Shown here one piece after another: positions 1 to 64,000 of a stretch of DNA of 64,000 nucleotides (positions within the stretch are counted from its first letter, which is position 1; every line of letters starts with the position of its first letter). The stretch spans positions 1,116,001-1,180,000 of the forward strand of contig JARFXR010000002.1 in NCBI GenBank assembly GCA_029194535.1, written 5' to 3'. The position numbers were made by a program, and so were the translations under genes. Origin of the DNA: Nitrospira sp. (GTDB taxonomy: Bacteria; Nitrospirota; Nitrospiria; Nitrospirales; Nitrospiraceae). The notes under the pieces are model-generated. The model worked only from the letters and a program-made list of their open reading frames with translations, searched no databases and was not told the origin of the DNA.

Positions 1-131
1 CACTGGAAACCGAAGATCCGACTGAATTGCATTATCTTCTCGCCCAACTCGACGATTACTATCACTACATGTGGCGGTACTATAAGAAATTGGCCAAGGA
101 CCGCGCCGAGCGCATGAATCCCGGCGTATAG
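1..131 (+). CDS. C-terminal end of an unidentified protein (partial)
   Basis: The window opens inside a reading frame whose first full codon is at base 3 and which ends with TAG at 129-131. Only 42 residues remain, rich in aromatic residues (YYHYMWRYYKK) and ending AERMNPGV. There is too little to assign a family. It lies 22 bases before the FIST gene on the same strand and may share its transcript. Confidence 0.55.
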   Translation, partial: LETEDPTELHYLLAQLDDYYHYMWRYYKKLAKDRAERMNPGV

Positions 132-153
132 CCCCACCGCCGAGCGGTCGTGC

Positions 154-1377
154 ATGATCATGAACTACGTAACACAGACCGGAGCTTCCACCGCCCTTCG
201 CTTCGCCGTCGCCCTCTCCAGGAAAACGGATACCGAAGCGGCGTTGCGCGACCTGGCAGATGTGGTCCGAGATCACATCGGACAGGCTCCGGTCGATCTG
301 GCGTTCGTCTTTTTCTCGCCGCACCATGCAGCCAACGCCGAGTTGATCGCTCCCATGATTCGCGAGGAATTGCGGGTTCACACCTGCCTCGGCTGTTCCG
401 GTGAGGGCGTCATCGCCGGCGCCGAAGAGCTGGAGACGGCGGCGGCGTTGACCCTGTGGGTCGCGCGCTTGCCCCACGTCTCGGTCAAGCCCTTGCGTCT
501 GTCGTTTTCACAGGCACAGGATCAGATTCAAATGCCGGGATGGCCGGAGCCGACAGCCGGTGAATCCACCTTCATTCTCCTGGCCGATCCCTTCACCACA
601 CCGCTGACCGACGTGCTCACCGTGCTGCACGAGCGGTACCCGGGAGGCAAGGCCGTCGGAGGTCTCGTCGGAGGCGGCCATGGACGAGGCGAGAACCGCC
701 TGATCAGAAACGACGAACTGTTTGACGGCGGCCTCGTGGGAGTCCAGCTGTCCGGTCCCCTGTCGGTCCGAACGATCATCTCCCAAGGGTGTAGACCGAT
801 CGGCGATCGGTTCGTCGTGACCAAATCTGAGCAAAATCTGGTGTATGAACTCGGCGGCCGACCCGCCCTCACACGCCTTCAAGACGTGTTCGAATCATTG
901 CAAGGTTCCCAGCGCCGCGATGCGCATCAGGCCCTTCACATCGGCATCGTCATCGACGAACATCGCGATCGATTCGAGCAGGGCGATTTCCTCGTTCGGA
1001 ATCTTGTCGGGGCCGACCAACGGTCTGGCGCGATCGCCATTGGCGACACAGTTCAAGAAGGACAGACGGTGCAGTTCCACATACGAGACGCGAAGTCCGC
1101 CAGCGACGATCTTCATTTCCTCCTGGCCGCGGATCGACAGAAGCATCAGCGTCCTCCGCTCGGCAGCCTCTTGTTCAGCTGCTGCGGACGCGGGGAAGGC
1201 CTCTTCGGACGGCCGAATCATGACACCACTGTGGTGCAGGAACGTCTGGGCCAAATTCCTTTGGCGGGATTTTTCGCCCAGGGTGAGATCGGTCCAGTGG
1301 GTGGGCGGAATTTTCTGCACGGCTATACGGCCAGTCTGGCCCTCTTCGCGGAGCCCGAGTCATCCGAACGGGCGTGA
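154..1377 (+). CDS. FIST-domain sensory protein
   Basis: 407 residues with no signal peptide or membrane segment. The layout is that of FIST proteins: an N-terminal FIST half (about residues 15-215, containing CLGCSGEGVI and GGLVGGGHGRG) and a FIST_C half (about 230-385) with the family's conserved FSCCGRGEGLFG stretch. FIST domains are thought to bind small ligands, possibly amino acids, in signal transduction. Here there is no attached kinase or methyl-accepting module, so this would be a free-standing sensor. An ATG at 160 is an alternative start; neither has a strong ribosome site. The stop is followed 53 bases later by the FKBP gene, suggesting co-transcription. The ligand is unknown. 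Confidence 0.8.
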   Translation: MIMNYVTQTGASTALRFAVALSRKTDTEAALRDLADVVRDHIGQAPVDLAFVFFSPHHAANAELIAPMIREELRVHTCLGCSGEGVIAGAEELETAAALTLWVARLPHVSVKPLRLSFSQAQDQIQMPGWPEPTAGESTFILLADPFTTPLTDVLTVLHERYPGGKAVGGLVGGGHGRGENRLIRNDELFDGGLVGVQLSGPLSVRTIISQGCRPIGDRFVVTKSEQNLVYELGGRPALTRLQDVFESLQGSQRRDAHQALHIGIVIDEHRDRFEQGDFLVRNLVGADQRSGAIAIGDTVQEGQTVQFHIRDAKSASDDLHFLLAADRQKHQRPPLGSLLFSCCGRGEGLFGRPNHDTTVVQERLGQIPLAGFFAQGEIGPVGGRNFLHGYTASLALFAEPESSERA

Positions 1378-1430
1378 CGGGCCGACCGGAGCCGCCACAC
1401 CGCTTATTTCACGACACAAAGGAGTCGACC

Positions 1431-1796
1431 ATGGAGCATGCGACCCCCGACGGCAAGGAAGTGACCACGTCTTCAGGTCTGCAATATCTCGATGTCGTAA
1501 CGGGAACCGGCGCCTCCGCGAAGGCGGGGCAAACCGCCGTCGTGCACTACACTGGCTGGTTGCAGAGCGGAACCAAGTTCGACAGTTCGGTGGACAGAGG
1601 TCAGCCGTTTTCCTTTCCCCTCGGCGCCGGGCGGGTCATCAAGGGATGGGACGAAGGGGTGCAGGGAATGAAAATCGGTGGCAAGCGTCGCCTGACCATT
1701 CCGTCCAACCTTGGATACGGCGCCAGAGGCGCGGGGGGCGTCATCCCTCCGCACGCGACGTTGATATTCGAAGTCGAACTCCTGGGATTGAACTGA
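1431..1796 (+). CDS. FKBP-type peptidyl-prolyl cis-trans isomerase
   Basis: 121 residues forming a single FKBP domain. It has the usual run of conserved segments: VVHYTGWLQSGTKFDSS, FPLGAGRVIKGWDEG, MKIGGKRRLTIP, LGYGARGAGGVIPPHATLIFEVEL. These include the aromatic and Asp residues that line the proline-binding pocket. It catalyses cis-trans isomerisation of Xaa-Pro bonds during folding. No signal peptide is present, so it is probably cytoplasmic. The frame is open back to a GTG at 1374, but the ATG at 1431 has AAAGGAG at 1418-1424 and begins the domain-sized product, so I chose it. It sits between the FIST gene and gcvT. Confidence 0.92.
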   Translation: MEHATPDGKEVTTSSGLQYLDVVTGTGASAKAGQTAVVHYTGWLQSGTKFDSSVDRGQPFSFPLGAGRVIKGWDEGVQGMKIGGKRRLTIPSNLGYGARGAGGVIPPHATLIFEVELLGLN

Positions 1797-1844
1797 CACC
1801 ACCGTGGACGATCTCGGACGCGGTCACTGATCCCTCCTTTCACC

Positions 1845-2954
1845 ATGATGAACCGTACCCCGCTCTACGAGACGCATCGCGCAGCCGGCGCCAAGCTCGT
1901 CGATTTCGCCGGGTGGGACATGCCGATCCAGTACGGCAGCGTCGTCGAGGAGTATCAGACCGTACGGGCCAACGCCGGGCTCTTCGACGTCAGCCATATG
2001 GGACGCCTCTACCTCTCCGGAAGCGGCAGCGGCCCGTTCTTGCAACGGTTGACCACCAACGACGTGGCCAAACTCGCAGTCGGACAGGCGCACTATTCGA
2101 TGATGTGCCGTGAGGACGGCGGCATCCTCGACGACGTCTTCGTGTATCGGTCCGGTGAGACCGATTTCCTGCTCTGCGTCAACGCCTCGAATCGGGAGAA
2201 GATTGTGGAGTGGACCACGCAACATCATCGCGCCACGGATCAGTGCGCCATCGAGGACCGCACGTCCACCGTCGCGCAGATCGCCGTCCAAGGCCCCTCG
2301 TCACGCACGGTGCTTGCGCGCTTGTCCACGAAAGACCTCGGCGCCCTCAAACTCCATTGTTCTCATGAAGACCGTATCGCAGGAATCCCTTGTTTCGTCG
2401 CAAGGACCGGTTACACCGGAGAATTGGGATTCGAGCTGAATATGCCATCCGAGCGCGCAACGGAGCTCTGGCACAGTCTGCTGGAAGCTGGCGAGGATCA
2501 GGGAATGAAACCGGCGGGGCTCGGAGCCAGAGACTTGCTGCGATTGGAGATGGGCTATCTGCTCTATGGCAACGACATCAATGAACAGACATCTCCGCTC
2601 GAAGCCGGCGCCGAGTGGACCGTCAGTTTTCAGAAAGGCCCGTTCCTTGGACGAGACGCGTTGCTCGCCCAAAGGAATTCCGGAGTGAAACGGCGATTCG
2701 TCGCGTTCGAACTCACCGAAAAAGGCGTACCCAGGCACGGCTTTCCCATCCTCGACCTCTCCTCGTCGCTAACCATCGGGGAGGTCACCAGCGGCAACCT
2801 CTCACCCCTCCTGCAGAAGGGCATCGGGCTCGGCTATGTACCTGTTTCCCATTCGACTCTCGGTACCGGCATCGCCATCGACATTCGCGGCAAGGTGTTG
2901 CCAGCCAGTGTCGTGAAAGCGCCATTTTACAAACGAACCATGCCGCAGGGATGA
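1845..2954 (+). CDS. gcvT: Aminomethyltransferase, glycine cleavage T protein
   Basis: 369 residues, normal for GcvT. It begins with the typical TPLYETHRAAGAKLVDFAGWDMPIQYG and contains VSHMGRL, QGPSSR, TGYTGELGFEL, GARDLLRLEMGYLLYGND and a C-terminal barrel with GEVTSGNLSP and GLGYV. The T protein transfers the methylene group from the aminomethylated H protein to tetrahydrofolate and releases ammonia. The P-protein gene (gcvP) lies 8.5 kb downstream on the other strand; gcvH and lpd are not in the window. ATGs at 1845 and 1848 are both possible. No glycine riboswitch is visible in the 48-base gap upstream. The stop is 3 bases before the NUDIX start. Confidence 0.95.
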   Translation: MMNRTPLYETHRAAGAKLVDFAGWDMPIQYGSVVEEYQTVRANAGLFDVSHMGRLYLSGSGSGPFLQRLTTNDVAKLAVGQAHYSMMCREDGGILDDVFVYRSGETDFLLCVNASNREKIVEWTTQHHRATDQCAIEDRTSTVAQIAVQGPSSRTVLARLSTKDLGALKLHCSHEDRIAGIPCFVARTGYTGELGFELNMPSERATELWHSLLEAGEDQGMKPAGLGARDLLRLEMGYLLYGNDINEQTSPLEAGAEWTVSFQKGPFLGRDALLAQRNSGVKRRFVAFELTEKGVPRHGFPILDLSSSLTIGEVTSGNLSPLLQKGIGLGYVPVSHSTLGTGIAIDIRGKVLPASVVKAPFYKRTMPQG

Positions 2955-2957
2955 TCA

Positions 2958-3470
2958 GTGATCAAGTCGATCTATAAAGGTCGGGTCATCACGCTGAACA
3001 TCGACCGGGTTCGCTTACCGAACGATACCACCGTGGACTTGGAGATCGTTCGACATCCCGGTGCGTCCGCCATGGTGCCGATCAAAGAGGACGGCACGAT
3101 CATACTGGTCCGCCAGTTCCGCCATGCAGCGGGTGGGTTCATTTACGAGATTCCCGCGGGCAAACTCCATCCCGGTGAAGATCCAAAACTCTGTGCGGCA
3201 CGTGAGCTGGAGGAAGAAATCGGTTACCGCGCGGAATACTTCACCTTGCTTTCGAGCATCCTGACCGCGCCTGGCTTCACAGACGAAGTCATCCACATCT
3301 ACAAAGCCACCGGTCTGACCAAGACCCAGCAGCAGTTGGACACAGACGAGGTGTTGGAAGTGGTGGAGCTGTCCCTACGGGAGGTGATGGCGATGATTCA
3401 GGACGGCAGGATTCGAGATGCCAAAACGATGATCGGCTGTCAGCTCGTGTTCTTAAGCGGCTCCCGCTAG
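2958..3470 (+). CDS. NUDIX hydrolase, ADP-ribose pyrophosphatase type
   Basis: 170 residues starting at a GTG 3 bases after the gcvT stop, so probably translationally coupled to it. A perfect Nudix box GX5EX7REUXEEXGU is present (G-KLHPG-E-DPKLCAA-RELEEEIGY), preceded by VPIKEDGTIILVRQFRHAAGGFIYEIPAGK, which is typical of ADP-ribose pyrophosphatases of the NudF/YqiE kind. The expected reaction is hydrolysis of ADP-ribose to AMP and ribose 5-phosphate. The exact substrate cannot be fixed from sequence. The gene ends just before a strong hairpin at 3479-3508. Confidence 0.9.
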   Translation: MIKSIYKGRVITLNIDRVRLPNDTTVDLEIVRHPGASAMVPIKEDGTIILVRQFRHAAGGFIYEIPAGKLHPGEDPKLCAARELEEEIGYRAEYFTLLSSILTAPGFTDEVIHIYKATGLTKTQQQLDTDEVLEVVELSLREVMAMIQDGRIRDAKTMIGCQLVFLSGSR

Positions 3471-3478
3471 AAACGCCA

Positions 3479-3508
3479 AGGAGCCTTCCGCATCTGCGGA
3501 AGGCTCCT
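3479..3508. terminator. Convergent hairpin terminator
   Basis: Perfect 14-bp inverted repeat AGGAGCCTTCCGCA with a 2-base centre, between the NUDIX gene (+) and the Lys-rich protein gene (-), which end on either side of it. It lacks a strong T tract on either strand, so it may act as a shared bidirectional stem. Confidence 0.75.
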
Positions 3509-3536
3509 CAAGCCAGCTTGCCTCGCCAGAAACCGA

Positions 3537-3764
3537 TCAGTGGGGCTTCTTGTCTTCCTTCTTCTCTTCCTTCTTGTCGCCGAAGGTGTCCATGTGGCCA
3601 CCCTTCTTCTCGTCCTTCTTATCCTTCTTCTCTTCACCGTACACGAGGACGTGGCCACCCTTCTTCTCGTCCTTCTTATCCTTCTTTTCGTCGCCCGCGA
3701 AAGACGGTGCGCTGAAGGAGATCGCCACCGCCACAGCCATGACTGCCATCAACATGCGCTTCAT
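3537..3764 (-). CDS. Short exported Lys/Asp/Glu-rich repeat protein
   Basis: 75 residues. A clean signal peptide (MKRMLMAVMAVAVAISFSAPSFA, cleavage after SFA) is followed by a mature part of about 52 residues made almost only of K, D, E, G and H. The module EKKDKKDEKKGGH occurs twice, with linkers VLVYGE and MDTFGD, and a degenerate third copy ends in DKKPH. A strong ribosome site GGAGGTGAGG lies just upstream. It is probably a disordered, highly charged periplasmic protein. The His at the end of each unit might bind metal or phosphate, but no function is known to me. It is flanked by the 3479-3508 hairpin and is transcribed alone. Confidence 0.8.
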   Translation of the reverse strand: MKRMLMAVMAVAVAISFSAPSFAGDEKKDKKDEKKGGHVLVYGEEKKDKKDEKKGGHMDTFGDKKEEKKEDKKPH

Positions 3765-3995
3765 AGGTCCTCACCTCCGCTAAGGTTGATTAATTGATGT
3801 GCCGCACAATCGGCACGCTCTGGGTGATCAGCAAGCTTGGTGCCGAGTAGGCCTTGATACCATATCACTGAGATTTCATTCGGTTAGATGAATCCTCCCC
3901 CTTCGCTTTTGAGGGCATTTCCTTCGTCGCCCTGTGGCAGAATAGCGGAAATCTGCTAAACCGCCTCAGCGACTCTATTATCCATAGGAGTTTCC

Positions 3996-4523
3996 TTGCC
4001 TCGAACCAGACTCATCCTTCCAGATTATATTCGCCCGGGGCTGCGCATCTTGTTCGTGGGGATTAACCCCGGTCTGAGGTCCGCCACCATCGGCCACCAC
4101 TTCGCAGGCTATTCAAACAGGTTTTGGAAACTCCTCTTCGACGCGCGACTGGTCGGAGAGCCACTGGGGCCTGAGCAGGATTTTCGCTTACTTGAGTGGG
4201 ACCTAGGCTTGACCAACGTCGTAGCCCGCGCTACCGCAGGCATCGATTCGCTGACGACCCGGGACTATGCGCTCGGCACCGCACGGTTGGTTCGGCTTGT
4301 CCGTCGCCACAGCCCAAGGGTTGTCGCGATCCTCGGTATCACTCCCTACCGGCAGATCTTTCTTCTTCCCACCGGGCAGCCGGTCGGCCTGGGGCGACAG
4401 ACAACAACCCTGGGCGATGCCTCCGTCTTTGTGCTGCCGAATCCCAGCGGCAGAAACGCGCACTATCCCTATCGGACAATGCTCAGGACATTCCGCGCGC
4501 TACGTCGTGTGGCGAGCAGGTAG
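3996..4523 (+). CDS. mug: G/U(T)-mismatch-specific uracil-DNA glycosylase
   Basis: 175 residues matching the Mug/TDG family of uracil-DNA glycosylases. Motif 1 GINPG is at residues 22-26, with Asn24 in the catalytic position. HHFAGYSNRFWKLL follows. Motif 2 NPSGRN at 149-154 provides the loop that enters the mismatch. The enzyme removes uracil or thymine opposite guanine. The start is a TTG at 3996 with TAGGAG at 3985-3990. The protein is slightly longer than E. coli Mug at the N terminus. The gene stands alone, with a 231-base gap upstream in which I see no other gene. Confidence 0.88.
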   Translation: MPRTRLILPDYIRPGLRILFVGINPGLRSATIGHHFAGYSNRFWKLLFDARLVGEPLGPEQDFRLLEWDLGLTNVVARATAGIDSLTTRDYALGTARLVRLVRRHSPRVVAILGITPYRQIFLLPTGQPVGLGRQTTTLGDASVFVLPNPSGRNAHYPYRTMLRTFRALRRVASR

Positions 4524-4597
4524 TCCGTCGCTTGTGAGCAAATCTGGGACGACTTTTCTCCATCCCTCATCCCTTCATCTTGGCCGGTCAATTTCCC

Positions 4598-4627
4598 TTG
4601 GCACCACTTGCCGCCTTCCTGTATAGT
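4598..4627 (+). promoter_or_regulatory. Candidate sigma-70 promoter for the TPR protein
   Basis: TTGGCA (4598-4603), an 18-base spacer, then TATAGT (4622-4627), about 30 bases before the ATG at 4657. Found by eye only. Confidence 0.5.
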
Positions 4628-4656
4628 CACCGTTCGCTTCTTCCGCTGAGTGACTC

Positions 4657-5304
4657 ATGATCGTTCGATACCTGCTGATTTTTCTGGTCCTTGGTCCATG
4701 GTCCGTTACCCCCCTGCATGCACAGGAGCAACCCACATTGCATACGGTCATCAATGAATCGATGGACGAATGCCACCTGGGTCGACTGGCGCAGGAGCGG
4801 GGCTCGCGCCTGGCTCATTTCGAAAAGGGTCAGCGCTTAGGAGAGCAGGCCGTCTCCCTCGACGACAGGTCCCCTGACGCCCATTTTGCCCTTTTTTGCA
4901 ATCTCGGGGAATTGATGCGCCTCGACGGAGAAATGAGCCTTGGCTCCGTAATGGGTTTTCGCCGCATGATGAGAGAATTGGATCGCACGCTCGAACTTGC
5001 GCCCGATCATCTGGACGCCCTCTCCGCGAGAGGCACCTTCCTCGTCAGACTCCCGGTCATGCTGGGCGGCAATCCCGACAGGGGGGAACAGCTGCTTCGC
5101 CGCGTGATCGCCAGTGAACCGCAAGCGGTCAATGCCCGCTTGAGCCTGGCGAAAAGTTACTGTGCGCGAGGCCGTCATAACGAGGCGGTCCTCCTTGCGT
5201 CGGAAGCCCTCACCCTTGCCGAAGCGCAGCATCGCGCTGATTTTATTCCAGAAGCGAAGCGTGTCGTCGCCCAACTCCACGCCGCGGCCAATAGAAACAA
5301 CTGA
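4657..5304 (+). CDS. Exported TPR-like protein
   Basis: 215 residues. A signal peptide (about residues 1-22, ending PLHA) is followed by helical tetratricopeptide-like repeats, clearest around LDRTLELAPDHLDALSARGTFL, GEQLLRRVIASEPQAVNARLSLAKSY and HNEAVLLASEALTLAEAQ. LGGNPDRGEQLL resembles the linker seen in small TPR proteins of the TRAP-associated type, but no transporter genes are nearby. It is likely a periplasmic scaffold; its partner is unknown. Confidence 0.7.
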   Translation: MIVRYLLIFLVLGPWSVTPLHAQEQPTLHTVINESMDECHLGRLAQERGSRLAHFEKGQRLGEQAVSLDDRSPDAHFALFCNLGELMRLDGEMSLGSVMGFRRMMRELDRTLELAPDHLDALSARGTFLVRLPVMLGGNPDRGEQLLRRVIASEPQAVNARLSLAKSYCARGRHNEAVLLASEALTLAEAQHRADFIPEAKRVVAQLHAAANRNN

Positions 5305-5371
5305 CGATCCCGCCTCCCGTAGCCTGGAAGAACTCCTCTCAATCATGCTATGTTCCCGACCGGCAGACTCA

Positions 5372-5440
5372 GTATCCCGTCGCTCGTGAAGCGTCCTTCG
5401 CATCTCGCTCGTTGCTCTCGCTTCACGCCTCACGGGATAC
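5372..5440. repeat. Inverted repeat upstream of fabI
   Basis: Arms at 5372-5393 and 5419-5440 pair at 18 of 22 positions (GTATCCCGT ... CGTGAAGCG on the left and the complement on the right). The 25-base loop is rich in CTCG. It lies 40 bases before fabI and could be a dispersed palindrome or an mRNA leader structure. Confidence 0.5.
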
Positions 5441-5480
5441 GTTTCACCTGTTTGGGCACAGAACCAGGGGAGTAGTCCTC

Positions 5481-6260
5481 ATGCTATTAGAGGGGAAAAA
5501 AGGATTGGTCGTCGGCGTCGCCAACAAGCACAGCATCGCCTGGGCGATCGCCCAGTCAGCCGCAGGCCAGGGGGCTCGGCTCATGTTCAACTATCAAAAT
5601 GAGCGTCTCAAAGAGAACGTCGAGGAATTGGCCGCCACCATGCCGGGCGCTAAAGCCTTTCCCTGCGATGTCGGCGACGATGCGCAGATCTCCGCTCTGA
5701 TGCAGCAAGTGCAAAAAGAGGTCGGCACCCTCGATTTCCTTGTCCACTCGGTCGCCTTTGCTCCCCGGGAGGAACTGACCGGTCAGTTCGTCAACACCAC
5801 GCGACAAGGGTTCGCCACCGCTCTGGATGTCAGCGCCTACTCCCTCGTGGCCGTAACGAGAGCGGCGTTGCCGCTGATGACCAACGGCGGCTCGATCGTC
5901 ACGCTCACCTATCTCGGCGCCGAACGGGTGGTCCAGCATTACAACGTGATGGGCGTCGCCAAGGCCGCGCTGGAATCGACCGTTCGCTACCTCGCGCACG
6001 ACCTGGGTCCCAAGAACGTACGGGTCAACGCCGTCTCCGCCGGACCAATCAAGACGCTTGCCGCTCGCGGCGTATCCGGCATCAGCAAGATGGTCGATCA
6101 TCACAAGGAGTTTGCTCCGCTCCGCCACGCCACCGAGCAGGGAGAAGTGGGCGACACCGCGCTCTTTCTCATCAGCCCGCTCAGCCGGGGTATTACCGGA
6201 GAGGTGATCTACGTGGACGGCGGCTATCATATCCTGGGGTCGCTGGTCTCAATGGAGTAG
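5481..6260 (+). CDS. fabI: Enoyl-[acyl-carrier-protein] reductase (NADH)
   Basis: 259 residues, the normal FabI size, from the ATG at 5481 (AGGGGAG upstream). The frame is open to 5412, but that extension has no family match. It is a divergent short-chain dehydrogenase: the nucleotide-binding segment LVVGVANKHSIAWAIAQ is at residues 9-25, and the catalytic Tyr144, Tyr154 and Lys161 (TYLG and YNVMGVAK) have the FabI Tyr-x6-Lys spacing. It reduces trans-2-enoyl-ACP in the last step of each fatty-acid elongation cycle and is the triclosan/isoniazid-type target. It is the last core gene before the mobile patch. Confidence 0.95.
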   Translation: MLLEGKKGLVVGVANKHSIAWAIAQSAAGQGARLMFNYQNERLKENVEELAATMPGAKAFPCDVGDDAQISALMQQVQKEVGTLDFLVHSVAFAPREELTGQFVNTTRQGFATALDVSAYSLVAVTRAALPLMTNGGSIVTLTYLGAERVVQHYNVMGVAKAALESTVRYLAHDLGPKNVRVNAVSAGPIKTLAARGVSGISKMVDHHKEFAPLRHATEQGEVGDTALFLISPLSRGITGEVIYVDGGYHILGSLVSME

Positions 6261-6301
6261 CTTGGCCCCCTCGGCGGATGCCTCGCTTCTTCGACAAGTC
6301 G

Positions 6302-6330
6302 CGCCGCAGGGCGCCTGCGCCTGAGGCGTA
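6302..6330. repeat. 29-base dispersed repeat, copy 1
   Basis: CGCCGCAGG-GCGCCTGCG-CCTGAGGCGTA matches 54327-54355 at 26 of 29 positions. It is partly self-complementary (GCAGG/CCTGC). It lies immediately beside the displaced arfB 3' end, at the left edge of the accessory patch. Confidence 0.5.
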
Positions 6331-6338
6331 AGCAGCAC

Positions 6339-6446
6339 TCAATCGATCGTTCGCCCGAGCGCTTTCAGTCGCCCTCGTTTCGTCTTGCTCTCCAACCGCC
6401 GCTGTGTTGAAGTCCTGGTGGGTTTCGTCGGTTTTCGTTTCTTGCT
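6339..6446 (-). pseudogene. Displaced 3' end of a second arfB
   Basis: Read on the minus strand, 35 codons plus a stop encode [33 protein letters not shown]. This aligns without gaps to the C-terminal tail of the intact arfB at 7602 ([33 protein letters not shown]). No GGQ domain precedes it, so it is a remnant and not a gene. The two copies differ at about a quarter of positions and bracket the DUF433/DUF5615 pair in the same orientation. This is the arrangement left when an element integrates into, or recombines at, the 3' end of a gene. Confidence 0.75.
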
Positions 6447-6496
6447 CGAAATGGTTCTGAAAAAGGTGCCCGTACATCGCGGCAGAACTCTTGCGT

Positions 6497-6865
6497 TTAC
6501 CGAACCAGGGGAAGAATGCGTGACCGGAGCCGTGCCTCATCGACCGTGATAAGAGCTCCTTGCTGGAGGATTACCTCATGTTGCCGAAGAGCCCGAACAA
6601 TCAGATCAGCCAGATGTTCAGGGCTTACATCCTGCGCCCGCATTTGAATAACGCTTGGAGCTGCTGCCTGCGAAATCGCAAGGATGGCGCCAAAATCCAA
6701 ATCGTTGGTGAACACCACATACTCATTCTCCCGTGCCCACCCCATAATCACAGAATCTGAAGCCCTCCCGTCGCCGACAGACGAGCAGTGGATTGCCGAA
6801 AAGCCGTGGCGTTCAAGAGCTGACACCCATGAGGGCGACAGATTCATATCAACGAGAATTTCCAC
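6497..6865 (-). CDS. DUF5615 PIN-like toxin
   Basis: 122 residues of the DUF5615 (Mut7-C/PIN-like) family. It begins EILVDMNLSPSWVSALERHG, with Asp6 in the first acidic position, and has FTNDLDFGAIL (Asp55, Asp57), the second acidic cluster of PIN-type nucleases. Proteins of this family pair with DUF433 proteins and are regarded as VapC-like toxins that cleave RNA. The start overlaps the end of the DUF433 gene by 22 bases, a normal toxin-antitoxin coupling. The target is unknown. Confidence 0.85.
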   Translation of the reverse strand: MEILVDMNLSPSWVSALERHGFSAIHCSSVGDGRASDSVIMGWARENEYVVFTNDLDFGAILAISQAAAPSVIQMRAQDVSPEHLADLIVRALRQHEVILQQGALITVDEARLRSRILPLVR

Positions 6866-7092
6866 GTGGACGCCAGAGGAATCTCAATCTCCTCAGCACG
6901 CCAGGCCGCGTAGGAAAGAGCCGCTGAAATGTCAGGCTCTTCCAGGTATGGGTACAGCTTGAGAATCTCTTCGTTCGATCGGCCGGCCGCGACCAAACCA
7001 ACGATGGTCCCAACTGTCACCCGCAGCCCCCGAATACAAGGTTTACCACCCATAACTTGGGGGTTGGTCGTAATCCGTGTAGCCTTGTTCAT
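6844..7092 (-). CDS. DUF433 antitoxin
   Basis: 82 residues of the DUF433 family: ITTNPQVMGGKPCIRGLRVTVGTIVGLVAAGRSNEEILKLYPYLEEPDISAALSYAA. The first half is a helix-turn-helix-like DNA-binding unit and the C-terminal tail (EEIEIPLAS) is expected to bind the toxin. It is first in the pair, as expected of an antitoxin that also represses its own promoter. The 510-base region upstream, back to arfB, holds the candidate recombination half-site at 7142-7173. Confidence 0.85.
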   Translation of the reverse strand: MNKATRITTNPQVMGGKPCIRGLRVTVGTIVGLVAAGRSNEEILKLYPYLEEPDISAALSYAAWRAEEIEIPLASTWKFSLI

Positions 7093-7601
7093 ATGAACAC
7101 CGCCGTCACGAACATGGATTATCGCTCCCGCTCTTGTGGAGGGCTAACTTTACGAGTGTGCTGCAGATTACCGATGTTGCATTGCAAGGCAGTCTCAGCG
7201 AGGTGACGCGAGCAAGTCAAGTGCAAACCCATCGGCTTAGCAATCACTGTGTCCGGCGTCCCCCACCTACAGAGGAGGCGGCAGCCGATGTTACGATCCG
7301 CCCGCAAGATATCGGCCGACGAGTCATGGCAGCGGTGGCTGTCAATGCGTCGTAGGGCTGGAACACCAGCACGCTCCAAGTGCTTCAGCTCGACCGCTCA
7401 GCGGCTCGTCGAGACTCAGTTGCGGAACTCGTTCCGTTCCGAGCTTCGCTGAACGGAACATCGAACAGTCCTCACTGTCGCTTCGCGACCGTCTCTCCTT
7501 GCCGGTGCGGGACCCGAGCTTTCGCACAAGTCGCGTGCTCGGCATTCCAGCCCTGCCAAGCCCAGCAAGGCCCAGATCGACATCACCCACGCAAGTCGTG
7601 T
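7093..7601. other. Non-coding stretch between antitoxin and arfB
   Basis: No credible gene is seen in 509 bases. It holds the attC-like half site at 7142-7173 and three consecutive perfect hairpins: 7389-7413 (CTCGAC/GTCGAG with inner CCGC/GCGG), 7431-7459 (GTTCCGTTC/GAACGGAAC) and 7477-7489 (GTCGC-TTC-GCGAC). The hairpins suggest a structured RNA or remnants of a mobile element, but nothing identifies which. Confidence 0.5.
7142..7173 (-). repeat. attC-like recombination half site
   Basis: On the minus strand this reads CGGTAATCTGCAGCAC, nine bases, GTTAGCC. It closely matches the site at 9116-9146 (CGGTAGCCTGCAGCAC ... GTTAGAC). Both lie just upstream of a cassette-like gene start. GTTAGCC resembles the R' box of integron attC sites, where the GTT triplet is conserved. 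I cannot find a matching R'' half, so this is at most a partial or decayed site. Confidence 0.4.
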
Positions 7602-8012
7602 CTACTCCAGCGTTCGCCTCAGAGCTTTCAATCGTCCACGTTTGGCCTTGTTATCCAGCCGCCGCTGCTTTGAAGTCCTGGTGGGTTTTGTCGGTCTTCG
7701 CTTCTTGCGTGGCACTGCCACGCTTTGAATGAGGGCTCGCAGGCGACCCAACGCCTCTTCGCGATTCTGCTCCTGGCTGCGATGCTCCTGCGCCTTAATC
7801 GTGATCACGCCGTCGTCTGAAATACGGTGATCCTTCAGCTTGAGCAGTTCCTGCTTATAGAACGGCGGCAACGAAGACGCGCCGATATCGAAGCGCAGAT
7901 GAATAGCCGACGATACTTTGTTGACGTGCTGCCCCCCGGCCCCCTGCGACCGCACCGCATGGATCTCGATTTCAGAGTCGGGGATGATGACATGGGAGGA
8001 GATGTGAAGCAT
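7602..8012 (-). CDS. arfB: Alternative ribosome-rescue factor ArfB (YaeJ type)
   Basis: 136 residues, close to E. coli YaeJ (140). The release-factor GGQ loop is at 26-28 within [23 protein letters not shown] linker is followed by the basic C-terminal tail ([24 protein letters not shown]) that enters the empty mRNA channel. ArfB hydrolyses peptidyl-tRNA on ribosomes stalled without a stop codon. There is no anticodon-recognition domain, which separates it from RF1 and RF2. Its 3' end is partly duplicated at 6339-6446, and an attC-like site lies upstream at 8151-8224. Confidence 0.92.
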
Positions 8013-8150
8013 GGAGCTATGTAACGCCTTTTAACCTATTAACCTCTGACGATTCTCAGACAGGTACCGAGTCAACCTCTGCGGCGAAAGCATGATAGGC
8101 TTCCCCGTCAGCGAAGAAATCAACCGCCACAGTCATGGCTGCTCTGTAGT

Positions 8151-8224
8151 GGCTAACGCGCCGCTTCAGCTGCGGGTGGCTCACAATGGTACCAGCCGCC
8201 GTCGGCTGCGGTCGGAAGTTAGAC
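8151..8224 (-). repeat. Integron-type attC site after mrr
   Basis: A 74-base imperfect palindrome. Read on the minus strand it starts with GTCTAAC (8224-8218), a match to the R'' consensus RYYYAAC, and ends with GTTAGCC (8157-8151), an R'-like box; the two boxes pair at 6 of 7 positions. Inner segments also pair: CAGC with GCTG, and GGCGGCT with AGCCACC (6 of 7), leaving a centre of about a dozen bases. The mrr stop codon TAA is the TAA of GTCTAAC, as is common in gene cassettes. No integron integrase is in the window. Confidence 0.6.
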
Positions 8225-9100
8225 CACATCCTTGGCGAACTGGCTGAAGAACGATTCGTCGAGTTCGTAGGTCCGCTTCGGCTTCAGGCCGAGCTGAAGT
8301 TCCTCAAGCATTCCAGCCAACTTCTCGCCATCAACCAACTCGATTGGAGGGGCACCGTCTCGAACGGCCTCTTTGCGCGCTTCCGACGTGAACGAGCCGG
8401 TTGTGATGATGATGCCCTTATCGGCACGGCCCGTCATCGCGCCACGGAAGTCTCGCACTTGGCTCGGGGAAACAGAACCCGTGTACTTCTTGCACTGGAA
8501 CAGGACCTTGAAGCTTACGAGCGGGTTGACCTGGAGAATACCGATGCCGTCGATGCCGCCATCCCCTGAACGTCCCGTGATGGTCACTTCCTGGAACCCC
8601 GATTCTCTGAGGAGGCGTTGACAGAATCGCTCAAAGCCCGATGCCGGAAGATCCTGCAGTGTTCGAGCCAGCTCCTCGCGATAGTTTCCGACGATTGGTA
8701 CGGTGCCAGTTACACTGGGTGCTGCATCAATATCGTCGACGGCTGCACCCCTTGTCCGTGCATTGACCTCTTGAACAATTGAGATGATGTCGGTGTCGCT
8801 TACGTCACCAAGCTGCCGGCCCTTGTCGGTGAGGGTCCAAACACCCCGCTGCGATGAATCGATGTATCCGGCCTTGGCAAGATAGAACCTAGCCCAATGG
8901 ACCTGATTCTCGAATCGAGTTTGAACCCCGGAGGGCAGTGGTTCCGACTGCTCCGCTTCCGAAATGCTCAGGCGACGAGCAATGACAGCCCGAACCTCGT
9001 CTGGCCGTCCTGATCCGCCCAATTCCCGGACTGCGGCAATCACAGGCCCGAGGTAGCGGGCGAACCGCGAGGCCACCTTCTTGCTCTCCTTCGGAGGCAT
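8219..9100 (-). CDS. mrr: Mrr-type restriction endonuclease (type IV)
   Basis: 293 residues. The N-terminal winged-helix region (about 10-105, Mrr_N: VRAVIARRLSISEAE ... VHWARFYLAKAGYIDSSQRGVWTLTDKGRQ) reads DNA. The C-terminal Mrr catalytic domain (about 145-270) has the PD-(D/E)xK variant GDGGIDGIG (Asp184) and FQCKKY (Gln202, Lys204). Such enzymes cut DNA carrying foreign methylation. The start is 16 bases after a GTTAGAC box and the stop lies inside an attC-like site, so the whole gene has the shape of a mobile gene cassette. No methyltransferase is nearby, consistent with type IV. Confidence 0.9.
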   Translation of the reverse strand: MPPKESKKVASRFARYLGPVIAAVRELGGSGRPDEVRAVIARRLSISEAEQSEPLPSGVQTRFENQVHWARFYLAKAGYIDSSQRGVWTLTDKGRQLGDVSDTDIISIVQEVNARTRGAAVDDIDAAPSVTGTVPIVGNYREELARTLQDLPASGFERFCQRLLRESGFQEVTITGRSGDGGIDGIGILQVNPLVSFKVLFQCKKYTGSVSPSQVRDFRGAMTGRADKGIIITTGSFTSEARKEAVRDGAPPIELVDGEKLAGMLEELQLGLKPKRTYELDESFFSQFAKDVV

Positions 9101-9115
9101 GTCTCCCTTCGGTCG

Positions 9116-9146
9116 GTCTAACTATCAAATGTGCTGCAGGCTACCG
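9116..9146 (-). repeat. attC-like half site upstream of mrr
   Basis: On the minus strand: CGGTAG-CCTGCAGCAC, eight bases, then GTTAGAC, an exact match to the R' box GTTRRRY. It lies 16 bases before the mrr ATG and is similar base by base to 7142-7173. It would be the left boundary of the mrr cassette. A complete palindromic partner to the right is not visible. Confidence 0.45.
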
Positions 9147-9310
9147 TGCGGCATAGCACTGCTGCCTAAGTAGTCCAAGAGGAAGCAACACTACCTGAAC
9201 ATCCAACACTTGTTCAATATTGGTCCTGTTCAGCCGGTCGGGATAGATGGCGAACGTGCAGTCTACCCGCCTATCAGCTCACAGCATATCCGGATTCTTA
9301 GCCAACCATC

Positions 9311-9528
9311 GGCTGGGCCGCTTCCCTGCCGACGTTGCCGCAGGAACCGGGACTCACCGAGACTCTTCCGGGAAGGAAGGCTGGAACTGACCAAGGCACC
9401 GCGATCCGTGATCGCGGCCGCGGGAATTCCAGAAGGTCGGCGCCGAAATCTACGGCGGCGAGAATTCCACCCGGAAGAGTCCGGGAGGGTGGTTCCGGGA
9501 GGCAGGAAGGCAGGGAAGCAGCCCAGCC
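9311..9528. repeat. 218-base nested imperfect palindrome
   Basis: Outer arms 9311-9330 and 9509-9528 pair at 19 of 20 positions (GGCTGGGC and GCTTCCCTGCC blocks). Inner arms 9361-9372 and 9470-9481 (GACTCTTCCGGG) pair at 12 of 12. Near the centre CCGCGATC-CGT-GATCGCGG (9399-9417) is a perfect 8-bp hairpin, and GGAATTC/GAATTCC flanks a further stem. There is no coding potential. It resembles a MITE-like or cruciform element and lies between mrr and the next conserved gene. Confidence 0.75.
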
Positions 9529-9563
9529 CTGTCATTCAGAAATTCGTCAGGAGCTGCTAAGGA

Positions 9564-9788
9564 TTATTGCAACTCCGGCAGGCGATCAATAATACGGAGC
9601 CTGACCTCGTCACCCACCTGCATCTGCACCATCTTCGTGGTGAGACTCGTCTTCACTCGCTGAGCATCCTCCAGCTTGAACTGGACTTGCCCGCCGCATT
9701 GTTCAACGAGATGAAACAACAGCAGGGTCGTCAATCGCTGGAGCTCGTCGTCAGACGTATGCTCGCTCAGGTTCAAGATTTGAGACAT
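9564..9788 (-). CDS. Small conserved-looking hypothetical protein
   Basis: 74 residues from the ATG at 9788 (MSQILNLSEHTSDDELQRLTT...), ending IIDRLPELQ. The frame is open for a further 62 codons upstream, but that part overlaps the 3' end of the PLP enzyme gene and looks non-coding. The product is soluble and helical at its start, then beta-like (GGQVQFKLED, VQMQVGDEVRLRI). I do not recognise the family. It follows the PLP enzyme gene by 130 bases on the same strand. Confidence 0.6.
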   Translation of the reverse strand: MSQILNLSEHTSDDELQRLTTLLLFHLVEQCGGQVQFKLEDAQRVKTSLTTKMVQMQVGDEVRLRIIDRLPELQ

Positions 9789-9918
9789 GTAAACGCCTCG
9801 TTTCAGGAAGCCAAAATGATAGTTGCTTATCGCTGAAATGCACGCCGTTTCACAATGCCCCGAAAGGAGGGGAGCAGCCCCCATTGCGCAAGACGGTGGC
9901 GTCCAAAGACGTATCACC

Positions 9919-11238
9919 CTACCCGCGAAGTCGGTGTATTTCTTGGAGCACCGTATCGATTTCGCCCGGATCATTCAGGAGCCCTGGAGCGAGTCGTACG
10001 TACTGCGTGGCGTAGGGCGTCACACTGCCGATGATTCCCTTTTCACGCAACTTCTTGACCGCCTGCTGCGGCGGCAAGCCCGCCACCTCGAAGCAGACGA
10101 TCCCGGCCGACAGCTCCTGTGACAGCGGCGTGTGAAGCGTGATGTGAGACATCTCCGCAAGCCCGTGCTTGAGTTGCTGGTTCAGCTCGTAGATCCGCTG
10201 CGTCACGCGCGATTTGCCAAGCGCCTGATGAAACTTGAAGGCTTCGTCCAGCGCCCACCGGTGCTCAAACGAATGAAAGCCGCCCGGCGTCATGTAGACG
10301 GATTGTGGCAACGCTCTCCGCGGTATCACGTTCATCCACATGTCGTACGCCTCCGTGTTGAACGTGGGAATGATGGCTTGAGCAGCGGGCCAGGCCTCCT
10401 GCCTTCCCCATACCAATCCCGTACCACGCGGACCGAACATCCACTTATGCGTCCCTGCGACGAAAAAATCACACCCCACCTCGGTGGGTCGCATATCCTC
10501 AACGCCCAATGCATGCACGCCGTCGACACAGAAGATGATCCGATCTTCTTTGGCCCGCGAGGCATTCAATGCCGCCAACGCCCTGGCCATCTCCGCGATC
10601 GGCAGTTTGAGGCCCGTACTGGAATGCACCCAGGTGACCGCCACGATTCTGGTGCGGGGACGGACATGCCGGACAAGAACCTCGACCAGGCTGTCTCGCG
10701 AGACGGCCCGCAGATCCTGATAGAGCGGAATCCGGCGCACGCCGGCTCCGGTACGCGCCGCCCGCTGATTCAAAGAGGTTTCGGTGGAATAATGGTCGTG
10801 CGTGGTCGTTAAAATCTCCTGCCCTTCGCCAAGCGAGAGCCCCCCATACAACAGACCGAGCCCCATTGTCGTACTGTCGGTCAGGGCGATTTCGCTCGGG
10901 TCTACGCCCAGGTACCCAGCCGCCGCCTGAAGCACCGCCGCCTCCTGCTTCGCCTCATGTTCGAACCAATATCCGATCGGATCCAAATCGAGCCCTTGAC
11001 GATGGCGTTCGATCGCCTGCCTCACCGGTAGCGGATGAGAGGCAAGGAAAAATCCCGCAAGATGGATGAGCCCGGGAGCAAGCGGGAACTGTGCTCGCAC
11101 GCTCCGCCAGTCCGACCCGCCTGAGACGGGCGACGGCTCTGTTTCCGGCATGGCCAGCGCCGCATGGCGGGCAAGGGCGGCGGAGCCGAGGGCCAGGCCG
11201 GTTCGGATCAAGAAGCGTCGACGATCGATCATGGCCAT
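9919..11238 (-). CDS. Tat-exported class-V aminotransferase-like PLP enzyme
   Basis: 439 residues from ATG 11238 (AGGGAGG upstream). The N terminus MAMIDRRRFLIRTGLALGSAALARHAALA is a twin-arginine-type signal. The remainder is a class-V aminotransferase fold like isopenicillin-N epimerase/cysteine desulfurase: CVDGVHALGVEDM for the cofactor Asp, and FVAGTHKWMFGPRGTG containing the Lys that should form the PLP aldimine. The substrate cannot be told; epimerase, desulfurase and lyase activities all occur in the family. Periplasmic PLP enzymes of this type are uncommon, and Tat export fits folding around a cofactor in the cytoplasm. Confidence 0.85.
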   Translation of the reverse strand: MAMIDRRRFLIRTGLALGSAALARHAALAMPETEPSPVSGGSDWRSVRAQFPLAPGLIHLAGFFLASHPLPVRQAIERHRQGLDLDPIGYWFEHEAKQEAAVLQAAAGYLGVDPSEIALTDSTTMGLGLLYGGLSLGEGQEILTTTHDHYSTETSLNQRAARTGAGVRRIPLYQDLRAVSRDSLVEVLVRHVRPRTRIVAVTWVHSSTGLKLPIAEMARALAALNASRAKEDRIIFCVDGVHALGVEDMRPTEVGCDFFVAGTHKWMFGPRGTGLVWGRQEAWPAAQAIIPTFNTEAYDMWMNVIPRRALPQSVYMTPGGFHSFEHRWALDEAFKFHQALGKSRVTQRIYELNQQLKHGLAEMSHITLHTPLSQELSAGIVCFEVAGLPPQQAVKKLREKGIIGSVTPYATQYVRLAPGLLNDPGEIDTVLQEIHRLRG

Positions 11239-11421
11239 GAGAGCCTCCCTTGAGCAGGAAGATCCAATATCCCACACTACCGCGACGACCGGAGACCGAG
11301 CAAGAGCCGGCGCTCCCTACGGGCTTCGCGGTGAAGTGGAGAGGACCAATCACTGGACTACTGCAAAGCGGGAAGGGCGACGGAGGCATCCGGCGCATGC
11401 AGACGGCGGGTTGACCTTACT

Positions 11422-14304
11422 TCAGTATTGATCCATCGGGGGGCAGGTGCAGACGAGATGGCGGTCGCCGTAGGCCTCGTCGATCCGGCCCACGTACGGC
11501 CAGAACTTCCGGTCCCGGACCCATGGCGCGGGATAGGCAGCCTGTTCTCGGCCGTAAGGACGATCCCATTTGGACGTCGTGACCACGGACGCCGTGTGCG
11601 GGGCATTCTTGAGGAGGTTATCCGTACGGGGCTGGCGACCATCGATGATGTCTTGAAGCTCCGCGCGAATGAGGATCATCGCATCGCAAAACCGATCCAG
11701 CTCGGCTTTTGATTCGCTCTCCGTCGGCTCGATCATCAAGGTGCCGGCGACGGGAAAGGACACCGTCGGCGCGTGGAACCCGTAATCCATCAAACGCTTG
11801 GCCACATCCATCGCCTCGACCCCGGCGCTGTCCTTGAACTGGCGGAGGTCCAGGATAAATTCATGCGCCACGAGCCCCGACGCACCGGTGAACAAGATTG
11901 GATAGTACTTCTCCAATCGCTTCGCCATGTAATTGGCGTTCAACATCGCGACCTGCGTGGCTTTGGTCAGGCCGTCGCGTCCCATCAAGGCGATGTAGGT
12001 CCAGGAGATCGTCAATATGCTGGGACTCCCGTACGGAGCGGCGGAGACGGGACCGATCGATTGAGGACCACCTAACTTTGTGACCGGGTGCCCCGGCAGA
12101 AACGGAGCGAGATGCCGCGCCACGCCGATGGGCCCCATGCCGGGGCCGCCGCCACCATGGGGAATGCAAAAGGTCTTATGCAGATTGAGATGGCAAACGT
12201 CTGCGCCGATGTCGCCGGGCCGGCAGAGCCCCACCTGCGCGTTCATGTTGGCCCCGTCCATGTACACCTGGCCGCCGTGCGTGTGGACGATCTGGCAGAC
12301 GCGACGCACCGACGGCTCGAACACTCCATGAGTGGAAGGATACGTCAGCATCAGCGCCGCCAAGCGCTCGCGATGCTGGACCGCTTTCGCCTCCAAATCC
12401 GTCAGATCGACGTTCCCCTGTTTGTCGCAAGCCACGGGTACCACCGTAAAACCCACCATGGCCGCGCTGGCTGGATTCGTTCCGTGCGCGGAGACAGGTA
12501 TCAGACACACGTCGCGATGAAATTCACCCAGGCTTCGATGGTAGGCTCTGATCACCATCAGGCCTGAATATTCTCCTTGGGAACCCGCGTTCGGCTGCAG
12601 CGACACCGCGGAGAATCCCGTGATTTCGGCCAGCCAACCCTCCAGTTGGCGAAAAAGTTCCTGATATCCCTTCGACTGCTCGGCCGGGACGAACGGGTGC
12701 ATGCGGGAGAATTCGGGCCACGTCACCGGCAGCATCTCCGTCGTCGCGTTGAGCTTCATCGTGCAGGACCCCAGGGGGATCATGGAATGGGTCAGCGACA
12801 GATCCCGAGACTGCAACCGGTGCAGATAGCGCAGCATCTCATGTTCGGCATGGTATCGATTGAAGACTTCATGAGTCAGATAGGGAGTCATACGAGCCAG
12901 GTTGGATGGAAACGACGTCGCCGCACCTCCCGCCAGGTCCGGGACGGTAAACGGCAGCCGCTCGTGTCCCGCAAAAATCTCCATGAGGCGGCGGACTTCG
13001 TCCTCTGTGCTCATTTCATCCAGCGACATCCCGAGGGAGTCATCGTCATACCGCCGCAAGTTGATGCGTTGCTCATCGGCTCGAAGCACCACCTGATCTG
13101 CCTGCGCTTTTGTCGTTCGTACCCGGAGCGTATCGAAGAAAACCTCGGTGTCGAGCTCGAAATCCAATCGCCGTAGCCCGGCGGCCAACGTGACTGCAAG
13201 ACTGTGAACGCGCTCGGCGATGCGGCGCAGCCCCTCCGGACCGTGGTAGGCCGCATAGAAGCCCGCCATGATGGCCAGCAGCACCTGAGCGGTGCAGATG
13301 TTGCTGGTCGCCTTCTCCCGCCGAATGTGTTGCTCCCGTGTCTGCAACGACAACCGATAGGCCACATGTCCGTCTCGATCCTTGGAAACGCCCACAATCC
13401 GACCCGGTATTTGCCGTTTGTATTCCTCCCTGGTCGATAGAAAGGCCGCATGAGGTCCGCCGAATCCGAGCGGCACGCCGAATCGTTGGCAGGAACCCAC
13501 GGCAATGTCCGCCCCGAATTCTCCGGGCGGCCGAAGCAATGAGAGGGCGAGGAGATCCGTGGCGACCACCACCAGTATGTCCGCCTCATGCGCCCGAGTC
13601 ACGACGTCGCTGTAGTCCCCGACATACCCGTCGGTGGCGGGATATTGCAGCAGAATGCCGGCGAACTTTTCCTTCCCGAAGTCGATGGCACCGGTCCGTC
13701 CCACGTGAAGCGCGATTCCCGACGGTTCGGCCCTGGTCTGCAAGACGGCGATCGTTTGAGGATGGCAGTCCTGTGAGACAAAGAACCCCTGACGGTCCTG
13801 TCCGGCACTCCGCGCGACGGCCATGCACATCGCCATCGCTTCGGCTGCCGCCGTCGCCTCGTCCAGCAGAGACGCGTTGGCCAACGGCAGACCGGTCAGA
13901 TCGGCGACCATGGTCTGAAAATTGAGCAACGCCTCCAGCCGTCCCTGCGCGATCTCGGCCTGATACGGGGTGTACTGCGTGTACCACCCGGGATTCTCCA
14001 ATACATTTCGCTGGATGACGCCGGGCGTCACGCAGTCGTAGTACCCCATCCCGATCAACGACCGGTACACTCGGTTTTCCGCCGCCAGACCATGCAGATC
14101 CTGGAGGGTCGCCCGTTCGCCCCGATTCGACGGCAAGTCCAGACCCCGATTGAGTTGAATATCGCCCGGGACGATGCACTCACTGAGGGTGCGGAGAGAT
14201 TGATGGCCGAGCAGCGCGAGCATTTCGCGAATATCGGCTTCCGTCGGGCCGAGATGCCGGCGGATAAACGTATCGGTCGATTTCAAGACATCTGGTTCAG
14301 ACAT
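11422..14304 (-). CDS. gcvP: Glycine dehydrogenase (decarboxylating), P protein
   Basis: 960 residues: a single-chain homodimer-type P protein with both halves fused. The N-terminal half carries [40 protein letters not shown] and the Ala/Glu-rich [12 protein letters not shown]. The C-terminal half carries [41 protein letters not shown] (here [15 protein letters not shown]) and [19 protein letters not shown] with the PLP-binding Lys. It decarboxylates glycine and loads aminomethyl onto the H protein. Partner gcvT is at 1845; no gcvH is adjacent, so the system is scattered. A 183-base gap downstream holds nothing I recognise. Confidence 0.96.
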
Positions 14305-14435
14305 GGAAGTGATTCGCCCTTCTGAGAGACTCGTCGCGGTTCAGACGTACGGAATGAGGTTATCACGGCGCCCCCTGCTTATCCAAGTGTTCTGTCACGA
14401 CCATTCCGCGCTTGAAGATCGGGAGCCGGAGGTTT

Positions 14436-14444
14436 TGATATAAT
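14436..14444 (+). promoter_or_regulatory. Extended -10 promoter of the two-component operon
   Basis: TGATATAAT is a perfect extended -10 (TGnTATAAT), 15 bases before the regulator ATG at 14460, so the transcript leader would be very short and no ribosome site is visible. No good -35 is seen at the normal distance. Confidence 0.5.
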
Positions 14445-14459
14445 CCACACCCACCAGCC

Positions 14460-15131
14460 ATGCGTATTTTAGTGATCGAAGACGAGACCAAGGTCGGCTG
14501 CTTTATCAAGCGCGCGCTCGAAGAGGAGAGTTACGCGGTCGATCTGTGCGAGGACGGCGCCAAGGGGCTCGAAATGGCGCTGGTGACGAGCTATGACACC
14601 ATCGTCGTCGACCTGATGCTCCCCTCGCTGTCCGGACTGGACATTCTGAGGGCCGTCCGCCGCGAACGGATCCAGACGCCCATTCTCATTCTGACCGCCC
14701 AATCCCAAGTTGATCAGCGCGTGGCAGGGCTCGATGCCGGGGCTGACGACTACCTGACGAAGCCCTTTGCCATCGATGAACTGCTCGCGAGAATCCGTGC
14801 GCTGCTTCGGCGGGGCGCCACGGATAGCCCCGGAGTACTGCAGGTCGACGATCTGATCCTGAACCCGGCGACGCGTGAAGTCACCAGAGGGGGACAACGC
14901 ATCGACTTGACCTTGAAGGAATATGCGCTGCTCGAGTATCTCATGCGGCACAGCGGTCGGGTCCTCACCCGTCCCATGATTTCCGAGCACGTGTGGAATC
15001 AGGACTTCGATACCTTCACCAACGTCATCGACGTCTATGTGAATTATCTGCGCAACAAGATCGACCGTGGACGTGCGAAAAAACTCATCCATACCATCCG
15101 AGGCAGCGGGTACATGCTGAAGGCGGACTAG
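14460..15131 (+). CDS. OmpR/CusR-family response regulator
   Basis: 223 residues. Receiver domain 1-115 with acidic Asp8, phosphoacceptor Asp51 (VVDLMLPSLSG), Thr79 and Lys101. A winged-helix DNA-binding domain (about 130-222) ends in the usual VDVYVNYLRNKIDRG ... IHTIRGSGYML. The closest-looking subfamily is the heavy-metal (CusR/CopR) group. It precedes its histidine kinase by 80 bases and htrA follows, so an envelope-stress or metal circuit is plausible. The ligand is unknown. Confidence 0.9.
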   Translation: MRILVIEDETKVGCFIKRALEEESYAVDLCEDGAKGLEMALVTSYDTIVVDLMLPSLSGLDILRAVRRERIQTPILILTAQSQVDQRVAGLDAGADDYLTKPFAIDELLARIRALLRRGATDSPGVLQVDDLILNPATREVTRGGQRIDLTLKEYALLEYLMRHSGRVLTRPMISEHVWNQDFDTFTNVIDVYVNYLRNKIDRGRAKKLIHTIRGSGYMLKAD

Positions 15132-15211
15132 CAGGACGCTCCAACGGGTTTCCGGCACTTTGGCAGGGCGTTGATCAACCTCTACCTCGACCTCAGCCTA
15201 GGAGTCTGTTG

Positions 15212-16603
15212 ATGCCGCTGCGCCTTCGCCTTACGCTGTGGTACGGAAGCGCCTTGGCGCTTGTGCTTATCATCTTCTCGACCGTCCTCTACCTGGTCAC
15301 CGCCCGCAACCTTCGAGACTCCGTCGATCAATCGCTGGAAGAGACCGCGGCGGCCGCGGTGCGATCGCTGGAGGAACGCGGGTTTCTTCCCTTGATCAAC
15401 GAAGAAGAGCTGATGTCGCAGTTCCCCGAATTGGCACGCATCGACAAATTCTTCCAGATCTTCAGTCCATCCGGCACCATCACCATCCGCTCGCCGAACG
15501 TGAAACAGCACGAGTTGCCCTTGAGCCGCCAAGCCTTGGAGGTGGCTTTTTCGGGGCGGACGATTTTTGAGTCGGCCAAGTATCCGAAGGAACCCCCGCT
15601 GCGGCTGATCTCGGTCCCGATCATCTATCGCGGTAACTTGCTCTACATCGTCCAGGTCGGAACGTCCATGGAATCGGTCGAGCAGACCCTGAACCGGCTG
15701 TTGCTCGTGCTGTTGGTCACCACGCCCGTCGCCCTGACCGTCTCCCTGGCCGGCGGCTGGTTCCTCGCCGGGCGGGCACTCCGTCCTGTCGACGCCATCA
15801 CGTTGGCCGCTCAACGGATTGCCGCAGGAGATCTCACCCAACGACTGAACGTTCCCGCGTCGGCCGATGAGATCGGTCGGCTCGCCGACACCTTCAATAA
15901 CATGATCGCTCGGCTGGAAACGTCCTTTCGCCAGATCCGCCAATTCAGCAGCAACGCATCCCACGAACTGCGAACCCCTTTGACCGTCATGAAGGGAGAG
16001 ACAGAACTCGCCTTGAGACGGCCTCGCGAGGCGGCGGCCTATACCGTCGTATTGGAAAGCAACTTGGAGGAGATCGATCGCATGACCCGCATCGTCGATG
16101 AACTGCTGTTCCTTTCCAGAGCCGACATGGGCGAAGTCAAGATGGAGCACCTGCCGGTCGACCTCGAAGGCTTGCTTGAGGACATCTCACGACAGGCTTC
16201 GTTGCTGGGGCAGGAGCGGGACATTCAGGTGGTGCTTGGGCGGATCACGCCCGTCGTCGTACGCGGCGACGAGCTGCGTCTGCGCGAACTGTTCCTGAAC
16301 CTGGTGGACAATGCGGTGAAATATTCCCGAAAGAGAGGAACGGTCGAGGTGACGATGACGACGGTACCCGAGTTCGCCAAGGTCACCGTCACCGACCAGG
16401 GCATCGGCATCGGTCCCGGCGATCTCGAACGCATTTTCGATCGGTTCTATCGCACCGATGACGCGCGTGCACACACCAAGAAAGGCACCGGTCTCGGCCT
16501 GTCGATTTGCGCCTGGATCGTCGAGTCGCACCACGGTCGCATTGAGGTGCAGAGTGATCTCGGCAAGGGCTCGACCTTTACCGTCCTGCTGCCTTTCGCT
16601 TAA
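15212..16603 (+). CDS. Membrane histidine kinase, heavy-metal sensor type
   Basis: 463 residues from ATG 15212 (AGGAG at 15200-15204); the longer open frame upstream overlaps the regulator and is not used. There are two membrane helices (about 8-30 and 163-185) around a periplasmic sensor of about 130 residues, then HAMP (RALRPVDAITLAAQRIAAGDLTQRL), a HisKA domain with His251 in SSNASHELRTPLTVM, and an ATPase domain with NLVDNAVKYS, DQGIGIGPGDLERIFDRFYR and GTGLGLSIC. It should autophosphorylate and pass phosphate to Asp51 of the preceding regulator. Confidence 0.92.
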   Translation: MPLRLRLTLWYGSALALVLIIFSTVLYLVTARNLRDSVDQSLEETAAAAVRSLEERGFLPLINEEELMSQFPELARIDKFFQIFSPSGTITIRSPNVKQHELPLSRQALEVAFSGRTIFESAKYPKEPPLRLISVPIIYRGNLLYIVQVGTSMESVEQTLNRLLLVLLVTTPVALTVSLAGGWFLAGRALRPVDAITLAAQRIAAGDLTQRLNVPASADEIGRLADTFNNMIARLETSFRQIRQFSSNASHELRTPLTVMKGETELALRRPREAAAYTVVLESNLEEIDRMTRIVDELLFLSRADMGEVKMEHLPVDLEGLLEDISRQASLLGQERDIQVVLGRITPVVVRGDELRLRELFLNLVDNAVKYSRKRGTVEVTMTTVPEFAKVTVTDQGIGIGPGDLERIFDRFYRTDDARAHTKKGTGLGLSICAWIVESHHGRIEVQSDLGKGSTFTVLLPFA

Positions 16604-16607
16604 CGCC

Positions 16608-16637
16608 TTTTAATTCCTTCCTAATCCGCTTCTCATT
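16608..16637 (+). promoter_or_regulatory. Candidate direct-repeat operator before htrA
   Basis: Three back-to-back 10-base units, TTTTAATTCC / TTCCTAATCC / GCTTCTCATT, lie 5 bases after the kinase stop and 66 bases before htrA. Tandem sites in ten-to-eleven-base phase are typical for OmpR-family regulators, and such a regulator is encoded two genes upstream. Pattern seen by eye only. Confidence 0.4.
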
Positions 16638-16702
16638 GCCGGTTGTTAGTGTCTTCCTGCGGGTCAACCCATCGTTTGGTCATTATCAGCAAGGAGGTCG
16701 CA

Positions 16703-18217
16703 ATGTCCTCGCTTCATGTAGTCAGCAGGAAAGCTGGTCTTGGGGTCGGTATCGTTGTGCTCGGCGCGACCCTGCTCTTGAGCGCTCAGCCGTTCATGGC
16801 TTCCCACGCATCGGAATCGCCGGGCGCCGCTGCGGTTGCAACGGCGGCTCCCATGGCACCTCCCGCAGCGGGATTCACAGAGGTGGCCAAAGCCGTGACT
16901 CCCGCCGTCGTGAACATCACGACGGTCCTGACGGACAAGGGAGGGGACGGTCGGAACGGCCCGGACGAGTCGCGCGAGCGTATGGAGGAATTTTTCGGCG
17001 GTCCGAACGGTCCGTTCGGACCGCGGGGCTTTCGAGGACCTCAAGGCCCTGGTGAGCCGCGAGGCCACCGTGGCGGCGGACAAGGTTCGGGCGTCATCGT
17101 CTCGGCCGACGGCTATATTCTGACCAACAATCACGTGATCGACGGAGCCCGAGAAGTCACCGTGACCCTGCCGGACAAACGGGAGTTCAAAGGCAAGATC
17201 GTCGGGACCGATCCGAAGACGGACCTCGCGGTCGTCAAGATCGACGCACGGAACCTGCCGACCGTCATCTGGGGAGATGCGTCCAAGTTGCAGGTCGGTG
17301 AGTATGTTCTCGCCGTGGGGAATCCCTTCGGTCTCAACTCCACCGTGACGCTCGGCATCGTCAGCGCGTTGGGACGAGGCCGCATGGGTATCACTCAATA
17401 CGAAGATTTCATTCAAACCGACGCGGCGATCAATCCGGGCAATTCCGGCGGCGCGCTCGTGAACACCAAAGGCGAACTCGTCGGCATCAACACCGCGATC
17501 TTTTCCCAGACAGGCGGCTATCAAGGCGTGGGGTTTGCCGTCCCGACCAGCATGAGCAAACCGATTTACGATAGCCTGATCAAAAACGGCAAGGTCGTGC
17601 GCGGTTTTCTCGGGATCGGCATTCAGGATTTGAACGGCGACCTGGCTGCATCCTTCGGCATCAAGGACGCCAAGGGCGCGCTGGTCAGCGACGTCAGAGA
17701 GGACAGCCCCGCCGACCATGGAGGTCTCAAGCAGGGCGACGTGATCGTCTCCTATCAGGGCTCGCCCGTGGAAGACGCCATGGCGTTGCAGCGGATGGTC
17801 ACGAGAACGCCGGTCGGCGCCAAGACGATGCTCAAACTCGTCCGCGAAGGTCATGAGCGGGAGGTGACCGTCACGATCGGGGAGCAGCCCGACACGTCAA
17901 AGGTCGCCAAAGCGGAATCCGTTGAAAAGGACTACGCCTTCGCCGGCCTGGCCGTGCAGGATCTGGACAGGGAGACGGCCCGAGAATTGGGCCTGAAGGG
18001 CAAGGCACAGGGGGTGGTGGTGACCAGCGTCGAGCCGGACAGCGGCGCGGACAAGGCGGGCCTGATGCCGGGCGACGTAATCCGGGAACTCAACCGTCAG
18101 CCGATCAAGTCGGTGAAGGAGTTTGAGAAGGTTTCCTCCGCCGTCAAAAAGGGCGACAATATTCTGATCCTCATCAGTCGCCGGGGCAATGCTCTGTTTT
18201 TGAGCGCCAAGGTATGA
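16703..18217 (+). CDS. HtrA/DegP-type periplasmic serine protease
   Basis: 504 residues from ATG 16703 (AAGGAGG upstream). An N-terminal signal/anchor (about 10-35) is followed by a trypsin-like domain with the triad His144 (TNNHVID), Asp174 (TDLAVVKID) and Ser248 (GNSGGAL), then two PDZ domains (about 315-405 and 425-500). Before the protease core lies a Gly/Pro/Arg-rich insert (about residues 80-128, FGGPNGPFGPRGFRGPQGPGEP). DegP proteins degrade or hold misfolded envelope proteins. Its place behind the two-component genes suggests it is one of their outputs. Confidence 0.93.
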   Translation: MSSLHVVSRKAGLGVGIVVLGATLLLSAQPFMASHASESPGAAAVATAAPMAPPAAGFTEVAKAVTPAVVNITTVLTDKGGDGRNGPDESRERMEEFFGGPNGPFGPRGFRGPQGPGEPRGHRGGGQGSGVIVSADGYILTNNHVIDGAREVTVTLPDKREFKGKIVGTDPKTDLAVVKIDARNLPTVIWGDASKLQVGEYVLAVGNPFGLNSTVTLGIVSALGRGRMGITQYEDFIQTDAAINPGNSGGALVNTKGELVGINTAIFSQTGGYQGVGFAVPTSMSKPIYDSLIKNGKVVRGFLGIGIQDLNGDLAASFGIKDAKGALVSDVREDSPADHGGLKQGDVIVSYQGSPVEDAMALQRMVTRTPVGAKTMLKLVREGHEREVTVTIGEQPDTSKVAKAESVEKDYAFAGLAVQDLDRETARELGLKGKAQGVVVTSVEPDSGADKAGLMPGDVIRELNRQPIKSVKEFEKVSSAVKKGDNILILISRRGNALFLSAKV

Positions 18218-18225
18218 GGACTTCG

Positions 18226-18266
18226 GCGGGAACGGGGCGCGCCGTCAGCGGGCGCCCCGTTCCCGC
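18226..18266. terminator. Convergent terminator between htrA and rimO
   Basis: A perfect 15-bp stem (GCGGGAACGGGGCGC at 18226-18240, complement at 18252-18266) with an 11-base loop. The rimO stop codon (18245-18247) lies in the loop, so the right arm is coding sequence for the RimO C terminus (ERGAR). No T tract follows. Confidence 0.75.
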
Positions 18267-19756
18267 ACAGTCCGTGCGCGAGGCGCCGGTGAGGGTCGAT
18301 CGTCGACGATGTGCCCGACGAGATCGTAAATTCCCGAATCGGTGATCTCGACCTTGACCCTGTCTCCGGCCGCGGCGAGCCCGTCATTGATGTACACGAC
18401 TCCGTCGATCTCCGGTGCCAAACCCTGGTGGCGGCCTTGGAGCAGATGCTCCGTCTCTTCTGAAGGTCCGTCGACCAACACCTCCATCACCGTGCCGATT
18501 TTTTCCCGGCTCTTCGCAGCCGCGATGGATTCTTGGATGGCCAGCAATTCGTTGCGGCGTTCTTCCATAGCCGCCCGGTCGACTTTGTCGTCCAGGGCGA
18601 CCGCGGGAGTGTCTTCCTCATCGGAGTAGAGAAACGCCGCCACCCGATCGAACTCGGTACGCTCCACATAACGCTTGAGCGCGTCAAAATCGGCCTCCGT
18701 TTCACCGGGAAACCCGACGATGAACGCCGTTCGAAAAGTCGCGCCGGGAATGCGCCGTCGAATACGTTCCACCAACCGTTCGATTGCCGCACGATCTCCC
18801 AACCGATGCATCCGATTCAGCATGCGATCGGTGATATGCTGCAACGGCATGTCGATATATTTCGTGATTTTTTCCTCGCCGGCATAGAGGTCGAGCAACT
18901 CATCAGTGACTTGCTGCGGATAGAGGTAGAACGGTCTGATCCAGAGCAGACCGTTCACCTCCACCAACTCCCGCAGGAGCGTCACCAGCCCGTTGCGGAG
19001 TGCGAGATCGACGCCGTAGTTGACGGTGTCCTGCGAGATCAGGTTGATCTCTTCCACACCCTCGGACACAAGCCGATGCGCTTCGGCCACAATGGACTCC
19101 ACCGGCCGGCTGCGCTGCTTCCCTCTCATCAGCGGAATCGCGCAGAACGCGCAGTTGCGGTTACAACCCTCCGCGATCTTGACGTAGGCGCTGTGGCCGG
19201 CGCCGAGCCGCAGGCGCGGAGCCAGCTCGTCGTACAAATACGGTGGTTTGCTGAGCCACAAGCGCCGGTGCCGCCGCTTCGGCGCCAGGAGCTCCCGGCA
19301 AATCTCGGCGATCCGTCCGAACTCACCCGTTCCCACCACGCCGTCCAATTCCGGCAACTCTTTCAGGAGATCGCCTTGATAGCGTTGCGCCAGACAGCCG
19401 GCTGCAATCAGGATCCGACAACTTCCTTTCGTCTTTAACGTGCCGTGTTCGAGAATAGTGTCGATCGATTCCTGCTTGGCCTCCTCGATAAAGCCGCACG
19501 TGTTGATGATGACCACCTCGGCCTTCTTCGGATCGGCGGTCAGTTCAAATCCCTCGCGAACGAGCGTCCCGAGCATGATCTCGGAATCGACCTGATTCTT
19601 AGAGCAGCCCAAATTGACGAAGCCGATGGTCGTCTTCCGGGGGCTGGCTCCGGGCGACACCTTCCGTGAAGGCCGGTGCCTGTCCCCTTCTGCTGACCCG
19701 GCTCCCGCGAGCGGGGATCTCTTCCCTGCGCCGCTGATCTGAATGAGCGATGCCAT
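18245..19756 (-). CDS. rimO: Ribosomal protein S12 methylthiotransferase RimO
   Basis: 503 residues. Order: UPF0004 domain (IGFVNLGCSKNQVDSEIMLGTL from about residue 43), radical-SAM domain with the CxxxCxxC cluster motif CNRNCAFCAIP, and a C-terminal TRAM domain (VMEVLVDGPSEETEHLLQGRH). Two iron-sulfur clusters support beta-methylthiolation of an Asp in protein S12. LGCSKN and the overall length favour RimO over MiaB. There is an unusual N-terminal extension of about 42 residues rich in Gly, Ser and Arg; a GTG codon inside it (VSPGASPRKTTIG) might be the true start. Confidence 0.9.
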   Translation of the reverse strand: MASLIQISGAGKRSPLAGAGSAEGDRHRPSRKVSPGASPRKTTIGFVNLGCSKNQVDSEIMLGTLVREGFELTADPKKAEVVIINTCGFIEEAKQESIDTILEHGTLKTKGSCRILIAAGCLAQRYQGDLLKELPELDGVVGTGEFGRIAEICRELLAPKRRHRRLWLSKPPYLYDELAPRLRLGAGHSAYVKIAEGCNRNCAFCAIPLMRGKQRSRPVESIVAEAHRLVSEGVEEINLISQDTVNYGVDLALRNGLVTLLRELVEVNGLLWIRPFYLYPQQVTDELLDLYAGEEKITKYIDMPLQHITDRMLNRMHRLGDRAAIERLVERIRRRIPGATFRTAFIVGFPGETEADFDALKRYVERTEFDRVAAFLYSDEEDTPAVALDDKVDRAAMEERRNELLAIQESIAAAKSREKIGTVMEVLVDGPSEETEHLLQGRHQGLAPEIDGVVYINDGLAAAGDRVKVEITDSGIYDLVGHIVDDRPSPAPRARTVRERGAR

Positions 19757-19836
19757 AGCCGATCAGTCTACGGGACCGCCGAAAAGGCTGTCAAATAGCG
19801 CTTGCAGACCGCGGCCGCTTCCCCTATCGTGAGACC

Positions 19837-20376
19837 ATGCTTCGCACCTTCCAAGGAACGATGCCGACCGTTCCCGCCTCCTGCTTCATCGAAGACACCG
19901 GGATCGTCATCGGCGACGTCGTGATGGGGGAGGACTGCAGTGTGTGGTTTCATGCCGTCATCCGAGGCGACGTCCACTTCATCCGCATCGGACATCGCAC
20001 CAACGTTCAAGATCTCTCCATGTTGCACGTCACGCACGACACGCATCCGCTGCTCATCGGCGATGACGTCACGGTCGGCCACAGTGCGGTGCTGCACGGG
20101 TGCACAATCAGGGATCGCGTTCTGGTCGGCATGGGATCCATCGTGATGGACGGGGCGGAGATCGGCGAAGATTCCGTCATCGGCGCCGGTTCATTGATCA
20201 CCGAAGGAACTGTCGTGCCGCCAAAGAGTCTGGTCCTGGGTTCCCCGGCGAAAGTCAAGCGCTCGGTGACGGAGAAGGAATTGGCCTGGATCAGGGAGTC
20301 CGCTCAGAACTATGTCAGGTATGCGCGGCTCTACATGGGCGGCGCTTCGACATCGCCGCCCGGCTTCCGCCTGTAG
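19837..20376 (+). CDS. Gamma-class carbonic anhydrase family protein
   Basis: 179 residues of left-handed beta-helix hexapeptide repeats (VIGDVVMGEDCSVWFHAVIRGD ... IGDDVTVGHSAVLHGCTI). The three metal ligands of the gamma-CA/YrdA/PaaY family are at His64, His82 and His87, and QD and RGD motifs are also conserved. It could hydrate CO2; many members of this short subfamily show low or no activity, so the function is uncertain. The last 46 bases overlap the convergent hypothetical gene at 20331. Confidence 0.85.
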   Translation: MLRTFQGTMPTVPASCFIEDTGIVIGDVVMGEDCSVWFHAVIRGDVHFIRIGHRTNVQDLSMLHVTHDTHPLLIGDDVTVGHSAVLHGCTIRDRVLVGMGSIVMDGAEIGEDSVIGAGSLITEGTVVPPKSLVLGSPAKVKRSVTEKELAWIRESAQNYVRYARLYMGGASTSPPGFRL

Positions 20377-21098
20377 CGATTTGACGGGTTTCTGTTCCGT
20401 CGGACTCCGATTTTCATGATACAGATGGGATCCCCGACCAGCGCGGCGGGATACTGGCGCCGCTCCACGAGATAGGGAATCCGATGCCGGTGACACCAAT
20501 CGGCAATCCAAACCACTTCCTCGACCGACGTGGTCACGACTCCGGGCAATCGCAGTTTAGGCAGGCATCGATCCACGATCGACTGCACGACTCGACGTTC
20601 TTTCCCGAACGCGACAGGGTCGAACGTCACGGGATCGGCTCGACCATAGGACAACGGGGCAAGGTGGGGAAATCGCTCGGGGTCGTTCAAGACGCTGACG
20701 ATCCAGATGTGATCGTAGGAACCTGAGGCCGTCGCCGCATCCGTCGCCCTGAACCGCACGCCGGTTCCGCGGCAGGCGCGATTGAGCGCGGCCACTTCCA
20801 GCCGACGAAGATTATGCGCCATGGTCTGGCGTCCCAGTTCAAGGCTTTCCGCCAGCAGCACCGGCAGTTCCGCCACTCCCGCTCCGACGTACAGACTTCG
20901 TCCTACCCGAGGCAATCGTGCGACGAGGGCATGGGCCACGCGAAGCCCCAACCTCCGGCAAGGCTCTCGTTTGGCACGCCAGAATTCATCGCCTCCCTCG
21001 TAGCAATAGATCGCCCCGAGCGTCCGATATTCTAGACGATCGAACATCCGCCGGATGACCGCCCGGGTCGAGGATCGGATCACTCGACGATTCTTCAT
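20331..21098 (-). CDS. Hypothetical protein, possible methyltransferase-like fold
   Basis: 255 residues with no signal peptide. The segment SLYVGAGVAELPVLLAESLELGRQ resembles a SAM-binding motif I followed by a helix, and YDHIWIVSVLND a later strand, but the match is weak and the rest is not familiar. The C terminus is basic (RRNRNPSNRYRRKP). Its ATG overlaps the stop of the M28 peptidase gene by 4 bases, so it is the last gene of the trmFO operon. Confidence 0.55.
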   Translation of the reverse strand: MKNRRVIRSSTRAVIRRMFDRLEYRTLGAIYCYEGGDEFWRAKREPCRRLGLRVAHALVARLPRVGRSLYVGAGVAELPVLLAESLELGRQTMAHNLRRLEVAALNRACRGTGVRFRATDAATASGSYDHIWIVSVLNDPERFPHLAPLSYGRADPVTFDPVAFGKERRVVQSIVDRCLPKLRLPGVVTTSVEEVVWIADWCHRHRIPYLVERRQYPAALVGDPICIMKIGVRRNRNPSNRYRRKPGGDVEAPPM

Positions 21099-21973
21099 TC
21101 CGAATCCCGCTCCACGGGCAACTGAGCCATCCCGGCGACGGCGTCGACCACTCGCTCAAGGAAATCGAGATTCAAGGTTTCAATCTCGTCCGTCGGTCGA
21201 TGATAGTGCGGATTTCTGAAGTTCGCCGTGTCCGTCAGCATGACCGCTGGGAACCCCTCATCCCAAAACGCGGCATGGTCGCTCCGGCGGGTATCGGGCA
21301 GTTGTTCTCCGCGCCCCGGTACGATCATGCTTACCGTCTCGAGCACCCGCTCCGGGTTCCGCGCGCTCCTGGCCATGGCGTCGAGCAGGCCACGAGAAGC
21401 CTCGTTTCCGACCATGCCGAGAAAATTCCCCACCGTGGGAACCGCGACGGGGATGCCGGGCGGCTGGTGCTGCGATCCCGCCTCGTTCCTCGCGTACCCG
21501 ACACATTCAAGGATGATCGCTCCGCGGAAGGGGTGCTTCGCCCTTCGAAGCTCGCCCGCAAAGGCCTTGCTCCCGACCAGACCCTCTTCTTCAAGGTTGA
21601 AAGCCGCCAGCCAGACGGGCCTGGGTAACGGGACCTTCCGCAGGAGATTCGCCAACTCCAGCAACACGACCAATCCGCTCGCGTTGTCGTCAGCGCCGGG
21701 ACACCCGACCACGGTGTCGTAATGCGCGCCGATGAGGAGTGGCGCCTCAGTCTGCCGTTCCCGGCGATCGATGGGAGCGGAGACGGCAAGAATGTTGTCG
21801 AAGGTTCGGCCTCTTGCGTGAAACGTCCGTCGGGTCGTCGCCCAGCCGTACCTGGAAAATTCGTCTGCCAGGTACTCAGCAGTCTGCCGCAACGCCTGCG
21901 GAGCGGTGTCGGGGTGGCGTTCACGCACGAGCGCCCGAAGGTGGCGGAGGATGGTGACGCGCCGGGTCGACAC
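21095..21973 (-). CDS. M28-family zinc aminopeptidase
   Basis: About 292 residues from a GTG at 21973. The frame is open to 22114, but that part lies inside argB and is unlike the family. Metal ligands of the M28 family are visible: GAHYDTVVG (His), GADDNASG (bridging Asp), NLEEEGLVGS (catalytic Glu and ligand Glu), RRSDHAAFWDEG (Asp) and NPHYHRPTDEIE (His). It should release N-terminal amino acids from peptides using two zinc ions. No signal peptide is seen, so a cytoplasmic site is likely. It starts 21 bases after argB ends. Confidence 0.82.
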   Translation of the reverse strand: MSTRRVTILRHLRALVRERHPDTAPQALRQTAEYLADEFSRYGWATTRRTFHARGRTFDNILAVSAPIDRRERQTEAPLLIGAHYDTVVGCPGADDNASGLVVLLELANLLRKVPLPRPVWLAAFNLEEEGLVGSKAFAGELRRAKHPFRGAIILECVGYARNEAGSQHQPPGIPVAVPTVGNFLGMVGNEASRGLLDAMARSARNPERVLETVSMIVPGRGEQLPDTRRSDHAAFWDEGFPAVMLTDTANFRNPHYHRPTDEIETLNLDFLERVVDAVAGMAQLPVERDSE

Positions 21974-21993
21974 AAGATAGTGATCGCGTCCGC

Positions 21994-22890
21994 TTACGAC
22001 GTGATCTCGGTTCCGATGCCTTTGTGGGTAAAGATCTCCAGGAGGACGGCATGCGGGGTCCGCCCGTCGATGATGTGGGCCTTGGCGGCACCCTGCTCGA
22101 GGGCATCCAAACAAGCGTGGACTTTCGGAAGCATGCCTTCTGTGATCGTGCCCTTCTTCACCATGCGCTGCACATCTTTCCGGGAAACGGTCGAGAGATG
22201 GCGACCGTTCGCATCTCGAATCCCTTTGATGTCCGTCATCATCACCAGTTTCTCGGCGCGCAACGCCCCGGCGATGGCTCCCGCCACCAAATCGGCGTTG
22301 ATGTTGTAGGTATTTCCTTCTCGATCGGTCCCGATCGGAGCGATCACGGGGATATAATGATCGCCCTGGAGTTTCAGCAGCAGGCTGGGGTCCACCTTTT
22401 CAATATCACCGACGAATCCGAAATCGCTTTCGGCGTCGTCTCCGTCAAAATCCCGCTCCAGGCTTTCCGCCCAAGCCTTGGCCGTCAGCGGCTTGCTCAG
22501 AATGAGACCACCGTCCTTACCGCTGAGACCGACCGCGCTGCCGCCGTGCCGGGTGATGAGATCGGTGATCTCCATGTTGATCTTTCCCGCCAACACCATT
22601 TCCACGATCTCCATCGTGGCCTCGCTGGTCACCCGGACGCCGTGGAGAAACTTGGATTCGATGCCGAGTCGATCGAGCATCTTGTCGATCTGAGGGCCGC
22701 CGCCGTGGATGATCACCGGGTTGAGACCGACATACTTGAGAAGCACGACGTCCTGCGCGAACCGTTCTTTGAGCGAGGATTCGATCATCGCATTGCCGCC
22801 GTACTTGATCACGACGGTCTTGCCCCGAAACGTGCGGATGTAGGGCAACGCCTCAATCAGGACATTGGCCTTCTTGATCAGCTTGTTCAT
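21994..22890 (-). CDS. argB: Acetylglutamate kinase
   Basis: 298 residues, the standard size. Motifs: VVIKYGGNAM near the N terminus, IIHGGGPQID, TIEM-like TEATMEIVEMVLAGKIN, and the C-terminal MVKKGTITEGMLPKVHACLDALEQGAAKAHIIDGRTPHAVLLEIFT, which is typical of arginine-sensitive type kinases. It phosphorylates N-acetylglutamate in arginine synthesis. It lies downstream of xerC in the minus-strand operon; no other arg genes are in the window. Confidence 0.96.
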   Translation of the reverse strand: MNKLIKKANVLIEALPYIRTFRGKTVVIKYGGNAMIESSLKERFAQDVVLLKYVGLNPVIIHGGGPQIDKMLDRLGIESKFLHGVRVTSEATMEIVEMVLAGKINMEITDLITRHGGSAVGLSGKDGGLILSKPLTAKAWAESLERDFDGDDAESDFGFVGDIEKVDPSLLLKLQGDHYIPVIAPIGTDREGNTYNINADLVAGAIAGALRAEKLVMMTDIKGIRDANGRHLSTVSRKDVQRMVKKGTITEGMLPKVHACLDALEQGAAKAHIIDGRTPHAVLLEIFTHKGIGTEITS

Positions 22891-22979
22891 TCCGTACTCC
22901 TCACAGACGGTGGGCGTGTCCTCGGAACGCTACCTTACCACGATCAGCATGACGGACACAGGCCCGACCTCCGGCAATC

Positions 22980-23933
22980 CTAGCGCCGCCTGGCCGCCTT
23001 CCGCTCTTGGCCTGGCGTGGCTGCGTCGGCTCGCGGATGCGCCTTGTCGTAGACGGCCAGGAGTTGGTCCATCGTGACATGCGTATACTTCTGAGTCGTA
23101 CTCAGCGATGCATGCCCCAACATTTCTTGGATCGACCGCAAATCCGCTCCTTCGTCGAGAAGATGCGTCGCAAACGAATGGCGCAATGTATGGGGGCTGA
23201 CCGAACCGCCGGTCAAGCCGCTGGAATGCTGCGCCACGATGCGGGCGACGCTCCTGGTCGTCAATCGTCCTCCCAGGCGATTGCGAAACAGGGGCACCCG
23301 AGACTGCTTCGAGGAACCGGCCGGTCGCGAGGGAATCGGGGCCTGCTTCAAGTATGCGCCGATCGCTCGAAGCGCCACATCCCCGATCGGCACGAGCCGT
23401 TCCTTTTGCCCCTTTCCCCGTAGATGAACGATCCCATCCGAGCGGCGGACATCTTCCAAGTCCAGCGCGACCACCTCGCTGACTCGAGCGCCTGTCGAAT
23501 AGAGCGTCTCCAGCAGCGCGCAGTCTCTCGCCGATTGCGGGGGGTTGACGGGGGAACCTGTCATCACGGCGGCCGCCTCCTCCTTCGTCAGAACCCGGGG
23601 AAGCAGCTTGGGCTGCTTCGGCGTCCGGATATCCTGCGTGGGATCGCGCGTGACGAATCCGTCGCGTACCAGGAATCGGTAGAAGCTCCGGAGACTGGCC
23701 AGCTTCCGCGCCAGGGAACTGCGCCGTATCCCGCCTCGATCCAGCCACCGAAGGTAGGCGCGGACGGTCTCGCGGGATAGAGTTCCGGGATCCACGGGGG
23801 GCACGGCAAGGCGATGGGCAAGGAGAAAGCTGTGAAATTGACGGAGATCCGACGTATAGCCGCGCAGTGTCTCGGGCGAGGCGCGTCGCTCCGCGCGGAG
23901 GAAGGCTATGAAAGCCCGGATTGCGCCATCCAT
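22980..23933 (-). CDS. xerC: Tyrosine recombinase XerC
   Basis: 317 residues with a SAM-like N-terminal core-binding domain (about 1-95) and a catalytic domain. Active residues Arg150 (STGARVSEV), Lys174 (GKGQKERLVP), His248 and Arg251 (PHTLRHSFATHLL), His274 (LGHASLSTTQ) and nucleophile Tyr283 are all present. It resolves chromosome dimers at dif together with XerD. Neighbouring trmFO, which it overlaps by 28 bases, is a frequent genomic partner. It lacks features of an integron integrase. Confidence 0.9.
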   Translation of the reverse strand: MDGAIRAFIAFLRAERRASPETLRGYTSDLRQFHSFLLAHRLAVPPVDPGTLSRETVRAYLRWLDRGGIRRSSLARKLASLRSFYRFLVRDGFVTRDPTQDIRTPKQPKLLPRVLTKEEAAAVMTGSPVNPPQSARDCALLETLYSTGARVSEVVALDLEDVRRSDGIVHLRGKGQKERLVPIGDVALRAIGAYLKQAPIPSRPAGSSKQSRVPLFRNRLGGRLTTRSVARIVAQHSSGLTGGSVSPHTLRHSFATHLLDEGADLRSIQEMLGHASLSTTQKYTHVTMDQLLAVYDKAHPRADAATPGQERKAARRR

Positions 23934-25222
23934 GCGGCAAAGTCCGTCAGCGCACGCTGGGCGATGAGACCACGCTTCTGCGATTTATCCCTCACCACCG
24001 CGGCCAGCGGTGGGAAGAGGCCGAAATTCGCGTTCATCGGCTGAAAACGCCCGGGATCTGAGGTGGTGATATGAGCTACGAGACTGCCGTGAGCCGTTGT
24101 CGGCGGAGGCGACAGCAAGGCCTCCCCGGCCAACGCGCGAGCCGCGTTGATTCCCGCGAGCCCTCCCATCGCAGCCGAATCCGTATAGCCTTCGACCCCG
24201 ACCAACTGCCCGGCGAACAGCAACGACTCGCGGGCCTTGAGCTGAAGCGTGTTGCGAAGCAATTGGGGCGCGTTGATAAACGTATTGCGGTGAAGACTGC
24301 CATAACGGAGAAATTCCGCTTGTTCCAAGCCCGGTATCATTCGGAACACCCGCTTCTGCTCGCCATAGGTCAACTTCGTCTGGAACCCGACCAGGTTATA
24401 ACAGGACCCATGGCTGTTCTCCGTGCGCAACTGCACGACTGCGAACGGCCGTCGCCCCGTGCGGGGATCCACGAGTCCCACCGGTTTCATCGGCCCGAAC
24501 TGCATGGTCAGACGCCCGCGTTCCGCCATGACTTCGATCGGGAGACAGGCCTCGAAATACGGAGTTTTTTCAAATTCCTTCGGCTGCACTTTTTCAGCCG
24601 CGAGCAAGGCCTCGTAAAACTTGTCGTACCTCGATTCGTCCATCGGGCAGTTCAGATAGTCGTCTCCCCCCTTCTGGTAGCGCGAAGCACGAAAGACCAC
24701 CTTCATGTCGATGGAGTCGGCATCGACGATCGGCGAGATCGCGTCATAGAAGTACAGATGGCGTGAGTGGGCGAGGGCTCCGATCGCCCGCGAAAGTTTG
24801 TCGGACGTCAACGGTCCCGACGCGATGACACAGACGCAGTCCTGAGGAATCTCGGTGATCTCTTCATGCAGGATCCGAATGTTGGCATGGCTCTCAAGAG
24901 CCTGAGTCACGTGGGAGGAAAACCGTTGACGATCGACCGCCAGCGCCGCTCCGGCCGGAACGCGCGCCTGTTCCGCGGCTCGAATCACCAGCGAATCAAG
25001 CCGGCGCATTTCCTCCTTCAGGATTCCCGGGGCCGTTGTGGAATCCGCGGATCCAAGCGAGTTCGAGCAGACCAGTTCGGCCAGGCTCCCCGTCTTGTGA
25101 GCCGGCGTCATCTCCTTCGGACGCATTTCATAGAGCGTCACTCTGGCACCGCGGTTGGCTGCCTGCCAAGCTGCTTCGGATCCGGCTAACCCGCCGCCAA
25201 TAATGACGATGTCTTGACGCAT
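23906..25222 (-). CDS. trmFO: FAD/folate-dependent tRNA (uracil-54-C5) methyltransferase
   Basis: 438 residues from ATG 25222 (MRQDIVIIGGGLAGSEAAWQ); 19 extra codons upstream are open but not family-like. It has a dinucleotide-binding GGGLAG motif, EMRPKEMTPAHKTG, AELVCSNSLGS, and a C-terminal GVEGYTDSAAMGGLAGINAARA, all diagnostic for TrmFO. It makes ribothymidine at position 54 of tRNA using methylene-tetrahydrofolate and FAD. It is the first gene of the five-gene run trmFO-xerC-argB-M28-hypothetical. Confidence 0.95.
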   Translation of the reverse strand: MRQDIVIIGGGLAGSEAAWQAANRGARVTLYEMRPKEMTPAHKTGSLAELVCSNSLGSADSTTAPGILKEEMRRLDSLVIRAAEQARVPAGAALAVDRQRFSSHVTQALESHANIRILHEEITEIPQDCVCVIASGPLTSDKLSRAIGALAHSRHLYFYDAISPIVDADSIDMKVVFRASRYQKGGDDYLNCPMDESRYDKFYEALLAAEKVQPKEFEKTPYFEACLPIEVMAERGRLTMQFGPMKPVGLVDPRTGRRPFAVVQLRTENSHGSCYNLVGFQTKLTYGEQKRVFRMIPGLEQAEFLRYGSLHRNTFINAPQLLRNTLQLKARESLLFAGQLVGVEGYTDSAAMGGLAGINAARALAGEALLSPPPTTAHGSLVAHITTSDPGRFQPMNANFGLFPPLAAVVRDKSQKRGLIAQRALTDFAAWMAQSGLS

Positions 25223-25356
25223 GAGAGAGGAGTCCCAAAGAGGGATTTTTAAGGCGGACGCGCATTGTAGGAATCTCATTTTGACGATGTCAAGGCGATC
25301 ATGCTCCAGATGCCTCGCGAGATCCCGCGAAAACTCGAAGAACAGGCGTTCTTGCG

Positions 25357-25385
25357 TTGAACGGCGGTCAGGGCCATGCTAGACT
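25357..25385 (+). promoter_or_regulatory. Promoter of tRNA-Val
   Basis: TTGAAC (25357-25362), a 17-base spacer, and TAGACT (25380-25385, with TG before it) lie 10 bases ahead of the tRNA 5' end. Confidence 0.6.
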
Positions 25386-25395
25386 CGCGGCCTGT

Positions 25396-25470
25396 GGGCG
25401 ATTAGCTCAGTGGCAGAGCGCTTCCTTCACACGGAAGAGGCCACAGGTTCGATACCTGTATCGCCCACCA
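25396..25470 (+). tRNA. tRNA-Val (anticodon CAC)
   Basis: 75 bases with the CCA end encoded. The acceptor stem GGGCGAT/ATCGCCC pairs fully, the D arm reads TAGCTCAGTGGCAGAGC, the anticodon stem CTTCC/GGAAG encloses loop TTCACAC with anticodon CAC, and the T arm is ACAGGTTCGATACCTGT. It reads GUG codons. Confidence 0.95.
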
Positions 25471-25606
25471 TCTGCTGCGCACGGGGCTGTGCCACTGCCG
25501 GTTTGAGCTCTCCCGACCGAAATCTCTCGAATTCTGGACAGATCTCCGGAGGTCGGTTACACTTCAGTTCGTCTACATCGAACTCTACCGACTAAGAGGG
25601 ATGCAC

Positions 25607-25942
25607 ATGAAGACGACAGCTCGTGCCATGGGAGCCCTCCTGCTGCTGGCGCTCGCAGGGTGCACAGCCAACAAACAGACGGTCGATACGAATGGGGATT
25701 ACGTCGCACCTGCCAGTATCTACAGTGTCATGGACAGTACCTCACTGGTCTACACCGATGTTGCGGCAGGCGCGCCGTTGAACGACCACCCATTGCGGTG
25801 GACGGCCTTTGTTATCCATCCAGCCGGGCAGGCGCTTGACTACGGGATCAACCGGCCGATCTTCTACGGCTTGTCGAGCAAGATGCCCTATCTCTTCGGT
25901 TACACCAGCGAAGACTCGATGTTGGACAACCAGCGTCGCTGA
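25607..25942 (+). CDS. Small lipoprotein
   Basis: 111 residues from ATG 25607 (AAGAGGG 6 bases upstream; an ATG at 25601 is too close to it). The signal peptide ends in the lipobox LALAGC. The mature part is about 90 residues with a WTAFVIHPAGQALDYGINRPIFY segment and YLFGYTSEDSMLDNQRR at the end. It should be attached to a membrane by its N-terminal Cys. I do not recognise a domain. It lies 136 bases after tRNA-Val. Confidence 0.75.
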   Translation: MKTTARAMGALLLLALAGCTANKQTVDTNGDYVAPASIYSVMDSTSLVYTDVAAGAPLNDHPLRWTAFVIHPAGQALDYGINRPIFYGLSSKMPYLFGYTSEDSMLDNQRR

Positions 25943-26063
25943 TTCGACTCCCTTCTATTTGTACTAAACGTGTCAGCGCCGTCGGCTCGTTCCTTCAAGG
26001 GGACGCAGTCGCCGGCCGTTGTGCGGCTGGCAATCAAGATAGAGTTTCTGTATCCTCGGCTGC

Positions 26064-27236
26064 ATGATTCTTCCGGAAGCGCGCTACGCACCTCCTCGCG
26101 GAACCGGTGTCGTTGTCGTATGCCTCGTCGGGCTGGCCTTGTTGCTAGGGGCCTGTGAAACGCCGAATCCACGGCAAGCCAACCTTCCTCCGTCAGAAAG
26201 TGACCTTGCACTTCTGAAATCGGAGTCGCTCTGCGAGCGCAAGGAGCATTTTCTCCAACGACACGCGCTCTCGTCCCTGAAAGTGACGCCGTGGGGCACG
26301 GGGCAGGAGATCATGGTCCCCGCCGATCAAAGCCCTCTCCACGGCGACGAGTCGTATTTTTTCGACGAAGATGGAATTCTCGCCGGCGTCCTCTACACGT
26401 TTCGCAGCGGTCTGGATCTGAAACCGTACCCGACGCTCCGGCATACTCTGTCTCTGCTCAAACCGGTCACGGAATTCTATCTCCACGTTCCGGGCTTGTC
26501 GACCGAATCGAGTTTCGATTCTTCCGCCCTCTACGAAACGGGCGACGAGAAAACGACCACGCAGTATCTGGTGATCGGCTTCAGGGAGCACCCGACCTTG
26601 TTGCAGGCTTCGGTCACGACCGATCCCTACGTCAGACTTTTCTCTCCCTACCGCCGGGAGTTCCTGGCCCGTCTGAAGTCGACCGGCACCCAGAAAGAAG
26701 GACAACGGATCGAACCACAGGGATCAGAGGACAAAGAGCCGTTTGCATCGCTCCAGCAGTTCGCCAGGGGACAGACCGCTCAACTCTCATACTGCGGACC
26801 ACAGAATTATCGTGTTGCGGCGGATGCCTACCAGAAGGCTATTTCGGGCGGATTCACAAATAAGGTGTGGCAGGCGGAAGTCCACCACAAATACGGTCAA
26901 GCGCTCTTTGGACTCGGACAATACGAAAAGGCGAAAAGCGAAATGCTGCAGTCGTTGGCGATCCGGCCCAATACGCCGGATACCTTCAACAATCTCGGCT
27001 CGGTATACCTCAAGCTCGGCGACAAGACGGCGGCCCAGACGGCATTCGAAAAAGCCATCATCCTGCGACCCAACTATGCGATCGCTCGCTTCAACCTGGC
27101 GGAGACCGTCGAGCCCGTGAATCCTAAACGGGCCCTCACCGAGTATGAGACCTACCTGGCATTGGCGGATGGCATTCCCGAGGAAGCCGACCGCATTGCC
27201 CTCGTGCAACAACGCGTCAAAAAATTGAAACACTGA
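26064..27236 (+). CDS. TPR-repeat lipoprotein
   Basis: 390 residues. An extended N terminus leads to a hydrophobic segment and lipobox LLLGAC. A middle region of about 180 residues has no recognisable motif. Three or more tetratricopeptide repeats at about 255-385 include EVHHKYGQALFGLGQYEKAKSEMLQSLAIRPN and TFNNLGSVYLKLGDKTAAQTAFEKAIILRPN. It is probably an envelope scaffold protein. It is transcribed in the same direction as the preceding lipoprotein, 121 bases away. Confidence 0.78.
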   Translation: MILPEARYAPPRGTGVVVVCLVGLALLLGACETPNPRQANLPPSESDLALLKSESLCERKEHFLQRHALSSLKVTPWGTGQEIMVPADQSPLHGDESYFFDEDGILAGVLYTFRSGLDLKPYPTLRHTLSLLKPVTEFYLHVPGLSTESSFDSSALYETGDEKTTTQYLVIGFREHPTLLQASVTTDPYVRLFSPYRREFLARLKSTGTQKEGQRIEPQGSEDKEPFASLQQFARGQTAQLSYCGPQNYRVAADAYQKAISGGFTNKVWQAEVHHKYGQALFGLGQYEKAKSEMLQSLAIRPNTPDTFNNLGSVYLKLGDKTAAQTAFEKAIILRPNYAIARFNLAETVEPVNPKRALTEYETYLALADGIPEEADRIALVQQRVKKLKH

Positions 27237-27249
27237 CGGGTTGGACCGT

Positions 27250-27687
27250 TTACCGGCGGGCTTGTTCTTCTTCTTCCTGCAGGGTCTTGCACGCGATACA
27301 GAGGGTGGTGACAGGACGGGCCTTCAACCGTTGGTAGGGGATTTCTTCTTCGCACCGTTCGCAGATCCCATAGGTGCTCTTCTTCATCCGTTCCAACGCT
27401 TCATCGATTTTCTTGAGGAGCTTCTGTTCGCGCTCCTTGATACGCATCGTAAAATTCTGATCGACCTCGGCCGAAGCCTGGTCGCTGACATCCGGAAACG
27501 CCTCTTGACCGTCTCGCTTGGTGAGACCCTCTCCGGCCTCCTCCAAGATGGCAGCCCGCTGTTTTTGGAGTTCCTTGCGTATGGCGGAATACTTCCCGGC
27601 GCCGCCGGAAGATTGAACCTTTCGTTTGGGAACGGAAGGTTTCACTGAAGCGCTGCCGGTGCGTCTGACGTGGGGGCGTGCTTTCAT
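27250..27687 (-). CDS. DksA/TraR-family zinc-finger protein
   Basis: 145 residues from ATG 27687 (AGGAAG upstream); a GTG at 27711 is an alternative. A basic N terminus, a long helical coiled-coil part (about 35-105), and a C4 zinc finger (GICERCEEEIPYQRLKARPVTTLCIACK) match TraR/DksA-type regulators. DksA proteins enter the RNA polymerase secondary channel with ppGpp. Whether this paralogue does so depends on acidic residues at the coil tip, which here read DVSDQASAEVDQ. It converges with the TPR lipoprotein gene, 13 bases apart. Confidence 0.85.
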   Translation of the reverse strand: MKARPHVRRTGSASVKPSVPKRKVQSSGGAGKYSAIRKELQKQRAAILEEAGEGLTKRDGQEAFPDVSDQASAEVDQNFTMRIKEREQKLLKKIDEALERMKKSTYGICERCEEEIPYQRLKARPVTTLCIACKTLQEEEEQARR

Positions 27688-27779
27688 ACCAAAATTGCTT
27701 CCTGACGGCACCAGTACGGACTATACCAGGGGGGCCAAAAGAGGGTCAATGGGACGCGGGAACGCGCGGCGCGGAATTT

Positions 27780-28382
27780 CTACAGTTCCCGCCGGCCCTC
27801 GATGGATTTCAGCAGCGTGACCTCATCGGCATACTCAATATCCATCCCGACCGGGATCCCGTAGGCAATGCGCGAAACCCGAGTTCCCAACGGCTTGAGT
27901 TGATTGGTGAGGTAGATCGCCGTGGCCTCTCCTTCGATCGTCGGATTGGTCGCCAGAATCACTTCCACAACGCCCCCCAACTTGACCCGGTCGATGAGTT
28001 CCTCGGCGCGAATGTCCGACGGTCCCACGCCGTCGAGCGGCGACAGCGCCCCTAGGAGGACGTGATACAGGCCGCGATACCCTCCCGCACGTTCGATCGC
28101 ATAGAGCGTACTGGGCTCCTCCACCACCAGGATCCGCGAACGGTCACGCTTCGGGTCGAGACAGAACTCGCACAAATCGCCTTCGGCGATGTTCCGACAC
28201 TGACGGCAAAACGAAAGGCCGTCTTTGACCGCCCGCACCGCGTCAGCCAATCGCAGCGCGTCGTCTCGCTCAGCCTTCAACAGATGGAACGCCAGTCGTT
28301 GAGCAGTCTTCTGTCCGATACCCGGAAGGCGAACCAGCTCCCGAACCAGCCGCGCCAGCAATCCCTGTTGATCGACAGCCAT
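27780..28382 (-). CDS. recR: Recombination mediator RecR
   Basis: 200 residues, standard size. N-terminal helix-hairpin-helix (LPGIGQKTAQRLAFHLL), zinc finger CRQCRNIAEGDLCEFC, Toprim domain starting ILVVEEPSTLYAIERAGGYRGLYHVLLG, and C-terminal EVILATNPTIEGEATAIYL and SRIAYGIPVGMDIEYADEVTLLKS. It works with RecO and RecF to load RecA on gapped DNA. It is the last gene of the dnaX-ybaB-recR block, 12 bases after ybaB. Confidence 0.97.
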   Translation of the reverse strand: MAVDQQGLLARLVRELVRLPGIGQKTAQRLAFHLLKAERDDALRLADAVRAVKDGLSFCRQCRNIAEGDLCEFCLDPKRDRSRILVVEEPSTLYAIERAGGYRGLYHVLLGALSPLDGVGPSDIRAEELIDRVKLGGVVEVILATNPTIEGEATAIYLTNQLKPLGTRVSRIAYGIPVGMDIEYADEVTLLKSIEGRREL

Positions 28383-28394
28383 GGTCGTTCGGCC

Positions 28395-28718
28395 CTAAAA
28401 CAATCCAGGCATGTTCATGCCGCCGGTCACGGCTTTCATCTGCTCGGCCATCATGTCATGGGCCCTCCGAAGCGCTTCGTTCGTCGCAGCCAAAATCAAA
28501 TCCTGCAGCATCTCCACGTCGTCGGGCTTGACCGCTTCGGGATTAATGCTGATCCCGACGAGTTGCATGGCGCCATTGGCCGTCACGGTGACGGTCCCGC
28601 CGCCAGCGGAACCGGTGGTGGTTTTATTCGCCGCCTCTTCCTGCAGCTTCGCCATTTGCTGCTGCATGGCCTGCGCCTGCTTCATGATGTTGGCCATGTT
28701 TCCAAACGGATTCTTCAT
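28395..28718 (-). CDS. YbaB/EbfC family nucleoid-associated protein
   Basis: 107 residues. It starts MKNPFGNMANIMKQAQAMQQQMAKLQEE, the typical YbaB helix. A beta region GGGTVTVTANGAMQLVGISINPEAV and a C-terminal helix with LILAATNEALRRAHDMMAEQM follow. The dimer binds DNA and has been linked to recombination. The ATG overlaps the dnaX stop by 4 bases, so translation is coupled. Confidence 0.95.
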   Translation of the reverse strand: MKNPFGNMANIMKQAQAMQQQMAKLQEEAANKTTTGSAGGGTVTVTANGAMQLVGISINPEAVKPDDVEMLQDLILAATNEALRRAHDMMAEQMKAVTGGMNMPGLF

Positions 28719-30520
28719 TCCTCCACCTCTTTCTGCCGCGTCACCGGTCTGACGTCGGTGAGTTCTGCTCCGAAGATTTCCAACGCCCGTTTCACGACCG
28801 GATGGGCGCGCGCCTGCTCGAACAGCACCAGCCGCCGATCCTGCTCCCTTGCCGCTCTGATCTGCGCCATCGTGGGCCCCGGCGGAGCCTCCTCCGTCTG
28901 CTCAACGATGCGAAGTCGCATCGATTGACCGCTGAGTCTCGTGCAGAGCGCGGTCAGCGCCTGCATGTTGTCCGGTTTCTCAAGCATGGCTCGCGCCACA
29001 GTGGCCTGCTTGTCGAATCCGATCGTGATCACGCCGCCCTCAATGCCGACCAAACGCCCTCTCTCGAGAAAGGGTGCGACGTTGGGAAACGCTCGCCCCA
29101 CTTCGTCCTGGAACTGCTCCCACTCCAGCGTCACCACAACGCCGCTCGGGGGCGATCCAGGTGCCGCCTCTATAGGGGCACGCACGGCGTCCTCTTTTGC
29201 ATTCGCGGACTGCGCGGACGAAGTCCCCGTCTTTGCCGCAGTAGAGGCAAAGGGGTCTTGTGTGGCCGCCGCTTTGGCCGTTGCGGACACCTGACGTGTC
29301 GGCGACGACGCAGGGCCCGCGCGCAGCTCCGGCCCGAGACCTTTCTCCGTACGCGGCGCCGCCGGGATGGGCCGGCGCTCCGCTGCGAGCGGGCGAGCGG
29401 GTTGTCCCGCGGATGCTTCGCCTTTTCGAAGGAGGCGGGTCGCCTTCACCGATGCTGTCTCCAGCACGAACCGAGGATGGGCGCTGCTCCGAAGACTATC
29501 CTCAGCCTGGGTAAAGATAGCGAAGAGCTGTTGCAGTTGGTCAGGGTTAAACGCACCTTTATCCGACTCGAATTGCGCGAGGTCCTCCGAAGAGGTTTCG
29601 ATTAACCGCGGCCATTCATGCGGCGCAGTGACCGAGACCACGAGCATGTTTCGCAGGTACTCAACGATCTCCGCGCAATAGGCCCGCAGGTCGTGTCCTC
29701 GATCCAACAGGGTCGACAAGACGTGCAGCGCGCCAGCGCTGTCCTGTGCGATAAGGGTTTGGATCATGGCTCGGACCAACTCTTGAGGTACCGCACCCAG
29801 CAGGAGTTCGAGATCTGCATGGACAACCGTCTTTCCCCCGAATGCCATCGCCTGGTCGAGTAAACTCAAGGCGTCGCGCATGCTGCCTTCACTGGCCCGA
29901 GCCAAGGCTGCGAGACTTCGATCTTCTACCGTAATGCCATCCTGCGCCGCCACGTGAAGAAGCCGCTCCACGATCTCGGTTCGGGCGATCCGCCGAAAAT
30001 TGTAATGCTGGCAGCGCGACAGGATGGTCGCCGGTATCTTGTGGATTTCCGTGGTCGCGAAGATGAACACTACGTGCCCCGGAGGTTCCTCCAAAGTCTT
30101 CAGCAGCGCGTTGAACGCGGAGTTCGACAGCATGTGGACTTCGTCGATGATGTAGATCCGGTACTGTCCTCTGAACGGAGCAAACTTGACGTTTTCCCGG
30201 ATCTCCCGCACATCGTCCACGCTCGTATTGGAGGCGCCGTCGATCTCGATCACATCGACCGAATTTCCCTGCGCGATCTCGCAGCAATTGACGCAGACGG
30301 CACATGGCGAGCCCGTCGGCCCGCGCTCGCAGTTAAGCGCCTTGGCAAGAATCCTGGCAACCGTGGTCTTGCCGACACCTCGTGTCCCGGAAAACAGATA
30401 GGCCTGCGCCACCCGCTTCGACTCAATGGCGTTCATCAGCGTCTGCACGACATGCGGCTGACCGATCACATCGTCGAAGGTGCCGGGCCGGTATTTGCGG
30501 GCAGAGACTTGGTAATCCAT
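28715..30520 (-). CDS. dnaX: DNA polymerase III subunits gamma and tau
   Basis: 601 residues. It has YQVSARKYRPGTFDDVIGQPHVVQTL, Walker A GTRGVGKT, the zinc module CERGPTGSPCAVCVNC, Walker B IYIIDEVHML and the sensor segments of a clamp-loader AAA+ domain (1-370). A Pro/Ala-rich linker (about 375-465) is followed by a C-terminal part that would bind the polymerase. It loads the sliding clamp and ties the replisome together. I did not find a clear slippage signal for a separate gamma form. The SRP RNA lies just upstream on the same strand. Confidence 0.95.
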   Translation of the reverse strand: MDYQVSARKYRPGTFDDVIGQPHVVQTLMNAIESKRVAQAYLFSGTRGVGKTTVARILAKALNCERGPTGSPCAVCVNCCEIAQGNSVDVIEIDGASNTSVDDVREIRENVKFAPFRGQYRIYIIDEVHMLSNSAFNALLKTLEEPPGHVVFIFATTEIHKIPATILSRCQHYNFRRIARTEIVERLLHVAAQDGITVEDRSLAALARASEGSMRDALSLLDQAMAFGGKTVVHADLELLLGAVPQELVRAMIQTLIAQDSAGALHVLSTLLDRGHDLRAYCAEIVEYLRNMLVVSVTAPHEWPRLIETSSEDLAQFESDKGAFNPDQLQQLFAIFTQAEDSLRSSAHPRFVLETASVKATRLLRKGEASAGQPARPLAAERRPIPAAPRTEKGLGPELRAGPASSPTRQVSATAKAAATQDPFASTAAKTGTSSAQSANAKEDAVRAPIEAAPGSPPSGVVVTLEWEQFQDEVGRAFPNVAPFLERGRLVGIEGGVITIGFDKQATVARAMLEKPDNMQALTALCTRLSGQSMRLRIVEQTEEAPPGPTMAQIRAAREQDRRLVLFEQARAHPVVKRALEIFGAELTDVRPVTRQKEVEE

Positions 30521-30644
30521 TGCGATTACTCAGTAGCCCTTCCACCACATGGCAGGATATTCAAACAGGCTATCCGACAAGGTCGCAGGGACTGAGAACT
30601 CCGAGGCGTACGGTTTTGGGGTACGTTTCAACATCCTGCATAGC

Positions 30645-30745
30645 GGGGCCAGGTGATCCTGCGGCACCCAGAACTGATTGCTTACCGTTGCTTCCTTCCG
30701 GACCTGGCGGGGTTCACAGGGTTCCGTTGCACAGGGCCTGGCCCC
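30645..30745 (-). ncRNA. ffs: Signal recognition particle RNA (4.5S type)
   Basis: About 101 bases. The universal domain-IV loop CAGGTCCGGAAGGAAGCA is present on the minus strand, and the ends pair as GGGGCCAGG with CCTGGCCCC. This is the short bacterial form without an Alu domain. It lies 125 bases before dnaX in the same direction. Ends are set by the terminal helix and could shift by a few bases. Confidence 0.92.
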
Positions 30746-30983
30746 TTTTTCAAGGTGCTGAGTCCGGAGGAACGAGTTCTGAGCCTAGCCCTATTGAGCC
30801 CACCCTCGCGTCGTTGAAACTCAGCACACAGCACTTGCTACCCGGCACTGAACACTGAAGTCCGATACCATCCTCACAATCAGTGAGGCTCCGGGTCAAA
30901 ACTCACTCATACCGAGGTGTCTATCCGCCCGCAACGATCACGATACTGCGACTAAGAGCGAACGGTTCACACGAAGTGTGGTT

Positions 30984-31073
<90 letters not shown>

Positions 31074-31282
31074 GCAATTCTCGGAAATGTGATCTTAGCA
31101 CGCGCGTTTTTGAGCGGCAAGGTGAGCGTTTGACGCTACTCCGATGCTTTCCTATACTGCCGGACGATCCGCGGAGAGGTCGCATGACGTGAATCTTGAA
31201 AGATGGACGAAGCTGCGGGCCCGTGGTACCAGCAGGGAATTCCTATGAGGAGATGGTTGGTCGCTAAGAAGGAGGCGCCGAG

Positions 31283-32071
31283 ATGATTGCAATGGAGACG
31301 CTCACGCAATACGCCGTGCGATACGGCCTGCAAGCTGTGGTAGCGATCGGGATTTTCGCCGTCGGAGTGATCGTGGCGAGATGGGCGGGGAACCTGGCAA
31401 GACAGCAGCTTGAGCGCCACACGCTCGAGCCGCCGGTCCGGCTGCTGTTGGTTCGCGTCGTCAGAATCATCGTCCTGTTGTTCACGACGGTCATCGCCCT
31501 GGAGGCGCTCGGAGTGCCCATCGCTCCCTTGATCGCAGGCATCGGCGTCGCCGGCGTGGGGATCGGACTCGCGCTCCAAGGTGTACTCGGCAACGTCATG
31601 GCCGGGCTGTCCATTATCTTCACGAAACCCTACCGGGTCGGCGAGCACATCTCGGTGTTGGGCGTGCACGGAGATGTCGTCATGATCGACATCTTTTCCA
31701 CCGTCCTCATGCACGCGGATCACTCCCGCGTGATCATCCCGAATCGGAAGATCATCGGAGAGATTCTTCATAATTTCGGCACGATCCGTCAAATGACTCT
31801 CACCGTCAACATCGCGTACACGGCCGATATGGACCGGGCATTGGCCATCACGCGGGAGGTGCTCCAGAGCCACCCCAAGATCCTGAAGGATCCAGCTCCG
31901 TCGGTCGGTATCAGCGCGCTCGGCCAGCCGGCCATCACCATTGCCATTCAACCCTGGACGGCCGTCGCGGATTACGGTTCGACCCAAGGGGAAATCAACA
32001 AGGCAGTGATGGAACGGTTTCGGGCCGCGCAGATCGAGTTTGCCCCTTCCGCCGTTGTACCAAGGCCCTAG
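31283..32071 (+). CDS. Small-conductance mechanosensitive channel (MscS family)
   Basis: 262 residues, with AAGGAGGCGCC before the ATG. Three membrane helices lie in the first 115 residues. The pore-lining third helix has the Gly/Ala pattern GIGVAGVGIGLALQGVLGNVMAGLSII, followed by the beta domain (YRVGEHISVLGVHGDVVMID, VIIPNRKIIGEILHNF) and the C-terminal alpha/beta domain. It opens on membrane tension to release osmolytes. MscL is encoded 1.5 kb downstream. Confidence 0.92.
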   Translation: MIAMETLTQYAVRYGLQAVVAIGIFAVGVIVARWAGNLARQQLERHTLEPPVRLLLVRVVRIIVLLFTTVIALEALGVPIAPLIAGIGVAGVGIGLALQGVLGNVMAGLSIIFTKPYRVGEHISVLGVHGDVVMIDIFSTVLMHADHSRVIIPNRKIIGEILHNFGTIRQMTLTVNIAYTADMDRALAITREVLQSHPKILKDPAPSVGISALGQPAITIAIQPWTAVADYGSTQGEINKAVMERFRAAQIEFAPSAVVPRP

Positions 32072-32401
32072 GCTCGTCATCCGCCATCGCGGGGATCGAA
32101 CCGGAACGGTTTCGTCCGTCGCCGCGGAATCGCCCTCACTCAGGAGCATCTTGCATCCAGCCCAGAAAGATTGTTCATATAGGATCAGCGGGGCGGGTAC
32201 AACTGCTTACGCAGTTCTTGCCAATGACATCGGTCTCCCGCGGCACCGACCTGGCTCGTCGTCAGGCTGCGGGTGTGATTATTGCCAAAGCCGTGAGGAT
32301 TCGGTTATACACCTGAGTCTCGCTCGAGTTGATTCGACCGACGATTCTCGCAATCAACCCATCGGAAGGCCGTCCACGGAATTAAGGGGAATTTGACGTT
32401 C
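32072..32401. other. Intergenic stretch before the DUF481 gene
   Basis: No gene seen in 330 bases. A perfect 6-bp hairpin AACTGC-TTAC-GCAGTT occurs near 32199-32214, without a T tract. I see no confident promoter or RNA. Confidence 0.4.
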
Positions 32402-33520
32402 ATGCGAGGATCCTCGACCCTGAACGCCTGGGCAATCGTCCTGGCTCTCTGTTTGGCTTTTCCCTTAGCCGCACTCGCCTCGGACACCGATGTAGCGCCC
32501 GGTCCTCCGGCCCCGGTCCCCATCGATATTGTGACCTTGAAAGACGGCAGCATTCTGTACGGCGAGGTCATCGAAATGACCGAGGGGACGCTGCTCCTCA
32601 AGACCGTGGACAGCGCCGACAAGGCATTCAAGGTCAAGTGGAGTGAGGTGTCCAAGCTGACCGTGACCCATCCTCTCCCGTTCCATTTGAAGGAGGGTAC
32701 GATCTTGGTAGGCACGACCCAAGCGGACAAGGACGGTTTCCTCCTGCTGAAAGTGGAATCGCTGGCCGAACCCCTGACGATTCCAGTCGGATCGGTCGCC
32801 TCCATCAACCCCCTCGTTCAGCCACCGGTTGTTTTCGTCGGCGCGGTGACGGCCGGCATCTCGACAGCGAACGGCAACACCAATTTTCAAAACGCCAGTT
32901 TCCTGTTGGACCTCACCGGACGCAGTGAAAAGCTGCGGCTGCTCTTGAACGGCCGGTATGTCTACAACGAGAACAACGGCCAACTCGCCGCCCGGAATGC
33001 CCGTGGCACGATCAAGCTCGACTTCTTTTTCACCAAACGTTTCTATGCCTTTACCAGCGCCTACTTCGAGCAGGATACATTCCAGGATCTGAACCTTCGG
33101 ACCGCACTGGCGACCGGACCGGGCTATCAGTTTATCGACCTGGGCGATTTTTCCGGCCCGTACTTCAAGGACATCACCCTGTCGGGTGAGTTCGGCGTCA
33201 GCTATTTCAATGAGGATTTCAAGAATCTTCCCGATCAGTCGTCCGTGCGCGGACGAGGATCTCTGAGGCTCAATTGGCCCATGCTGGATGAGCGAATCGT
33301 GCTCTATCATTTCGGCGAATTTTTCCCCTCTTTCCAGAACAGTCAGGACTACTACATCACGATGGACCAGGGCATCCGGTTAAAGCTTATCGAAGGGTTC
33401 GTCGCGAATTTTCAGTACACCTACCGCTATAACAACAAACCCCCGGCCGGTGTTCAGAGCACTGACACGCTGTATCTCATCACGTTCGGCTACAATTTCG
33501 ACACGACGCGACGGCGTTGA
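32402..33520 (+). CDS. DUF481 outer-membrane-like protein
   Basis: 372 residues from ATG 32402 (AAGGGGA 11 bases upstream); a TTG at 32393 is too near the ribosome site. Signal peptide to about residue 26 (PLAALAS). A soluble part with two related segments ([27 protein letters not shown] and [24 protein letters not shown]) precedes a beta-barrel region with alternating hydrophobic residues ([25 protein letters not shown] ...) ending in [15 protein letters not shown]. This is the DUF481/YdiY pattern of salt-induced outer-membrane proteins. The function is unknown; the mechanosensitive channels on both sides fit an osmotic theme. Confidence 0.82.
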
Positions 33521-33570
33521 CTTCGGCTGAAAGTCTCTCTCCTCAATCACTCGATACAAGGAGGGTTCCG

Positions 33571-33987
33571 ATGTTGAAAGAATTCAGGGATTTTGCAATG
33601 AAGGGCAACGTGCTCGACATGGCCATCGGCGTCATTATCGGAGGAGCGTTCGGAAAGATCGTTTCATCGCTCGTCAGCGACATTCTGATGCCGCCCATCG
33701 GGTTGCTGATGGGGAAGGTGGATTTTTCCAGTCTGTTCCTGACCTTGTCGGGTACCCCACAACCCTCGCTGGTTGCAGCCAAGGCGGCGGGAACGCCGAC
33801 CCTCAATTACGGCGTATTTCTCCAGAGCGTGTTCGACTTTCTTATCGTCGCCTTCGTGATTTTCATGCTGGTCAAACAAGTCAACCGCTTCAAGCGAGAG
33901 GCTCCGCCGGCACCACCGGCCGGCCCTACCAATGAAGAGAAATTGCTGATGGAGATTCGAGACGCGATCAAGAACCAGCGGCATTGA
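33571..33987 (+). CDS. mscL: Large-conductance mechanosensitive channel
   Basis: 138 residues from ATG 33571 with AAGGAGG upstream; the frame is open to 33517 but the first 18 codons are not family-like. It starts [44 protein letters not shown], the classical MscL N terminus and first helix, with a second helix [20 protein letters not shown] and a C-terminal helix [15 protein letters not shown]. The pentamer opens at near-lytic tension. Confidence 0.96.
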
Positions 33988-34016
33988 GTATGATGCCATT
34001 CCTGAATTCTACGGTC

Positions 34017-34041
34017 GGCGAGGAACCGCTCCCTCCTCGCC
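34017..34041 (+). terminator. Possible terminator after mscL
   Basis: GGCGAGGA, a 9-base loop, TCCTCGCC: a perfect 8-bp stem 30 bases after the mscL stop. There is no T run, so this is only a possible terminator. Confidence 0.4.
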
Positions 34042-34105
34042 GCGCACGGGAGATCCGTTTCCGTCTGACATAAGAGGGGCCCATCGAAAAGCCAAGGAGG
34101 AGTCA

Positions 34106-35404
34106 ATGCGAGGCAAGAGACTGGCAGCGTTCGTCCTGGGATTAGTCGTCACGGTCGGAGTGACGGGGGAGAGCGGTGCCGCCTGGTACTTGCAGGAAGA
34201 GGCGCCGAATGACAGCACGAGCCGGGCGCTCAACGAGATGACGGCCAAAGCCAAGGAGGTACCCCCTCCAGCGGATCCGCGCGATCTGCGGATCGCAGAA
34301 CTGGAACGTATGGTGGCGGAGCGGGACAAGGAAATCGCTAGGCTGAACGGACTGTCGGGCGATTTGAGCCAGGCAAAGGGCCGGAGTGGCGATCTGGAGC
34401 GCCAACTGGCCGATCGCGACCGGGAGCTCGCCGATCGTACTCACGAATTGGCGGCACTCCGTTCGAGTGCGAGCGATTCTGAAAAACTTGCCCAACAGCT
34501 GTCCTCGACACAACGGGATCTCGAATTCTCGAAGAACCGTACGGTTGATCTTGAGAGGCAGATGAGCACCCTCTCAGCCTCCTCCGGTGCGGAGATCGCT
34601 GCCCTTCAGGCCGGCGCAGACGACAAGGACAAGCTCGCCGCCGAGTTGGCAGCGTCGAAACAACGGACAGCGGAGCTTGAAGCGCAGTGCGCAGCCCTCG
34701 GAAGCGCCGCGGGCGAGCGAGATAGACTCACGGCCGAGGTGGCGGCAGCCAAACAGCGGACCGCCGACCTTGAGAAGCAGCTGGCCGATCGTGATCGGGA
34801 TCTCACAGGACTTCGCGGTGACCTCTCGGCGGAGAAGGATACACTCATGGCCGAGGTGGCCTCGGCCAAGCAGCATACGGCCGATCTCGAAAAGCAGCTG
34901 GCGGACCGGAATCGGGAACTGGCGAGCCTTCGCGGTGACCTCTCGGCGGAGATGGCGAAGCTGAAGGAAGCCGAACGCGGCCTGATCCGGGCGCTTAGAC
35001 CCCAGATCGACAAGAAAAACATCACCGTCGACTTGAACAACGAACGGCTCCTCATCAACCTGAACTCCGGCTACCTGTTCGACTCCGGAGACGATCAGCT
35101 CAAGCCAGGGGGTGCTGAGGCCTTGAAACAGGTCGGCGCGATTCTGAAGGAATTCCCCGAATACCACGTCGCGGTGGACGGGCACACGGACAACCGGCCG
35201 ATCCGTGCCGCACTGAAAAGCAAATTTCCGTCCAACGTGGAACTGTCTGAAGCGCGCGCGCGGAATGCCGCAGAGGCGCTGGCCGGTGGCGGATTCTCTG
35301 GAGCATCCACCGCCGGCTACTCGGATACCAAACCGGTGGCCTCCAATACCACCGATGCCGGACGGGCCCAGAACCGACGGGTGGAAATCCGCGTGACCAG
35401 ATAG
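34106..35404 (+). CDS. Coiled-coil OmpA-domain envelope protein
   Basis: 432 residues. Signal peptide to about 25, then a long coiled coil (about 60-295) made of related heptad-rich units, of which the last two are near copies (AAKQRTADLEKQLADRD... and ASAKQHTADLEKQLADRN..., each ending LRGDLSAE). The C-terminal OmpA/MotB domain (about 315-430) has VAVDGHTDNRPI, ARARNAAEAL and a closing AQNRRVEIRVTR, which bind peptidoglycan. It resembles MotB-like tethering proteins without a membrane helix. AAGGAGG precedes the ATG. A hairpin terminator follows directly. Confidence 0.88.
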   Translation: MRGKRLAAFVLGLVVTVGVTGESGAAWYLQEEAPNDSTSRALNEMTAKAKEVPPPADPRDLRIAELERMVAERDKEIARLNGLSGDLSQAKGRSGDLERQLADRDRELADRTHELAALRSSASDSEKLAQQLSSTQRDLEFSKNRTVDLERQMSTLSASSGAEIAALQAGADDKDKLAAELAASKQRTAELEAQCAALGSAAGERDRLTAEVAAAKQRTADLEKQLADRDRDLTGLRGDLSAEKDTLMAEVASAKQHTADLEKQLADRNRELASLRGDLSAEMAKLKEAERGLIRALRPQIDKKNITVDLNNERLLINLNSGYLFDSGDDQLKPGGAEALKQVGAILKEFPEYHVAVDGHTDNRPIRAALKSKFPSNVELSEARARNAAEALAGGGFSGASTAGYSDTKPVASNTTDAGRAQNRRVEIRVTR

Positions 35405-35417
35405 CGCACCCCCCACG

Positions 35418-35452
35418 GCGGCAGGAGCCTTCATCAGGAAGGCCCCTGCCGC
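35418..35452 (+). terminator. Terminator of the coiled-coil OmpA gene
   Basis: Arms 35418-35432 and 35438-35452 pair at 14 of 15 positions (GCGGCAGG..GCCTTC) with a 5-base loop, 13 bases after the stop codon. Confidence 0.7.
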
Positions 35453-35717
35453 TGAAGCTCCCCCTCAAGAAATCGAGCCGATCCTCACGGTTGAACTTGG
35501 TCGTCGCTTTGACCGTCGTGTCGGGAATGGATGCATCATCCGCCTCAAGCGGAACCACTGGCTGCCCGATCACGCCGCCGCTCTTGTTGAAACGATCAAC
35601 CGCCACATCGGCCCTGTGCACGTCATGGATCGACGAAGTCTTGTACGAACCGGACAATGGATCGAGGATTCCGATCTTAATCGGCTCAGCCGCCAATGCC
35701 GCACTCCGGCGGGGAGA
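35451..35717 (-). pseudogene. Remnant of an ABC transporter substrate-binding protein (LivK type)
   Basis: On the minus strand about 90 codons encode the mature N terminus of a branched-chain-amino-acid/amide-binding protein: AALAAEPIKIGILDPLSGSYK, then VAVDRFNKSGGVIGQPVVPLEADDASIPDTTVKATTKF. The frame then runs into the OmpA terminator and gene, so about three quarters of the protein is missing. Upstream codons do not form a proper signal peptide beyond the AALAA end. No permease or ATPase genes remain nearby. It is a fragment of a lost or transferred transporter. Confidence 0.7.
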
Positions 35718-35987
35718 ACCGTCTAATACCCGGATCGTTCTATTGTCCGTACGCTTTCCTGTCGTGCGATGACAGAGATCTGGGACAGCCGACTTCCGCG
35801 CGTAGGATTGTCGGACAATCCCCATAAGCCCCGCCGCGCGAAAAGACGGAAGAGTAGTTCCAGGGTCGTTGTGTCGTATCGGTCGGATCTGATTGAGATT
35901 CCGCGGGTGACAAAGAAGGCATCTCACCCTAGACCGGGCCCCGTGCCTCCGGTTGTCCTGTCACCAATGAGGGGCGTGAGTACCCGA

Positions 35988-37091
35988 CTAGCTGTATTGG
36001 TCCTCGGTGTATACCTGTTTGATCGCCCAGAATACTGCTTCCTTGAGTTTCTTCATCTGAGGATCTACCGGGTCTTGCCGGATTTTTTGGAGTTTCTTAT
36101 CGAGATCAAAGAGTGGCTGGACCGACCGCCGGTCCGGCACCCTTCCAAGCGCCCATGCGACCTCTGTCTGCACAGTGATATCGACGCCCGGAGCGTCCAA
36201 CATCTCCAGCAGGGGAGGTACCACCGACGAATCATTATGCGTGTTCCCGAGATCCCCAAGCCCTTTGGCGGCCGCGGCCTGCAATTCCGGCTGCTTAGAA
36301 TGTTTCAAGATGTCGACCAGAATCGGAATGCCCTCCTTACCCATGTTGCCTAACGCTACTGCAGCCTGCTTGGAAAGATCTTTGTCCTTGAGGGCGGCTT
36401 TGAGCTTCGGAAGCGCCTCATCCGCCTGCATTTCGCCCAGAAGAGAAATAATCTTGAGCTTACGGATCTGCGGCGTATCCGTCGCTTCCAACAGTTTCAG
36501 TAATCGATCCGGCTGACCCCACTCAGCGGTCAGCAAGACCGGGAAATCATACTGCTCGAGTTTCTCCCGCAACTTGCCCGCAGCAAAGACGCCCGGGTCG
36601 CCAGCATCGGCCGCCTGCGCGGCTGACACAGCATCCTCGAAGTCAGTCCGCACCTCCTTCTGCCATCTGACCTTCAGTTCACCCAACACATAGGTCAGTT
36701 GGCAAGCCGGACCTTTCCAAAGCCGCGACGGGGCATCAGGAAGGTCCGCGTCACCCCCTGCCACGGTCGTGCCCTCCCAGGTCTTTCGTTGTTCGCATTT
36801 GACCCTAAACAGGACGTCGTGGGGTTTGCTTGCGTCCCCGATTGTTCGATACCCCAATTCGCTCAGTCGCCGAGCGACAAGCTCGGCGATCGGCGCCGCA
36901 TCGACAGATCCTTTATCAGACAGCATCAGAGCCTCGACCTGAACCGTCTGAATTTTCTCGAGTTGGGCCTTCTGTTCTGCGGTGAAATAATCTCGATAGG
37001 CGAGCGAACGGGACGGATCGACAAGAATCAGAAACCAGAATGCCGTCGTCAGTACCACATGATGTAGAGCAGCGTGCATGGCGGGCCTCAT
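35988..37091 (-). CDS. Exported HEAT-repeat protein
   Basis: 367 residues. N-terminal signal-like hydrophobic stretch (HVVLTTAFWFLILVDPSRSLA). A middle domain of about 130 residues has no known motif. At least four HEAT repeats follow from about 195 to 350 (IRKLKIISLLGEMQADEALPKLKAALKDKDLSKQAAVALGNMG, LQAAAAKGLGDLGN, VQTEVAWALGRVPD). HEAT arrays bind proteins; the partner is unknown. A promoter lies at 37130-37157. Another HEAT protein is at 42130. Confidence 0.78.
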   Translation of the reverse strand: MRPAMHAALHHVVLTTAFWFLILVDPSRSLAYRDYFTAEQKAQLEKIQTVQVEALMLSDKGSVDAAPIAELVARRLSELGYRTIGDASKPHDVLFRVKCEQRKTWEGTTVAGGDADLPDAPSRLWKGPACQLTYVLGELKVRWQKEVRTDFEDAVSAAQAADAGDPGVFAAGKLREKLEQYDFPVLLTAEWGQPDRLLKLLEATDTPQIRKLKIISLLGEMQADEALPKLKAALKDKDLSKQAAVALGNMGKEGIPILVDILKHSKQPELQAAAAKGLGDLGNTHNDSSVVPPLLEMLDAPGVDITVQTEVAWALGRVPDRRSVQPLFDLDKKLQKIRQDPVDPQMKKLKEAVFWAIKQVYTEDQYS

Positions 37092-37129
37092 TCAGAGGGT
37101 AAGCATGCCGACGAACTACGCCTTCGATG

Positions 37130-37157
37130 ATTATACCGGTTCTCTCGGGCGTCGCAA
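37130..37157 (-). promoter_or_regulatory. Promoter of the HEAT-repeat gene
   Basis: On the minus strand TTGCGA (37157-37152), a 16-base spacer, then a perfect TATAAT (37135-37130), about 39 bases before the ATG at 37091. Confidence 0.6.
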
Positions 37158-37322
37158 ACCCGGTCGTCAGGAATAGAAGCGATTGAGAGACTTCGGAAGT
37201 TCGTACCCCTTGTGAGTACCTCAATCGGTTACGCGGTGACAAATCGTATGCCGCGACCGTCCGCGCCGAAATCTCTCCGCCGCCTTCCCCCAAACCCGCT
37301 GACCGCCCCGCAGGAGTATGGG

Positions 37323-37352
37323 TTGACAGTCGCACATGTCCAACGGTACAAA
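37323..37352 (+). promoter_or_regulatory. Promoter of tRNA-Leu(UAG)
   Basis: Consensus TTGACA (37323-37328), an 18-base spacer and TACAAA (37347-37352), 72 bases ahead of the tRNA. The remaining 333-base gap (37092-37424) shows nothing else apart from the divergent HEAT promoter. Confidence 0.55.
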
Positions 37353-37424
37353 ATACCGGCAGGAGCGCGTAATTTCGCCTGTTTGTTGAATCGGATGAGA
37401 CCGAACTCCGGGACTCTCCGCCGT

Positions 37425-37507
37425 GCGAGAGTGGCGGAACTGGCAGACGCGCGAGACTTAGGATCTCGTGGGTAACCGTGGGGGTTCGAGTCCCCCCTCT
37501 CGCACCA
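37425..37507 (+). tRNA. tRNA-Leu (anticodon TAG)
   Basis: 83 bases with CCA encoded. Acceptor GCGAGAG/CTCTCGC, D arm TGGCGGAACTGGCAGACGC typical of Leu, anticodon stem CGAGA/TCTCG with loop CTTAGGA (anticodon TAG), variable arm, and T arm GGGGGTTCGAGTCCCCC. It reads CUN codons, mainly CUA and CUG. Confidence 0.95.
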
Positions 37508-37583
37508 GGCCCAAGCCAAGGCAGATGCCGCCTGCCCGGTGTTGTCAACGACAGAGGAAGGCAACGACAGCTAGAAGGATTGA

Positions 37584-38906
37584 ATGCAGCCCATGAAAAT
37601 GGAAATGACAGAGCTGGGGCCGATGAAACGAGCCCTGAAGATCGAAGTGCCGGCAGAAGAGGTTGCGCAGCGGTTTACCCAGGCTTACAAGGAACTGAAC
37701 CGCCAGGTACAGATGCCGGGGTTCCGTGCGGGAAAAGCCCCCCTCGCGCTGCTGGAAAAGCGCTACGCCAAAGCGGTTGAGGAGGATGTCGTCCGGACCC
37801 TTGTCCCTGATTTTTACGACCGAGCCGTCCGTCAGGCCGGCATTTCTCCGGTCCTGGTGGAAATCCCGCCCCTGGAACGGGTCAAGATCAAGAAGGACGC
37901 GCCATTTACCTTCACGGCCACCGTTGAGATCAAGCCAACGATCGAATTGCGGGATTATAAAGCTCCGAATCCCATCTCCTTGAAACCGGACAAGCGTAGC
38001 ATCACCGACGAGCAGGTCGCGAAGGGCATGGATGTCCTGCGGGAGCAGCATGCCCGACTTGAAGCCGCGGCCACCGGCCATCGAGTCGCCGAAGGGGATT
38101 TCGTCGTGCTGTCGCTGGCCGGCCACTTGGACGGCCAACCGCTGGACGGGACCAAGAAAGAGGGGCATCTACATCGCGTCGGTTCGAAGGCTTCGCTATT
38201 GGGCTTGAGCATCGATCCTCACGTCGTCAACACGACGGAAGGACAGAGCGTCACGATTTCACAGCCTTACCCCGTCGACCACCCAGATCCTCGCGTGGCC
38301 GGCAAGACCGTCACCTTTACGCTTGTGGTGACCGCCGTGAAGGTGAAGAAGCTGCCCGATCTGGACGACGAGTTCGCCAAAGACTGCGGAGCCTATGCCT
38401 CACTGTCTGAACTCACCGACCGCCTGCGCGGCGAAATGGAGAAAGCGTTGAAGCGCGAAGTTGAGGAACTGCATAAAGATACGATCATAAAACGCCTTAT
38501 CGACACCCACCACTTCGATCTTCCCGACACGCTGGTTGAGCGTGAGTTGGAGGCCATCATCCGGCAATATGCCCAACAGCAGGGGCGCGTCGGAAACGAG
38601 GCTCCTGGGGGCGCAGAGGCGGCTGATCCTGCACAACTCCGTCAGCAGAATCGGGATGAGGCGATGCGCCGGGTGAAGGTCGGCTTGATACTTGAGGCGA
38701 TCGCCGAGAAGGAAAAGATTAGCGTCAGTCAAGAAGACGTCAACAAGGAGATCAATCGCCTCGCACACGAACTCAAGATCGCCCATGGCGACCTGGTGAA
38801 GATGATCCAGGCGGGCGGCCAGGATTCTCTGGCAGAATTGCGGGCACGCATTCTTGCCGAAAAATCTCTGGATTTCGTCTATCGCAACGCCGTGATTCAA
38901 GGATAG
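37584..38906 (+). CDS. tig: Trigger factor
   Basis: 440 residues. The N-terminal ribosome-binding domain has the signature [18 protein letters not shown]. The middle FKBP-like isomerase domain (about 150-245) contains [17 protein letters not shown]. The C-terminal helical chaperone arms include [43 protein letters not shown]. It binds nascent chains at the ribosome exit. AAGGA precedes the ATG; a second ATG at 37593 is possible. It starts 76 bases after tRNA-Leu and heads the tig-clpP-clpX group. Confidence 0.95.
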
Positions 38907-38965
38907 CCCGACAGCGACTGAGGGTCCGCGAGACCGTCCGGACAATCTGGAAAGGAAGAACCTGC

Positions 38966-39595
38966 ATGCTAGTTCCCATCGTCGTTGAGCAAACGAACCG
39001 AGGCGAACGCGCCTACGATATCTACTCCAGACTCTTGAAAGACCGCATCATCTTTCTCGGAGCGCCGATCGACGACATCTTCGCCAACCTGATCATCGCC
39101 CAACTGCTGTTCTTGGAGGCCGAGGACCCGGAAAAGGACATCAATCTCTACGTCAATTCGCCGGGCGGCAGCGTCACGGCCGGCCTCGGCATTTACGACA
39201 CCATGCAGTACGTCAAACCACCGATCAATACGATTTGTCTCGGACAGGCCGCCAGCATGGGAGCGTTGCTGCTGACCGCAGGCACGAAGGGGAAGCGCTT
39301 CGCCCTGCCGAACGCCCGCGTGATGATCCATCAGCCGTTGGGCGGCTTCCAGGGCCAGGCCACCGAGATCGACATTCATGCCAGAGAAATTCTGAAGATT
39401 CGGGAACGCCTGAATGAAATCATGGCGAAGCATACGGGTCAGCCTATCGAGAAAATTGCGCTCGATACGGAACGGGATTATTTCATGTCCGGGGAGGAAG
39501 CCAAGCGCTACGGCCTGATTGATGAGGTCATCACTCGCGCCCCCAAGGCCCTCAAAGCGGTAGGATCGGACAAGGACGGCTCTAAGGATAAATAG
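38966..39595 (+). CDS. clpP: ATP-dependent Clp protease proteolytic subunit
   Basis: 209 residues, with AGGAAG before the ATG. Catalytic triad Ser97 ([11 protein letters not shown]), His122 ([10 protein letters not shown]) and Asp171 (DTERDYFM) fall at the same numbers as in the E. coli mature enzyme. The N terminus [32 protein letters not shown] is typical. Fourteen subunits form the chamber fed by ClpX, encoded 23 bases downstream. Confidence 0.98.
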
Positions 39596-39618
39596 CCGGT
39601 ACCGGCGCAGGAGGACGC

Positions 39619-40875
39619 ATGGCCAAGCAGGAAAAGATGGATCGGCATCTGCGATGTTCGTTTTGCGGGAAAAGCCGCGACGAGGTCCGCAAGTTGATCG
39701 CTGGGCCGACTGTCTACATCTGTGACGAATGCGTCAACCTGTGCAACGACATCATCGCGGAGGACTGGGAAGAGGCCAAAGAAGAGATCTCATCCAAGCT
39801 GAAAAAGCCGGCGGAGATCAAGCACCATCTTGACCAGTATGTAGTGGGACAGGAACGAGCGAAGCGCATTCTCTCCGTCGCCGTGCACAATCACTACAAA
39901 CGTATCTCCGCCAAGGAGAAAGACGTCGACGACGTTGAACTACAGAAAGGCAATATCCTCATGGTCGGCCCCACGGGGACGGGCAAGACCCTACTGGCGC
40001 AAACATTGGCCAAGTATCTGGATGTTCCTTTCACACTGGCCGACGCCACCACGCTGACTGAAGCCGGCTACGTCGGCGAAGACGTCGAAAACATCATCCT
40101 GAAACTCCTTCAAGCGGCAGACTATGATGTCGAACGGGCCGAGAGGGGCATCGTCTACATCGATGAGATCGACAAGATCAGTCGGAAGAGCGACAGCCCC
40201 TCGATCACCCGTGATGTCTCGGGTGAAGGTGTCCAGCAAGCGCTGCTCAAACTGATCGAGGGAACCGTCGCCAATGTGCCTCCTCAAGGCGGTCGCAAAC
40301 ACCCTCATCAGGAATTCATCCAGGTTAACACCAGCAATATCCTGTTCATTTGCGGTGGCGCCTTCGTCGGGCTTGAGCAACTCATCGAACAACGGCTGAA
40401 CAGAAAATCCATGGGATTCGGCGCCGAGATCCGGAGCCGAGGCGACATCCGGCTCGGCGAGCTGTTCGAGCAAGTGCAGCCCGAGGATTTCCTGAAATAC
40501 GGTCTGATCCCTGAGTTTGTCGGCCGCCTTCCGGTCGTGGCCACGCTCGACGAGCTGGACGAACGCGCCCTGATCCGCATCTTGACGGAGCCGAGAAACG
40601 CCCTGACCAAACAATATGAAAAACTCCTCTCCTTCGAGAAGATCAAGCTCAAATTCACGGAGGGCGCTCTCGGTGCTGTCGCACGAAAAGCGTTTACGCA
40701 AAAAACTGGCGCACGGGGTCTTCGGGCGATCTTGGAAGAAGTCATGCTGGACGTGATGTATGACGCCCCATCCCAGAAACAGATCAAAGAAGTACTCATC
40801 ACGGAAGACGCGATCCTCGGGAAACACGCGCCGATCCGAATTTTCGAGCAAGACAAGGACGCCAAGACAGCCTAG
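39619..40875 (+). CDS. clpX: ATP-dependent Clp protease ATP-binding subunit ClpX
   Basis: 418 residues. N-terminal C4 zinc-binding domain ([11 protein letters not shown] ... [10 protein letters not shown]). AAA+ domain with Walker A GPTGTGKT, pore and Walker B region [14 protein letters not shown], sensor segments, and the [21 protein letters not shown]-terminal domain. It unfolds substrates and threads them into ClpP. It is the last gene of the tig-clpP-clpX cluster. Confidence 0.98.
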
Positions 40876-40992
40876 GACCGGCCACCCGTCGCACTGCTCT
40901 TCGTATCTAGCTGCGATCCCACCGGGCGAGGCTTCTTTTCCGCTCCCACCCTCACTACCGGCCGACCGCCGTTGATAAGTGTGTGGTTTTCC

Positions 40993-41020
40993 TCGACAAG
41001 CGGAAATGCTGCGCTATACT
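40993..41020 (+). promoter_or_regulatory. Promoter of the first PilZ-like gene
   Basis: TCGACA (40993-40998), a 16-base spacer, TATACT (41015-41020). It lies inside the longest open frame (from 40972), which supports the internal GTG at 41050 as the true start. Confidence 0.55.
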
Positions 41021-41049
41021 TGCGCTGTATCGCCACGCTGGGGGAAGTC

Positions 41050-41571
41050 GTGAAGTATCACGTCGTGTCTAGCCTCAGACACAAAGGTAAGACGATCGAG
41101 ATGGATTCGGCCCGCGAGATCGTCACACTGCTGGCCATCAACGGCGAATCGATGGGAAATCTCTCCTGGGATTTCGTGATCGACCAAATTCTTGCGTATA
41201 GAAAGCCTCCGGCTGCACGTGAGTCACGCTCCGAACCGCGAGTCACTCTGTCATTTCGAGTGAAATACAAGACTCCCGAGGGACAGCAATTCGAAAGTCG
41301 GGCCGATGGGATCGGAGGCGGTGGCCTCTTCATCGAGAGTCTCACCCCTCTCGCCGTCGGAACCCAACTCGCTATGGAATTCTCCCTGCCGGAATGCCCG
41401 AACGAATGGCTCCCGGCCAAGGGCCTGGTCGCATGGGTCTGTCCGAAGGCCGATCAGTACACATTCAGCCCTGGAATGGGCGTTCGGTTCACGGAAATTG
41501 CCCCGGAGATCCGGAACCGGGTTGTGGAACTCGTGAAGAGCATCCAGCATGTGGGCAAACCGGCCGCCTGA
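41050..41571 (+). CDS. PilZ-like (TIGR02266-type) protein, copy 1
   Basis: 173 residues from GTG 41050, chosen because MKYHVVSSLRHKGKTIEM then lines up with the start of its neighbour (MKFPVTMTPGHDGTTLEI) and because a promoter lies just upstream. An N-terminal unit of about 50 residues is followed by a PilZ-like barrel (about 60-165) with an RxxxR motif (RSEPR). The second motif reads DGIGGGGLFIES in place of (D/N)xSxxG, so the usual Ser is missing. PilZ domains bind cyclic di-GMP; binding here is doubtful but possible. It is followed 50 bases later by a paralogue. Confidence 0.75.
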   Translation: MKYHVVSSLRHKGKTIEMDSAREIVTLLAINGESMGNLSWDFVIDQILAYRKPPAARESRSEPRVTLSFRVKYKTPEGQQFESRADGIGGGGLFIESLTPLAVGTQLAMEFSLPECPNEWLPAKGLVAWVCPKADQYTFSPGMGVRFTEIAPEIRNRVVELVKSIQHVGKPAA

Positions 41572-41621
41572 TGGATTCAGGAGCCGCTGCGCAGCGATTG
41601 TCTAGCCGAAGGACAGACCCG

Positions 41622-42137
41622 ATGAAATTTCCGGTCACGATGACACCGGGGCATGATGGGACAACCCTCGAGATCGACACCAATCAAGAGCTGATTGCGC
41701 TGCATGAGAAGCACGGCGAACTACTCGGCACCATGACATGGCAGGAAATCATCGAACGAATTGTGGCCACCAACGACGCCCATCGGTTTGCTCATGCCCG
41801 CGCTCACGCGCGGGCTCCGCTTGCCGTCAAGGTCCGCTATACGACGCCGGAGGGAAAGCAATACGACAGTCTGACGGGCGGCATCGGTGGAGGAGGGTTG
41901 TTTATTGAAAGCAGCACGCCTCTGGCGCCGGGAACTGAATTGGCCGTTGAATTCACCCTGCCGGACCGCCCGTGGGCCAAGCACAAGGCCAAAGCCAAAG
42001 TCGCCTGGACCAGGAACAAACCCGAGCGCTTCCTGCTCTTTCCCGGGATGGGGGTTCAATTCACCGCTATCGACGATCAGGCTCGGAAGGAGTTGGTCGA
42101 ATTGGTGGCCGCCCTGAATCGCTCGCGTGTTATGTAG
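41622..42137 (+). CDS. PilZ-like (TIGR02266-type) protein, copy 2
   Basis: 171 residues, AAGGA at 41609-41613. It is similar to the previous gene along its whole length: MTWQEIIERI against LSWDFVIDQI, RAHAR in the RxxxR place, and GGIGGGGLFIESSTPLAPGTELAVEFTLPD against DGIGGGGLFIESLTPLAVGTQLAMEFSLPE. It also lacks the Ser of the second cyclic-di-GMP motif. Tandem duplication followed by divergence is likely. The last 8 bases overlap the convergent HEAT lipoprotein gene. Confidence 0.75.
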   Translation: MKFPVTMTPGHDGTTLEIDTNQELIALHEKHGELLGTMTWQEIIERIVATNDAHRFAHARAHARAPLAVKVRYTTPEGKQYDSLTGGIGGGGLFIESSTPLAPGTELAVEFTLPDRPWAKHKAKAKVAWTRNKPERFLLFPGMGVQFTAIDDQARKELVELVAALNRSRVM

Positions 42138-42921
42138 GCTCGCGTTCCGCCCACCGACGCACAGTCCGATTCCTATCCGTTCTCGCCGCTTGGTCGAGCG
42201 CCTGTCGCGTGGCCTCATCCCCGGTCATTCGCAGTCGATAGGCTGCTTCCGCGCGGACGCTTGGATCAGGATCTCTTGTCAACTGTTCTCGTACCCGAGC
42301 CATCACCGCCGGCGTATTCATCTCCCCCAGAACGGCGACCGCTCTTTGACGCACCTGGGGATCCGGATCATCCCGCAGCACCGCTTCGAGGATGCTCAGC
42401 CATGGCGTGACATCGACGTCGACCAGCGCCGACAGCGCCGCTCTTCTAAGCTCGACATCAGGTGAAACCAGGAGATCCGCCATGGAGCGGAGCGACCCGA
42501 CCGGCGGTTCCAGTTCACCGATCGCCAGGATTGCTGCCTGTCGCACCGATTCCTGCGGATCGGCCAAGGCGCCCAGCAGCCGGGGAATCACATTATCCCG
42601 GGACGATGCCCCAAGCCGACCGACTGCTCGGGCCGCGGCACGTCGGACGGTCGCGGACTCGTCGCTCAGAAGGTCGGCTACGGGCAAGGCGGCGGTTTGG
42701 TCTCCGATCTTCCCCAAGGCTTCTGCAGCCGTCTCCCGGGTATCCGCACTGCAATCACGGAGAAGAGCCAGAAGGACGGTTACGGCCTCATCCCGCGACG
42801 GCGGTGTTTCTCGAACGCATCCGGGGGACCACAAGAGACCCACTGCAATCAATGCAGGTACGGCACGACGGTATGCCTTACTACATCCCCGTTCGGCGTC
42901 CTTGCCCGTCGATCGCCTCAC
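42130..42921 (-). CDS. HEAT-repeat lipoprotein
   Basis: 263 residues. A basic N terminus, hydrophobic stretch AVPALIAVGLLWSPGC with a lipobox-like end, then five or six HEAT repeats (TRETAAEALGKIGDQTAALPVADLLSDES, VRRAAARAVGRLGASS, VRQAAILAIGELEP, VRQRAVAVLGEMNTPAVMARVREQL, VRAEAAYRLRMTGD). It probably sits on the membrane as a protein-binding scaffold. Its ATG overlaps the stop of the TatA-like gene by 4 bases, so the two are coupled and may act together. Confidence 0.78.
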   Translation of the reverse strand: MRRSTGKDAERGCSKAYRRAVPALIAVGLLWSPGCVRETPPSRDEAVTVLLALLRDCSADTRETAAEALGKIGDQTAALPVADLLSDESATVRRAAARAVGRLGASSRDNVIPRLLGALADPQESVRQAAILAIGELEPPVGSLRSMADLLVSPDVELRRAALSALVDVDVTPWLSILEAVLRDDPDPQVRQRAVAVLGEMNTPAVMARVREQLTRDPDPSVRAEAAYRLRMTGDEATRQALDQAARTDRNRTVRRWAEREPT

Positions 42922-43712
42922 GCTGGTTTGGGGGGATCTTCCTGAACGACCGGGAGTTCTTTGGCGGCTTCGATCGATTGTTGCAGTTCTTTCTGAGCTG
43001 CGTCCATCTCGGCTTGAATGGTCCGCATCTCAGGGTCAACCGAATTGCGCACGTCCGCCACGGCTTGCTTGAACGTCCGCAAAGCATCCCCCAAGCCTTC
43101 ACCCAAGCTCTGCATATCCGCCGGGGAGATGCCGGTCGGTTGCGCCGCCTTCGCCTTCATCGACGCCTGCTGCGCCTGGACGCGAGCCACCGCATCCTTG
43201 TTCACGACGGCCGACGGCCGCTTGGTCATCACAGGCTTCTGCTGCGCGTTCTGGGGAAGAGGGGGGTACTGCCCCCGCATCATGGGTACGGGCGCCGCGG
43301 CCCGTTCTTCCATGGTAGGAGGGCGTTGACCCACGTCGGTCGCAGCCGCCGAAACGGGAGCCTTGGAGGAGGCTGAGTGGACCTGCGGTCCCATGTTGTA
43401 CATCGCAGCCGCGGTGGTTCCGGGAGTCAATTCCGGACCGGGCGTGTACGGCGCCGTGGGTTTCGGCTGAGGGGATGCCGCTGCGGAACTCGCTGGAGGT
43501 TGTACCTGGTGGATGTCGGATTGACTCGCGGGTGGCACGGCCTGTTCAGATTGCGTCGCTTCCGGGGAGGGGATGTCGTGGACCTCTTTCTTAAATCCCT
43601 TGAGGGCCTTCCCGACGCCTTCCCCGATTTGAGGAAGCTTACCCGCCCCAAAGATGATGAGTACGATCGCCAGGATGATGATCAATTCCGAAATACCCAT
43701 GGTGCCGAACAT
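42918..43712 (-). CDS. Long TatA/TatB-like protein with duplicated amphipathic helix
   Basis: 264 residues from ATG 43712 (AAGGACG upstream); the open frame upstream to 43949 is not used. The N terminus is a normal TatA/TatB: MFGTMGISELIIILAIVLIIFGAGKLPQIG, then amphipathic helix IGEGVGKALKGFKKEV (29-44). A Pro/Ala/Gln-rich linker of about 150 residues leads to LGEGLGDALRTFKQAV (203-218), a second copy of that helix, and a coiled end VRNSVDPEMRTIQAEMDAAQKELQQ. TatA proteins form the twin-arginine translocation pore; normal ones are 60-100 residues, TatB up to about 170. No tatC is in the window. Confidence 0.82.
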   Translation of the reverse strand: MFGTMGISELIIILAIVLIIFGAGKLPQIGEGVGKALKGFKKEVHDIPSPEATQSEQAVPPASQSDIHQVQPPASSAAASPQPKPTAPYTPGPELTPGTTAAAMYNMGPQVHSASSKAPVSAAATDVGQRPPTMEERAAAPVPMMRGQYPPLPQNAQQKPVMTKRPSAVVNKDAVARVQAQQASMKAKAAQPTGISPADMQSLGEGLGDALRTFKQAVADVRNSVDPEMRTIQAEMDAAQKELQQSIEAAKELPVVQEDPPKPA

Positions 43713-43813
43713 GGCATCGTCCTTTGGCTCGCGCGAAGAAGGCGACCTCGCAGGTGTCCACTGTATAGGCCGACCGGATCTGCTGTCAAGGAAGCGCTCC
43801 GAGTGAAGCCCCG

Positions 43814-45025
43814 TCACAACAGCGGTGCCAACGCTTCCTGAAGCGGAAGTCCGAAGACCAGCGCGTTGCTTTCGGACAGATAGACATCGAGTTCGCTCCT
43901 GATGCCGAATTCGCCCGGCAGATAGATCCCGGGCTCGATGGAAAAACACGTGCGCGGGATGAGTCTACGTGTCTCTTGCGTCTCGAGGCCGTCGATATTA
44001 GCGCCGTTGCCATGCACCTCCTCGCCGATCGAATGGCCGGTGCGGTGAAGGAACTGGGGGCCGTAGCCACCCGCCTCAATGACGCGCCGGCAGGCATTAT
44101 CGACCTCCCATCCGAATGGACGGATTCCTGCCGCCAGTTGCCCACGCACGAAATTCAATGCTGCATCCCGGCCCTCCTTGACGAGATTGAATACTGCGCG
44201 GTGCTTATCGGGAACGGTCCGTCCGGCAAACGCGGTCCATGTGATATCCGCGTAGACCGAACCGGCCCTCGCGCGTTTGGCCCAGAGATCGATCAGGACC
44301 AGATCATCCCGCCTGATGTCGGTGGATCCGGACGGCGGGGGTCCGTAATGCGGATCGGCACTGTGCGCGCCGACGGCGGCAATCGGCGCACTCGAAGTCG
44401 TCATCCCTGCGTCCCGGATCCGACCAAGAATGAATTGCTGCAAGCCGTATTCTGTCAGGACCCTTCCGCCGCCCACCATTTCTCCGACGTGCGCAAAGGC
44501 TTCGTCCACGATCCGTCTCAGCGCCTCGGCCGCATACTGGTGAGACTCCAGTTGCGCATCGGTCCAGACCGCTTCAAAGATTTGAGTCAGATCGCCCGAA
44601 CTGACGATCTCGACTCCGAGGCTCTCGACGAGTTCGACGGTTCCCGCATCGACCCGCGACACATATGGCACGGCGTTCATGGGAGAATACTGCATCACGA
44701 CTCGGCGCCGCCCCTCCAATATCTGCGAGAGTAATTCATGCTGTTGAGTCCAAGACACATACAGGTGGGACTCGCCGGGCAACGGATCCAACACGTACGG
44801 CTCGATACGGTGCAACAGCTTTTGCGGGGTTCCTTCGGTCGGAATCCAGTAATACCACCGCCTGGTGACGTGCATGGCAACGTCAAGCAACAGGATGCGG
44901 TAGCTCAGCGGATCGCTCCCTCGGAAGTCGTAGAACAGCCAGCCGTCGATGCCTCCGGCCTCTTTCAGTGCCAGTTGAACGGCTCGCACACGGTCCAGGT
45001 GAGGCTGATCGGTCACGAGGCGCAT
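43814..45025 (-). CDS. M24-family Xaa-Pro aminopeptidase/dipeptidase
   Basis: 403 residues. N-terminal creatinase-like domain (about 1-165) and C-terminal pita-bread domain. The metal ligands are in LVLIDLWAKRA, SVYADITWTAF, HRTGHSIGEEVHGNGANIDG, FSIEPGIYLPGEFGIRSELDVYL. The first ligand Asp, normally in a DxG-type segment, appears as LIDLW and ADITW. It should cleave Xaa-Pro bonds with two metal ions. It is transcribed ahead of the TatA-like gene, 101 bases apart. Confidence 0.88.
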   Translation of the reverse strand: MRLVTDQPHLDRVRAVQLALKEAGGIDGWLFYDFRGSDPLSYRILLLDVAMHVTRRWYYWIPTEGTPQKLLHRIEPYVLDPLPGESHLYVSWTQQHELLSQILEGRRRVVMQYSPMNAVPYVSRVDAGTVELVESLGVEIVSSGDLTQIFEAVWTDAQLESHQYAAEALRRIVDEAFAHVGEMVGGGRVLTEYGLQQFILGRIRDAGMTTSSAPIAAVGAHSADPHYGPPPSGSTDIRRDDLVLIDLWAKRARAGSVYADITWTAFAGRTVPDKHRAVFNLVKEGRDAALNFVRGQLAAGIRPFGWEVDNACRRVIEAGGYGPQFLHRTGHSIGEEVHGNGANIDGLETQETRRLIPRTCFSIEPGIYLPGEFGIRSELDVYLSESNALVFGLPLQEALAPLL

Positions 45026-45095
45026 CTTATCGTCGGGTCTGCGGAGCCGTCAACGACGTGACGGTCGGCTATTAGGGCATGCTACAATGCCCCTC

Positions 45096-45569
45096 ATGCC
45101 GACGGACCCCTGTACTGAATCAATTCAATACAGAATCACGCTGTTCTTCGGGCCGGAGGCGGTGGAAGGGAAGCCTTCCACCCATGCCTGCGTGTTCAAC
45201 GTCAAGAAGCGCAGTTGGAAGGGGGGCATCCAGGTGCTCGTGGAGATTACCGAAGCTCAAATACAGGCAAGCCGCACCGCCACACAATTTTCTCGGTGGC
45301 TCAGCCAAACCTTGGCCGCCACGAGATTGGACGATCACGTATCACAGGAAGCGCGGGCCGGCGAGGTGTTCGTCCAAGCTCTCTGCCGCTACCGGCTCGA
45401 ACGGCTGTTACAGGCCGGCATCGCCCAGGAGAACCAGCGTCTAACGGCCGACGCATGGAACGCCGAAACACAAGCCGATCTGATCCGGCGCACCGACTTC
45501 ATCCGATCCTACGTCGCGGCCGAAATGGACCTTCAGCCCGGAGATCCGACTTATACCAGGGACACCTAA
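45096..45569 (+). CDS. Hypothetical soluble protein
   Basis: 157 residues from ATG 45096. An ATG at 45087 is in frame but overlaps a -10-like TGCTACAAT (45080-45088), so if that is the promoter, transcription would begin about at 45096 and the message would be leaderless. No signal peptide. The beginning is beta-rich (YRITLFFGPEAVEGKPSTHACVFNVKKRSWKGGIQVLVEI) and the end helical (ARAGEVFVQALCRYRLERLLQAGIAQENQRL). I do not recognise a family. Confidence 0.65.
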   Translation: MPTDPCTESIQYRITLFFGPEAVEGKPSTHACVFNVKKRSWKGGIQVLVEITEAQIQASRTATQFSRWLSQTLAATRLDDHVSQEARAGEVFVQALCRYRLERLLQAGIAQENQRLTADAWNAETQADLIRRTDFIRSYVAAEMDLQPGDPTYTRDT

Positions 45570-45699
45570 TGCCTTCAAGAGGCAGGGGGGTTGCATTCAC
45601 AGGTGAATTTGTTATAACCGACAGGGGCATGCATGTGGATGGCCCTCAGGTGCCACCGCCGCAGTTCATATTTTTCCAGTTGAAGAAGGAGGGCCTTCC

Positions 45700-46128
45700 G
45701 TGAATCTTCATTCGCCTTCATCGATATCCGTCACCGCCTGGTCCAGGGCAGTCGCCATGATCCTTGTCCTGGCGTTGTGCATGTTCACCATGGCGCCACA
45801 GGCCGGGAGTCAGGATGCCGCCCCGGCCCCTTCGTCCGAAGGCGGCAGCGCCTCGGGCGCCGGCATTGGAGTGCTTTCGGGTTTGAGCACAATTCTCTAT
45901 CTGCCCTTTAAGACCGCTTTCGCCATCGGGGGCGGCTTGGTCGGAGGCTTGGCCTATGTGTTCTCCGGTGGAAACGAGAACGCAGCGAAGAGTATTTGGA
46001 CCACCAGCATGTACGGCACTTACGTCATCACCCCGGAGCATTTGCGCGGTGACAAGCCCATCCGCTTCCTCGGGGTAGCCGACAGTGCGGAAACGCCGCC
46101 GTCGTCGGTGGTGGAGCCAGCCCGCTGA
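45700..46128 (+). CDS. Exported hypothetical membrane protein
   Basis: 142 residues from GTG 45700 with GAAGGAGG upstream. N-terminal signal/anchor (about 12-38), a Ser/Gly/Ala linker, and a second hydrophobic stretch ILYLPFKTAFAIGGGLVGGLAYVFSGG, then KSIWTTSMYGTYVITPEHLRGDKPIRFLG. The layout suggests a small inner-membrane or envelope protein. The function is not recognised. The stop lies 5 bases before the C26 hydrolase start, so they are probably co-transcribed. Confidence 0.7.
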   Translation: MNLHSPSSISVTAWSRAVAMILVLALCMFTMAPQAGSQDAAPAPSSEGGSASGAGIGVLSGLSTILYLPFKTAFAIGGGLVGGLAYVFSGGNENAAKSIWTTSMYGTYVITPEHLRGDKPIRFLGVADSAETPPSSVVEPAR

Positions 46129-46132
46129 CCTG

Positions 46133-46879
46133 ATGAAACCACTCATCGGCGTCACGCCTGATTTCAATGCCGGTGATCGAAAAGACTGGGGAGGTAGGGA
46201 GCCCACATACTTCCTGCGGGCGCGCTATGTTCGCGCCGTCGAAGAACTTGGTGGGATTCCCATCGTTCTTCCCCTTGCCACGGACCGCGATGCCCGCCGC
46301 CGCCTACTCACCAGTATTCATGGTTTACTCCTGACCGGCAGCGGTCCGGATCTCCCGCCCGGACTGTACGGGGAACGCCAACGATACACATTCGATCTCG
46401 TAAGCCAGCGACGCTCGACATTTGAACTTGAGATGGTCCGGATGGCCCAAGCCGCCGACTTGCCGGTCCTGGGCATCTGCGGGGGGATGCAGACCATGAA
46501 CGTGGCATTGGGGGGCAGTCTCTTCCAGGACATTGCCTCCCAGGTGGAAGAGGCCCTCAAACATCGCCAAGCGGCACGCGCAACCCGCCTCAGCCATGCG
46601 GTACGCGTCACCCAGCACAGCCTCCTTCGTCGAATCCTCCGCGCAGCCACCGTCCGTGTCAACAGCTCTCATCATCAGTCCGTCAGAGATGTGGCCCCAT
46701 CGCTCGTGGCGAGCGCCGTGGCTCCCGACGGGATCGTAGAAGCCATTGAGTCACGGCAGCACCATTTTTTTCTCGGGGTGCAGTGGCATCCGGAGTTTCT
46801 CTTCGATCGGCATCGGCCCCATCGGCGACTGTTTGAAGCGTTCTTGCGTGCTGCGCAACGGCGCCCGATAACGCGGTGA
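46133..46879 (+). CDS. Peptidase C26 / gamma-glutamyl-GABA hydrolase family glutamine amidotransferase
   Basis: 248 residues from ATG 46133 (MKPLIGVTPDFN). Class-I glutamine-amidotransferase fold: nucleophile Cys in LGICGGMQTMNVALGG, NSSHHQSVRDV, and the His-x-Glu pair in GVQWHPEFLFD. LLTGSGPDLPP replaces the usual GGxDhxP loop. Relatives hydrolyse gamma-glutamyl amides such as gamma-glutamyl-GABA or gamma-glutamyl polyamine products. The amino-acid permease follows 111 bases later, which fits amino-acid or polyamine use, but the substrate is open. Confidence 0.85.
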   Translation: MKPLIGVTPDFNAGDRKDWGGREPTYFLRARYVRAVEELGGIPIVLPLATDRDARRRLLTSIHGLLLTGSGPDLPPGLYGERQRYTFDLVSQRRSTFELEMVRMAQAADLPVLGICGGMQTMNVALGGSLFQDIASQVEEALKHRQAARATRLSHAVRVTQHSLLRRILRAATVRVNSSHHQSVRDVAPSLVASAVAPDGIVEAIESRQHHFFLGVQWHPEFLFDRHRPHRRLFEAFLRAAQRRPITR

Positions 46880-46990
46880 CGCTCAGTTGGACCACAGCAA
46901 ATGCGGAGATACCTGCTATACTTGGCCTGACGTACACGATCAGGTGATTGACGCCCTCCGATTGTCTCTTCCGCGCACAAGAGATAACCA

Positions 46991-48442
46991 GTGATACGCA
47001 GCCTCTTTCGGACCAAGCCGATTCAACAGATTCTGGCAGACGCCGATCATCCCACCCATCGACTGAAGAAAACCCTGACAGCCTGGGACCTCACCTGCCT
47101 GGGCATCGGTGCGATCATCGGAACCGGCATCTTCGTCCTGATCGGCACCGCGATTGTCGGAGATGACCACAGGCCTGGAGCGGGACCGGGGATCATCCTC
47201 TCCTTTGTCCTATCCGGACTGACCTGTGCGCTGGCCGCCCTGTGCTATGCCGAAATGTCGGCCATGATTCCCGTAGCCGGGAGCGCCTACACATTTTCCT
47301 ACGCGACGCTCGGAGAAATGCTCGCCTGGCTGACGGGATGGAATCTGATCCTCGAGTATGGGGTCGCCTGCGTGGCGGTCGCCATCGGTTGGTCCGGCTA
47401 TTTCAACAATCTGCTCCGGCTGGCCGGCATTGAACTCCCCCATTGGGCGACCCATCCGCCAGGTGGTTCCGAGGGGGGTGTCGCCAACCTTCCCGCTGCC
47501 ATCATCGTGCTCCTCGTAACCGTCGTCCTCGTCGTTGGCATCAAGGAAAGCGCGCGAATGACCGGCATTGTCGTCGTGATCAAACTAGCCGTCATTCTGT
47601 TCTTCATTGGGATTGGAAGTACCTCGTTGAATTCAAGCAACTGGTCTCCGTTCATGCCGCAGGGGTTTGCCGGTGTGGGAGTGGCCGCCGCCATCGTCTT
47701 CTTCGCGTATATCGGATTCGATGCCGTTTCAACGGCGGCTGAGGAGGCTAAGAACCCTAAGCGCGACGTTCCTATTGGGATTATCGGATCGTTGACCGTC
47801 TGTACGATCCTCTACATCGCGGTGGCGACTGTGCTGACCGGGCTGGTTCCGGTCAGCCGGATCGACATCCACGCTCCGGTGGCGGAGGCGTTGCAGCTCG
47901 TCGGATTCAAGTGGGGGGCCGCGGTCGTGGCGATCGGCGCCGTAGCCGGGATCACCAGCGTTCTTGTCGTCATGATGCTCGGACAGATTCGGGTATTCTT
48001 CGCGATGTCGCGCGATCGACTGCTCGGTCCGTGGCTATCCGCCGTCCATCCTCGTTTCGGCACGCCGCATAGAGCCACGATCCTGACCGGCATCGCCGTG
48101 GCGGTCCTTTCGGCGCTGATTCCCATCGGAGAGGCCGCGGATATGACCAACATCGGAACGTTCTTCGCGTTCGTCCTCGTCTGCGTCGGCGTCATCGTGC
48201 TGCGCTACACCAACCCGGACTATCCCAGACCGTTTAGGCTTCCGTTCATGCCAATCGTCCCGGTAGCCGCCACATTGGCCTGTCTCTGGCTGATGTGGCA
48301 GCTGCCCGGACTGACATGGATTCGCTTCGGCGTCTGGACGGTCATCGGTATCCTGATCTATCTCGGGTATGGACTCAAACAGAGCAGGCTGGCAACGCTC
48401 GAGCCGCATGCGCAGCTCGTCTACCCTGAGAAGCAACCATGA
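46991..48442 (+). CDS. APC-family (cationic amino-acid type) permease
   Basis: 483 residues from GTG 46991 with twelve or more membrane helices. LTAWDLTCLGIGAIIGTGIFVLIGTAI is the substrate-binding first helix of APC transporters of the CAT subgroup, and FFAYIGFDAVSTAAEEAKNPKRDVPIGI the sixth helix. An extended -10 TGCTATACT lies at 46914-46922. It moves amino acids with protons or by exchange; specificity cannot be read. The stop codon touches the stop of the convergent gene at 48443. Confidence 0.9.
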   Translation: MIRSLFRTKPIQQILADADHPTHRLKKTLTAWDLTCLGIGAIIGTGIFVLIGTAIVGDDHRPGAGPGIILSFVLSGLTCALAALCYAEMSAMIPVAGSAYTFSYATLGEMLAWLTGWNLILEYGVACVAVAIGWSGYFNNLLRLAGIELPHWATHPPGGSEGGVANLPAAIIVLLVTVVLVVGIKESARMTGIVVVIKLAVILFFIGIGSTSLNSSNWSPFMPQGFAGVGVAAAIVFFAYIGFDAVSTAAEEAKNPKRDVPIGIIGSLTVCTILYIAVATVLTGLVPVSRIDIHAPVAEALQLVGFKWGAAVVAIGAVAGITSVLVVMMLGQIRVFFAMSRDRLLGPWLSAVHPRFGTPHRATILTGIAVAVLSALIPIGEAADMTNIGTFFAFVLVCVGVIVLRYTNPDYPRPFRLPFMPIVPVAATLACLWLMWQLPGLTWIRFGVWTVIGILIYLGYGLKQSRLATLEPHAQLVYPEKQP

Positions 48443-48850
48443 TCAAGCAGCCGGACCGCCTTCGGGCTCGGCAGCAGAAACCGGTGCAGACGGCTGAGGC
48501 GCGGCTGTCGGAGAGGAGGGAGCTCCTGCTTGAGTTGCCGCAGGTGGAGCCGCGGGTTTGGGAGGAGCGGGTGGCTTGGGAGGCGCAGGCTTCTCCGGCT
48601 TGATTCCACCGTCCCATGACGGCCCGGAGTACATGTCGGCCGACAGTCCCTTGGCCTTCCACTTGTTCTCGAAATCCGCGGCAGCCTTGTTGGGAGTCTC
48701 TCCGGTCCCCACCACCTCGTTCCAAGGATAGACCTTCGGACCAATCTGACATTGGTTGTCCGTCCTTCTCAGGTACAGCGCGATCGGGTTCCCGCGATAC
48801 GGCCCAAGGAATATGTGCACGCAGCCGACGTATTCGATCAGATTGGCCAT
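48443..48850 (-). CDS. Hypothetical protein with Pro/Ala-rich tail
   Basis: 135 residues from ATG 48850 (CTGGAG 5 bases upstream); the longer open frame is not used. The first 80 residues look folded (VGCVHIFLGPYRGNPIALYLRRTDNQCQIGPKVYPWNEVVGTGETPNKAAADFENKWKAKGL). The last 55 are low-complexity Pro/Ala/Lys (PAPPKPPAPPKPAAPP). No signal peptide. I do not recognise the domain; GETPNKAAADFENKW recurs in small proteins of this kind as a helix. It converges stop to stop with the permease. Confidence 0.65.
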   Translation of the reverse strand: MANLIEYVGCVHIFLGPYRGNPIALYLRRTDNQCQIGPKVYPWNEVVGTGETPNKAAADFENKWKAKGLSADMYSGPSWDGGIKPEKPAPPKPPAPPKPAAPPAATQAGAPSSPTAAPQPSAPVSAAEPEGGPAA

Positions 48851-49070
48851 GTCGACTCCAGAGAAGCGGCATGATGCCACAAGCCATAAGCGTAGGGCAA
48901 GGAGGCTGCCCCGTTTGCTCGCACAATGCGCCCTGTCCAGGTGCACGCCTCCACGCTGCACCGAGGGCCGGGCGCATGTACGAGAGGTTGACGCACCACA
49001 GCTCCACCGGCGAAGTCGCTCACTGTCGGCGCAAGTGATGGAGGAGAAAGGAAGCGCGGAACCAGCACCC

Positions 49071-49547
49071 CTACGGCGAGATCGTATGAGGTTGTGCGGG
49101 GACCTTACGGACCAGAAAGACGCCGACCACCAGCACCATGATCACCATCACGTTCAGCCCCACATCCATGAGGTACTGATAGAATTGATTTTCATTCATC
49201 GACGGGAGATGGGACAGCTCTGCGCTGGCGGTCAACACACGTCGCGTGCAGGCGATGATGCCGACGGCCAGATAGGGTTCAAGATCGAGCACCTCAGTCT
49301 GGAGGAAACGGATCACCGTGCGAAACAACTCGAGCAAAATGATCACGAGCAAGATATCGTTCAACAGCTTGAGACCGGACGGCAAGAGCCCGATCTGACC
49401 GGCTCTGGTGGCGAACACGTACCAGGCATGGGCGAACAAGAGCATGCCCAAAACCAGAAGACTGAATCCGGCTGTCATATAGCCGAGCCGGTCCAGCCAT
49501 TCCATCACCCCACACCAGCGGTTCATGACTGCTTTGCGATCCTGCAT
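49071..49547 (-). CDS. PsiE-family membrane protein
   Basis: 158 residues with four membrane helices (about 25-45, 60-82, 92-112, 128-150). The central ILLVIILLELFRTVIRFLQTEVLDLEPYLAVGIIACTRRVL is typical of the phosphate-starvation-inducible PsiE family. AGAGGA precedes the ATG. The role of PsiE is unknown. It follows the Cys-rich duplicated protein by 23 bases on the same strand, so the two may be co-transcribed. Confidence 0.8.
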   Translation of the reverse strand: MQDRKAVMNRWCGVMEWLDRLGYMTAGFSLLVLGMLLFAHAWYVFATRAGQIGLLPSGLKLLNDILLVIILLELFRTVIRFLQTEVLDLEPYLAVGIIACTRRVLTASAELSHLPSMNENQFYQYLMDVGLNVMVIMVLVVGVFLVRKVPAQPHTISP

Positions 49548-49570
49548 GGAATCCTCTTACTTCATCCGGA

Positions 49571-49975
49571 TCATGCGGTTCCAGCCGGCGCATTCGGTTG
49601 AGCGTCCGATCCTCCCTCTGGATCTGCTCCCCGCAACGCTCCGTACCTGAGATCCCGCATCGAACTCACGGTGAGTGAGTGACCGCAACAGCGGATTTCC
49701 TTGAAGCCGGCACCCCCGTCCATGATCATAACCCGCAGCCCACAGGAATCAGGGTAGAACTTCTTTTCATCGAGAACCACGGCCAGCGGCAGGGCGCCCT
49801 TCTTCCGGCCGCCGGATGGGTGGATTTCGGGAACAACATCCTCATCGGTTAGTTCATGATCGCAACACATGATCTTTTCGAAGCCTGCTCCTCCCCCCAT
49901 CACCTTGACCACCAAGCCGCACGAGTCAGGATGGCGCTTTCGCTCATCGATCAGGTCGCCCTTTTTCAGCGGCAC
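49571..49975 (-). CDS. Small protein with two Cys-rich desulforedoxin-like repeats
   Basis: 134 residues from GTG 49975 with AAGGAGAT upstream. Two copies of a 29-residue unit occur: residues 15-43 (PDSCGLVVKVMGGGAGFEKIMCCDH) and 74-102 (PDSCGLRVMIMDGGAGFKEIRCCGH). Each has one Cys, then a CC pair followed by x-His. The spacing from the single Cys to CC and the Gly turn resemble desulforedoxin, whose site is CxxC...CC; here the first Cys is absent, so His may complete the site. Metal binding is inferred, not shown. The C terminus is Gly/Ala/Pro-rich. Confidence 0.6.
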   Translation of the reverse strand: MPLKKGDLIDERKRHPDSCGLVVKVMGGGAGFEKIMCCDHELTDEDVVPEIHPSGGRKKGALPLAVVLDEKKFYPDSCGLRVMIMDGGAGFKEIRCCGHSLTVSSMRDLRYGALRGADPEGGSDAQPNAPAGTA

Positions 49976-50002
49976 GGGATCTCCTTCACAATACGATTAT
50001 GG

Positions 50003-51130
50003 TTAAAGAGTCTGCGGAATCGACGCCTTGGCCATTCTGGCCCCTGTCTGATACACGCTCTGCAAGAGCGCTCGGTGGGTCCGGCAACCGACGACGAGCC
50101 TTGCGTCGGAAATCGATGCCGGCCTGTAGGGGAGCACATAGCGCTGCTTCAACCGTTGAATTCTCGCCACGGACTGATCCAGACGCTCCATCGTGATGTC
50201 GCCAGCCGCCACAGACTGTTCGATCGCCTCAAATGCCTCCACTTCACGCCCCCGATCTTTGCAGATCAGGAGCACGTCGCAACCGGCCTGGATGGCGCGG
50301 ACGGCGGCATCGGCGATTCCATAGTGGTCGACGATCGCGCGCATCTCCAGATCATCTGTGAGTACGACGCCGTCATATCCGAATTGATCCCGCAGCAGCT
50401 GCGTGACGATGAACGGAGACAGCGTCGCGGGGCACTGCGGGTCCAGCGCCTTGTAGAGGACATGCGCGGTCATCATCGCGGCCACACCAGTGGCGACCGC
50501 ACGCCGAAACGGCACCAACTCCATCGTGTCGAGCCGTTCCCGAGAGGCCTCCACCACTGGAAGCTCCTTATGGGAATCTGTCACGGTATCGCCATGACCT
50601 GGGAAGTGCTTCCCGCAGGCCACCACCAGGTTGTCCTGCAGCCCGGCGACCGTGAGGATGCCCGATTCGCTGACGAGGTCTGATGTCGCCCCAAACGCTC
50701 GGTCGCCGATGATCGGATTGTTCGGGTTACTGTTCACATCAAGTACGGGTGCCATGTTCATGTTGATTCCAACGGCCCGCAGCTCCTTCGCGATGGTTGC
50801 GGCAGCCGCATAGGTCAACTCGGCGGAGTTGCACCGGCCCAGCACCTCGCAAGGAGGAAAAATCGTGAAACCGGCCGGCAATCGCGAGACGCGGCCGCCT
50901 TCCTGGTCGATCGAGATCACGAGGGGCGACTTTGGGTTGCATCGCTGCAGATCGTTAGTCAATTCCACGATCTGGCCGATGGACTCCAGATTCCGCGAGA
51001 AGAGAATGACGCCGCCCGGTTTGTAGGTTTTCAGAAAGCCCGCGAGCTCGGGCGTCACGGACGTGCCCATGAAACCGATCATGAACAGCTGGCCGACCTT
51101 TTCGCGAATCGTCATGTGAGATCGTACCAC
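50003..51130 (-). CDS. nagZ: Beta-N-acetylhexosaminidase (GH3)
   Basis: 375 residues, family GH3, single-domain NagZ type. SIDQEGGRVSRL is the substrate loop, KHFPGHGDTVTDSHKELP the signature with the catalytic Asp-His pair, and VVLTDDLEMRAI the nucleophile Asp. It removes N-acetylglucosamine from anhydromuropeptides in peptidoglycan recycling. The GTG at 51130 has GGAG 8 bases upstream; the ATG at 51115 is an alternative. It begins 1 base after the pepA stop. Confidence 0.92.
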   Translation of the reverse strand: MVRSHMTIREKVGQLFMIGFMGTSVTPELAGFLKTYKPGGVILFSRNLESIGQIVELTNDLQRCNPKSPLVISIDQEGGRVSRLPAGFTIFPPCEVLGRCNSAELTYAAAATIAKELRAVGINMNMAPVLDVNSNPNNPIIGDRAFGATSDLVSESGILTVAGLQDNLVVACGKHFPGHGDTVTDSHKELPVVEASRERLDTMELVPFRRAVATGVAAMMTAHVLYKALDPQCPATLSPFIVTQLLRDQFGYDGVVLTDDLEMRAIVDHYGIADAAVRAIQAGCDVLLICKDRGREVEAFEAIEQSVAAGDITMERLDQSVARIQRLKQRYVLPYRPASISDARLVVGCRTHRALLQSVYQTGARMAKASIPQTL

Positions 51131-51131
51131 G

Positions 51132-52643
51132 CTACAAACTCCGATCGATCAGATACTGAATCAGCAGCCTCGTGCCGATGCCCGTCGGACCCTTGGAAAT
51201 ATAGGCCCGCTCCCGCTCGCTCCAATCGGTGCTCGCAATATCGAGGTGCACCCACGGATAGTCGCCCACGAATTTGCTTAGGAACAGCGCGGCGGTGATC
51301 ATGCCTCCTCCGCGGCCTCCGATATTCCGCATGTCCGCGACATCGCTCCGCAGCTGCTCAAAATACTCTTCCCACAGCGGCATCTCCCAGACGCGTTCGC
51401 CCGACGTCAGGCCGGACTTCCGCACCTGCTCCTTCAGCCTGGCGTCCGTTCCGAACATGCCGATGGCGAATTGGCCGAGAGCCACGACACAGGCGCCCGT
51501 GAGGGTTGCGATATCGACCAGGGCTGCGGGATTGTAGCGCTGGGCATAGAAGAGCGCGTCGGAGAGAATGAGCCGCCCTTCCGCGTCGGTATTTTGCACT
51601 TCGACGGTCTTGCCCGAGAGCGTTTTCACGATGTCGCCCGGCTTCATCGCTCGCCCTCCCGGCATGTTCTCCGCCACCGGTAGAATACTGATAAGCCGAA
51701 GCGGCAGCTTCAGGCGAGCGGCTGCCCTGACTGCCGCCAGCACCTCGGCGCCGCCGGTCATGTCCGCTTTCATGTGCTCCATGTTCTCGGCCGGCTTCAG
51801 CGAGATCCCTCCCGTATCGAACGTGATGGTCTTTCCGACGAACACGACCGGACGCTCATCCTTTTTCCTGGCCCGATTGTATTCCAGAATGAGGAATTTC
51901 GGCGGCTCGTGACTGCCCCGGGCCACGCCCAGCAGCGCCCCCATACCAAGTTGCTTCATGTCCTTCTGCTCAAGCATCTTGAGCGTAAGATGCTCCTGCT
52001 TGGCGATCGCTTTGGCTTCGTCGGCGATGCGCGTCGGGGTCATGACGTTGGAGGGATGATTGCACAGGTCGCGGACGAACATCGTGGCCTCCGCCGTAGC
52101 AAGACCCCGGCGGACGCCTTCGGCACTCTGACGCACCTGACTCTTTTGCGGCACGAGCAGGGTCATGAAACCGATGTCTCTTGCGTCGGTATCCTCGGTG
52201 CGGTATGTCATAAACTGATACCCGCCGAGAACGGCGCCTTCCGTCATGGCCTGAGTGATCTCCACCGCAGAGTGTCCCTTGGGCGTCGCCGTCGGATAGC
52301 AGACCGTGAACGCATCCACTTTCGCTTGGCGCGCACGTTTAGCCGCGTGCCCCATCGCCTGTCGCAGGGTGTCCAGCGTCAGAGACTTTTTCTTTCCCAA
52401 TCCGATCAAGAGCAGGCGTCTTGCCGGCACCTTGCCTTGCGTGTGAAACAGCATCGTTTCGCCCGTCCGACCCTCGAACTCTCCGCTCCGGAGGAGACCT
52501 TGCAGCGAGCCGCCGAGCGCCTTATCGATCGCGCCTGCATCCTGCTTGGCCAAGGCTTCCCCTTCACAATGCGTCAGGACCAGGACCTCGACCGACTCGG
52601 ACTCGGGCCGCCCCGCGTTGATCTGAACCTGCATCAGCTTCAT
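51132..52643 (-). CDS. pepA: Cytosol (leucyl) aminopeptidase
   Basis: 503 residues of family M17, with GGGAGG before the ATG. The C-terminal catalytic domain carries VGKTITFDTGGISLKP, MKADMTGGAEVLAA, QNTDAEGRLILSDALFYA (the family signature NTDAEGRL) and a conserved YPWVHLDIASTDW. The hexamer uses two metals to remove N-terminal Leu and other residues. It forms a pair with nagZ, both serving turnover of peptides and cell-wall fragments. Confidence 0.97.
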   Translation of the reverse strand: MKLMQVQINAGRPESESVEVLVLTHCEGEALAKQDAGAIDKALGGSLQGLLRSGEFEGRTGETMLFHTQGKVPARRLLLIGLGKKKSLTLDTLRQAMGHAAKRARQAKVDAFTVCYPTATPKGHSAVEITQAMTEGAVLGGYQFMTYRTEDTDARDIGFMTLLVPQKSQVRQSAEGVRRGLATAEATMFVRDLCNHPSNVMTPTRIADEAKAIAKQEHLTLKMLEQKDMKQLGMGALLGVARGSHEPPKFLILEYNRARKKDERPVVFVGKTITFDTGGISLKPAENMEHMKADMTGGAEVLAAVRAAARLKLPLRLISILPVAENMPGGRAMKPGDIVKTLSGKTVEVQNTDAEGRLILSDALFYAQRYNPAALVDIATLTGACVVALGQFAIGMFGTDARLKEQVRKSGLTSGERVWEMPLWEEYFEQLRSDVADMRNIGGRGGGMITAALFLSKFVGDYPWVHLDIASTDWSERERAYISKGPTGIGTRLLIQYLIDRSL

Positions 52644-52713
52644 GACCCTCCCCTTCTTGCGGTTGCTTGAGCGTGAGATTCCGGCCGCCAGACCGACGGC
52701 CAGAACCGGTTTC

Positions 52714-53379
52714 TTAGACGCCGCGCGCGTCCGGTGCCCAAATGAACTTGTGGAGTTGCAGCTGGAACCGAACCGGCAACCGGTCCGTCAAGATCCATTC
52801 AGCGAGCTGTCGTGGTTCAAGGCTCTCGAAGACCGGACTCATGAGCACCGGGCACAATCCTGCCAGACCATACCGCTCGATGATCCCGACCGCCCAGTCG
52901 TAGTCGTGCCGGCCGGCGATCACGAATTTGACTTCGTCCTTTGCGCTCAACCGCGTCAGGTTCTGCCACCACATCCGTTCCGTCATCCCGCTTCCCGGAC
53001 ACTTCACATCGAGGATCACGTGCGCACGGCGGTCAACCGGCGAAGTATCGATGGCGCCGCTGGTTTCAATCAGCACCGTGTAGTCCGCCTCACACAATGA
53101 CTCGATAAGCTGGAGGGCTTGGGATTGCGCCAGAGGCTCTCCCCCGGTGATTTCGACGAGTCTGCACCCGTATGACTTGACGGTGGTCAACACGTCGGCA
53201 ACGGACATCTCTTCTCCTCCATGAAATGCGTATGCCGTGTCGCACCACGTGCAACGGAGGGGACAGCCGGTCAGCCGTACAAAGACGCAGGGCTGCCCTG
53301 CGTAGGTGGATTCCCCTTGGATACTGTGGAAGATCTCGGTGATTCGCATGCCGAACGTTCCGTTCTGGAGATCGCTCAC
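52714..53379 (-). CDS. queE: 7-carboxy-7-deazaguanine synthase
   Basis: 221 residues. Small radical-SAM enzyme with CxxxCxxC in GCPLRCTWCDTAYAFHGG, EIFHSIQGESTYAGQPCVFVRL upstream, and EITGGEPLAQ. It converts 6-carboxy-tetrahydropterin to the 7-deazaguanine base, a precursor of queuosine in tRNA. The frame starts at GTG 53379; the ATG at 53349 (MRITEIF) is equally plausible and matches the usual family start. Other que genes are not in the window. Confidence 0.93.
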   Translation of the reverse strand: MSDLQNGTFGMRITEIFHSIQGESTYAGQPCVFVRLTGCPLRCTWCDTAYAFHGGEEMSVADVLTTVKSYGCRLVEITGGEPLAQSQALQLIESLCEADYTVLIETSGAIDTSPVDRRAHVILDVKCPGSGMTERMWWQNLTRLSAKDEVKFVIAGRHDYDWAVGIIERYGLAGLCPVLMSPVFESLEPRQLAEWILTDRLPVRFQLQLHKFIWAPDARGV

Positions 53380-53387
53380 GCGCGCCT

Positions 53388-54077
53388 CTACCGCCAGCGC
53401 ACGATCGGCCAGTGATGTTGCACGGCGACCGTGCCCATCCCGCAGATGGGGTTAACGACCGTCGGATGGCCGACCGCTCTGAGTATCTCAAGATCTCCCG
53501 CACTATCGCCATCGGCGAAGCAGGACCCTAAGTCGACATCCAACTCGGCAGCCAGCCTTTGAATGACTGCTCGCTTCTCTTCGCCGTAGGGCAGGGCAGC
53601 CACCAATCGGCCCGTATAGAGTCCTTCGACCTGCTCAGGTACTGCCGCAATAGATCGATCGATGCGGAGCACCTCCGCAATGGGTTGAACGAGGAAATCC
53701 AGCGAGCCGGTGATGAGAACGATCCGGTGCCCGGCGCGACGATGTTCTTCCATCCGCCTCATCCCAGCGACCACCACGACGGGGCAGATCTCCTCGCGAC
53801 AGAACTCCTCTCCCAGCGGCCCAATCACTTGGGTCGGTTTACCGGTGAGATACAACTTGTGCTCCCGGAGAGGCTGGAGCGACGGCGCGGGCAAATGCCG
53901 GAGGAGCCATCCTGCGCTGGTCCTCAATTCCGGCCACCCGACGACCTTCCACCTCCAGAGGGACCGGAAGAATCGCACCTCGGTGGCCTCGCCAGGCAGC
54001 AAGGTGTTGTCCAAATCAAAAAACGCGGCGACCTGAGTCCCGGTCCGAGATCGGGAAAGCATATGAGCGGGCGGCAT
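53388..54077 (-). CDS. HAD-family (IB) phosphatase, SerB-like
   Basis: About 229 residues from ATG 54077 (AGGA 10 bases upstream). HAD motif I FFDLDNTLLPG, motif II VLITGSLDFLVQPIAEVLRID (Thr/Ser), motif III Lys in EEKRAVI, motif IV FADGDSAGDLEIL. A helical cap lies between motifs I and II. Subfamily IB includes phosphoserine phosphatases and lipid-phosphate phosphatases; the substrate is not determinable here. It ends 8 bases before the queE frame. Confidence 0.82.
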   Translation of the reverse strand: MPPAHMLSRSRTGTQVAAFFDLDNTLLPGEATEVRFFRSLWRWKVVGWPELRTSAGWLLRHLPAPSLQPLREHKLYLTGKPTQVIGPLGEEFCREEICPVVVVAGMRRMEEHRRAGHRIVLITGSLDFLVQPIAEVLRIDRSIAAVPEQVEGLYTGRLVAALPYGEEKRAVIQRLAAELDVDLGSCFADGDSAGDLEILRAVGHPTVVNPICGMGTVAVQHHWPIVRWR

Positions 54078-54428
54078 TGATGAGTCGTCCTGAGTCGGAT
54101 GATCCGAAAGGTGTGCACAGAACCCATTCGAGACGTGCGGGCCGATTCTACCGAACGTTCCGTTCGTTGACAAGAATTTTGGGCTCCTCCTATAATGCCG
54201 CTCCCTCTGAGTCGGATGGCCACCCGCTGCGTGTCGCGAGGAGCAGGATGTTCAAACGGGCCGGCGACTAGACGTCAGTCAGCGAGAGCCAAGTGCTCAG
54301 GCATGCACAAAATGCCCGTAGAACAACGCCGCAGGGAGCCTGCGAATGAGGCGTAGGAGGGATGTTACGTCCCAGTGAAACAGGCGACCGAAAAGGACGT
54401 TGAAGGGCATTTTCAGTGTGCCTTTAGT
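54078..54428. other. Intergenic stretch before tRNA-Leu(GAG)
   Basis: No gene seen in 351 bases. It holds the second copy of the 29-base dispersed repeat (54327-54355), followed by ACGTCC ... GGACGT (about 54366-54402), which could form a stem. Confidence 0.45.
54327..54355. repeat. 29-base dispersed repeat, copy 2
   Basis: CGCCGCAGG-GAGCCTGCG-AATGAGGCGTA, 26 of 29 identical to 6302-6330. It lies about 75 bases before tRNA-Leu(GAG). Confidence 0.5.
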
Positions 54429-54512
54429 GCCGAAGTGGTGGAATGGCAGACACGCACGTTTGAGGGGCGTGTGGCGAAAGCCGTGCGGGTTCAAGTCCCG
54501 CCTTCGGCACCA
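54429..54512 (+). tRNA. tRNA-Leu (anticodon GAG)
   Basis: 84 bases with CCA encoded. Acceptor GCCGAAG/CTTCGGC, D arm TGGTGGAATGGCAGACACG, anticodon stem CACGT/GCGTG around TTGAGGG (anticodon GAG), class-II variable arm TGGCGAAAGCCGT, T arm GCGGGTTCAAGTCCCGC. It reads CUC and CUU. Confidence 0.94.
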
Positions 54513-54746
54513 ACATCATCTTCTCTCAAGTTGTGACGCCGGCTGACACAAGACTGGGCGGCTCGTTTCATCGGTCACCTGCTCCCGGTTTCACGTCCAA
54601 AGCCTGCATCAAGCGGACCTCTCCACGTGAAAGACGCCAATTGTTTGCCCTCCCACACAGCGGATGCTAGAGTGATCCATGAAACGTACACGACCGAAAT
54701 GAGTCGTGTCGGGGCGGATATGACCATAAAGCGAACGGGGAGCGCT

Positions 54747-55118
54747 ATGCCTTCCATTCTGATCGTTGACGATGAGCACCAGATTCGCCAACTGATTCGA
54801 ACGACGTTTGAAGAAGCCGGATATCGCGTCGCAGAGGCCAGCAACGGACGAGACGCGCTTGAGCAGTACCGCCTTCAACCCGCGGACGTCGTGATTACGG
54901 ATATCTTAATGCCCGATCAAGATGGCTTGGAGTGCATTACCGTCTTGCGACGCGAATCGCCAAGCGTGAAGATCATCGCCATTACCGGCGGCAGCGACAT
55001 GATCGGAGTCCTTGGATTTCTGGACGTCGCAAAAATGCTGGGCGCGCACAGCACGCTGCAAAAACCCTTTGAGATGAAAGCTCTACTGGACGCAGCTGAA
55101 TCCGCGCTCCTTGCCTGA
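54747..55118 (+). CDS. Single-domain (CheY-like) response regulator
   Basis: 123 residues from ATG 54747 (GGGGAG upstream); in-frame ATGs at 54720 and 54699 would add a basic leader. It is a lone receiver domain: Asp8/Asp9, phosphoacceptor Asp52 (ITDILMPDQDG), Thr80 and Lys106 (LQKPFEM). There is no output domain and no kinase gene adjacent, so its partner must be elsewhere. It may act as a phosphate shuttle. Confidence 0.88.
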   Translation: MPSILIVDDEHQIRQLIRTTFEEAGYRVAEASNGRDALEQYRLQPADVVITDILMPDQDGLECITVLRRESPSVKIIAITGGSDMIGVLGFLDVAKMLGAHSTLQKPFEMKALLDAAESALLA

Positions 55119-55202
55119 AGATTCCGTTATACTCGGCCCGCCCCGCGTTGACAAAACCGTCCCCCACACTCACACTGGAACAAACCGGACACATGCTACG
55201 GT

Positions 55203-55628
55203 ATGAACCAGTTCCGGGTCCAACTCATCAACGCGTTCGCAGGCAGTACCGTCGTGGCCATCGGCGCCTGGCTGGCGTGGGCTCAACTCTCGCCTGTCGG
55301 AGGAGGTATCATCTTTGCCGTCTCTCTTGGATTTCTGGCACGGAGAGGTAGAACCATCACCACGATTTGGGCCTGGGTCACCTTGCTGTTGGGAATCGAG
55401 AGCTTCCTCTGGCCGATCGTCACAATGCAGCAAATCAGTTCCACAACCTCTCAGCCCTCCGACGAGCAGCTGGGCGTGCTGCTCTCCGCCGCGCTCATGG
55501 GCATTCTCTCCGCAGCGTTTTGGTTGGCCTTTTCCTACGGATTGTTTAAACGATCGGCAACACCGGCCGTGGGATCCGTCGGAGACGCGCCTCCGGCCGT
55601 GCGCGCTGCTTCCCGAAAGAAACGCTGA
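55203..55628 (+). CDS. Hypothetical membrane protein
   Basis: 141 residues with about four hydrophobic helices (VVAIGAWLAWA, GGGIIFAVSLGFLA, TIWAWVTLLLGIESFLWPIV, LLSAALMGILSAAFWLAFSYGLF) and a short basic tail (RAASRKKR). No domain recognised. The stop directly abuts the end of the convergent priA gene. Confidence 0.65.
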   Translation: MNQFRVQLINAFAGSTVVAIGAWLAWAQLSPVGGGIIFAVSLGFLARRGRTITTIWAWVTLLLGIESFLWPIVTMQQISSTTSQPSDEQLGVLLSAALMGILSAAFWLAFSYGLFKRSATPAVGSVGDAPPAVRAASRKKR

Positions 55629-57929
55629 TCACCACATCTCGACGGGATCCACATCGACGTCGAATTTGACGGCATGACTCGGATGGGCGTCCTCGACGAG
55701 TTCAAGACTCTGCCGCACCAACCGCACGCCCTGTTCCCGCCAGGCAGACTTGACCAAAATCTGGCGTCGATGCCGCCCGCGAATGTTGGGTCCAGGAGGC
55801 GTAACCGGCCCGAGTACGGCATCCTCACCAAAACCGGTTGGTCGCACCGTATCCGACATGATCAGAGACGCCCGGAGCCGGTCGACCAGATCACACGCGG
55901 CCTTCTCGACAAGGTTCCGATCCCTTCCTGACACGTAAAGCCCGATCAAGTGAACGGCCGGCGGATACCGGAGCGCTCTTCGATGGCGAAGTTCTTCGGC
56001 GGAGAATATCGTCTCATCCTCGTGAACGACGGCCTGAATGGAATGATGGGACGGCAGGTGAGACTGGATCACGACGCGTCCCCCGTCTTTGGCCGGGCGG
56101 GCCAGCGCCGCGGCCCCCCAGAGCATATGATAGCTGCGCTCGGCTGCTCGGAAATCGGGAAGATTGAGACTGGCGTCGGCATAAAGGACACCGACAAGAC
56201 CGACCAGAGGCACGGCATAGTCCCGAAGGACCAGTTGCGTCCCAATGAGAACATCCCACTGACGGTCCTGAATGACTTTCCACCCTGCGATCGCCTGTGA
56301 CGGCTTCCGCATGGTGTCCCCATCAGCCCGAACCACCCGTGCACCGGGAAACAGGCAGCCGACTTCTTCCTCAACACGTTCAGTCCCATCACCGATCGGC
56401 TGCAGATCATGCCCGGAACAGACAGGGCAGGTGCTCGGAGGAGCCGTAGATGTTCCACAATACGAACACAGCAACCGCCCGGTCCGCCTGGAATAGCCTA
56501 GTGCAATCCGGCAGGATGCGCATCGTGGCACTTGGCCGCAATCGCGACACACAAGCGCGTTCGCATAGCCCTTGCGATTGAGGAAGAGCAGGACACCGGA
56601 TCGGCGGTCGATTGCCTCGCGCATCGCGTCAAGCAACGGCGGAGTCAAGAGCGTACGTTTGCCGAAAGACCGGAGATCGACAACCTCGACGTTCGGCCTC
56701 GATCCCACCGGCGGCGCCTGGCGGATGACAGTACCCGCGTCGCTCATGGGACTGGCGACATCCAGCGGGACCTGAGAACAGCCGAGAATCAGGACACCTT
56801 GACTCTCCTCAATACGCAGGCGCGCCACCTCCCGGGCGTGATAGCGCGGCTCCTGCGGTTCCTTAAGCGACGTATCGCCATCGGCCTCGACCCAAATCAT
56901 TCCCAAGGACGAGAACGGAAGAAACACGGCTGACCTGGTTCCCAACACGACCTGCGGTGTCGGCTCCTTCACTCGACGCCACACCTCCGCCCGCGTCTCA
57001 TCGGATAAAGCCGAATGCAGGCAGGCGGCAACGGTGATTCCCCGCTTGGTGAGCCTGTCGGCCAACCACCGCGCTCGATCCGTTTCTCCGACCAATACCA
57101 GGACCGACCGTCCGCCGGTGACCGTTCGATGAATGGCCCGGCATAGATATTCCACACGGTCCGCGAGGGATGTCTGGAGAATAAACGTGTCCGATTGACC
57201 GCTCTCGAGCGCCGCGCGCAGGCGCGACTCGAAGGCACGAGACGTATTGTCATCCGCAAACGAATGCTCCCCGAGGGGAAACGAACCGGATACCGTCGTC
57301 TGACCCAATTCAACCGGAGGAGAACCGACGGGATCGGATCGTACCTGAAGCTCAGCGACCCAACCTTTCTTGACGAAGTCCTCCACGATTCGTCTTTGTG
57401 ATGGGGCGCTGTGTTTCAACAGGGTGGTCATCCTGAGCCCCGTCGGCTTCTTTCGCAACCGTTCGAGCAGGTAACGAGGCTCGTCTCCAAGAGATCCTGT
57501 TCTCAGTGCCTCGCGGCCCGATATGGTCAATCTGAGGCAGCGACTCCGCTGCTTGCTGCCGCCAGGAGGAGGTTGGACCAACCTCAAGCATTGCCCCAAC
57601 GGGGCGACATAGTGGTCTGCCACACGCCTCGCAAGCTCAAGCAGCTCAAGCGGAATTTCATTGAGTCCGTCGGCCGTGGTGGCGGAACTGATTTCTTTGA
57701 GTCGTTCCCGGCTTACTCCCACCGGAAGGTGCTCATCGATCGAGATCACAGTGCCTTTGAGCTGACTCCGTCCAAACGGCACGTGAACACAGTGCCCGAC
57801 TCGAAGGATCGGCCGTAGATGCGCGGGCACCAGATAGGTAAATGAACTCCGGATGTGGCGGGGGACGACGATCTCCGCGTAAAGATGCGGAGCAGGAACG
57901 GGCAACTTCGCAGGCGAAGCGTCTCGCAT
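55629..57929 (-). CDS. priA: Primosomal protein N' (PriA) lacking ATPase motifs
   Basis: 766 residues with the PriA order: 3'-end DNA-binding domain (YAEIVVPRHIRSSFTYLVP...), helicase-like core, two zinc sites (Cys461, 464, 470, 473, 488, 491, 501, 504) and a C-terminal domain. Family landmarks GTRSAVF, PRYHAREVA, NRKGYA and PDFRAAER are kept. Motif I, normally GVTGSGKTEVYL, is QTSLADRVEYL (about 252-262). Motif II, normally VDEEHDxSYK, is VEADGDTSLK (347-356). Motif VI, normally QVAGRAGR, is GAAALARPA. It should load the replisome without ATP-driven unwinding, as in some Actinobacteria. Confidence 0.9.
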   Translation of the reverse strand: MRDASPAKLPVPAPHLYAEIVVPRHIRSSFTYLVPAHLRPILRVGHCVHVPFGRSQLKGTVISIDEHLPVGVSRERLKEISSATTADGLNEIPLELLELARRVADHYVAPLGQCLRLVQPPPGGSKQRSRCLRLTISGREALRTGSLGDEPRYLLERLRKKPTGLRMTTLLKHSAPSQRRIVEDFVKKGWVAELQVRSDPVGSPPVELGQTTVSGSFPLGEHSFADDNTSRAFESRLRAALESGQSDTFILQTSLADRVEYLCRAIHRTVTGGRSVLVLVGETDRARWLADRLTKRGITVAACLHSALSDETRAEVWRRVKEPTPQVVLGTRSAVFLPFSSLGMIWVEADGDTSLKEPQEPRYHAREVARLRIEESQGVLILGCSQVPLDVASPMSDAGTVIRQAPPVGSRPNVEVVDLRSFGKRTLLTPPLLDAMREAIDRRSGVLLFLNRKGYANALVCRDCGQVPRCASCRIALGYSRRTGRLLCSYCGTSTAPPSTCPVCSGHDLQPIGDGTERVEEEVGCLFPGARVVRADGDTMRKPSQAIAGWKVIQDRQWDVLIGTQLVLRDYAVPLVGLVGVLYADASLNLPDFRAAERSYHMLWGAAALARPAKDGGRVVIQSHLPSHHSIQAVVHEDETIFSAEELRHRRALRYPPAVHLIGLYVSGRDRNLVEKAACDLVDRLRASLIMSDTVRPTGFGEDAVLGPVTPPGPNIRGRHRRQILVKSAWREQGVRLVRQSLELVEDAHPSHAVKFDVDVDPVEMW

Positions 57930-57976
57930 GACTCATTGTAGCAGCAGAAGAAATGGGCGGACAACGGAAGGGCGAC

Positions 57977-58010
57977 GACGGAGGGGCACGCGTATGCATG
58001 CCCCTCCGTC
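57977..58010 (-). terminator. Terminator of the OmpA-family gene at 58030
   Basis: A perfect 12-bp stem (GACGGAGGGGCA at 57977-57988, complement 57999-58010) with a 10-base loop, 20 bases past the stop codon of the minus-strand gene. Confidence 0.75.
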
Positions 58011-58029
58011 TCATAATGAACTGAACGAG

Positions 58030-59577
58030 TTAGGGTTGAAGGGGAACGGACGCTTCGGCAGTCTGTTCCTGACCGATCGCTTCCGACGTCTCCGTCGCTT
58101 TGTCCGCGGTGAGTTGAGCAGCTCCGACCCGCTCGGCAACAGTACCAGTGGCGCTTGGCTGCGGGGTCGGGGCTCGGTCGGCAGAAGCCATCGAGACCTC
58201 CGGTTTTTCCAACGGTAGAGCACCGACCTTCTCCGCACGTTCTTCTACAACCGGGCCCCGTGCCTGCTCGGGGAGAGTCGCATCGGACTCCGGAAGGTAC
58301 AGCACGATATCCACCCGGCGATTCTTTTGTCGACCGACGTCTGTGGCATTGCTCACCAGAGGTTTCGTATCGCCGTATCCCACGGACGAGATCCTTACCG
58401 AGTCAATCCCCCCCCTCTCCACGAGGTAGCGCAGCACACCGCTTGCGCGAGCCTTCGAAAGATCCCAGTTGGTCGGATATCGCGATTTCAGGGCGGGGCC
58501 GATTTCCATATTGTCGGCATGGCCTTCCACACGAATGAGCTGGTCCGCAGGTGCAGTTTTCAGATGCTCGGCGAGCGCATCGAGTACCTTATAGCCCTCC
58601 GGCCTGATCGTAGCCTCGCCCGACTCGTACCGCAACTGCCTCATGAGATCGCTGAGGGTGATGCGTGTCTCGCGCGACACGGACTGAACGTTCCGAGCCT
58701 CCTCCCGAACCGCCTCTGTGGTCTGTGGGCTGTTGGTCCCGTGATGGGCCGCGCTCAGCGACTGCAATTTTTGCGGGGTCGGCATGGAGACGGGAACGGC
58801 TTCTCCCTCCGGTGGCTTGACGAAGAATCGGTCACCGGGCAGAATTCGTGAGGTCGATCGCGTGACCAAGGCGGCCGAGGTTCGCGCCTCCGTCGAGAGA
58901 ATCTTGATCTCTCCAACCGCCCTCGGCGGCAAATTCCCGCCCGAGCGAATGACTTCCATGGAATCACCAGGCCGCACTCCGTCGTTGCTGCCTCGGTCGA
59001 CATAGACGATGTTGCGTTGCGCAACCAAGGTCATGGCCTTGTCGGCCTGTAGCTCGACTACCATCCCGTTGACATCGCCGGACGACGGGAGTGAAGCCGG
59101 CTCCGGCTCGGTCGGCAGCACAAACCGCACCACCGGATCACCGGGAGATACCGCACCGTAGGCTCGGATCGCCCGCACCGTGGTGAGCGTCTTGTCGGTC
59201 CGTACGACTTCGACGATGGCCAGACGAATGACCAGGTATCCAAGATACTCCCTCGTCACCGGATGGAAAACCTTGCGGGCTTTCTTGAATACCGTATAGA
59301 GATCGCCGACCGCCGCAGTTCCGGGATTTTTCAGCCGCAGATAGAGGGTATCCCGTAATCCCAATTGCATCCGATCACCGGTCGTCTGATTGTCCCCTGT
59401 AGTGACATTCACCACCCCGTCCTGCGGACTAGTCTGCTGGATCGAGCCGGCGGCGAAGGCGAGCGCCGCTTCTCCGAATCGAATCACGTCCAGATCATCC
59501 GCCCAGGCCACAACGGGTGCAAGGATCATCACGCTGAGGAGGAACGGCAATGCGGTGCGAGTGAAATAGATGCTCAT
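58030..59577 (-). CDS. OmpA-domain envelope protein with FlgT-like middle region
   Basis: 515 residues. Signal peptide to about 26 (VAWA). A region of about 60-285 contains repeated segments LYLRLKNPGTAAVGDLYTVFKK and NIVYVDRGSNDGVRPGDSMEVI, like peptidoglycan-binding or FlgT-like barrels. The OmpA domain (about 320-430) has IRVEGHADNMEIG, DLSKARASGVLRYL and VGRQKNRRVDIVL. The tail of about 85 residues is Glu/Ala/Pro-rich. It probably links outer structures to peptidoglycan. It is transcribed alone from the promoter at 59617-59644. Confidence 0.8.
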   Translation of the reverse strand: MSIYFTRTALPFLLSVMILAPVVAWADDLDVIRFGEAALAFAAGSIQQTSPQDGVVNVTTGDNQTTGDRMQLGLRDTLYLRLKNPGTAAVGDLYTVFKKARKVFHPVTREYLGYLVIRLAIVEVVRTDKTLTTVRAIRAYGAVSPGDPVVRFVLPTEPEPASLPSSGDVNGMVVELQADKAMTLVAQRNIVYVDRGSNDGVRPGDSMEVIRSGGNLPPRAVGEIKILSTEARTSAALVTRSTSRILPGDRFFVKPPEGEAVPVSMPTPQKLQSLSAAHHGTNSPQTTEAVREEARNVQSVSRETRITLSDLMRQLRYESGEATIRPEGYKVLDALAEHLKTAPADQLIRVEGHADNMEIGPALKSRYPTNWDLSKARASGVLRYLVERGGIDSVRISSVGYGDTKPLVSNATDVGRQKNRRVDIVLYLPESDATLPEQARGPVVEERAEKVGALPLEKPEVSMASADRAPTPQPSATGTVAERVGAAQLTADKATETSEAIGQEQTAEASVPLQP

Positions 59578-59616
59578 GGGTCGTCCTTCTTGTTGGAAAC
59601 CAATGCTCTTGAGAGA

Positions 59617-59644
59617 ACCTTAGCAAACAGTCCCAGATTGTCAA
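59617..59644 (-). promoter_or_regulatory. Promoter of the OmpA-family gene
   Basis: On the minus strand consensus TTGACA (59644-59639), a 16-base spacer, TAAGGT (59622-59617), 39 bases before the ATG; AAGGACG is the ribosome site. Confidence 0.6.
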
Positions 59645-60098
59645 GAATATTGCAGACTTGTCCAACGATTGACCCGACATCAAACCCGGTGGTAAGGTCC
59701 CGCGAGAATGAAGCAGGCGGCACAGGGTTGAGGACGATGTCCGCACTTCCCCACCAAGTTCAGGGGCGATCCCGGCGCTCTCCCATTGAGACGCAGATCC
59801 ATCGGCGAAAGAACGCCCTGGCCTTGTCTCCTCTGGAAACGGAATGGGACCGTGCAGATCCAGCCAAGCCACCCCACCTTCGAATGGCCTCAGTTTTGAT
59901 GGTATCGCAGCCGAAGCCGTTGAAACAGCCTCCCGCTTCGCTGAGGGACCTCGACGAGATCCAGCGGAATCCCGAACCTCTCTCCTAGGACTTTTGGGGT
60001 CAGACTCCGCTAGGTCCTTTGTACGCTTGCTATCTCTGCGATCCGCCGTCTAAGATCCTCCATTCTGGCGCAACTCAAGGTGTTGAAAGGTCATTTCG
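59645..60098. other. Intergenic stretch before nuoA
   Basis: No gene I believe in 454 bases; open frames here are short and lack family signals. AGGAC (59990-59994) and GTCCT (60013-60017 region) could form a stem ahead of nuoA. No promoter for the nuo operon stands out by eye. Confidence 0.4.
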
Positions 60099-60482
60099 AT
60101 GAGTGGCATTGAGTTACTCCTCGAGTATCTGACGAAGTATTTTCCGATTCTGCTTTTCATTTTTATCGCGTTGGCGTTCGGCGTCGTGACGCTGCTGCTC
60201 AGTTACTTGGTTCAACCCAAGTATCCTGAACCGGAGAAACTCTCGACCTACGAATGCGGGTCGGAACCCTTTTCGGACGCCCGCATGCCCTTTCCGGTCC
60301 GCTACTACATCTTTGCGATGCTCTTCGTGATTTTCGACATTGAGGTGATCTTTTTATATCCCTGGGCCGTGACGTTCGAGAAGCTCGGCCTGATCGGGCT
60401 GGTCGAAATGCTGATTTTCATCGCCTTGTTTGTGGTGGCCTACGTCTATGCGTGGCGCAAGGGAGCGCTCGAATGGGACTGA
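60099..60482 (+). CDS. nuoA: NADH-quinone oxidoreductase subunit A
   Basis: 127 residues with three membrane helices. Conserved loop [50 protein letters not shown], which includes the Cys of the conformational-switch loop. It is part of the membrane arm of complex I at the quinone site. Its last 10 bases overlap nuoB. It is first in the nuoABCD-G operon. Confidence 0.96.
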
Positions 60483-61000
60483 TTCAACTGGGCCGACAGG
60501 AAAAGGACGGGGCACCGGACGTCATTACGACGACGGTGGAAAAGGCGGTGAATTGGGCCCGCAAAGGCTCCCTTTGGCCGATGACGTTCGGCCTGGCGTG
60601 CTGCGCCATCGAGATGATCGCGGCCGTGTCCTCGCGCTATGACATGGACCGCTACGGCGCCGGTGTGTTTCGTGCCTCTCCGAGGCAATCAGATCTCATG
60701 ATCGTGGCCGGGACCGTCTGCCGCCGGATGGCTCCGGTCATTCGGAAGATTTACGACCAGATGCCGGAGCCCAAGTACGTGATCGCCATGGGGTCATGCG
60801 CAACGTCCGGCAACATTTACGACAGCTACAGCGTGGTGCAGGGAGTCGATCGGTTCGTACCGGTGGATATTTATGTGCCAGGCTGCCCCCCCACTCCTGA
60901 AGCCCTCTTCGACGGAATCTTGAAATTGCAAGACCGGATCATGCAGAAGCGGGTGTTCTTGAAGCAGCCTGAGCAGGTCAAGCCGCGCGTCAAGGCGTAA
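60473..61000 (+). CDS. nuoB: NADH-quinone oxidoreductase subunit B
   Basis: 175 residues from ATG 60473 (AGGGAG upstream); seven more upstream codons are open but inside nuoA. The ligands of terminal cluster N2 are Cys43, Cys44 (GLACCAIEM), Cys109 (GSCATSGN) and Cys138 ([10 protein letters not shown]). It passes electrons to quinone. The C-terminal stretch is basic. Confidence 0.97.
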
Positions 61001-61009
61001 AGAGCGTCC

Positions 61010-61513
61010 ATGTCTCTCCAGCAAATATCGAATCGCATTCAAGAGAATTTCAGCGAGGCGGTCATTCAAGCCGTCGAATGGCGGGGAGATTTGGCGGTGA
61101 CGGTCAGTCGGGAACGGCTTCATGAGGTCGCGCAGTTCCTACACGACGATCCCGCAATGGACTTCGACTACATCGTTCATGTCAGTTCCGTCGATTGGCC
61201 GGACGACGAGTTGCGTTTTGAAGTCGTGTACGAGTTCTATTCTATCCGCAAGTGCCACAGAATCAGGCTCAAGACGCGCGTGGCGGAATCGGACTGCGTC
61301 GTGGACTCGCTGACTGATATTTGGAAAGGCGCAGACTTCATGGAACGGGAGGTGTACGACATGATGGGGATCCGATTTCGTCGGCATCCCGACCTTCGCC
61401 GCATCCTCATGCCGGACGACTATACCGAAGGCTATCCTCTACGGAAAGACTTTCCGCTCCGGGGGAAAGGATGGCGCGACACGTTTGATTTCCTGGACGA
61501 GACGGCGCGTTAA
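61010..61513 (+). CDS. nuoC: NADH-quinone oxidoreductase subunit C
   Basis: 167 residues, separate from NuoD. Ends with the 30-kDa subunit signature EREVYDMMGIRFRRHPDLRRILMPDDYTEGYPLRKDFPL. It belongs to the hydrophilic connecting part of complex I. It lies 9 bases after nuoB. Confidence 0.95.
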   Translation: MSLQQISNRIQENFSEAVIQAVEWRGDLAVTVSRERLHEVAQFLHDDPAMDFDYIVHVSSVDWPDDELRFEVVYEFYSIRKCHRIRLKTRVAESDCVVDSLTDIWKGADFMEREVYDMMGIRFRRHPDLRRILMPDDYTEGYPLRKDFPLRGKGWRDTFDFLDETAR

Positions 61514-61527
61514 GGACCTGTCGAACC

Positions 61528-62772
61528 ATGGCTTTTGAAGATCAACGCACCACGGTGTACAAAGTTGATCCGGCACACCCGGAAAGCGAATCCCTGCCGA
61601 CGCTCCGCACGGAGGAGCTGCTGCTCAACATGGGTCCGCAGCATCCGAGCACGCACGGGGTGCTGAAAGTCATCCTCGAATTGGAAGGGGAGCGGCTGGT
61701 GAAGTCGACCCCGGTGATGGGGTTTCTCCACCGGGGCGTTGAGAAGCTGGCGGAGGAGGGCACCTATCATCAGTTCATCCCCCACACCGATCGGCTCGAC
61801 TACGTCTGCGCGATGTACAACAATTTCGCTTACTGCCGTGCGGTCGAAAAACTCATGAACATCACCGTACCGGAGCGGGCCGAGTATCTCCGCACCATCG
61901 TGGCGGAAGTCCAGCGGATCATCGGTCACCAATTCTGGCTCGGTACGCAGGCGCTCGACATCGGCGCCATGACCGTGTTCTTTTATTGCTTTCGGGATCG
62001 GGAAATCCTGCTGGATTGGTTTGATGAACTGTGCGGGGCTCGACTGACGACCAGCTGGTATCGTATCGGCGGAGTCGAACGGGATTTTACGCCCTCGCTG
62101 CTGGCCAAACTGAAGCAGTTCTTGGACTATTTCCCTCCCAAGATCGATGAATACATCGTATTCCTGGAAAAGAATCGAATCTGGCTGGCCCGGACGAAAG
62201 GCGTCGCCGTGATCTCCGCAGAGGATGCGGTCAACTTCGGGCTGAGCGGGCCGACGCTCCGAGGCTCGGGGGTGGACTATGACCTGCGCAAGGCTGAACC
62301 CTATTCGGCCTATCCGAAATGCGAGTTCAACGTACCGCTCGGCAAGAATGGAGATACCTACGACCGGTACTGGATCCGCGTCATGGAGCTTTACGAAAGC
62401 GTGAAGATCATCCGGCAATGCTTGGAACAGCTGCAGGAGGGGCCGATCATGGCCGACGTCCCCAGCGTGACCTTGCCGCCGAAGGAACGGGTCTTCACGA
62501 ATTTGGAGTCCATGATTCAACAATTCAAGCTCTTTTCGCAGGGATTCAACGCTCCGCCTGGAGAGATCTACTGCGGGACCGAAGCCCATAAGGGAGAATT
62601 GGGCTTCTATATCGTCAGTACGGGTGGTGGAAAGCCCTACAGGCTGAAGATCCGCGCTCCCTCGTTCATTCACATGGGCGCGTTCGATCACATGTCGAGG
62701 GGATACATGATCGCGGACGCGATTACGCTCTTCGGTACGTACGACATCGTTATGGGAGAGTGCGATCGATGA
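61528..62772 (+). CDS. nuoD: NADH-quinone oxidoreductase subunit D
   Basis: 414 residues of the 49-kDa subunit. LLNMGPQHPSTHGVLKVILELEGE forms the quinone-site start, followed by GFLHRGVEKLAEEGTYHQFIPHTDRLDYV, and the C-terminal KIRAPSFIHMGAFDHMSRG and IVMGECDR. It forms the quinone pocket with NuoB. It lies 14 bases after nuoC. The next gene is nuoG, not nuoE or nuoF. Confidence 0.97.
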   Translation: MAFEDQRTTVYKVDPAHPESESLPTLRTEELLLNMGPQHPSTHGVLKVILELEGERLVKSTPVMGFLHRGVEKLAEEGTYHQFIPHTDRLDYVCAMYNNFAYCRAVEKLMNITVPERAEYLRTIVAEVQRIIGHQFWLGTQALDIGAMTVFFYCFRDREILLDWFDELCGARLTTSWYRIGGVERDFTPSLLAKLKQFLDYFPPKIDEYIVFLEKNRIWLARTKGVAVISAEDAVNFGLSGPTLRGSGVDYDLRKAEPYSAYPKCEFNVPLGKNGDTYDRYWIRVMELYESVKIIRQCLEQLQEGPIMADVPSVTLPPKERVFTNLESMIQQFKLFSQGFNAPPGEIYCGTEAHKGELGFYIVSTGGGKPYRLKIRAPSFIHMGAFDHMSRGYMIADAITLFGTYDIVMGECDR

Positions 62773-62872
62773 GAGCTGCCGAGTGCTGGGTGCGATGGGC
62801 CGAGCGTAGGACAACACGGCGCGAAGCACGGGGCTCAGAACTCAGCACTCATGACTCAGCACTGGGGAACCT
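62773..62872. repeat. nuoD-nuoG gap with ACTCAGCAC repeats
   Basis: 100 bases with no gene. Close to nuoG the unit ACTCAGCACT occurs twice (about 62840-62863, as AACTCAGCACTC and GACTCAGCACTGG), with a third CTCAG just before. A similar AACTCAGCAC run is seen near 30820. GGGGAAC ahead of the nuoG ATG may serve as ribosome site. Confidence 0.45.
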
Positions 62873-64000
62873 ATGGGACTGAAACCGGCCACAAATCCAG
62901 AAGTTGAAGCTGCGACCATCGAGCTGAGCATCGACGGCAAGATCGTCAGCGCTAAAGACGGTGTGTCGCTCTATGACGTCATCGCGAGCACCGGCAAGAT
63001 CGTGCCGGCGATGTGCTACCACTACACCTTCGATCCGTTCGGCTCCTGCGGAATGTGCTTGGTCATGCAGGAAGGCAAGAAGGCTCCGGTTCGCTCCTGT
63101 ACGGCCAAAGCGGCGGCCGGCATGATCATCCGGACCGAAGGAGACGACCTGTTTCAGGCCAGAAAGAAAGCCGTCGAGAAACATCTTTCGGTTCATCCGC
63201 TCGACTGTCCGGTCTGCGATGCCGACGGACATTGCGAATTGCAGGACATGGCGTTTCTCCATGGGGTCACGAATTTGCCCAACGCCAAACAGAAATTTAT
63301 CCCCGAAGACACCCGCAGCCTGGTGCTCGACTTCAACATGAATCGCTGCATCGCCTGCGCCGAATGCATCAACGTCTGCAAGGACGTGCTGATGATCGAT
63401 GCGCTGCAGTTCATGAAAAAAGGCGGCTTCAACCAGGTGGTGGCGAAGGGAGATCTCCCGCTGTCCTGCGAATTCTGCGGGGACTGCCTCGCCGTCTGTC
63501 CCGTCGGCGCCATCACCAACAAATTCTCCAAGTATCTGTACAAGCCCTGGCAGATGAAGAAGACGACCACGACCTGCAACTACTGCGGCGACGGCTGCCA
63601 GATCCAGGTGGAGACGAAGGATTCGGAAGTCGTTCGCGTAACTTCCCCTCTGTCGTGGAAAAACAAATGGGGTGATCGAGCCGATACCTCGAAGGGGCAC
63701 GGCGGCATCTGCGTCAAAGGACGGTTCGGCTTCGAATATATCGACTCGCCAGCCCGGCTGAAGCAACCGCTGCTTCGCAAGGAGGGTCAACTGGTCGAGG
63801 TACCCTGGCTGGAGGCCATGCACTCGACCGTCGACCGGTTCGTCGAGATCAGAAAGAAGCATGGGTCCGATTCCATTGCCGGGCTGATCACCGCTCGCTG
63901 CACGAACGAAGAACTGTATCTGTTTCAGAAGCTCATGCGGGTCGGGTTCCGCACCAACAACCTCGACAGCAGTGCTCGCTACGGCCATATGAATTTCGTT
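62873..64000 (+). CDS. nuoG: NADH-quinone oxidoreductase subunit G (partial)
   Basis: 376 residues are visible from ATG 62873; the frame runs off the window. The [2Fe-2S] domain has Cys48, 59, 62, 76. The His-cluster segment has His108, Cys112, 115, 121. Two [4Fe-4S] clusters follow (Cys159, 162, 165, 169 and Cys199, 202, 205, 209). A molybdopterin-oxidoreductase domain begins with CNYCGDGCQI (Cys235, 238, 242), an extra cluster N7-type motif. It carries electrons along the peripheral arm. That it follows nuoD directly is unusual. Confidence 0.92.
   Translation, partial: MGLKPATNPEVEAATIELSIDGKIVSAKDGVSLYDVIASTGKIVPAMCYHYTFDPFGSCGMCLVMQEGKKAPVRSCTAKAAAGMIIRTEGDDLFQARKKAVEKHLSVHPLDCPVCDADGHCELQDMAFLHGVTNLPNAKQKFIPEDTRSLVLDFNMNRCIACAECINVCKDVLMIDALQFMKKGGFNQVVAKGDLPLSCEFCGDCLAVCPVGAITNKFSKYLYKPWQMKKTTTTCNYCGDGCQIQVETKDSEVVRVTSPLSWKNKWGDRADTSKGHGGICVKGRFGFEYIDSPARLKQPLLRKEGQLVEVPWLEAMHSTVDRFVEIRKKHGSDSIAGLITARCTNEELYLFQKLMRVGFRTNNLDSSARYGHMNFV

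Follow-up and report, generated by a model that had tools for sequence, protein, structure and literature searches.

Locus and gene content

The window, by which we mean the whole 64-kb stretch of DNA analysed (G000:C2:1116001-1180000), belongs to a genome of 3.98 Mb in five contigs, and we infer from gene content and from relatives that the host is a member of the Nitrospiraceae. In the region studied the gene order is fabI (plus strand), a duplicated 3' fragment of arfB, a DUF433/DUF5615 pair, arfB, mrr, a small unnamed gene (9564) and an aminotransferase gene. A search of 9050-9600 revealed neither a promoter nor a terminator of consensus type. The features referred to below are the following:

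6497-7092, minus strand, toxin-antitoxin-like DUF433/DUF5615 pair (Pfam)
7139-7218, minus strand, second attI-like site, decayed, before the DUF433/DUF5615 pair, with the box GTTAGCC at 7142-7148
8056-8156, minus strand, possible truncated second cassette, proposed from position only, with a 26-codon ORF (8056-8136) that starts 14 nt past the R' box
8151-8224, minus strand, attC of the mrr cassette, 74 bases, with R'' at 8218-8224 and R' at 8151-8157
8157-9121, minus strand, predicted mrr cassette unit, 965 bp for a G/TT cut, beginning with TTAGAC (5') and ending with the G of R' (3')
8219-9100, minus strand, mrr, type IV (modification-dependent) restriction endonuclease of 293 aa, ORF intact
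9116-9291, minus strand, attI with leader, 176 bp directly before the mrr cassette
9308-9340, minus strand, possible scrap of the intI C-terminus (RQRRQGSGPAD against RGRRGVDSPAD), doubtful

The product of mrr carries both domains of an Mrr-type type IV restriction enzyme, with Pfam scores of 110.7 bits for Mrr_cat and 88.1 bits for Mrr_N, and it matches the PADLOC model mREase_IV at 85.7 bits. Known enzymes of this type have the same two domains, intact; the one in the window differs from them in being borne on a cassette, as set out below. Its closest relatives, at about 78% protein identity, are from Acidobacteria, and comparison of mrr with one acidobacterial copy (L109) gave a dN of 0.163 and a dS of 1.80, which is near saturation, for a dN/dS of about 0.09. 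Judging from the intact ORF, the two domains and this purifying selection, Mrr is probably still active against foreign DNA as a modification-dependent restriction enzyme. Homologues of mrr occur in 15 of 147 genomes of the family, the window's genome counted, the rest at 58% identity or less; homologues at 54% identity are in records of Nitrospira sp. The gene was not found in any of the six congeners searched.

mrr has the anatomy of a gene cassette

The first-pass annotation had read mrr as an integron gene cassette from the sequence at its two ends, and the boxes were found as it had named them. The stop codon TAA (8219-8221) lies inside GTCTAAC (R'', 8218-8224), which opens a 74-base palindrome that runs from 8224 to 8151 on the minus strand and closes with GTTAGCC (R', 8151-8157), one mismatch away from GTTRRRY. 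The exact GTTRRRY box that it had noted before the ATG, GTTAGAC (9116-9122), is also present, although it ends 15 bases from the start codon and not 16.

A single gene here ends at an attC of its own orientation, with R'' at the stop codon. The 5' box is complementary to the cassette's own R'' at seven of seven positions, and R'' agrees with the 3' R' at six of seven. Known arrays show 131 of 140 matching positions between R'' and the 5' box of the same cassette, as against 123 of 140 between R'' and the adjacent R', so that the mrr site follows the pattern of real arrays. Full anatomy was defined as an exact 5' box at most 40 nt from the start, an exact R'' at the stop and, at attC distance, an R' with no more than one mismatch. 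It was found at one ORF of at least 80 aa in the window, that of mrr; the homologous loci of relatives, about 53 kb in all, contained none. The 26 residues encoded by the truncated ORF (8056-8136) had no Pfam match.

The palindrome alone is weak evidence, because the 74-mer folds no better than usual as plain single-stranded DNA (z = -0.68); folds of two GTTAG flanks were uninformative. With the plain fold unremarkable, a proper attC test was therefore needed.

An attC covariance model finds one site in the window

Integrons are common in the family: the integron-integrase model TIGR02249 detected intI in 26 of the 147 genomes at an E value of 1e-30 or better, with 15 above the curated cut-off. 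The attC model R1 was trained on 21 sites taken from Nitrospiraceae integron arrays at intI loci, none of them from the window's genome; the stems of these sites covaried strongly, with a score of 0.409 compared with 0.149 in shuffles. Across the 64-kb window R1 gave a single significant match, at 8151-8224 on the minus strand, covering its full length in the orientation of mrr (23.8 bits, E = 0.0038), while the next distinct place scored 9.6 bits. This covariance-model search, with R1 as the model, favours the reading of the first-pass annotation.

At genome scale 23.8 bits corresponds to an E value of about 0.2, and with so modest a score the model result alone is insufficient to settle the cassette reading. 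On the window's genome R1 gave 54 and 41 bits beside the broken intI on C1, plus weaker sites elsewhere; the mrr site was not listed in the genome-wide scan, in which 150 of 2,758 first-look candidates were scored. Compared with close attC sites, the 5' arm of the mrr attC has lost about 3 nt, and this shortening may have left the site weak or inactive.

attC sites accompany Mrr genes in other records

Nucleotide homology to the acidobacterial contig L109 (73%) extends from 9087 to 8155. It takes in mrr and the complete attC and stops within the GTT of R', so that its 3' limit (8155) falls at the recombination point; its 5' limit, where it fades at 9087 within mrr, is uninformative. The attC of L109 is weak (17.7 bits), yet by alignment it is homologous to that of the window and stands at the equivalent place. 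With L109 counted, matches to the attC model directly adjoin seven Mrr homologues besides that of the window, and the six others are significant (L111, L112, L113, L115, L141 and L150; 24.5 to 58 bits). L111 and L112 have equal score and flanks and are perhaps one sequence; in L113 the mrr homologue sits in an array of five consecutive attC. As an integron cassette, a type IV restriction enzyme appears across phyla: the records concerned carry the labels Acidobacteria, Planctomycetota and Nitrospira's family.

The proposal that mrr is a cassette is therefore borne out by the attC-model match, by the complementarity of R'' and the 5' box and by the end of the L109 homology at the R' cut site, with further support from the attC sites beside other Mrr homologues and from the absence of mrr in congeners.

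An attI site directly before mrr

The 176 bp before the cassette (9116-9291) align with the sequence immediately following the intI stop codon in three integrons that carry an integrase (L098, L088 and L075), at 68.5-71% identity over 168-178 nt (E = 6e-21 to 2e-18). Up to GTTRRRY, about 30 copies in the family follow the consensus AGGCTcCCGTGCTATGCTGCACGGGtAGCCTGCAGCAGACTTAATA; beyond that box their sequences are unrelated. This places mrr in the position of a first cassette. An attI thus stands at the start of the array, as in a complete integron; an intI beside it is lacking. The slot gave no intI match, in line with the first-pass statement that the window has no integrase, a doubtful scrap at 9308-9340 aside. 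The scrap stands at the place expected, just before attI (tblastn, 6 of 11 residues identical, E = 0.17), and is only suggestive of an intI remnant.

A second, decayed attI-like site (7139-7218) is 68.7% identical to the attI of L088 (E = 0.003). It precedes the DUF433/DUF5615 pair, which is perhaps a former cassette; no attC was detected after the pair when 6250-9600 was scanned with the model. The repeat that precedes both mrr and the DUF433 gene had been considered as a degraded attC half or an attG. This was rejected, the attC model giving no score, and comparison with integrase-bearing integrons identified the repeat as attI instead.

In the attI of the family (L088 9415-9620 and about 30 copies in other loci), an imperfect inverted repeat immediately precedes the core box and a longer palindrome directly follows the intI stop codon; many copies have no neighbouring integrase. 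A conserved RNA-like stem in attI was considered and set aside: the inverted repeat is present, covariation is weak and RNAalifold does not predict the stem.

The slot in relatives

The gap between arfB and 9564 measures 1,551 bp in the window and about 105-375 bp in six other genomes (G001, G002, G004, G005, G006 and G010), so that the slot is variable among relatives. In G003, of the same genus, the slot spans 3.4 kb and has an attI of the same type followed by other genes; the attC model detected no attC there. The genes after attI in G003 (L042 2659-5113), named by eye, are lipoprotein-like, VOC-like and BrnT/BrnA-like. In G017, of another genus, attI is followed by an ORF with its stop inside R'' and by an attC of 25.7 bits. 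A single slot whose content varies beyond attI is as expected for an integron.

Origin of the element

We conclude with high confidence that 8056-9291 (minus strand) is the remnant of a chromosomal integron, comprising attI and, as first cassette, mrr with its attC, from which the integrase gene has gone. The anatomy and the place where homology ends suggest that IntI inserted a circular mrr cassette at attI, cutting between the G and TT of the core boxes. The integrase gene of the slot would then have been lost, leaving the cassette fixed unless IntI acts from elsewhere. The search of the full genome for intI that the first-pass annotation recommended did return a best match, but a frameshifted one. 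Since the slot has no integrase and the genome's best intI is broken, the present-day mobility of the mrr cassette is doubtful, and it is probably fixed today.

In a different history, attI and its cassettes would have arrived or spread together, lacking their own integrase and served by an IntI elsewhere. The distribution of attI invites this idea. The L088 type is present in 46 of the 147 family genomes, several times in some, and most copies examined have no intI homology within about 1.5 kb of flank. Eleven such copies, the window's included, are nevertheless followed by an attC that points the same way, and in many copies homology starts no more than about 45 nt past the intI stop codon. 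On the wider form of this idea, the Nitrospiraceae would hold non-autonomous integrons, of attI and one or a few cassettes, at several slots and served in trans, the mrr island being one of them. We consider both forms unlikely. Repeated loss of intI would give much the same picture and is the simplest account of the copies without intI; a shared outer boundary or transposition signature is not demonstrated; and the best intI of the genome, besides being frameshifted, has an attI of another type. The recurrence in the family of attI islands that lack an integrase is the less expected part of these results. The mrr locus indicates that attI sites can outlive their integrase.

The first-pass annotation had left the choice between an orphan cassette and the remains of an array, having missed the attI directly before mrr. 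For the former, IntI acting in trans would have put mrr at a non-classical, attG-type site in a slot that never held an integron. Such insertion is a published route (Loot 2024, doi 10.1038/s41564-023-01548-y, as cited in PMC12901181 and PMC11023631), and a slot with a single attC and no integrase would suit it. It is nevertheless very improbable, as the match to the attI of integrase-bearing integrons covers all 176 bp before mrr, well beyond a short core box, and the same attI lies at the slot in G003 and G017; the remains of an array are what the evidence favours. That an ordinary spacer resembling attC lies by chance beside an ordinary, horizontally acquired mrr would fit the modest model score and the unremarkable fold, but can practically be dismissed, because a homologous attC travels with mrr in L109, attC adjoins other Mrr genes and attI lies at the other end of the cassette.

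Relation to known elements

Phage-defence cassettes are established in chromosomal integrons (Darracq 2025, Getz 2025 and Kieffer 2025, as cited in PMC12444791). In those integrons, as at the mrr locus, attI is followed by a defence gene with its attC, and the defence genes were reached through cassette exchange. The mrr locus is unlike them in having no functional integrase, one recognisable cassette, a host from the Nitrospiraceae and a lone Mrr-type enzyme. Integron-borne phage defence is thus already known, and the mrr cassette is a further instance, which adds to those described in Vibrio and Xanthomonas. A literature search on Mrr and integrons, of partial coverage, found no paper describing Mrr as a cassette.

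Clusters of attC sites without an integrase, termed CALIN, are taken as degraded integrons (IntegronFinder 2.0, PMC9024848), and two have been reported in Nitrospira inopinata (PMC9024848). The mrr locus likewise has attC and no neighbouring integrase. It falls outside the CALIN class, which calls for at least two attC without an integrase (the IntegronFinder 2.0 default), because one significant attC is found at the slot; it also keeps attI, which the definition of CALIN does not consider. With cassettes inserted at attG sites the locus shares a position in the chromosome outside a complete integron. The attG class, however, concerns non-classical sites that are neither attI nor attC, and here the insertion site is a recognisable attI with leader, attI-like over 176 bp. 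Searches that require intI or two attC would miss the mrr element and similar ones in the Nitrospiraceae.

Other integron traces and repeats

The 3' part of arfB is present twice, at 6343-6445 and 7606-7708 (82.5% identical), and the extra copy lies between fabI and the DUF433/DUF5615 pair. Taken with the attI-like site at 7139-7218, this suggests that the slot was duplicated in tandem. Two dispersed repeats (7356-7552 and 9328-9436) have many copies across the family, and the latter occupies the place where an intI next to attI would be expected.

A second decayed integron lies in the same genome (L008 9250-12706; G000:C1:1021249-1024705), with the frameshifted intI, an attI of another type and cassettes whose attC score 54 and 41 bits. 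Scattered attC-like sites are found at G000:C1:266681-268561, C2:423992-425756 and C1:1535370-1535432, the first pair beside an intI scrap.

Follow-up and report, generated by a model that had tools for sequence, protein, structure and literature searches.

A nested palindrome in a Nitrospira genome belongs to a repeat family of small, probably mobile DNA hairpins

What is the long palindrome that lies next to a restriction gene in the genome of Nitrospira sp. (assembly GCA_029194535.1)? It is found within a stretch of 64,000 nucleotides from contig JARFXR010000002.1 (positions 1,116,001 to 1,180,000), which we call the window and within which all positions are numbered. A first-pass annotation, made from the sequence alone, had described a nested palindrome of 218 bases at 9311-9528, with outer arms, inner arms, and a central hairpin. 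We found that these coordinates and this anatomy are correct (Table 1). Furthermore, additional blocks pair between the named arms, such as CTGGAA (9381-9386) with TTCCAG (9427-9432). The palindrome is contained within a match to the covariance model of its family, and the outer edge of its 3' outer arm is 36 bp from the stop codon of a gene that encodes a protein of 74 amino acids. As single-stranded DNA, 9300-9540 folds with an energy of -79.2 kcal/mol (z = -8.9), and none of 200 dinucleotide shuffles (mean -47.5, standard deviation 3.6) matched this. The annotation had also stated that the palindrome has no coding frame. This holds in that a gene caller that considers codon usage places no gene on it, but not in the literal sense, as open reading frames of 85-116 amino acids can be drawn through it.

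Table 1. Features of the palindrome and of its surroundings in the window
Feature	Position	Strand	Details
Full match to family covariance model R1	9303-9537	+	Model positions 1-210; E = 1.5e-32
5' outer arm	9311-9330	+	20 bp; one mismatch with 9509-9528
5' inner arm	9361-9372	+	GACTCTTCCGGG; 12 bp; pairs perfectly with 9470-9481
Conserved tip	9381-9432	+	CTGGAACTGACC (9381-9392), apical hairpin, GAATTCCAG (9424-9432)
Apical hairpin	9399-9417	+	8 bp, perfect (9399-9406 / 9410-9417)
3' inner arm	9470-9481	+	CCCGGAAGAGTC; 12 bp; pairs perfectly with 9361-9372
3' outer arm	9509-9528	+	20 bp; one mismatch with 9311-9330
Resident gene (74 amino acids) whose stop codon is abutted by the element	9564-9788	-	Occupies this position in five relatives too; nothing matched in Pfam
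Mrr-type restriction endonuclease, accessory, on the 5' side of the element	8219-9100	-	Mrr_cat 5.8e-32; Mrr_N 4.3e-25
Possible decayed second copy (weak)	7347-7560	-	20.9 bits; E = 0.0016; adjoins DUF5615/DUF433 gene pair

The palindrome is not unique: it belongs to a family of small, probably mobile DNA hairpins, copies of which are found across Nitrospira and its relatives. In its own genome (G000), we found 7 matches at the DNA level and 10 matches to the covariance model with E ≤ 1, of which 8 have E < 1e-9. DNA matches are present in 6 of the 7 genomes of the genus and, across a set of genomes at the level of the Nitrospiraceae, in at least 50 of 98 genomes and at least 18 of 22 genera. 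(These are lower bounds, as scoring stopped at 8 candidates in most of the genomes.) Together with homologues in a second family of the phylum, which are described below, the 8 copies in this genome and the 50 genomes with matches bear out the earlier suggestion of a palindromic repeat family. When we scanned one genome per species (84,980 species) with a pattern, we obtained 78 stretches, and 76 of these are titled Nitrospira, Nitrospirae, Nitrospirota, or Nitrospiraceae. The other two are from a Patescibacteria bin and a Pyrinomonadaceae bin and may be mis-binned contigs. We searched collections of phages, plasmids, and viruses and found no carrier of the element. The family appears to be undescribed in the literature that we searched, as judged by the title or the start of the abstract among the matches listed, with subscription journals mostly outside the search; the passages of PMC5767232 on palindromic repeats in Nitrospira are about CRISPR.

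The window copy is an insertion, because the orthologous site lacks the element in four relatives (G001, G003, G005, and G006). These genomes keep the gene order fabI - arfB - 74-aa gene - aminotransferase. In G000, two blocks interrupt this order: the DUF5615/DUF433 pair with the possible decayed copy, and the Mrr gene with the element. The Mrr gene has no nucleotide match in the corresponding loci of five relatives. Over the left flank of the element (9238-9337), G000 and the orthologous place of the relative G004 are 80% identical; G004 has about 100 bp of this flank in common with G000 and then diverges. Recombination-type sites had been proposed to adjoin the palindrome; what we found there is this flank and the Mrr-type gene, and the sites were not confirmed as such. 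In G001 and G004 (loci L203 and L204), another repeat, which ends in TTGTTCAACAGCCTG or a similar sequence, directly adjoins the 74-aa gene at its stop codon, so the end of this gene attracts more than one repeat family. Near the single copy of the element in G001, there are open reading frames (L100:8366-10754) that we take to resemble a CBASS-type nucleotidyltransferase and a nuclease effector.

To describe the structure of the family we used an alignment (A1) of 42 copies. (Of 68 copies, 52 passed and 46 of those were non-redundant.) The consensus is a single unbranched hairpin of about 205 nt with 59 pairs and 91.5% pairing cells. Both sides have changed in 42 of the 59 pairs. This, along with the eight copies in the genome, is the opposite of the single copy without compensatory changes that the first-pass annotation had named as evidence against its proposal. 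The covariation score was 0.423, as compared to 0.174 for shuffled alignments, and none of 500 shuffles reached the observed value; this comparison is inflated by the relatedness of the sequences. Sliding the partner out of register, which retains the relatedness, gave scores of at most 0.106, but the structure has an advantage here in having been derived from this very alignment. Invariant bases are concentrated near the tip of the hairpin. The sequence of the apical hairpin differs among copies, with compensatory changes.

Mismatches indicate which form of the hairpin is under selection. Across the 42 copies, there are 153 G-T pairs versus 40 A-C mismatches, or 73 versus 13 if we consider only the inner pairs and leave out one position that is constitutively G-T. 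G-T pairs are in excess in 39 of the 42 sequences, and A-C mismatches are in excess in none of them. Because a double-stranded cruciform would not show such an asymmetry, the selected form should be one folded strand, namely the + strand of the window. (C-to-T mutational bias on the exposed strand could add to the excess of G-T pairs.) This tolerance of wobble pairs on one strand only disfavours the long double-stranded cruciform that had been proposed.

Where close orthologous copies differ by single changes, broken pairs are about as frequent as pairs that are kept, and there are a few paired double changes; these statements rest on the listed close pairs, as the summed totals mix close and distant copies. 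Therefore, selection for the structure in place is weak, which suggests that selection acts on the structure chiefly when a copy moves and less while it stays in place. We had considered compensatory change in place as proof of a function for the host, and between close orthologous copies such change is weak. We also considered whether the outer arms are built from the target gene and are thus specific to each locus. At purQ, the 3' arm does overlap the stop codon. However, we rejected this idea because genes that are unrelated to each other have arms of the same classes, so the outer arms follow subfamilies.

Other conserved sequences lie near some of the copies. Directly 5' of the element, 21 of 84 copies have a terminator-like hairpin with an AAGCG-type loop, as compared to 2 of 84 on the 3' side. 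This hairpin is conserved with paired changes (for example, in L113, L112, L174, L111, L140, and L182). For some copies, a stretch further upstream of the element is conserved as well, and what moves as a unit may extend beyond the palindrome itself. A different repeat, with ends like GCGCATGATTCATGG, is found inside or beside decayed copies (in the 5' flanks of L152, L138, the second copy of L094, L142, and L050) and is possibly a second mobile repeat that is nested.

We then asked where copies lie relative to genes, using 100 copies: 91 of 103 matches, plus 9 copies from G000 and G001 (including L100, which has no gene called on either side). The other 12 matches were reverse-strand shadows, weak matches, a match that is cut by the end of a contig (L132:2342), and three matches in integrase loci (two in L189 and one in L196). 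Just 1 of the 100 copies overlaps a predicted gene. All 27 copies that are within 20 bp of a gene have their 3' edge turned towards a stop codon. When the distance is widened to 60 bp, the 3' edge is next to a stop codon in 46 cases and next to a start codon in 5, and the 5' edge is next to a stop codon in 1 case and next to a start codon in 2; the control for this rule is the comparison of the two edges of the element, rather than a random intergenic background. With one copy per orthologous abutting gene (85 copies), the corresponding counts are 33, 5, 0, and 1. Because the 3' edge faces the stop codon, the folded strand is antisense to the gene that precedes it.

The abutting genes are mostly core genes (n = 48; 4 PurQ-type, 2 SecA, and 2 sigma-54 activators). 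On the 5' side, the genes are often accessory: of 77 listed, 73 were aligned and scanned, and these include N6 methylases (3), the N-terminus of HsdR (3), Eco57I (2), Fic (2), PIN (2), ParE (2), and Mrr (1), while others are ordinary. There are no transposase families among the 25 commonest Pfam families of these 73 genes. The window copy follows this general pattern, with the 74-aa gene on its 3' side and the Mrr gene on its 5' side. At purQ, the element is directly behind the gene in 4 of 30 loci, and there the last codon of the gene differs from that of relatives without the element, so the edge of the element seems to supply the stop codon. At some genes, among them purQ and secA, a copy has been retained in several genomes. 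Two loci have a duplication of the 3' end of the abutting gene: in L095, 4574-4715 and 6036-6177 are 91.5% identical over 142 bp, with the duplicate on the far side of the element and of a Fic gene, and in L151, 1185-1411 and 2851-3077 are 86% identical over 227 bp. These two cases look like integration by recombination in the end of the gene. As a general mark of integration, the duplication was rejected, since just these 2 of 54 abutting genes have it.

Homologues in a sister family link the hairpin to IS66 elements. We searched 198 genomes from the phylum with the covariance model, and 29 of them matched at E ≤ 1e-6: 23 from the Nitrospira family and 6 from one other family. In these six genomes, we identified 17 copies with a common core and a shorter tip. 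Their covariation score was 0.257, versus 0.077 when shuffled, in an alignment that was fitted to the structure beforehand. Most of the 17 copies are enclosed by long terminal repeats of the type GTAAYnCCTCGGTGAA. Target duplications match at 8 of 8 bp in L261, L265, and L267 and at 7 of 8 bp in L262 and L264; in the other 12 copies, the match was lower or the ends were not located. In L276, an IS66 transposase gene (798-2174) lies between two inverted copies of GTAACCCCTCGGTGAACGGGGG, whose start is identical in L262 and has close variants in other copies of the sister family. The flanks of this IS66 element show no clear target duplication. According to the relevant passages of PMC11946415, IS66 elements have terminal repeats that start with GTAAGCG and make 8-bp duplications. 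We found an IS66 transposase in 4 of the 6 sister-family genomes, as compared to 1 of the 23 Nitrospira-family genomes searched.

The sister family also illustrates how structure is kept while sequence changes. In G165, the 14-nt arms pair perfectly in all 10 copies, even though the arms are just 75% identical between copies; the core of 9 of these 10 copies is 95% identical. Sister-family copies are mostly near the starts of genes, with 9 of 17 between divergent genes, so the stop-codon rule is a trait of the Nitrospira family.

The first-pass annotation had listed a MITE among the possibilities. For the sister family this is correct in kind, as copies there have the 8-bp duplications and the ends in common with an IS66 element that are expected of IS66-type MITEs. 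In contrast, the Nitrospira copies do not show the target duplications of a classical MITE: among 82 copies, 4 have a duplication of at least 7 of 8 bp, versus 3.1 in shuffles. Nor did we see any IS66-type ends that start with GTAA in the aligned Nitrospira copies and flanks that we inspected, including the window copy. We class these copies only as a palindromic mobile repeat family.

Overall, the palindrome is probably a copy of a mobile palindromic element that is non-autonomous and that works as one folded strand, in the form of a single, interrupted hairpin of about 205 nt. Only the hairpin would need to be kept for a copy to get moved, so that the sequences of the arms would be nearly free to vary as long as both arms match. 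The window copy was inserted between arfB and the 74-aa gene, in a patch that also gained the Mrr gene, and having its 3' edge just behind the stop codon of a resident gene would do little harm. In the sister family, the IS66 transposase is the most likely mover, because the hairpins lie inside IS66-type terminal repeats with 8-bp duplications. Since the Nitrospira copies have other outer arms and no visible target duplication, their mover would be another enzyme, or an IS66 transposase that has since been lost. We infer that the structure is maintained through recognition of the hairpin, and that transposition is how the copies in Nitrospira have spread. Several results count against a mobile element: the lack of a duplication signal in Nitrospira, the presence of an IS66 transposase in just 1 of 23 family genomes, the IS66 element of L276 without a clear duplication, the 12 of 17 sister-family copies in which no duplication reaches 7 of 8 bp, the lack of transposases among the 25 commonest Pfam families on the 5' side, and the weak selection in place. 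Also, the strong rule for the 3' edge is unusual for a simple MITE.

That rule is one reason to consider that the element might be a structured RNA that is used by the host, or a transcription insulator behind genes, similar to the effects on mRNA that have been proposed for ERIC, and that it is repeated incidentally. This would account for the strong strand-specific structure, the conserved unpaired bases near the tip, the position behind stop codons, the excess of terminator-like hairpins on the 5' side (21 of 84 copies versus 2 of 84), and the retention of some copies across several genomes (at purQ and secA, for example). However, because the strand that folds runs antisense to the abutting gene, the element would not act in that gene's mRNA. 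Furthermore, its presence is patchy (4 of 30 purQ loci), there is little compensation between close orthologous copies, and at 7 loci none of the Rfam 15 covariance models matched on the element, with E-values up to 5 inspected. We consider this explanation unlikely.

Another idea is that the hairpin is a landing or exchange module, with its edge anchored to the stop codons of core genes, and that it bounds slots that swap restriction, toxin-antitoxin, and small accessory genes. It would then be an integrase-independent counterpart of integron cassettes that rides on unrelated carriers (IS66 ends in one family and other arms in Nitrospira). The main support is one example: in two genera (L051 and L052), a slot beside a gene that is presumably Rsm22-like is bounded by the same two types of element and has different genes inside. 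We view this idea as doubtful. Among the 78 loci from the pattern scan, there are 10 inverted and 4 direct pairs of copies, and the 3' edges point outward in all 10 of the inverted pairs. Direct repeats of the element surround RelBE-like and PIN-like genes. L166:634-1191 and L137:1038-1611 each contain a head-to-head pair of copies that are just 161-178 bp apart, which resembles a slot between two genes with nothing in it.

The element could also be a site of single-strand recombination at the borders of exchangeable gene cassettes, as the attC sites of integrons are. The folded strand of attC is antisense to the preceding gene and lies close behind its stop codon, and attC sites keep their structure while their sequence varies. 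The Nitrospira element is similar in all of these respects, and both the slot of L051 and L052 and the direct repeats around RelBE-like and PIN-like genes would fit as well. Integron-type integrases adjoin copies of the element at two loci (L002/L094 and L055/L093). These integrases have an N-terminal extension; the one in L094 (G000; near 6250-7700) is broken and the one in L093:3847-5373 (G044) is open, and each diverges from a copy of the element. Although this link was promising, just 2 of 14 integrase loci hold a copy, and an integrase was found in 10 of 96 family genomes versus the element in 50 of 98, so the element has no consistent integrase partner. Also, copies usually abut core genes that are resident and not cargo (the gene beside the window copy is resident in relatives), and inverted pairs outnumber direct ones among the close pairs of copies (10 of 14). 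An attC-like site is improbable.

It is very improbable that the element is a long REP or REPIN that is moved by a RAYT (Y1) transposase. REPs are palindromes that lie close behind stop codons, and a single folded strand in this position fits their style; indeed, G000 has four matches to Y1_Tnp. But the transposase does not track the element: of 25 genomes with at least 4 copies, 9 have no match to Y1_Tnp (G009, G015, G021, G024, G028, G033, G042, G046, and G067), so we rejected this link. The element is also several times as long as a REP (about 205 nt, versus 10-71 nt for the REPs described in the passages of PMC12306157, which also give 446 of 4,072 predicted REPs in E. coli as being within 15 nt of a stop codon). 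Finally, a cruciform or origin-like structure that is specific to this place, which the strong palindrome had suggested, can practically be dismissed given the many dispersed copies (99 of 100 outside of predicted genes), the empty orthologous site in four relatives, and the strand-asymmetric pairing.

As a mobile hairpin, the element would work like the small palindromic mobile repeats of enterobacteria, which we compared by their published descriptions. Like them, it has many dispersed intergenic copies, a long stem-loop, and sites that are filled or empty between relatives. As described in parts of PMC2229807, YPAL (RU-2) of Yersinia is a palindromic repeat of 168 bp, its targets span or adjoin dyad symmetry, and its copies follow upstream genes; it is likewise a small intergenic mobile palindrome with a long stem-loop. 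In contrast to the 3-26 bp target duplications that are reported there for YPAL, the Nitrospira copies show none that are detectable. The Nitrospira element also belongs to another lineage, folds as the antisense strand, and has one edge that is tied to a stop codon. ERIC (IRU or RU-1) is another repeated intergenic palindrome, of 127 bp, from enterobacteria, and its orientation matters for its reported effect (same passages of PMC2229807). The Nitrospira element is longer, has a different sequence range, and has no TA-ended terminal repeats that we noted. As for IS66-family MITEs, their GTAAYnCCTCGGTGAA ends and 8-bp duplications set the sister-family copies apart from the Nitrospira copies, and the Nitrospira copies differ from attC in following resident core genes instead of cassettes.

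Nitrospira and their comammox relatives are major nitrifiers. In these bacteria, some patches of restriction and toxin-antitoxin genes have the element at their edges, and such patches are easy to find because the repeat can be defined. The family also lends itself to the study of how the shape of a mobile hairpin is preserved as its sequence diverges, as in the ten copies of G165. And because one hairpin core has different ends in two families, both the identity of its mover and the extent to which the hairpin is independent of its carrier can be tested directly.
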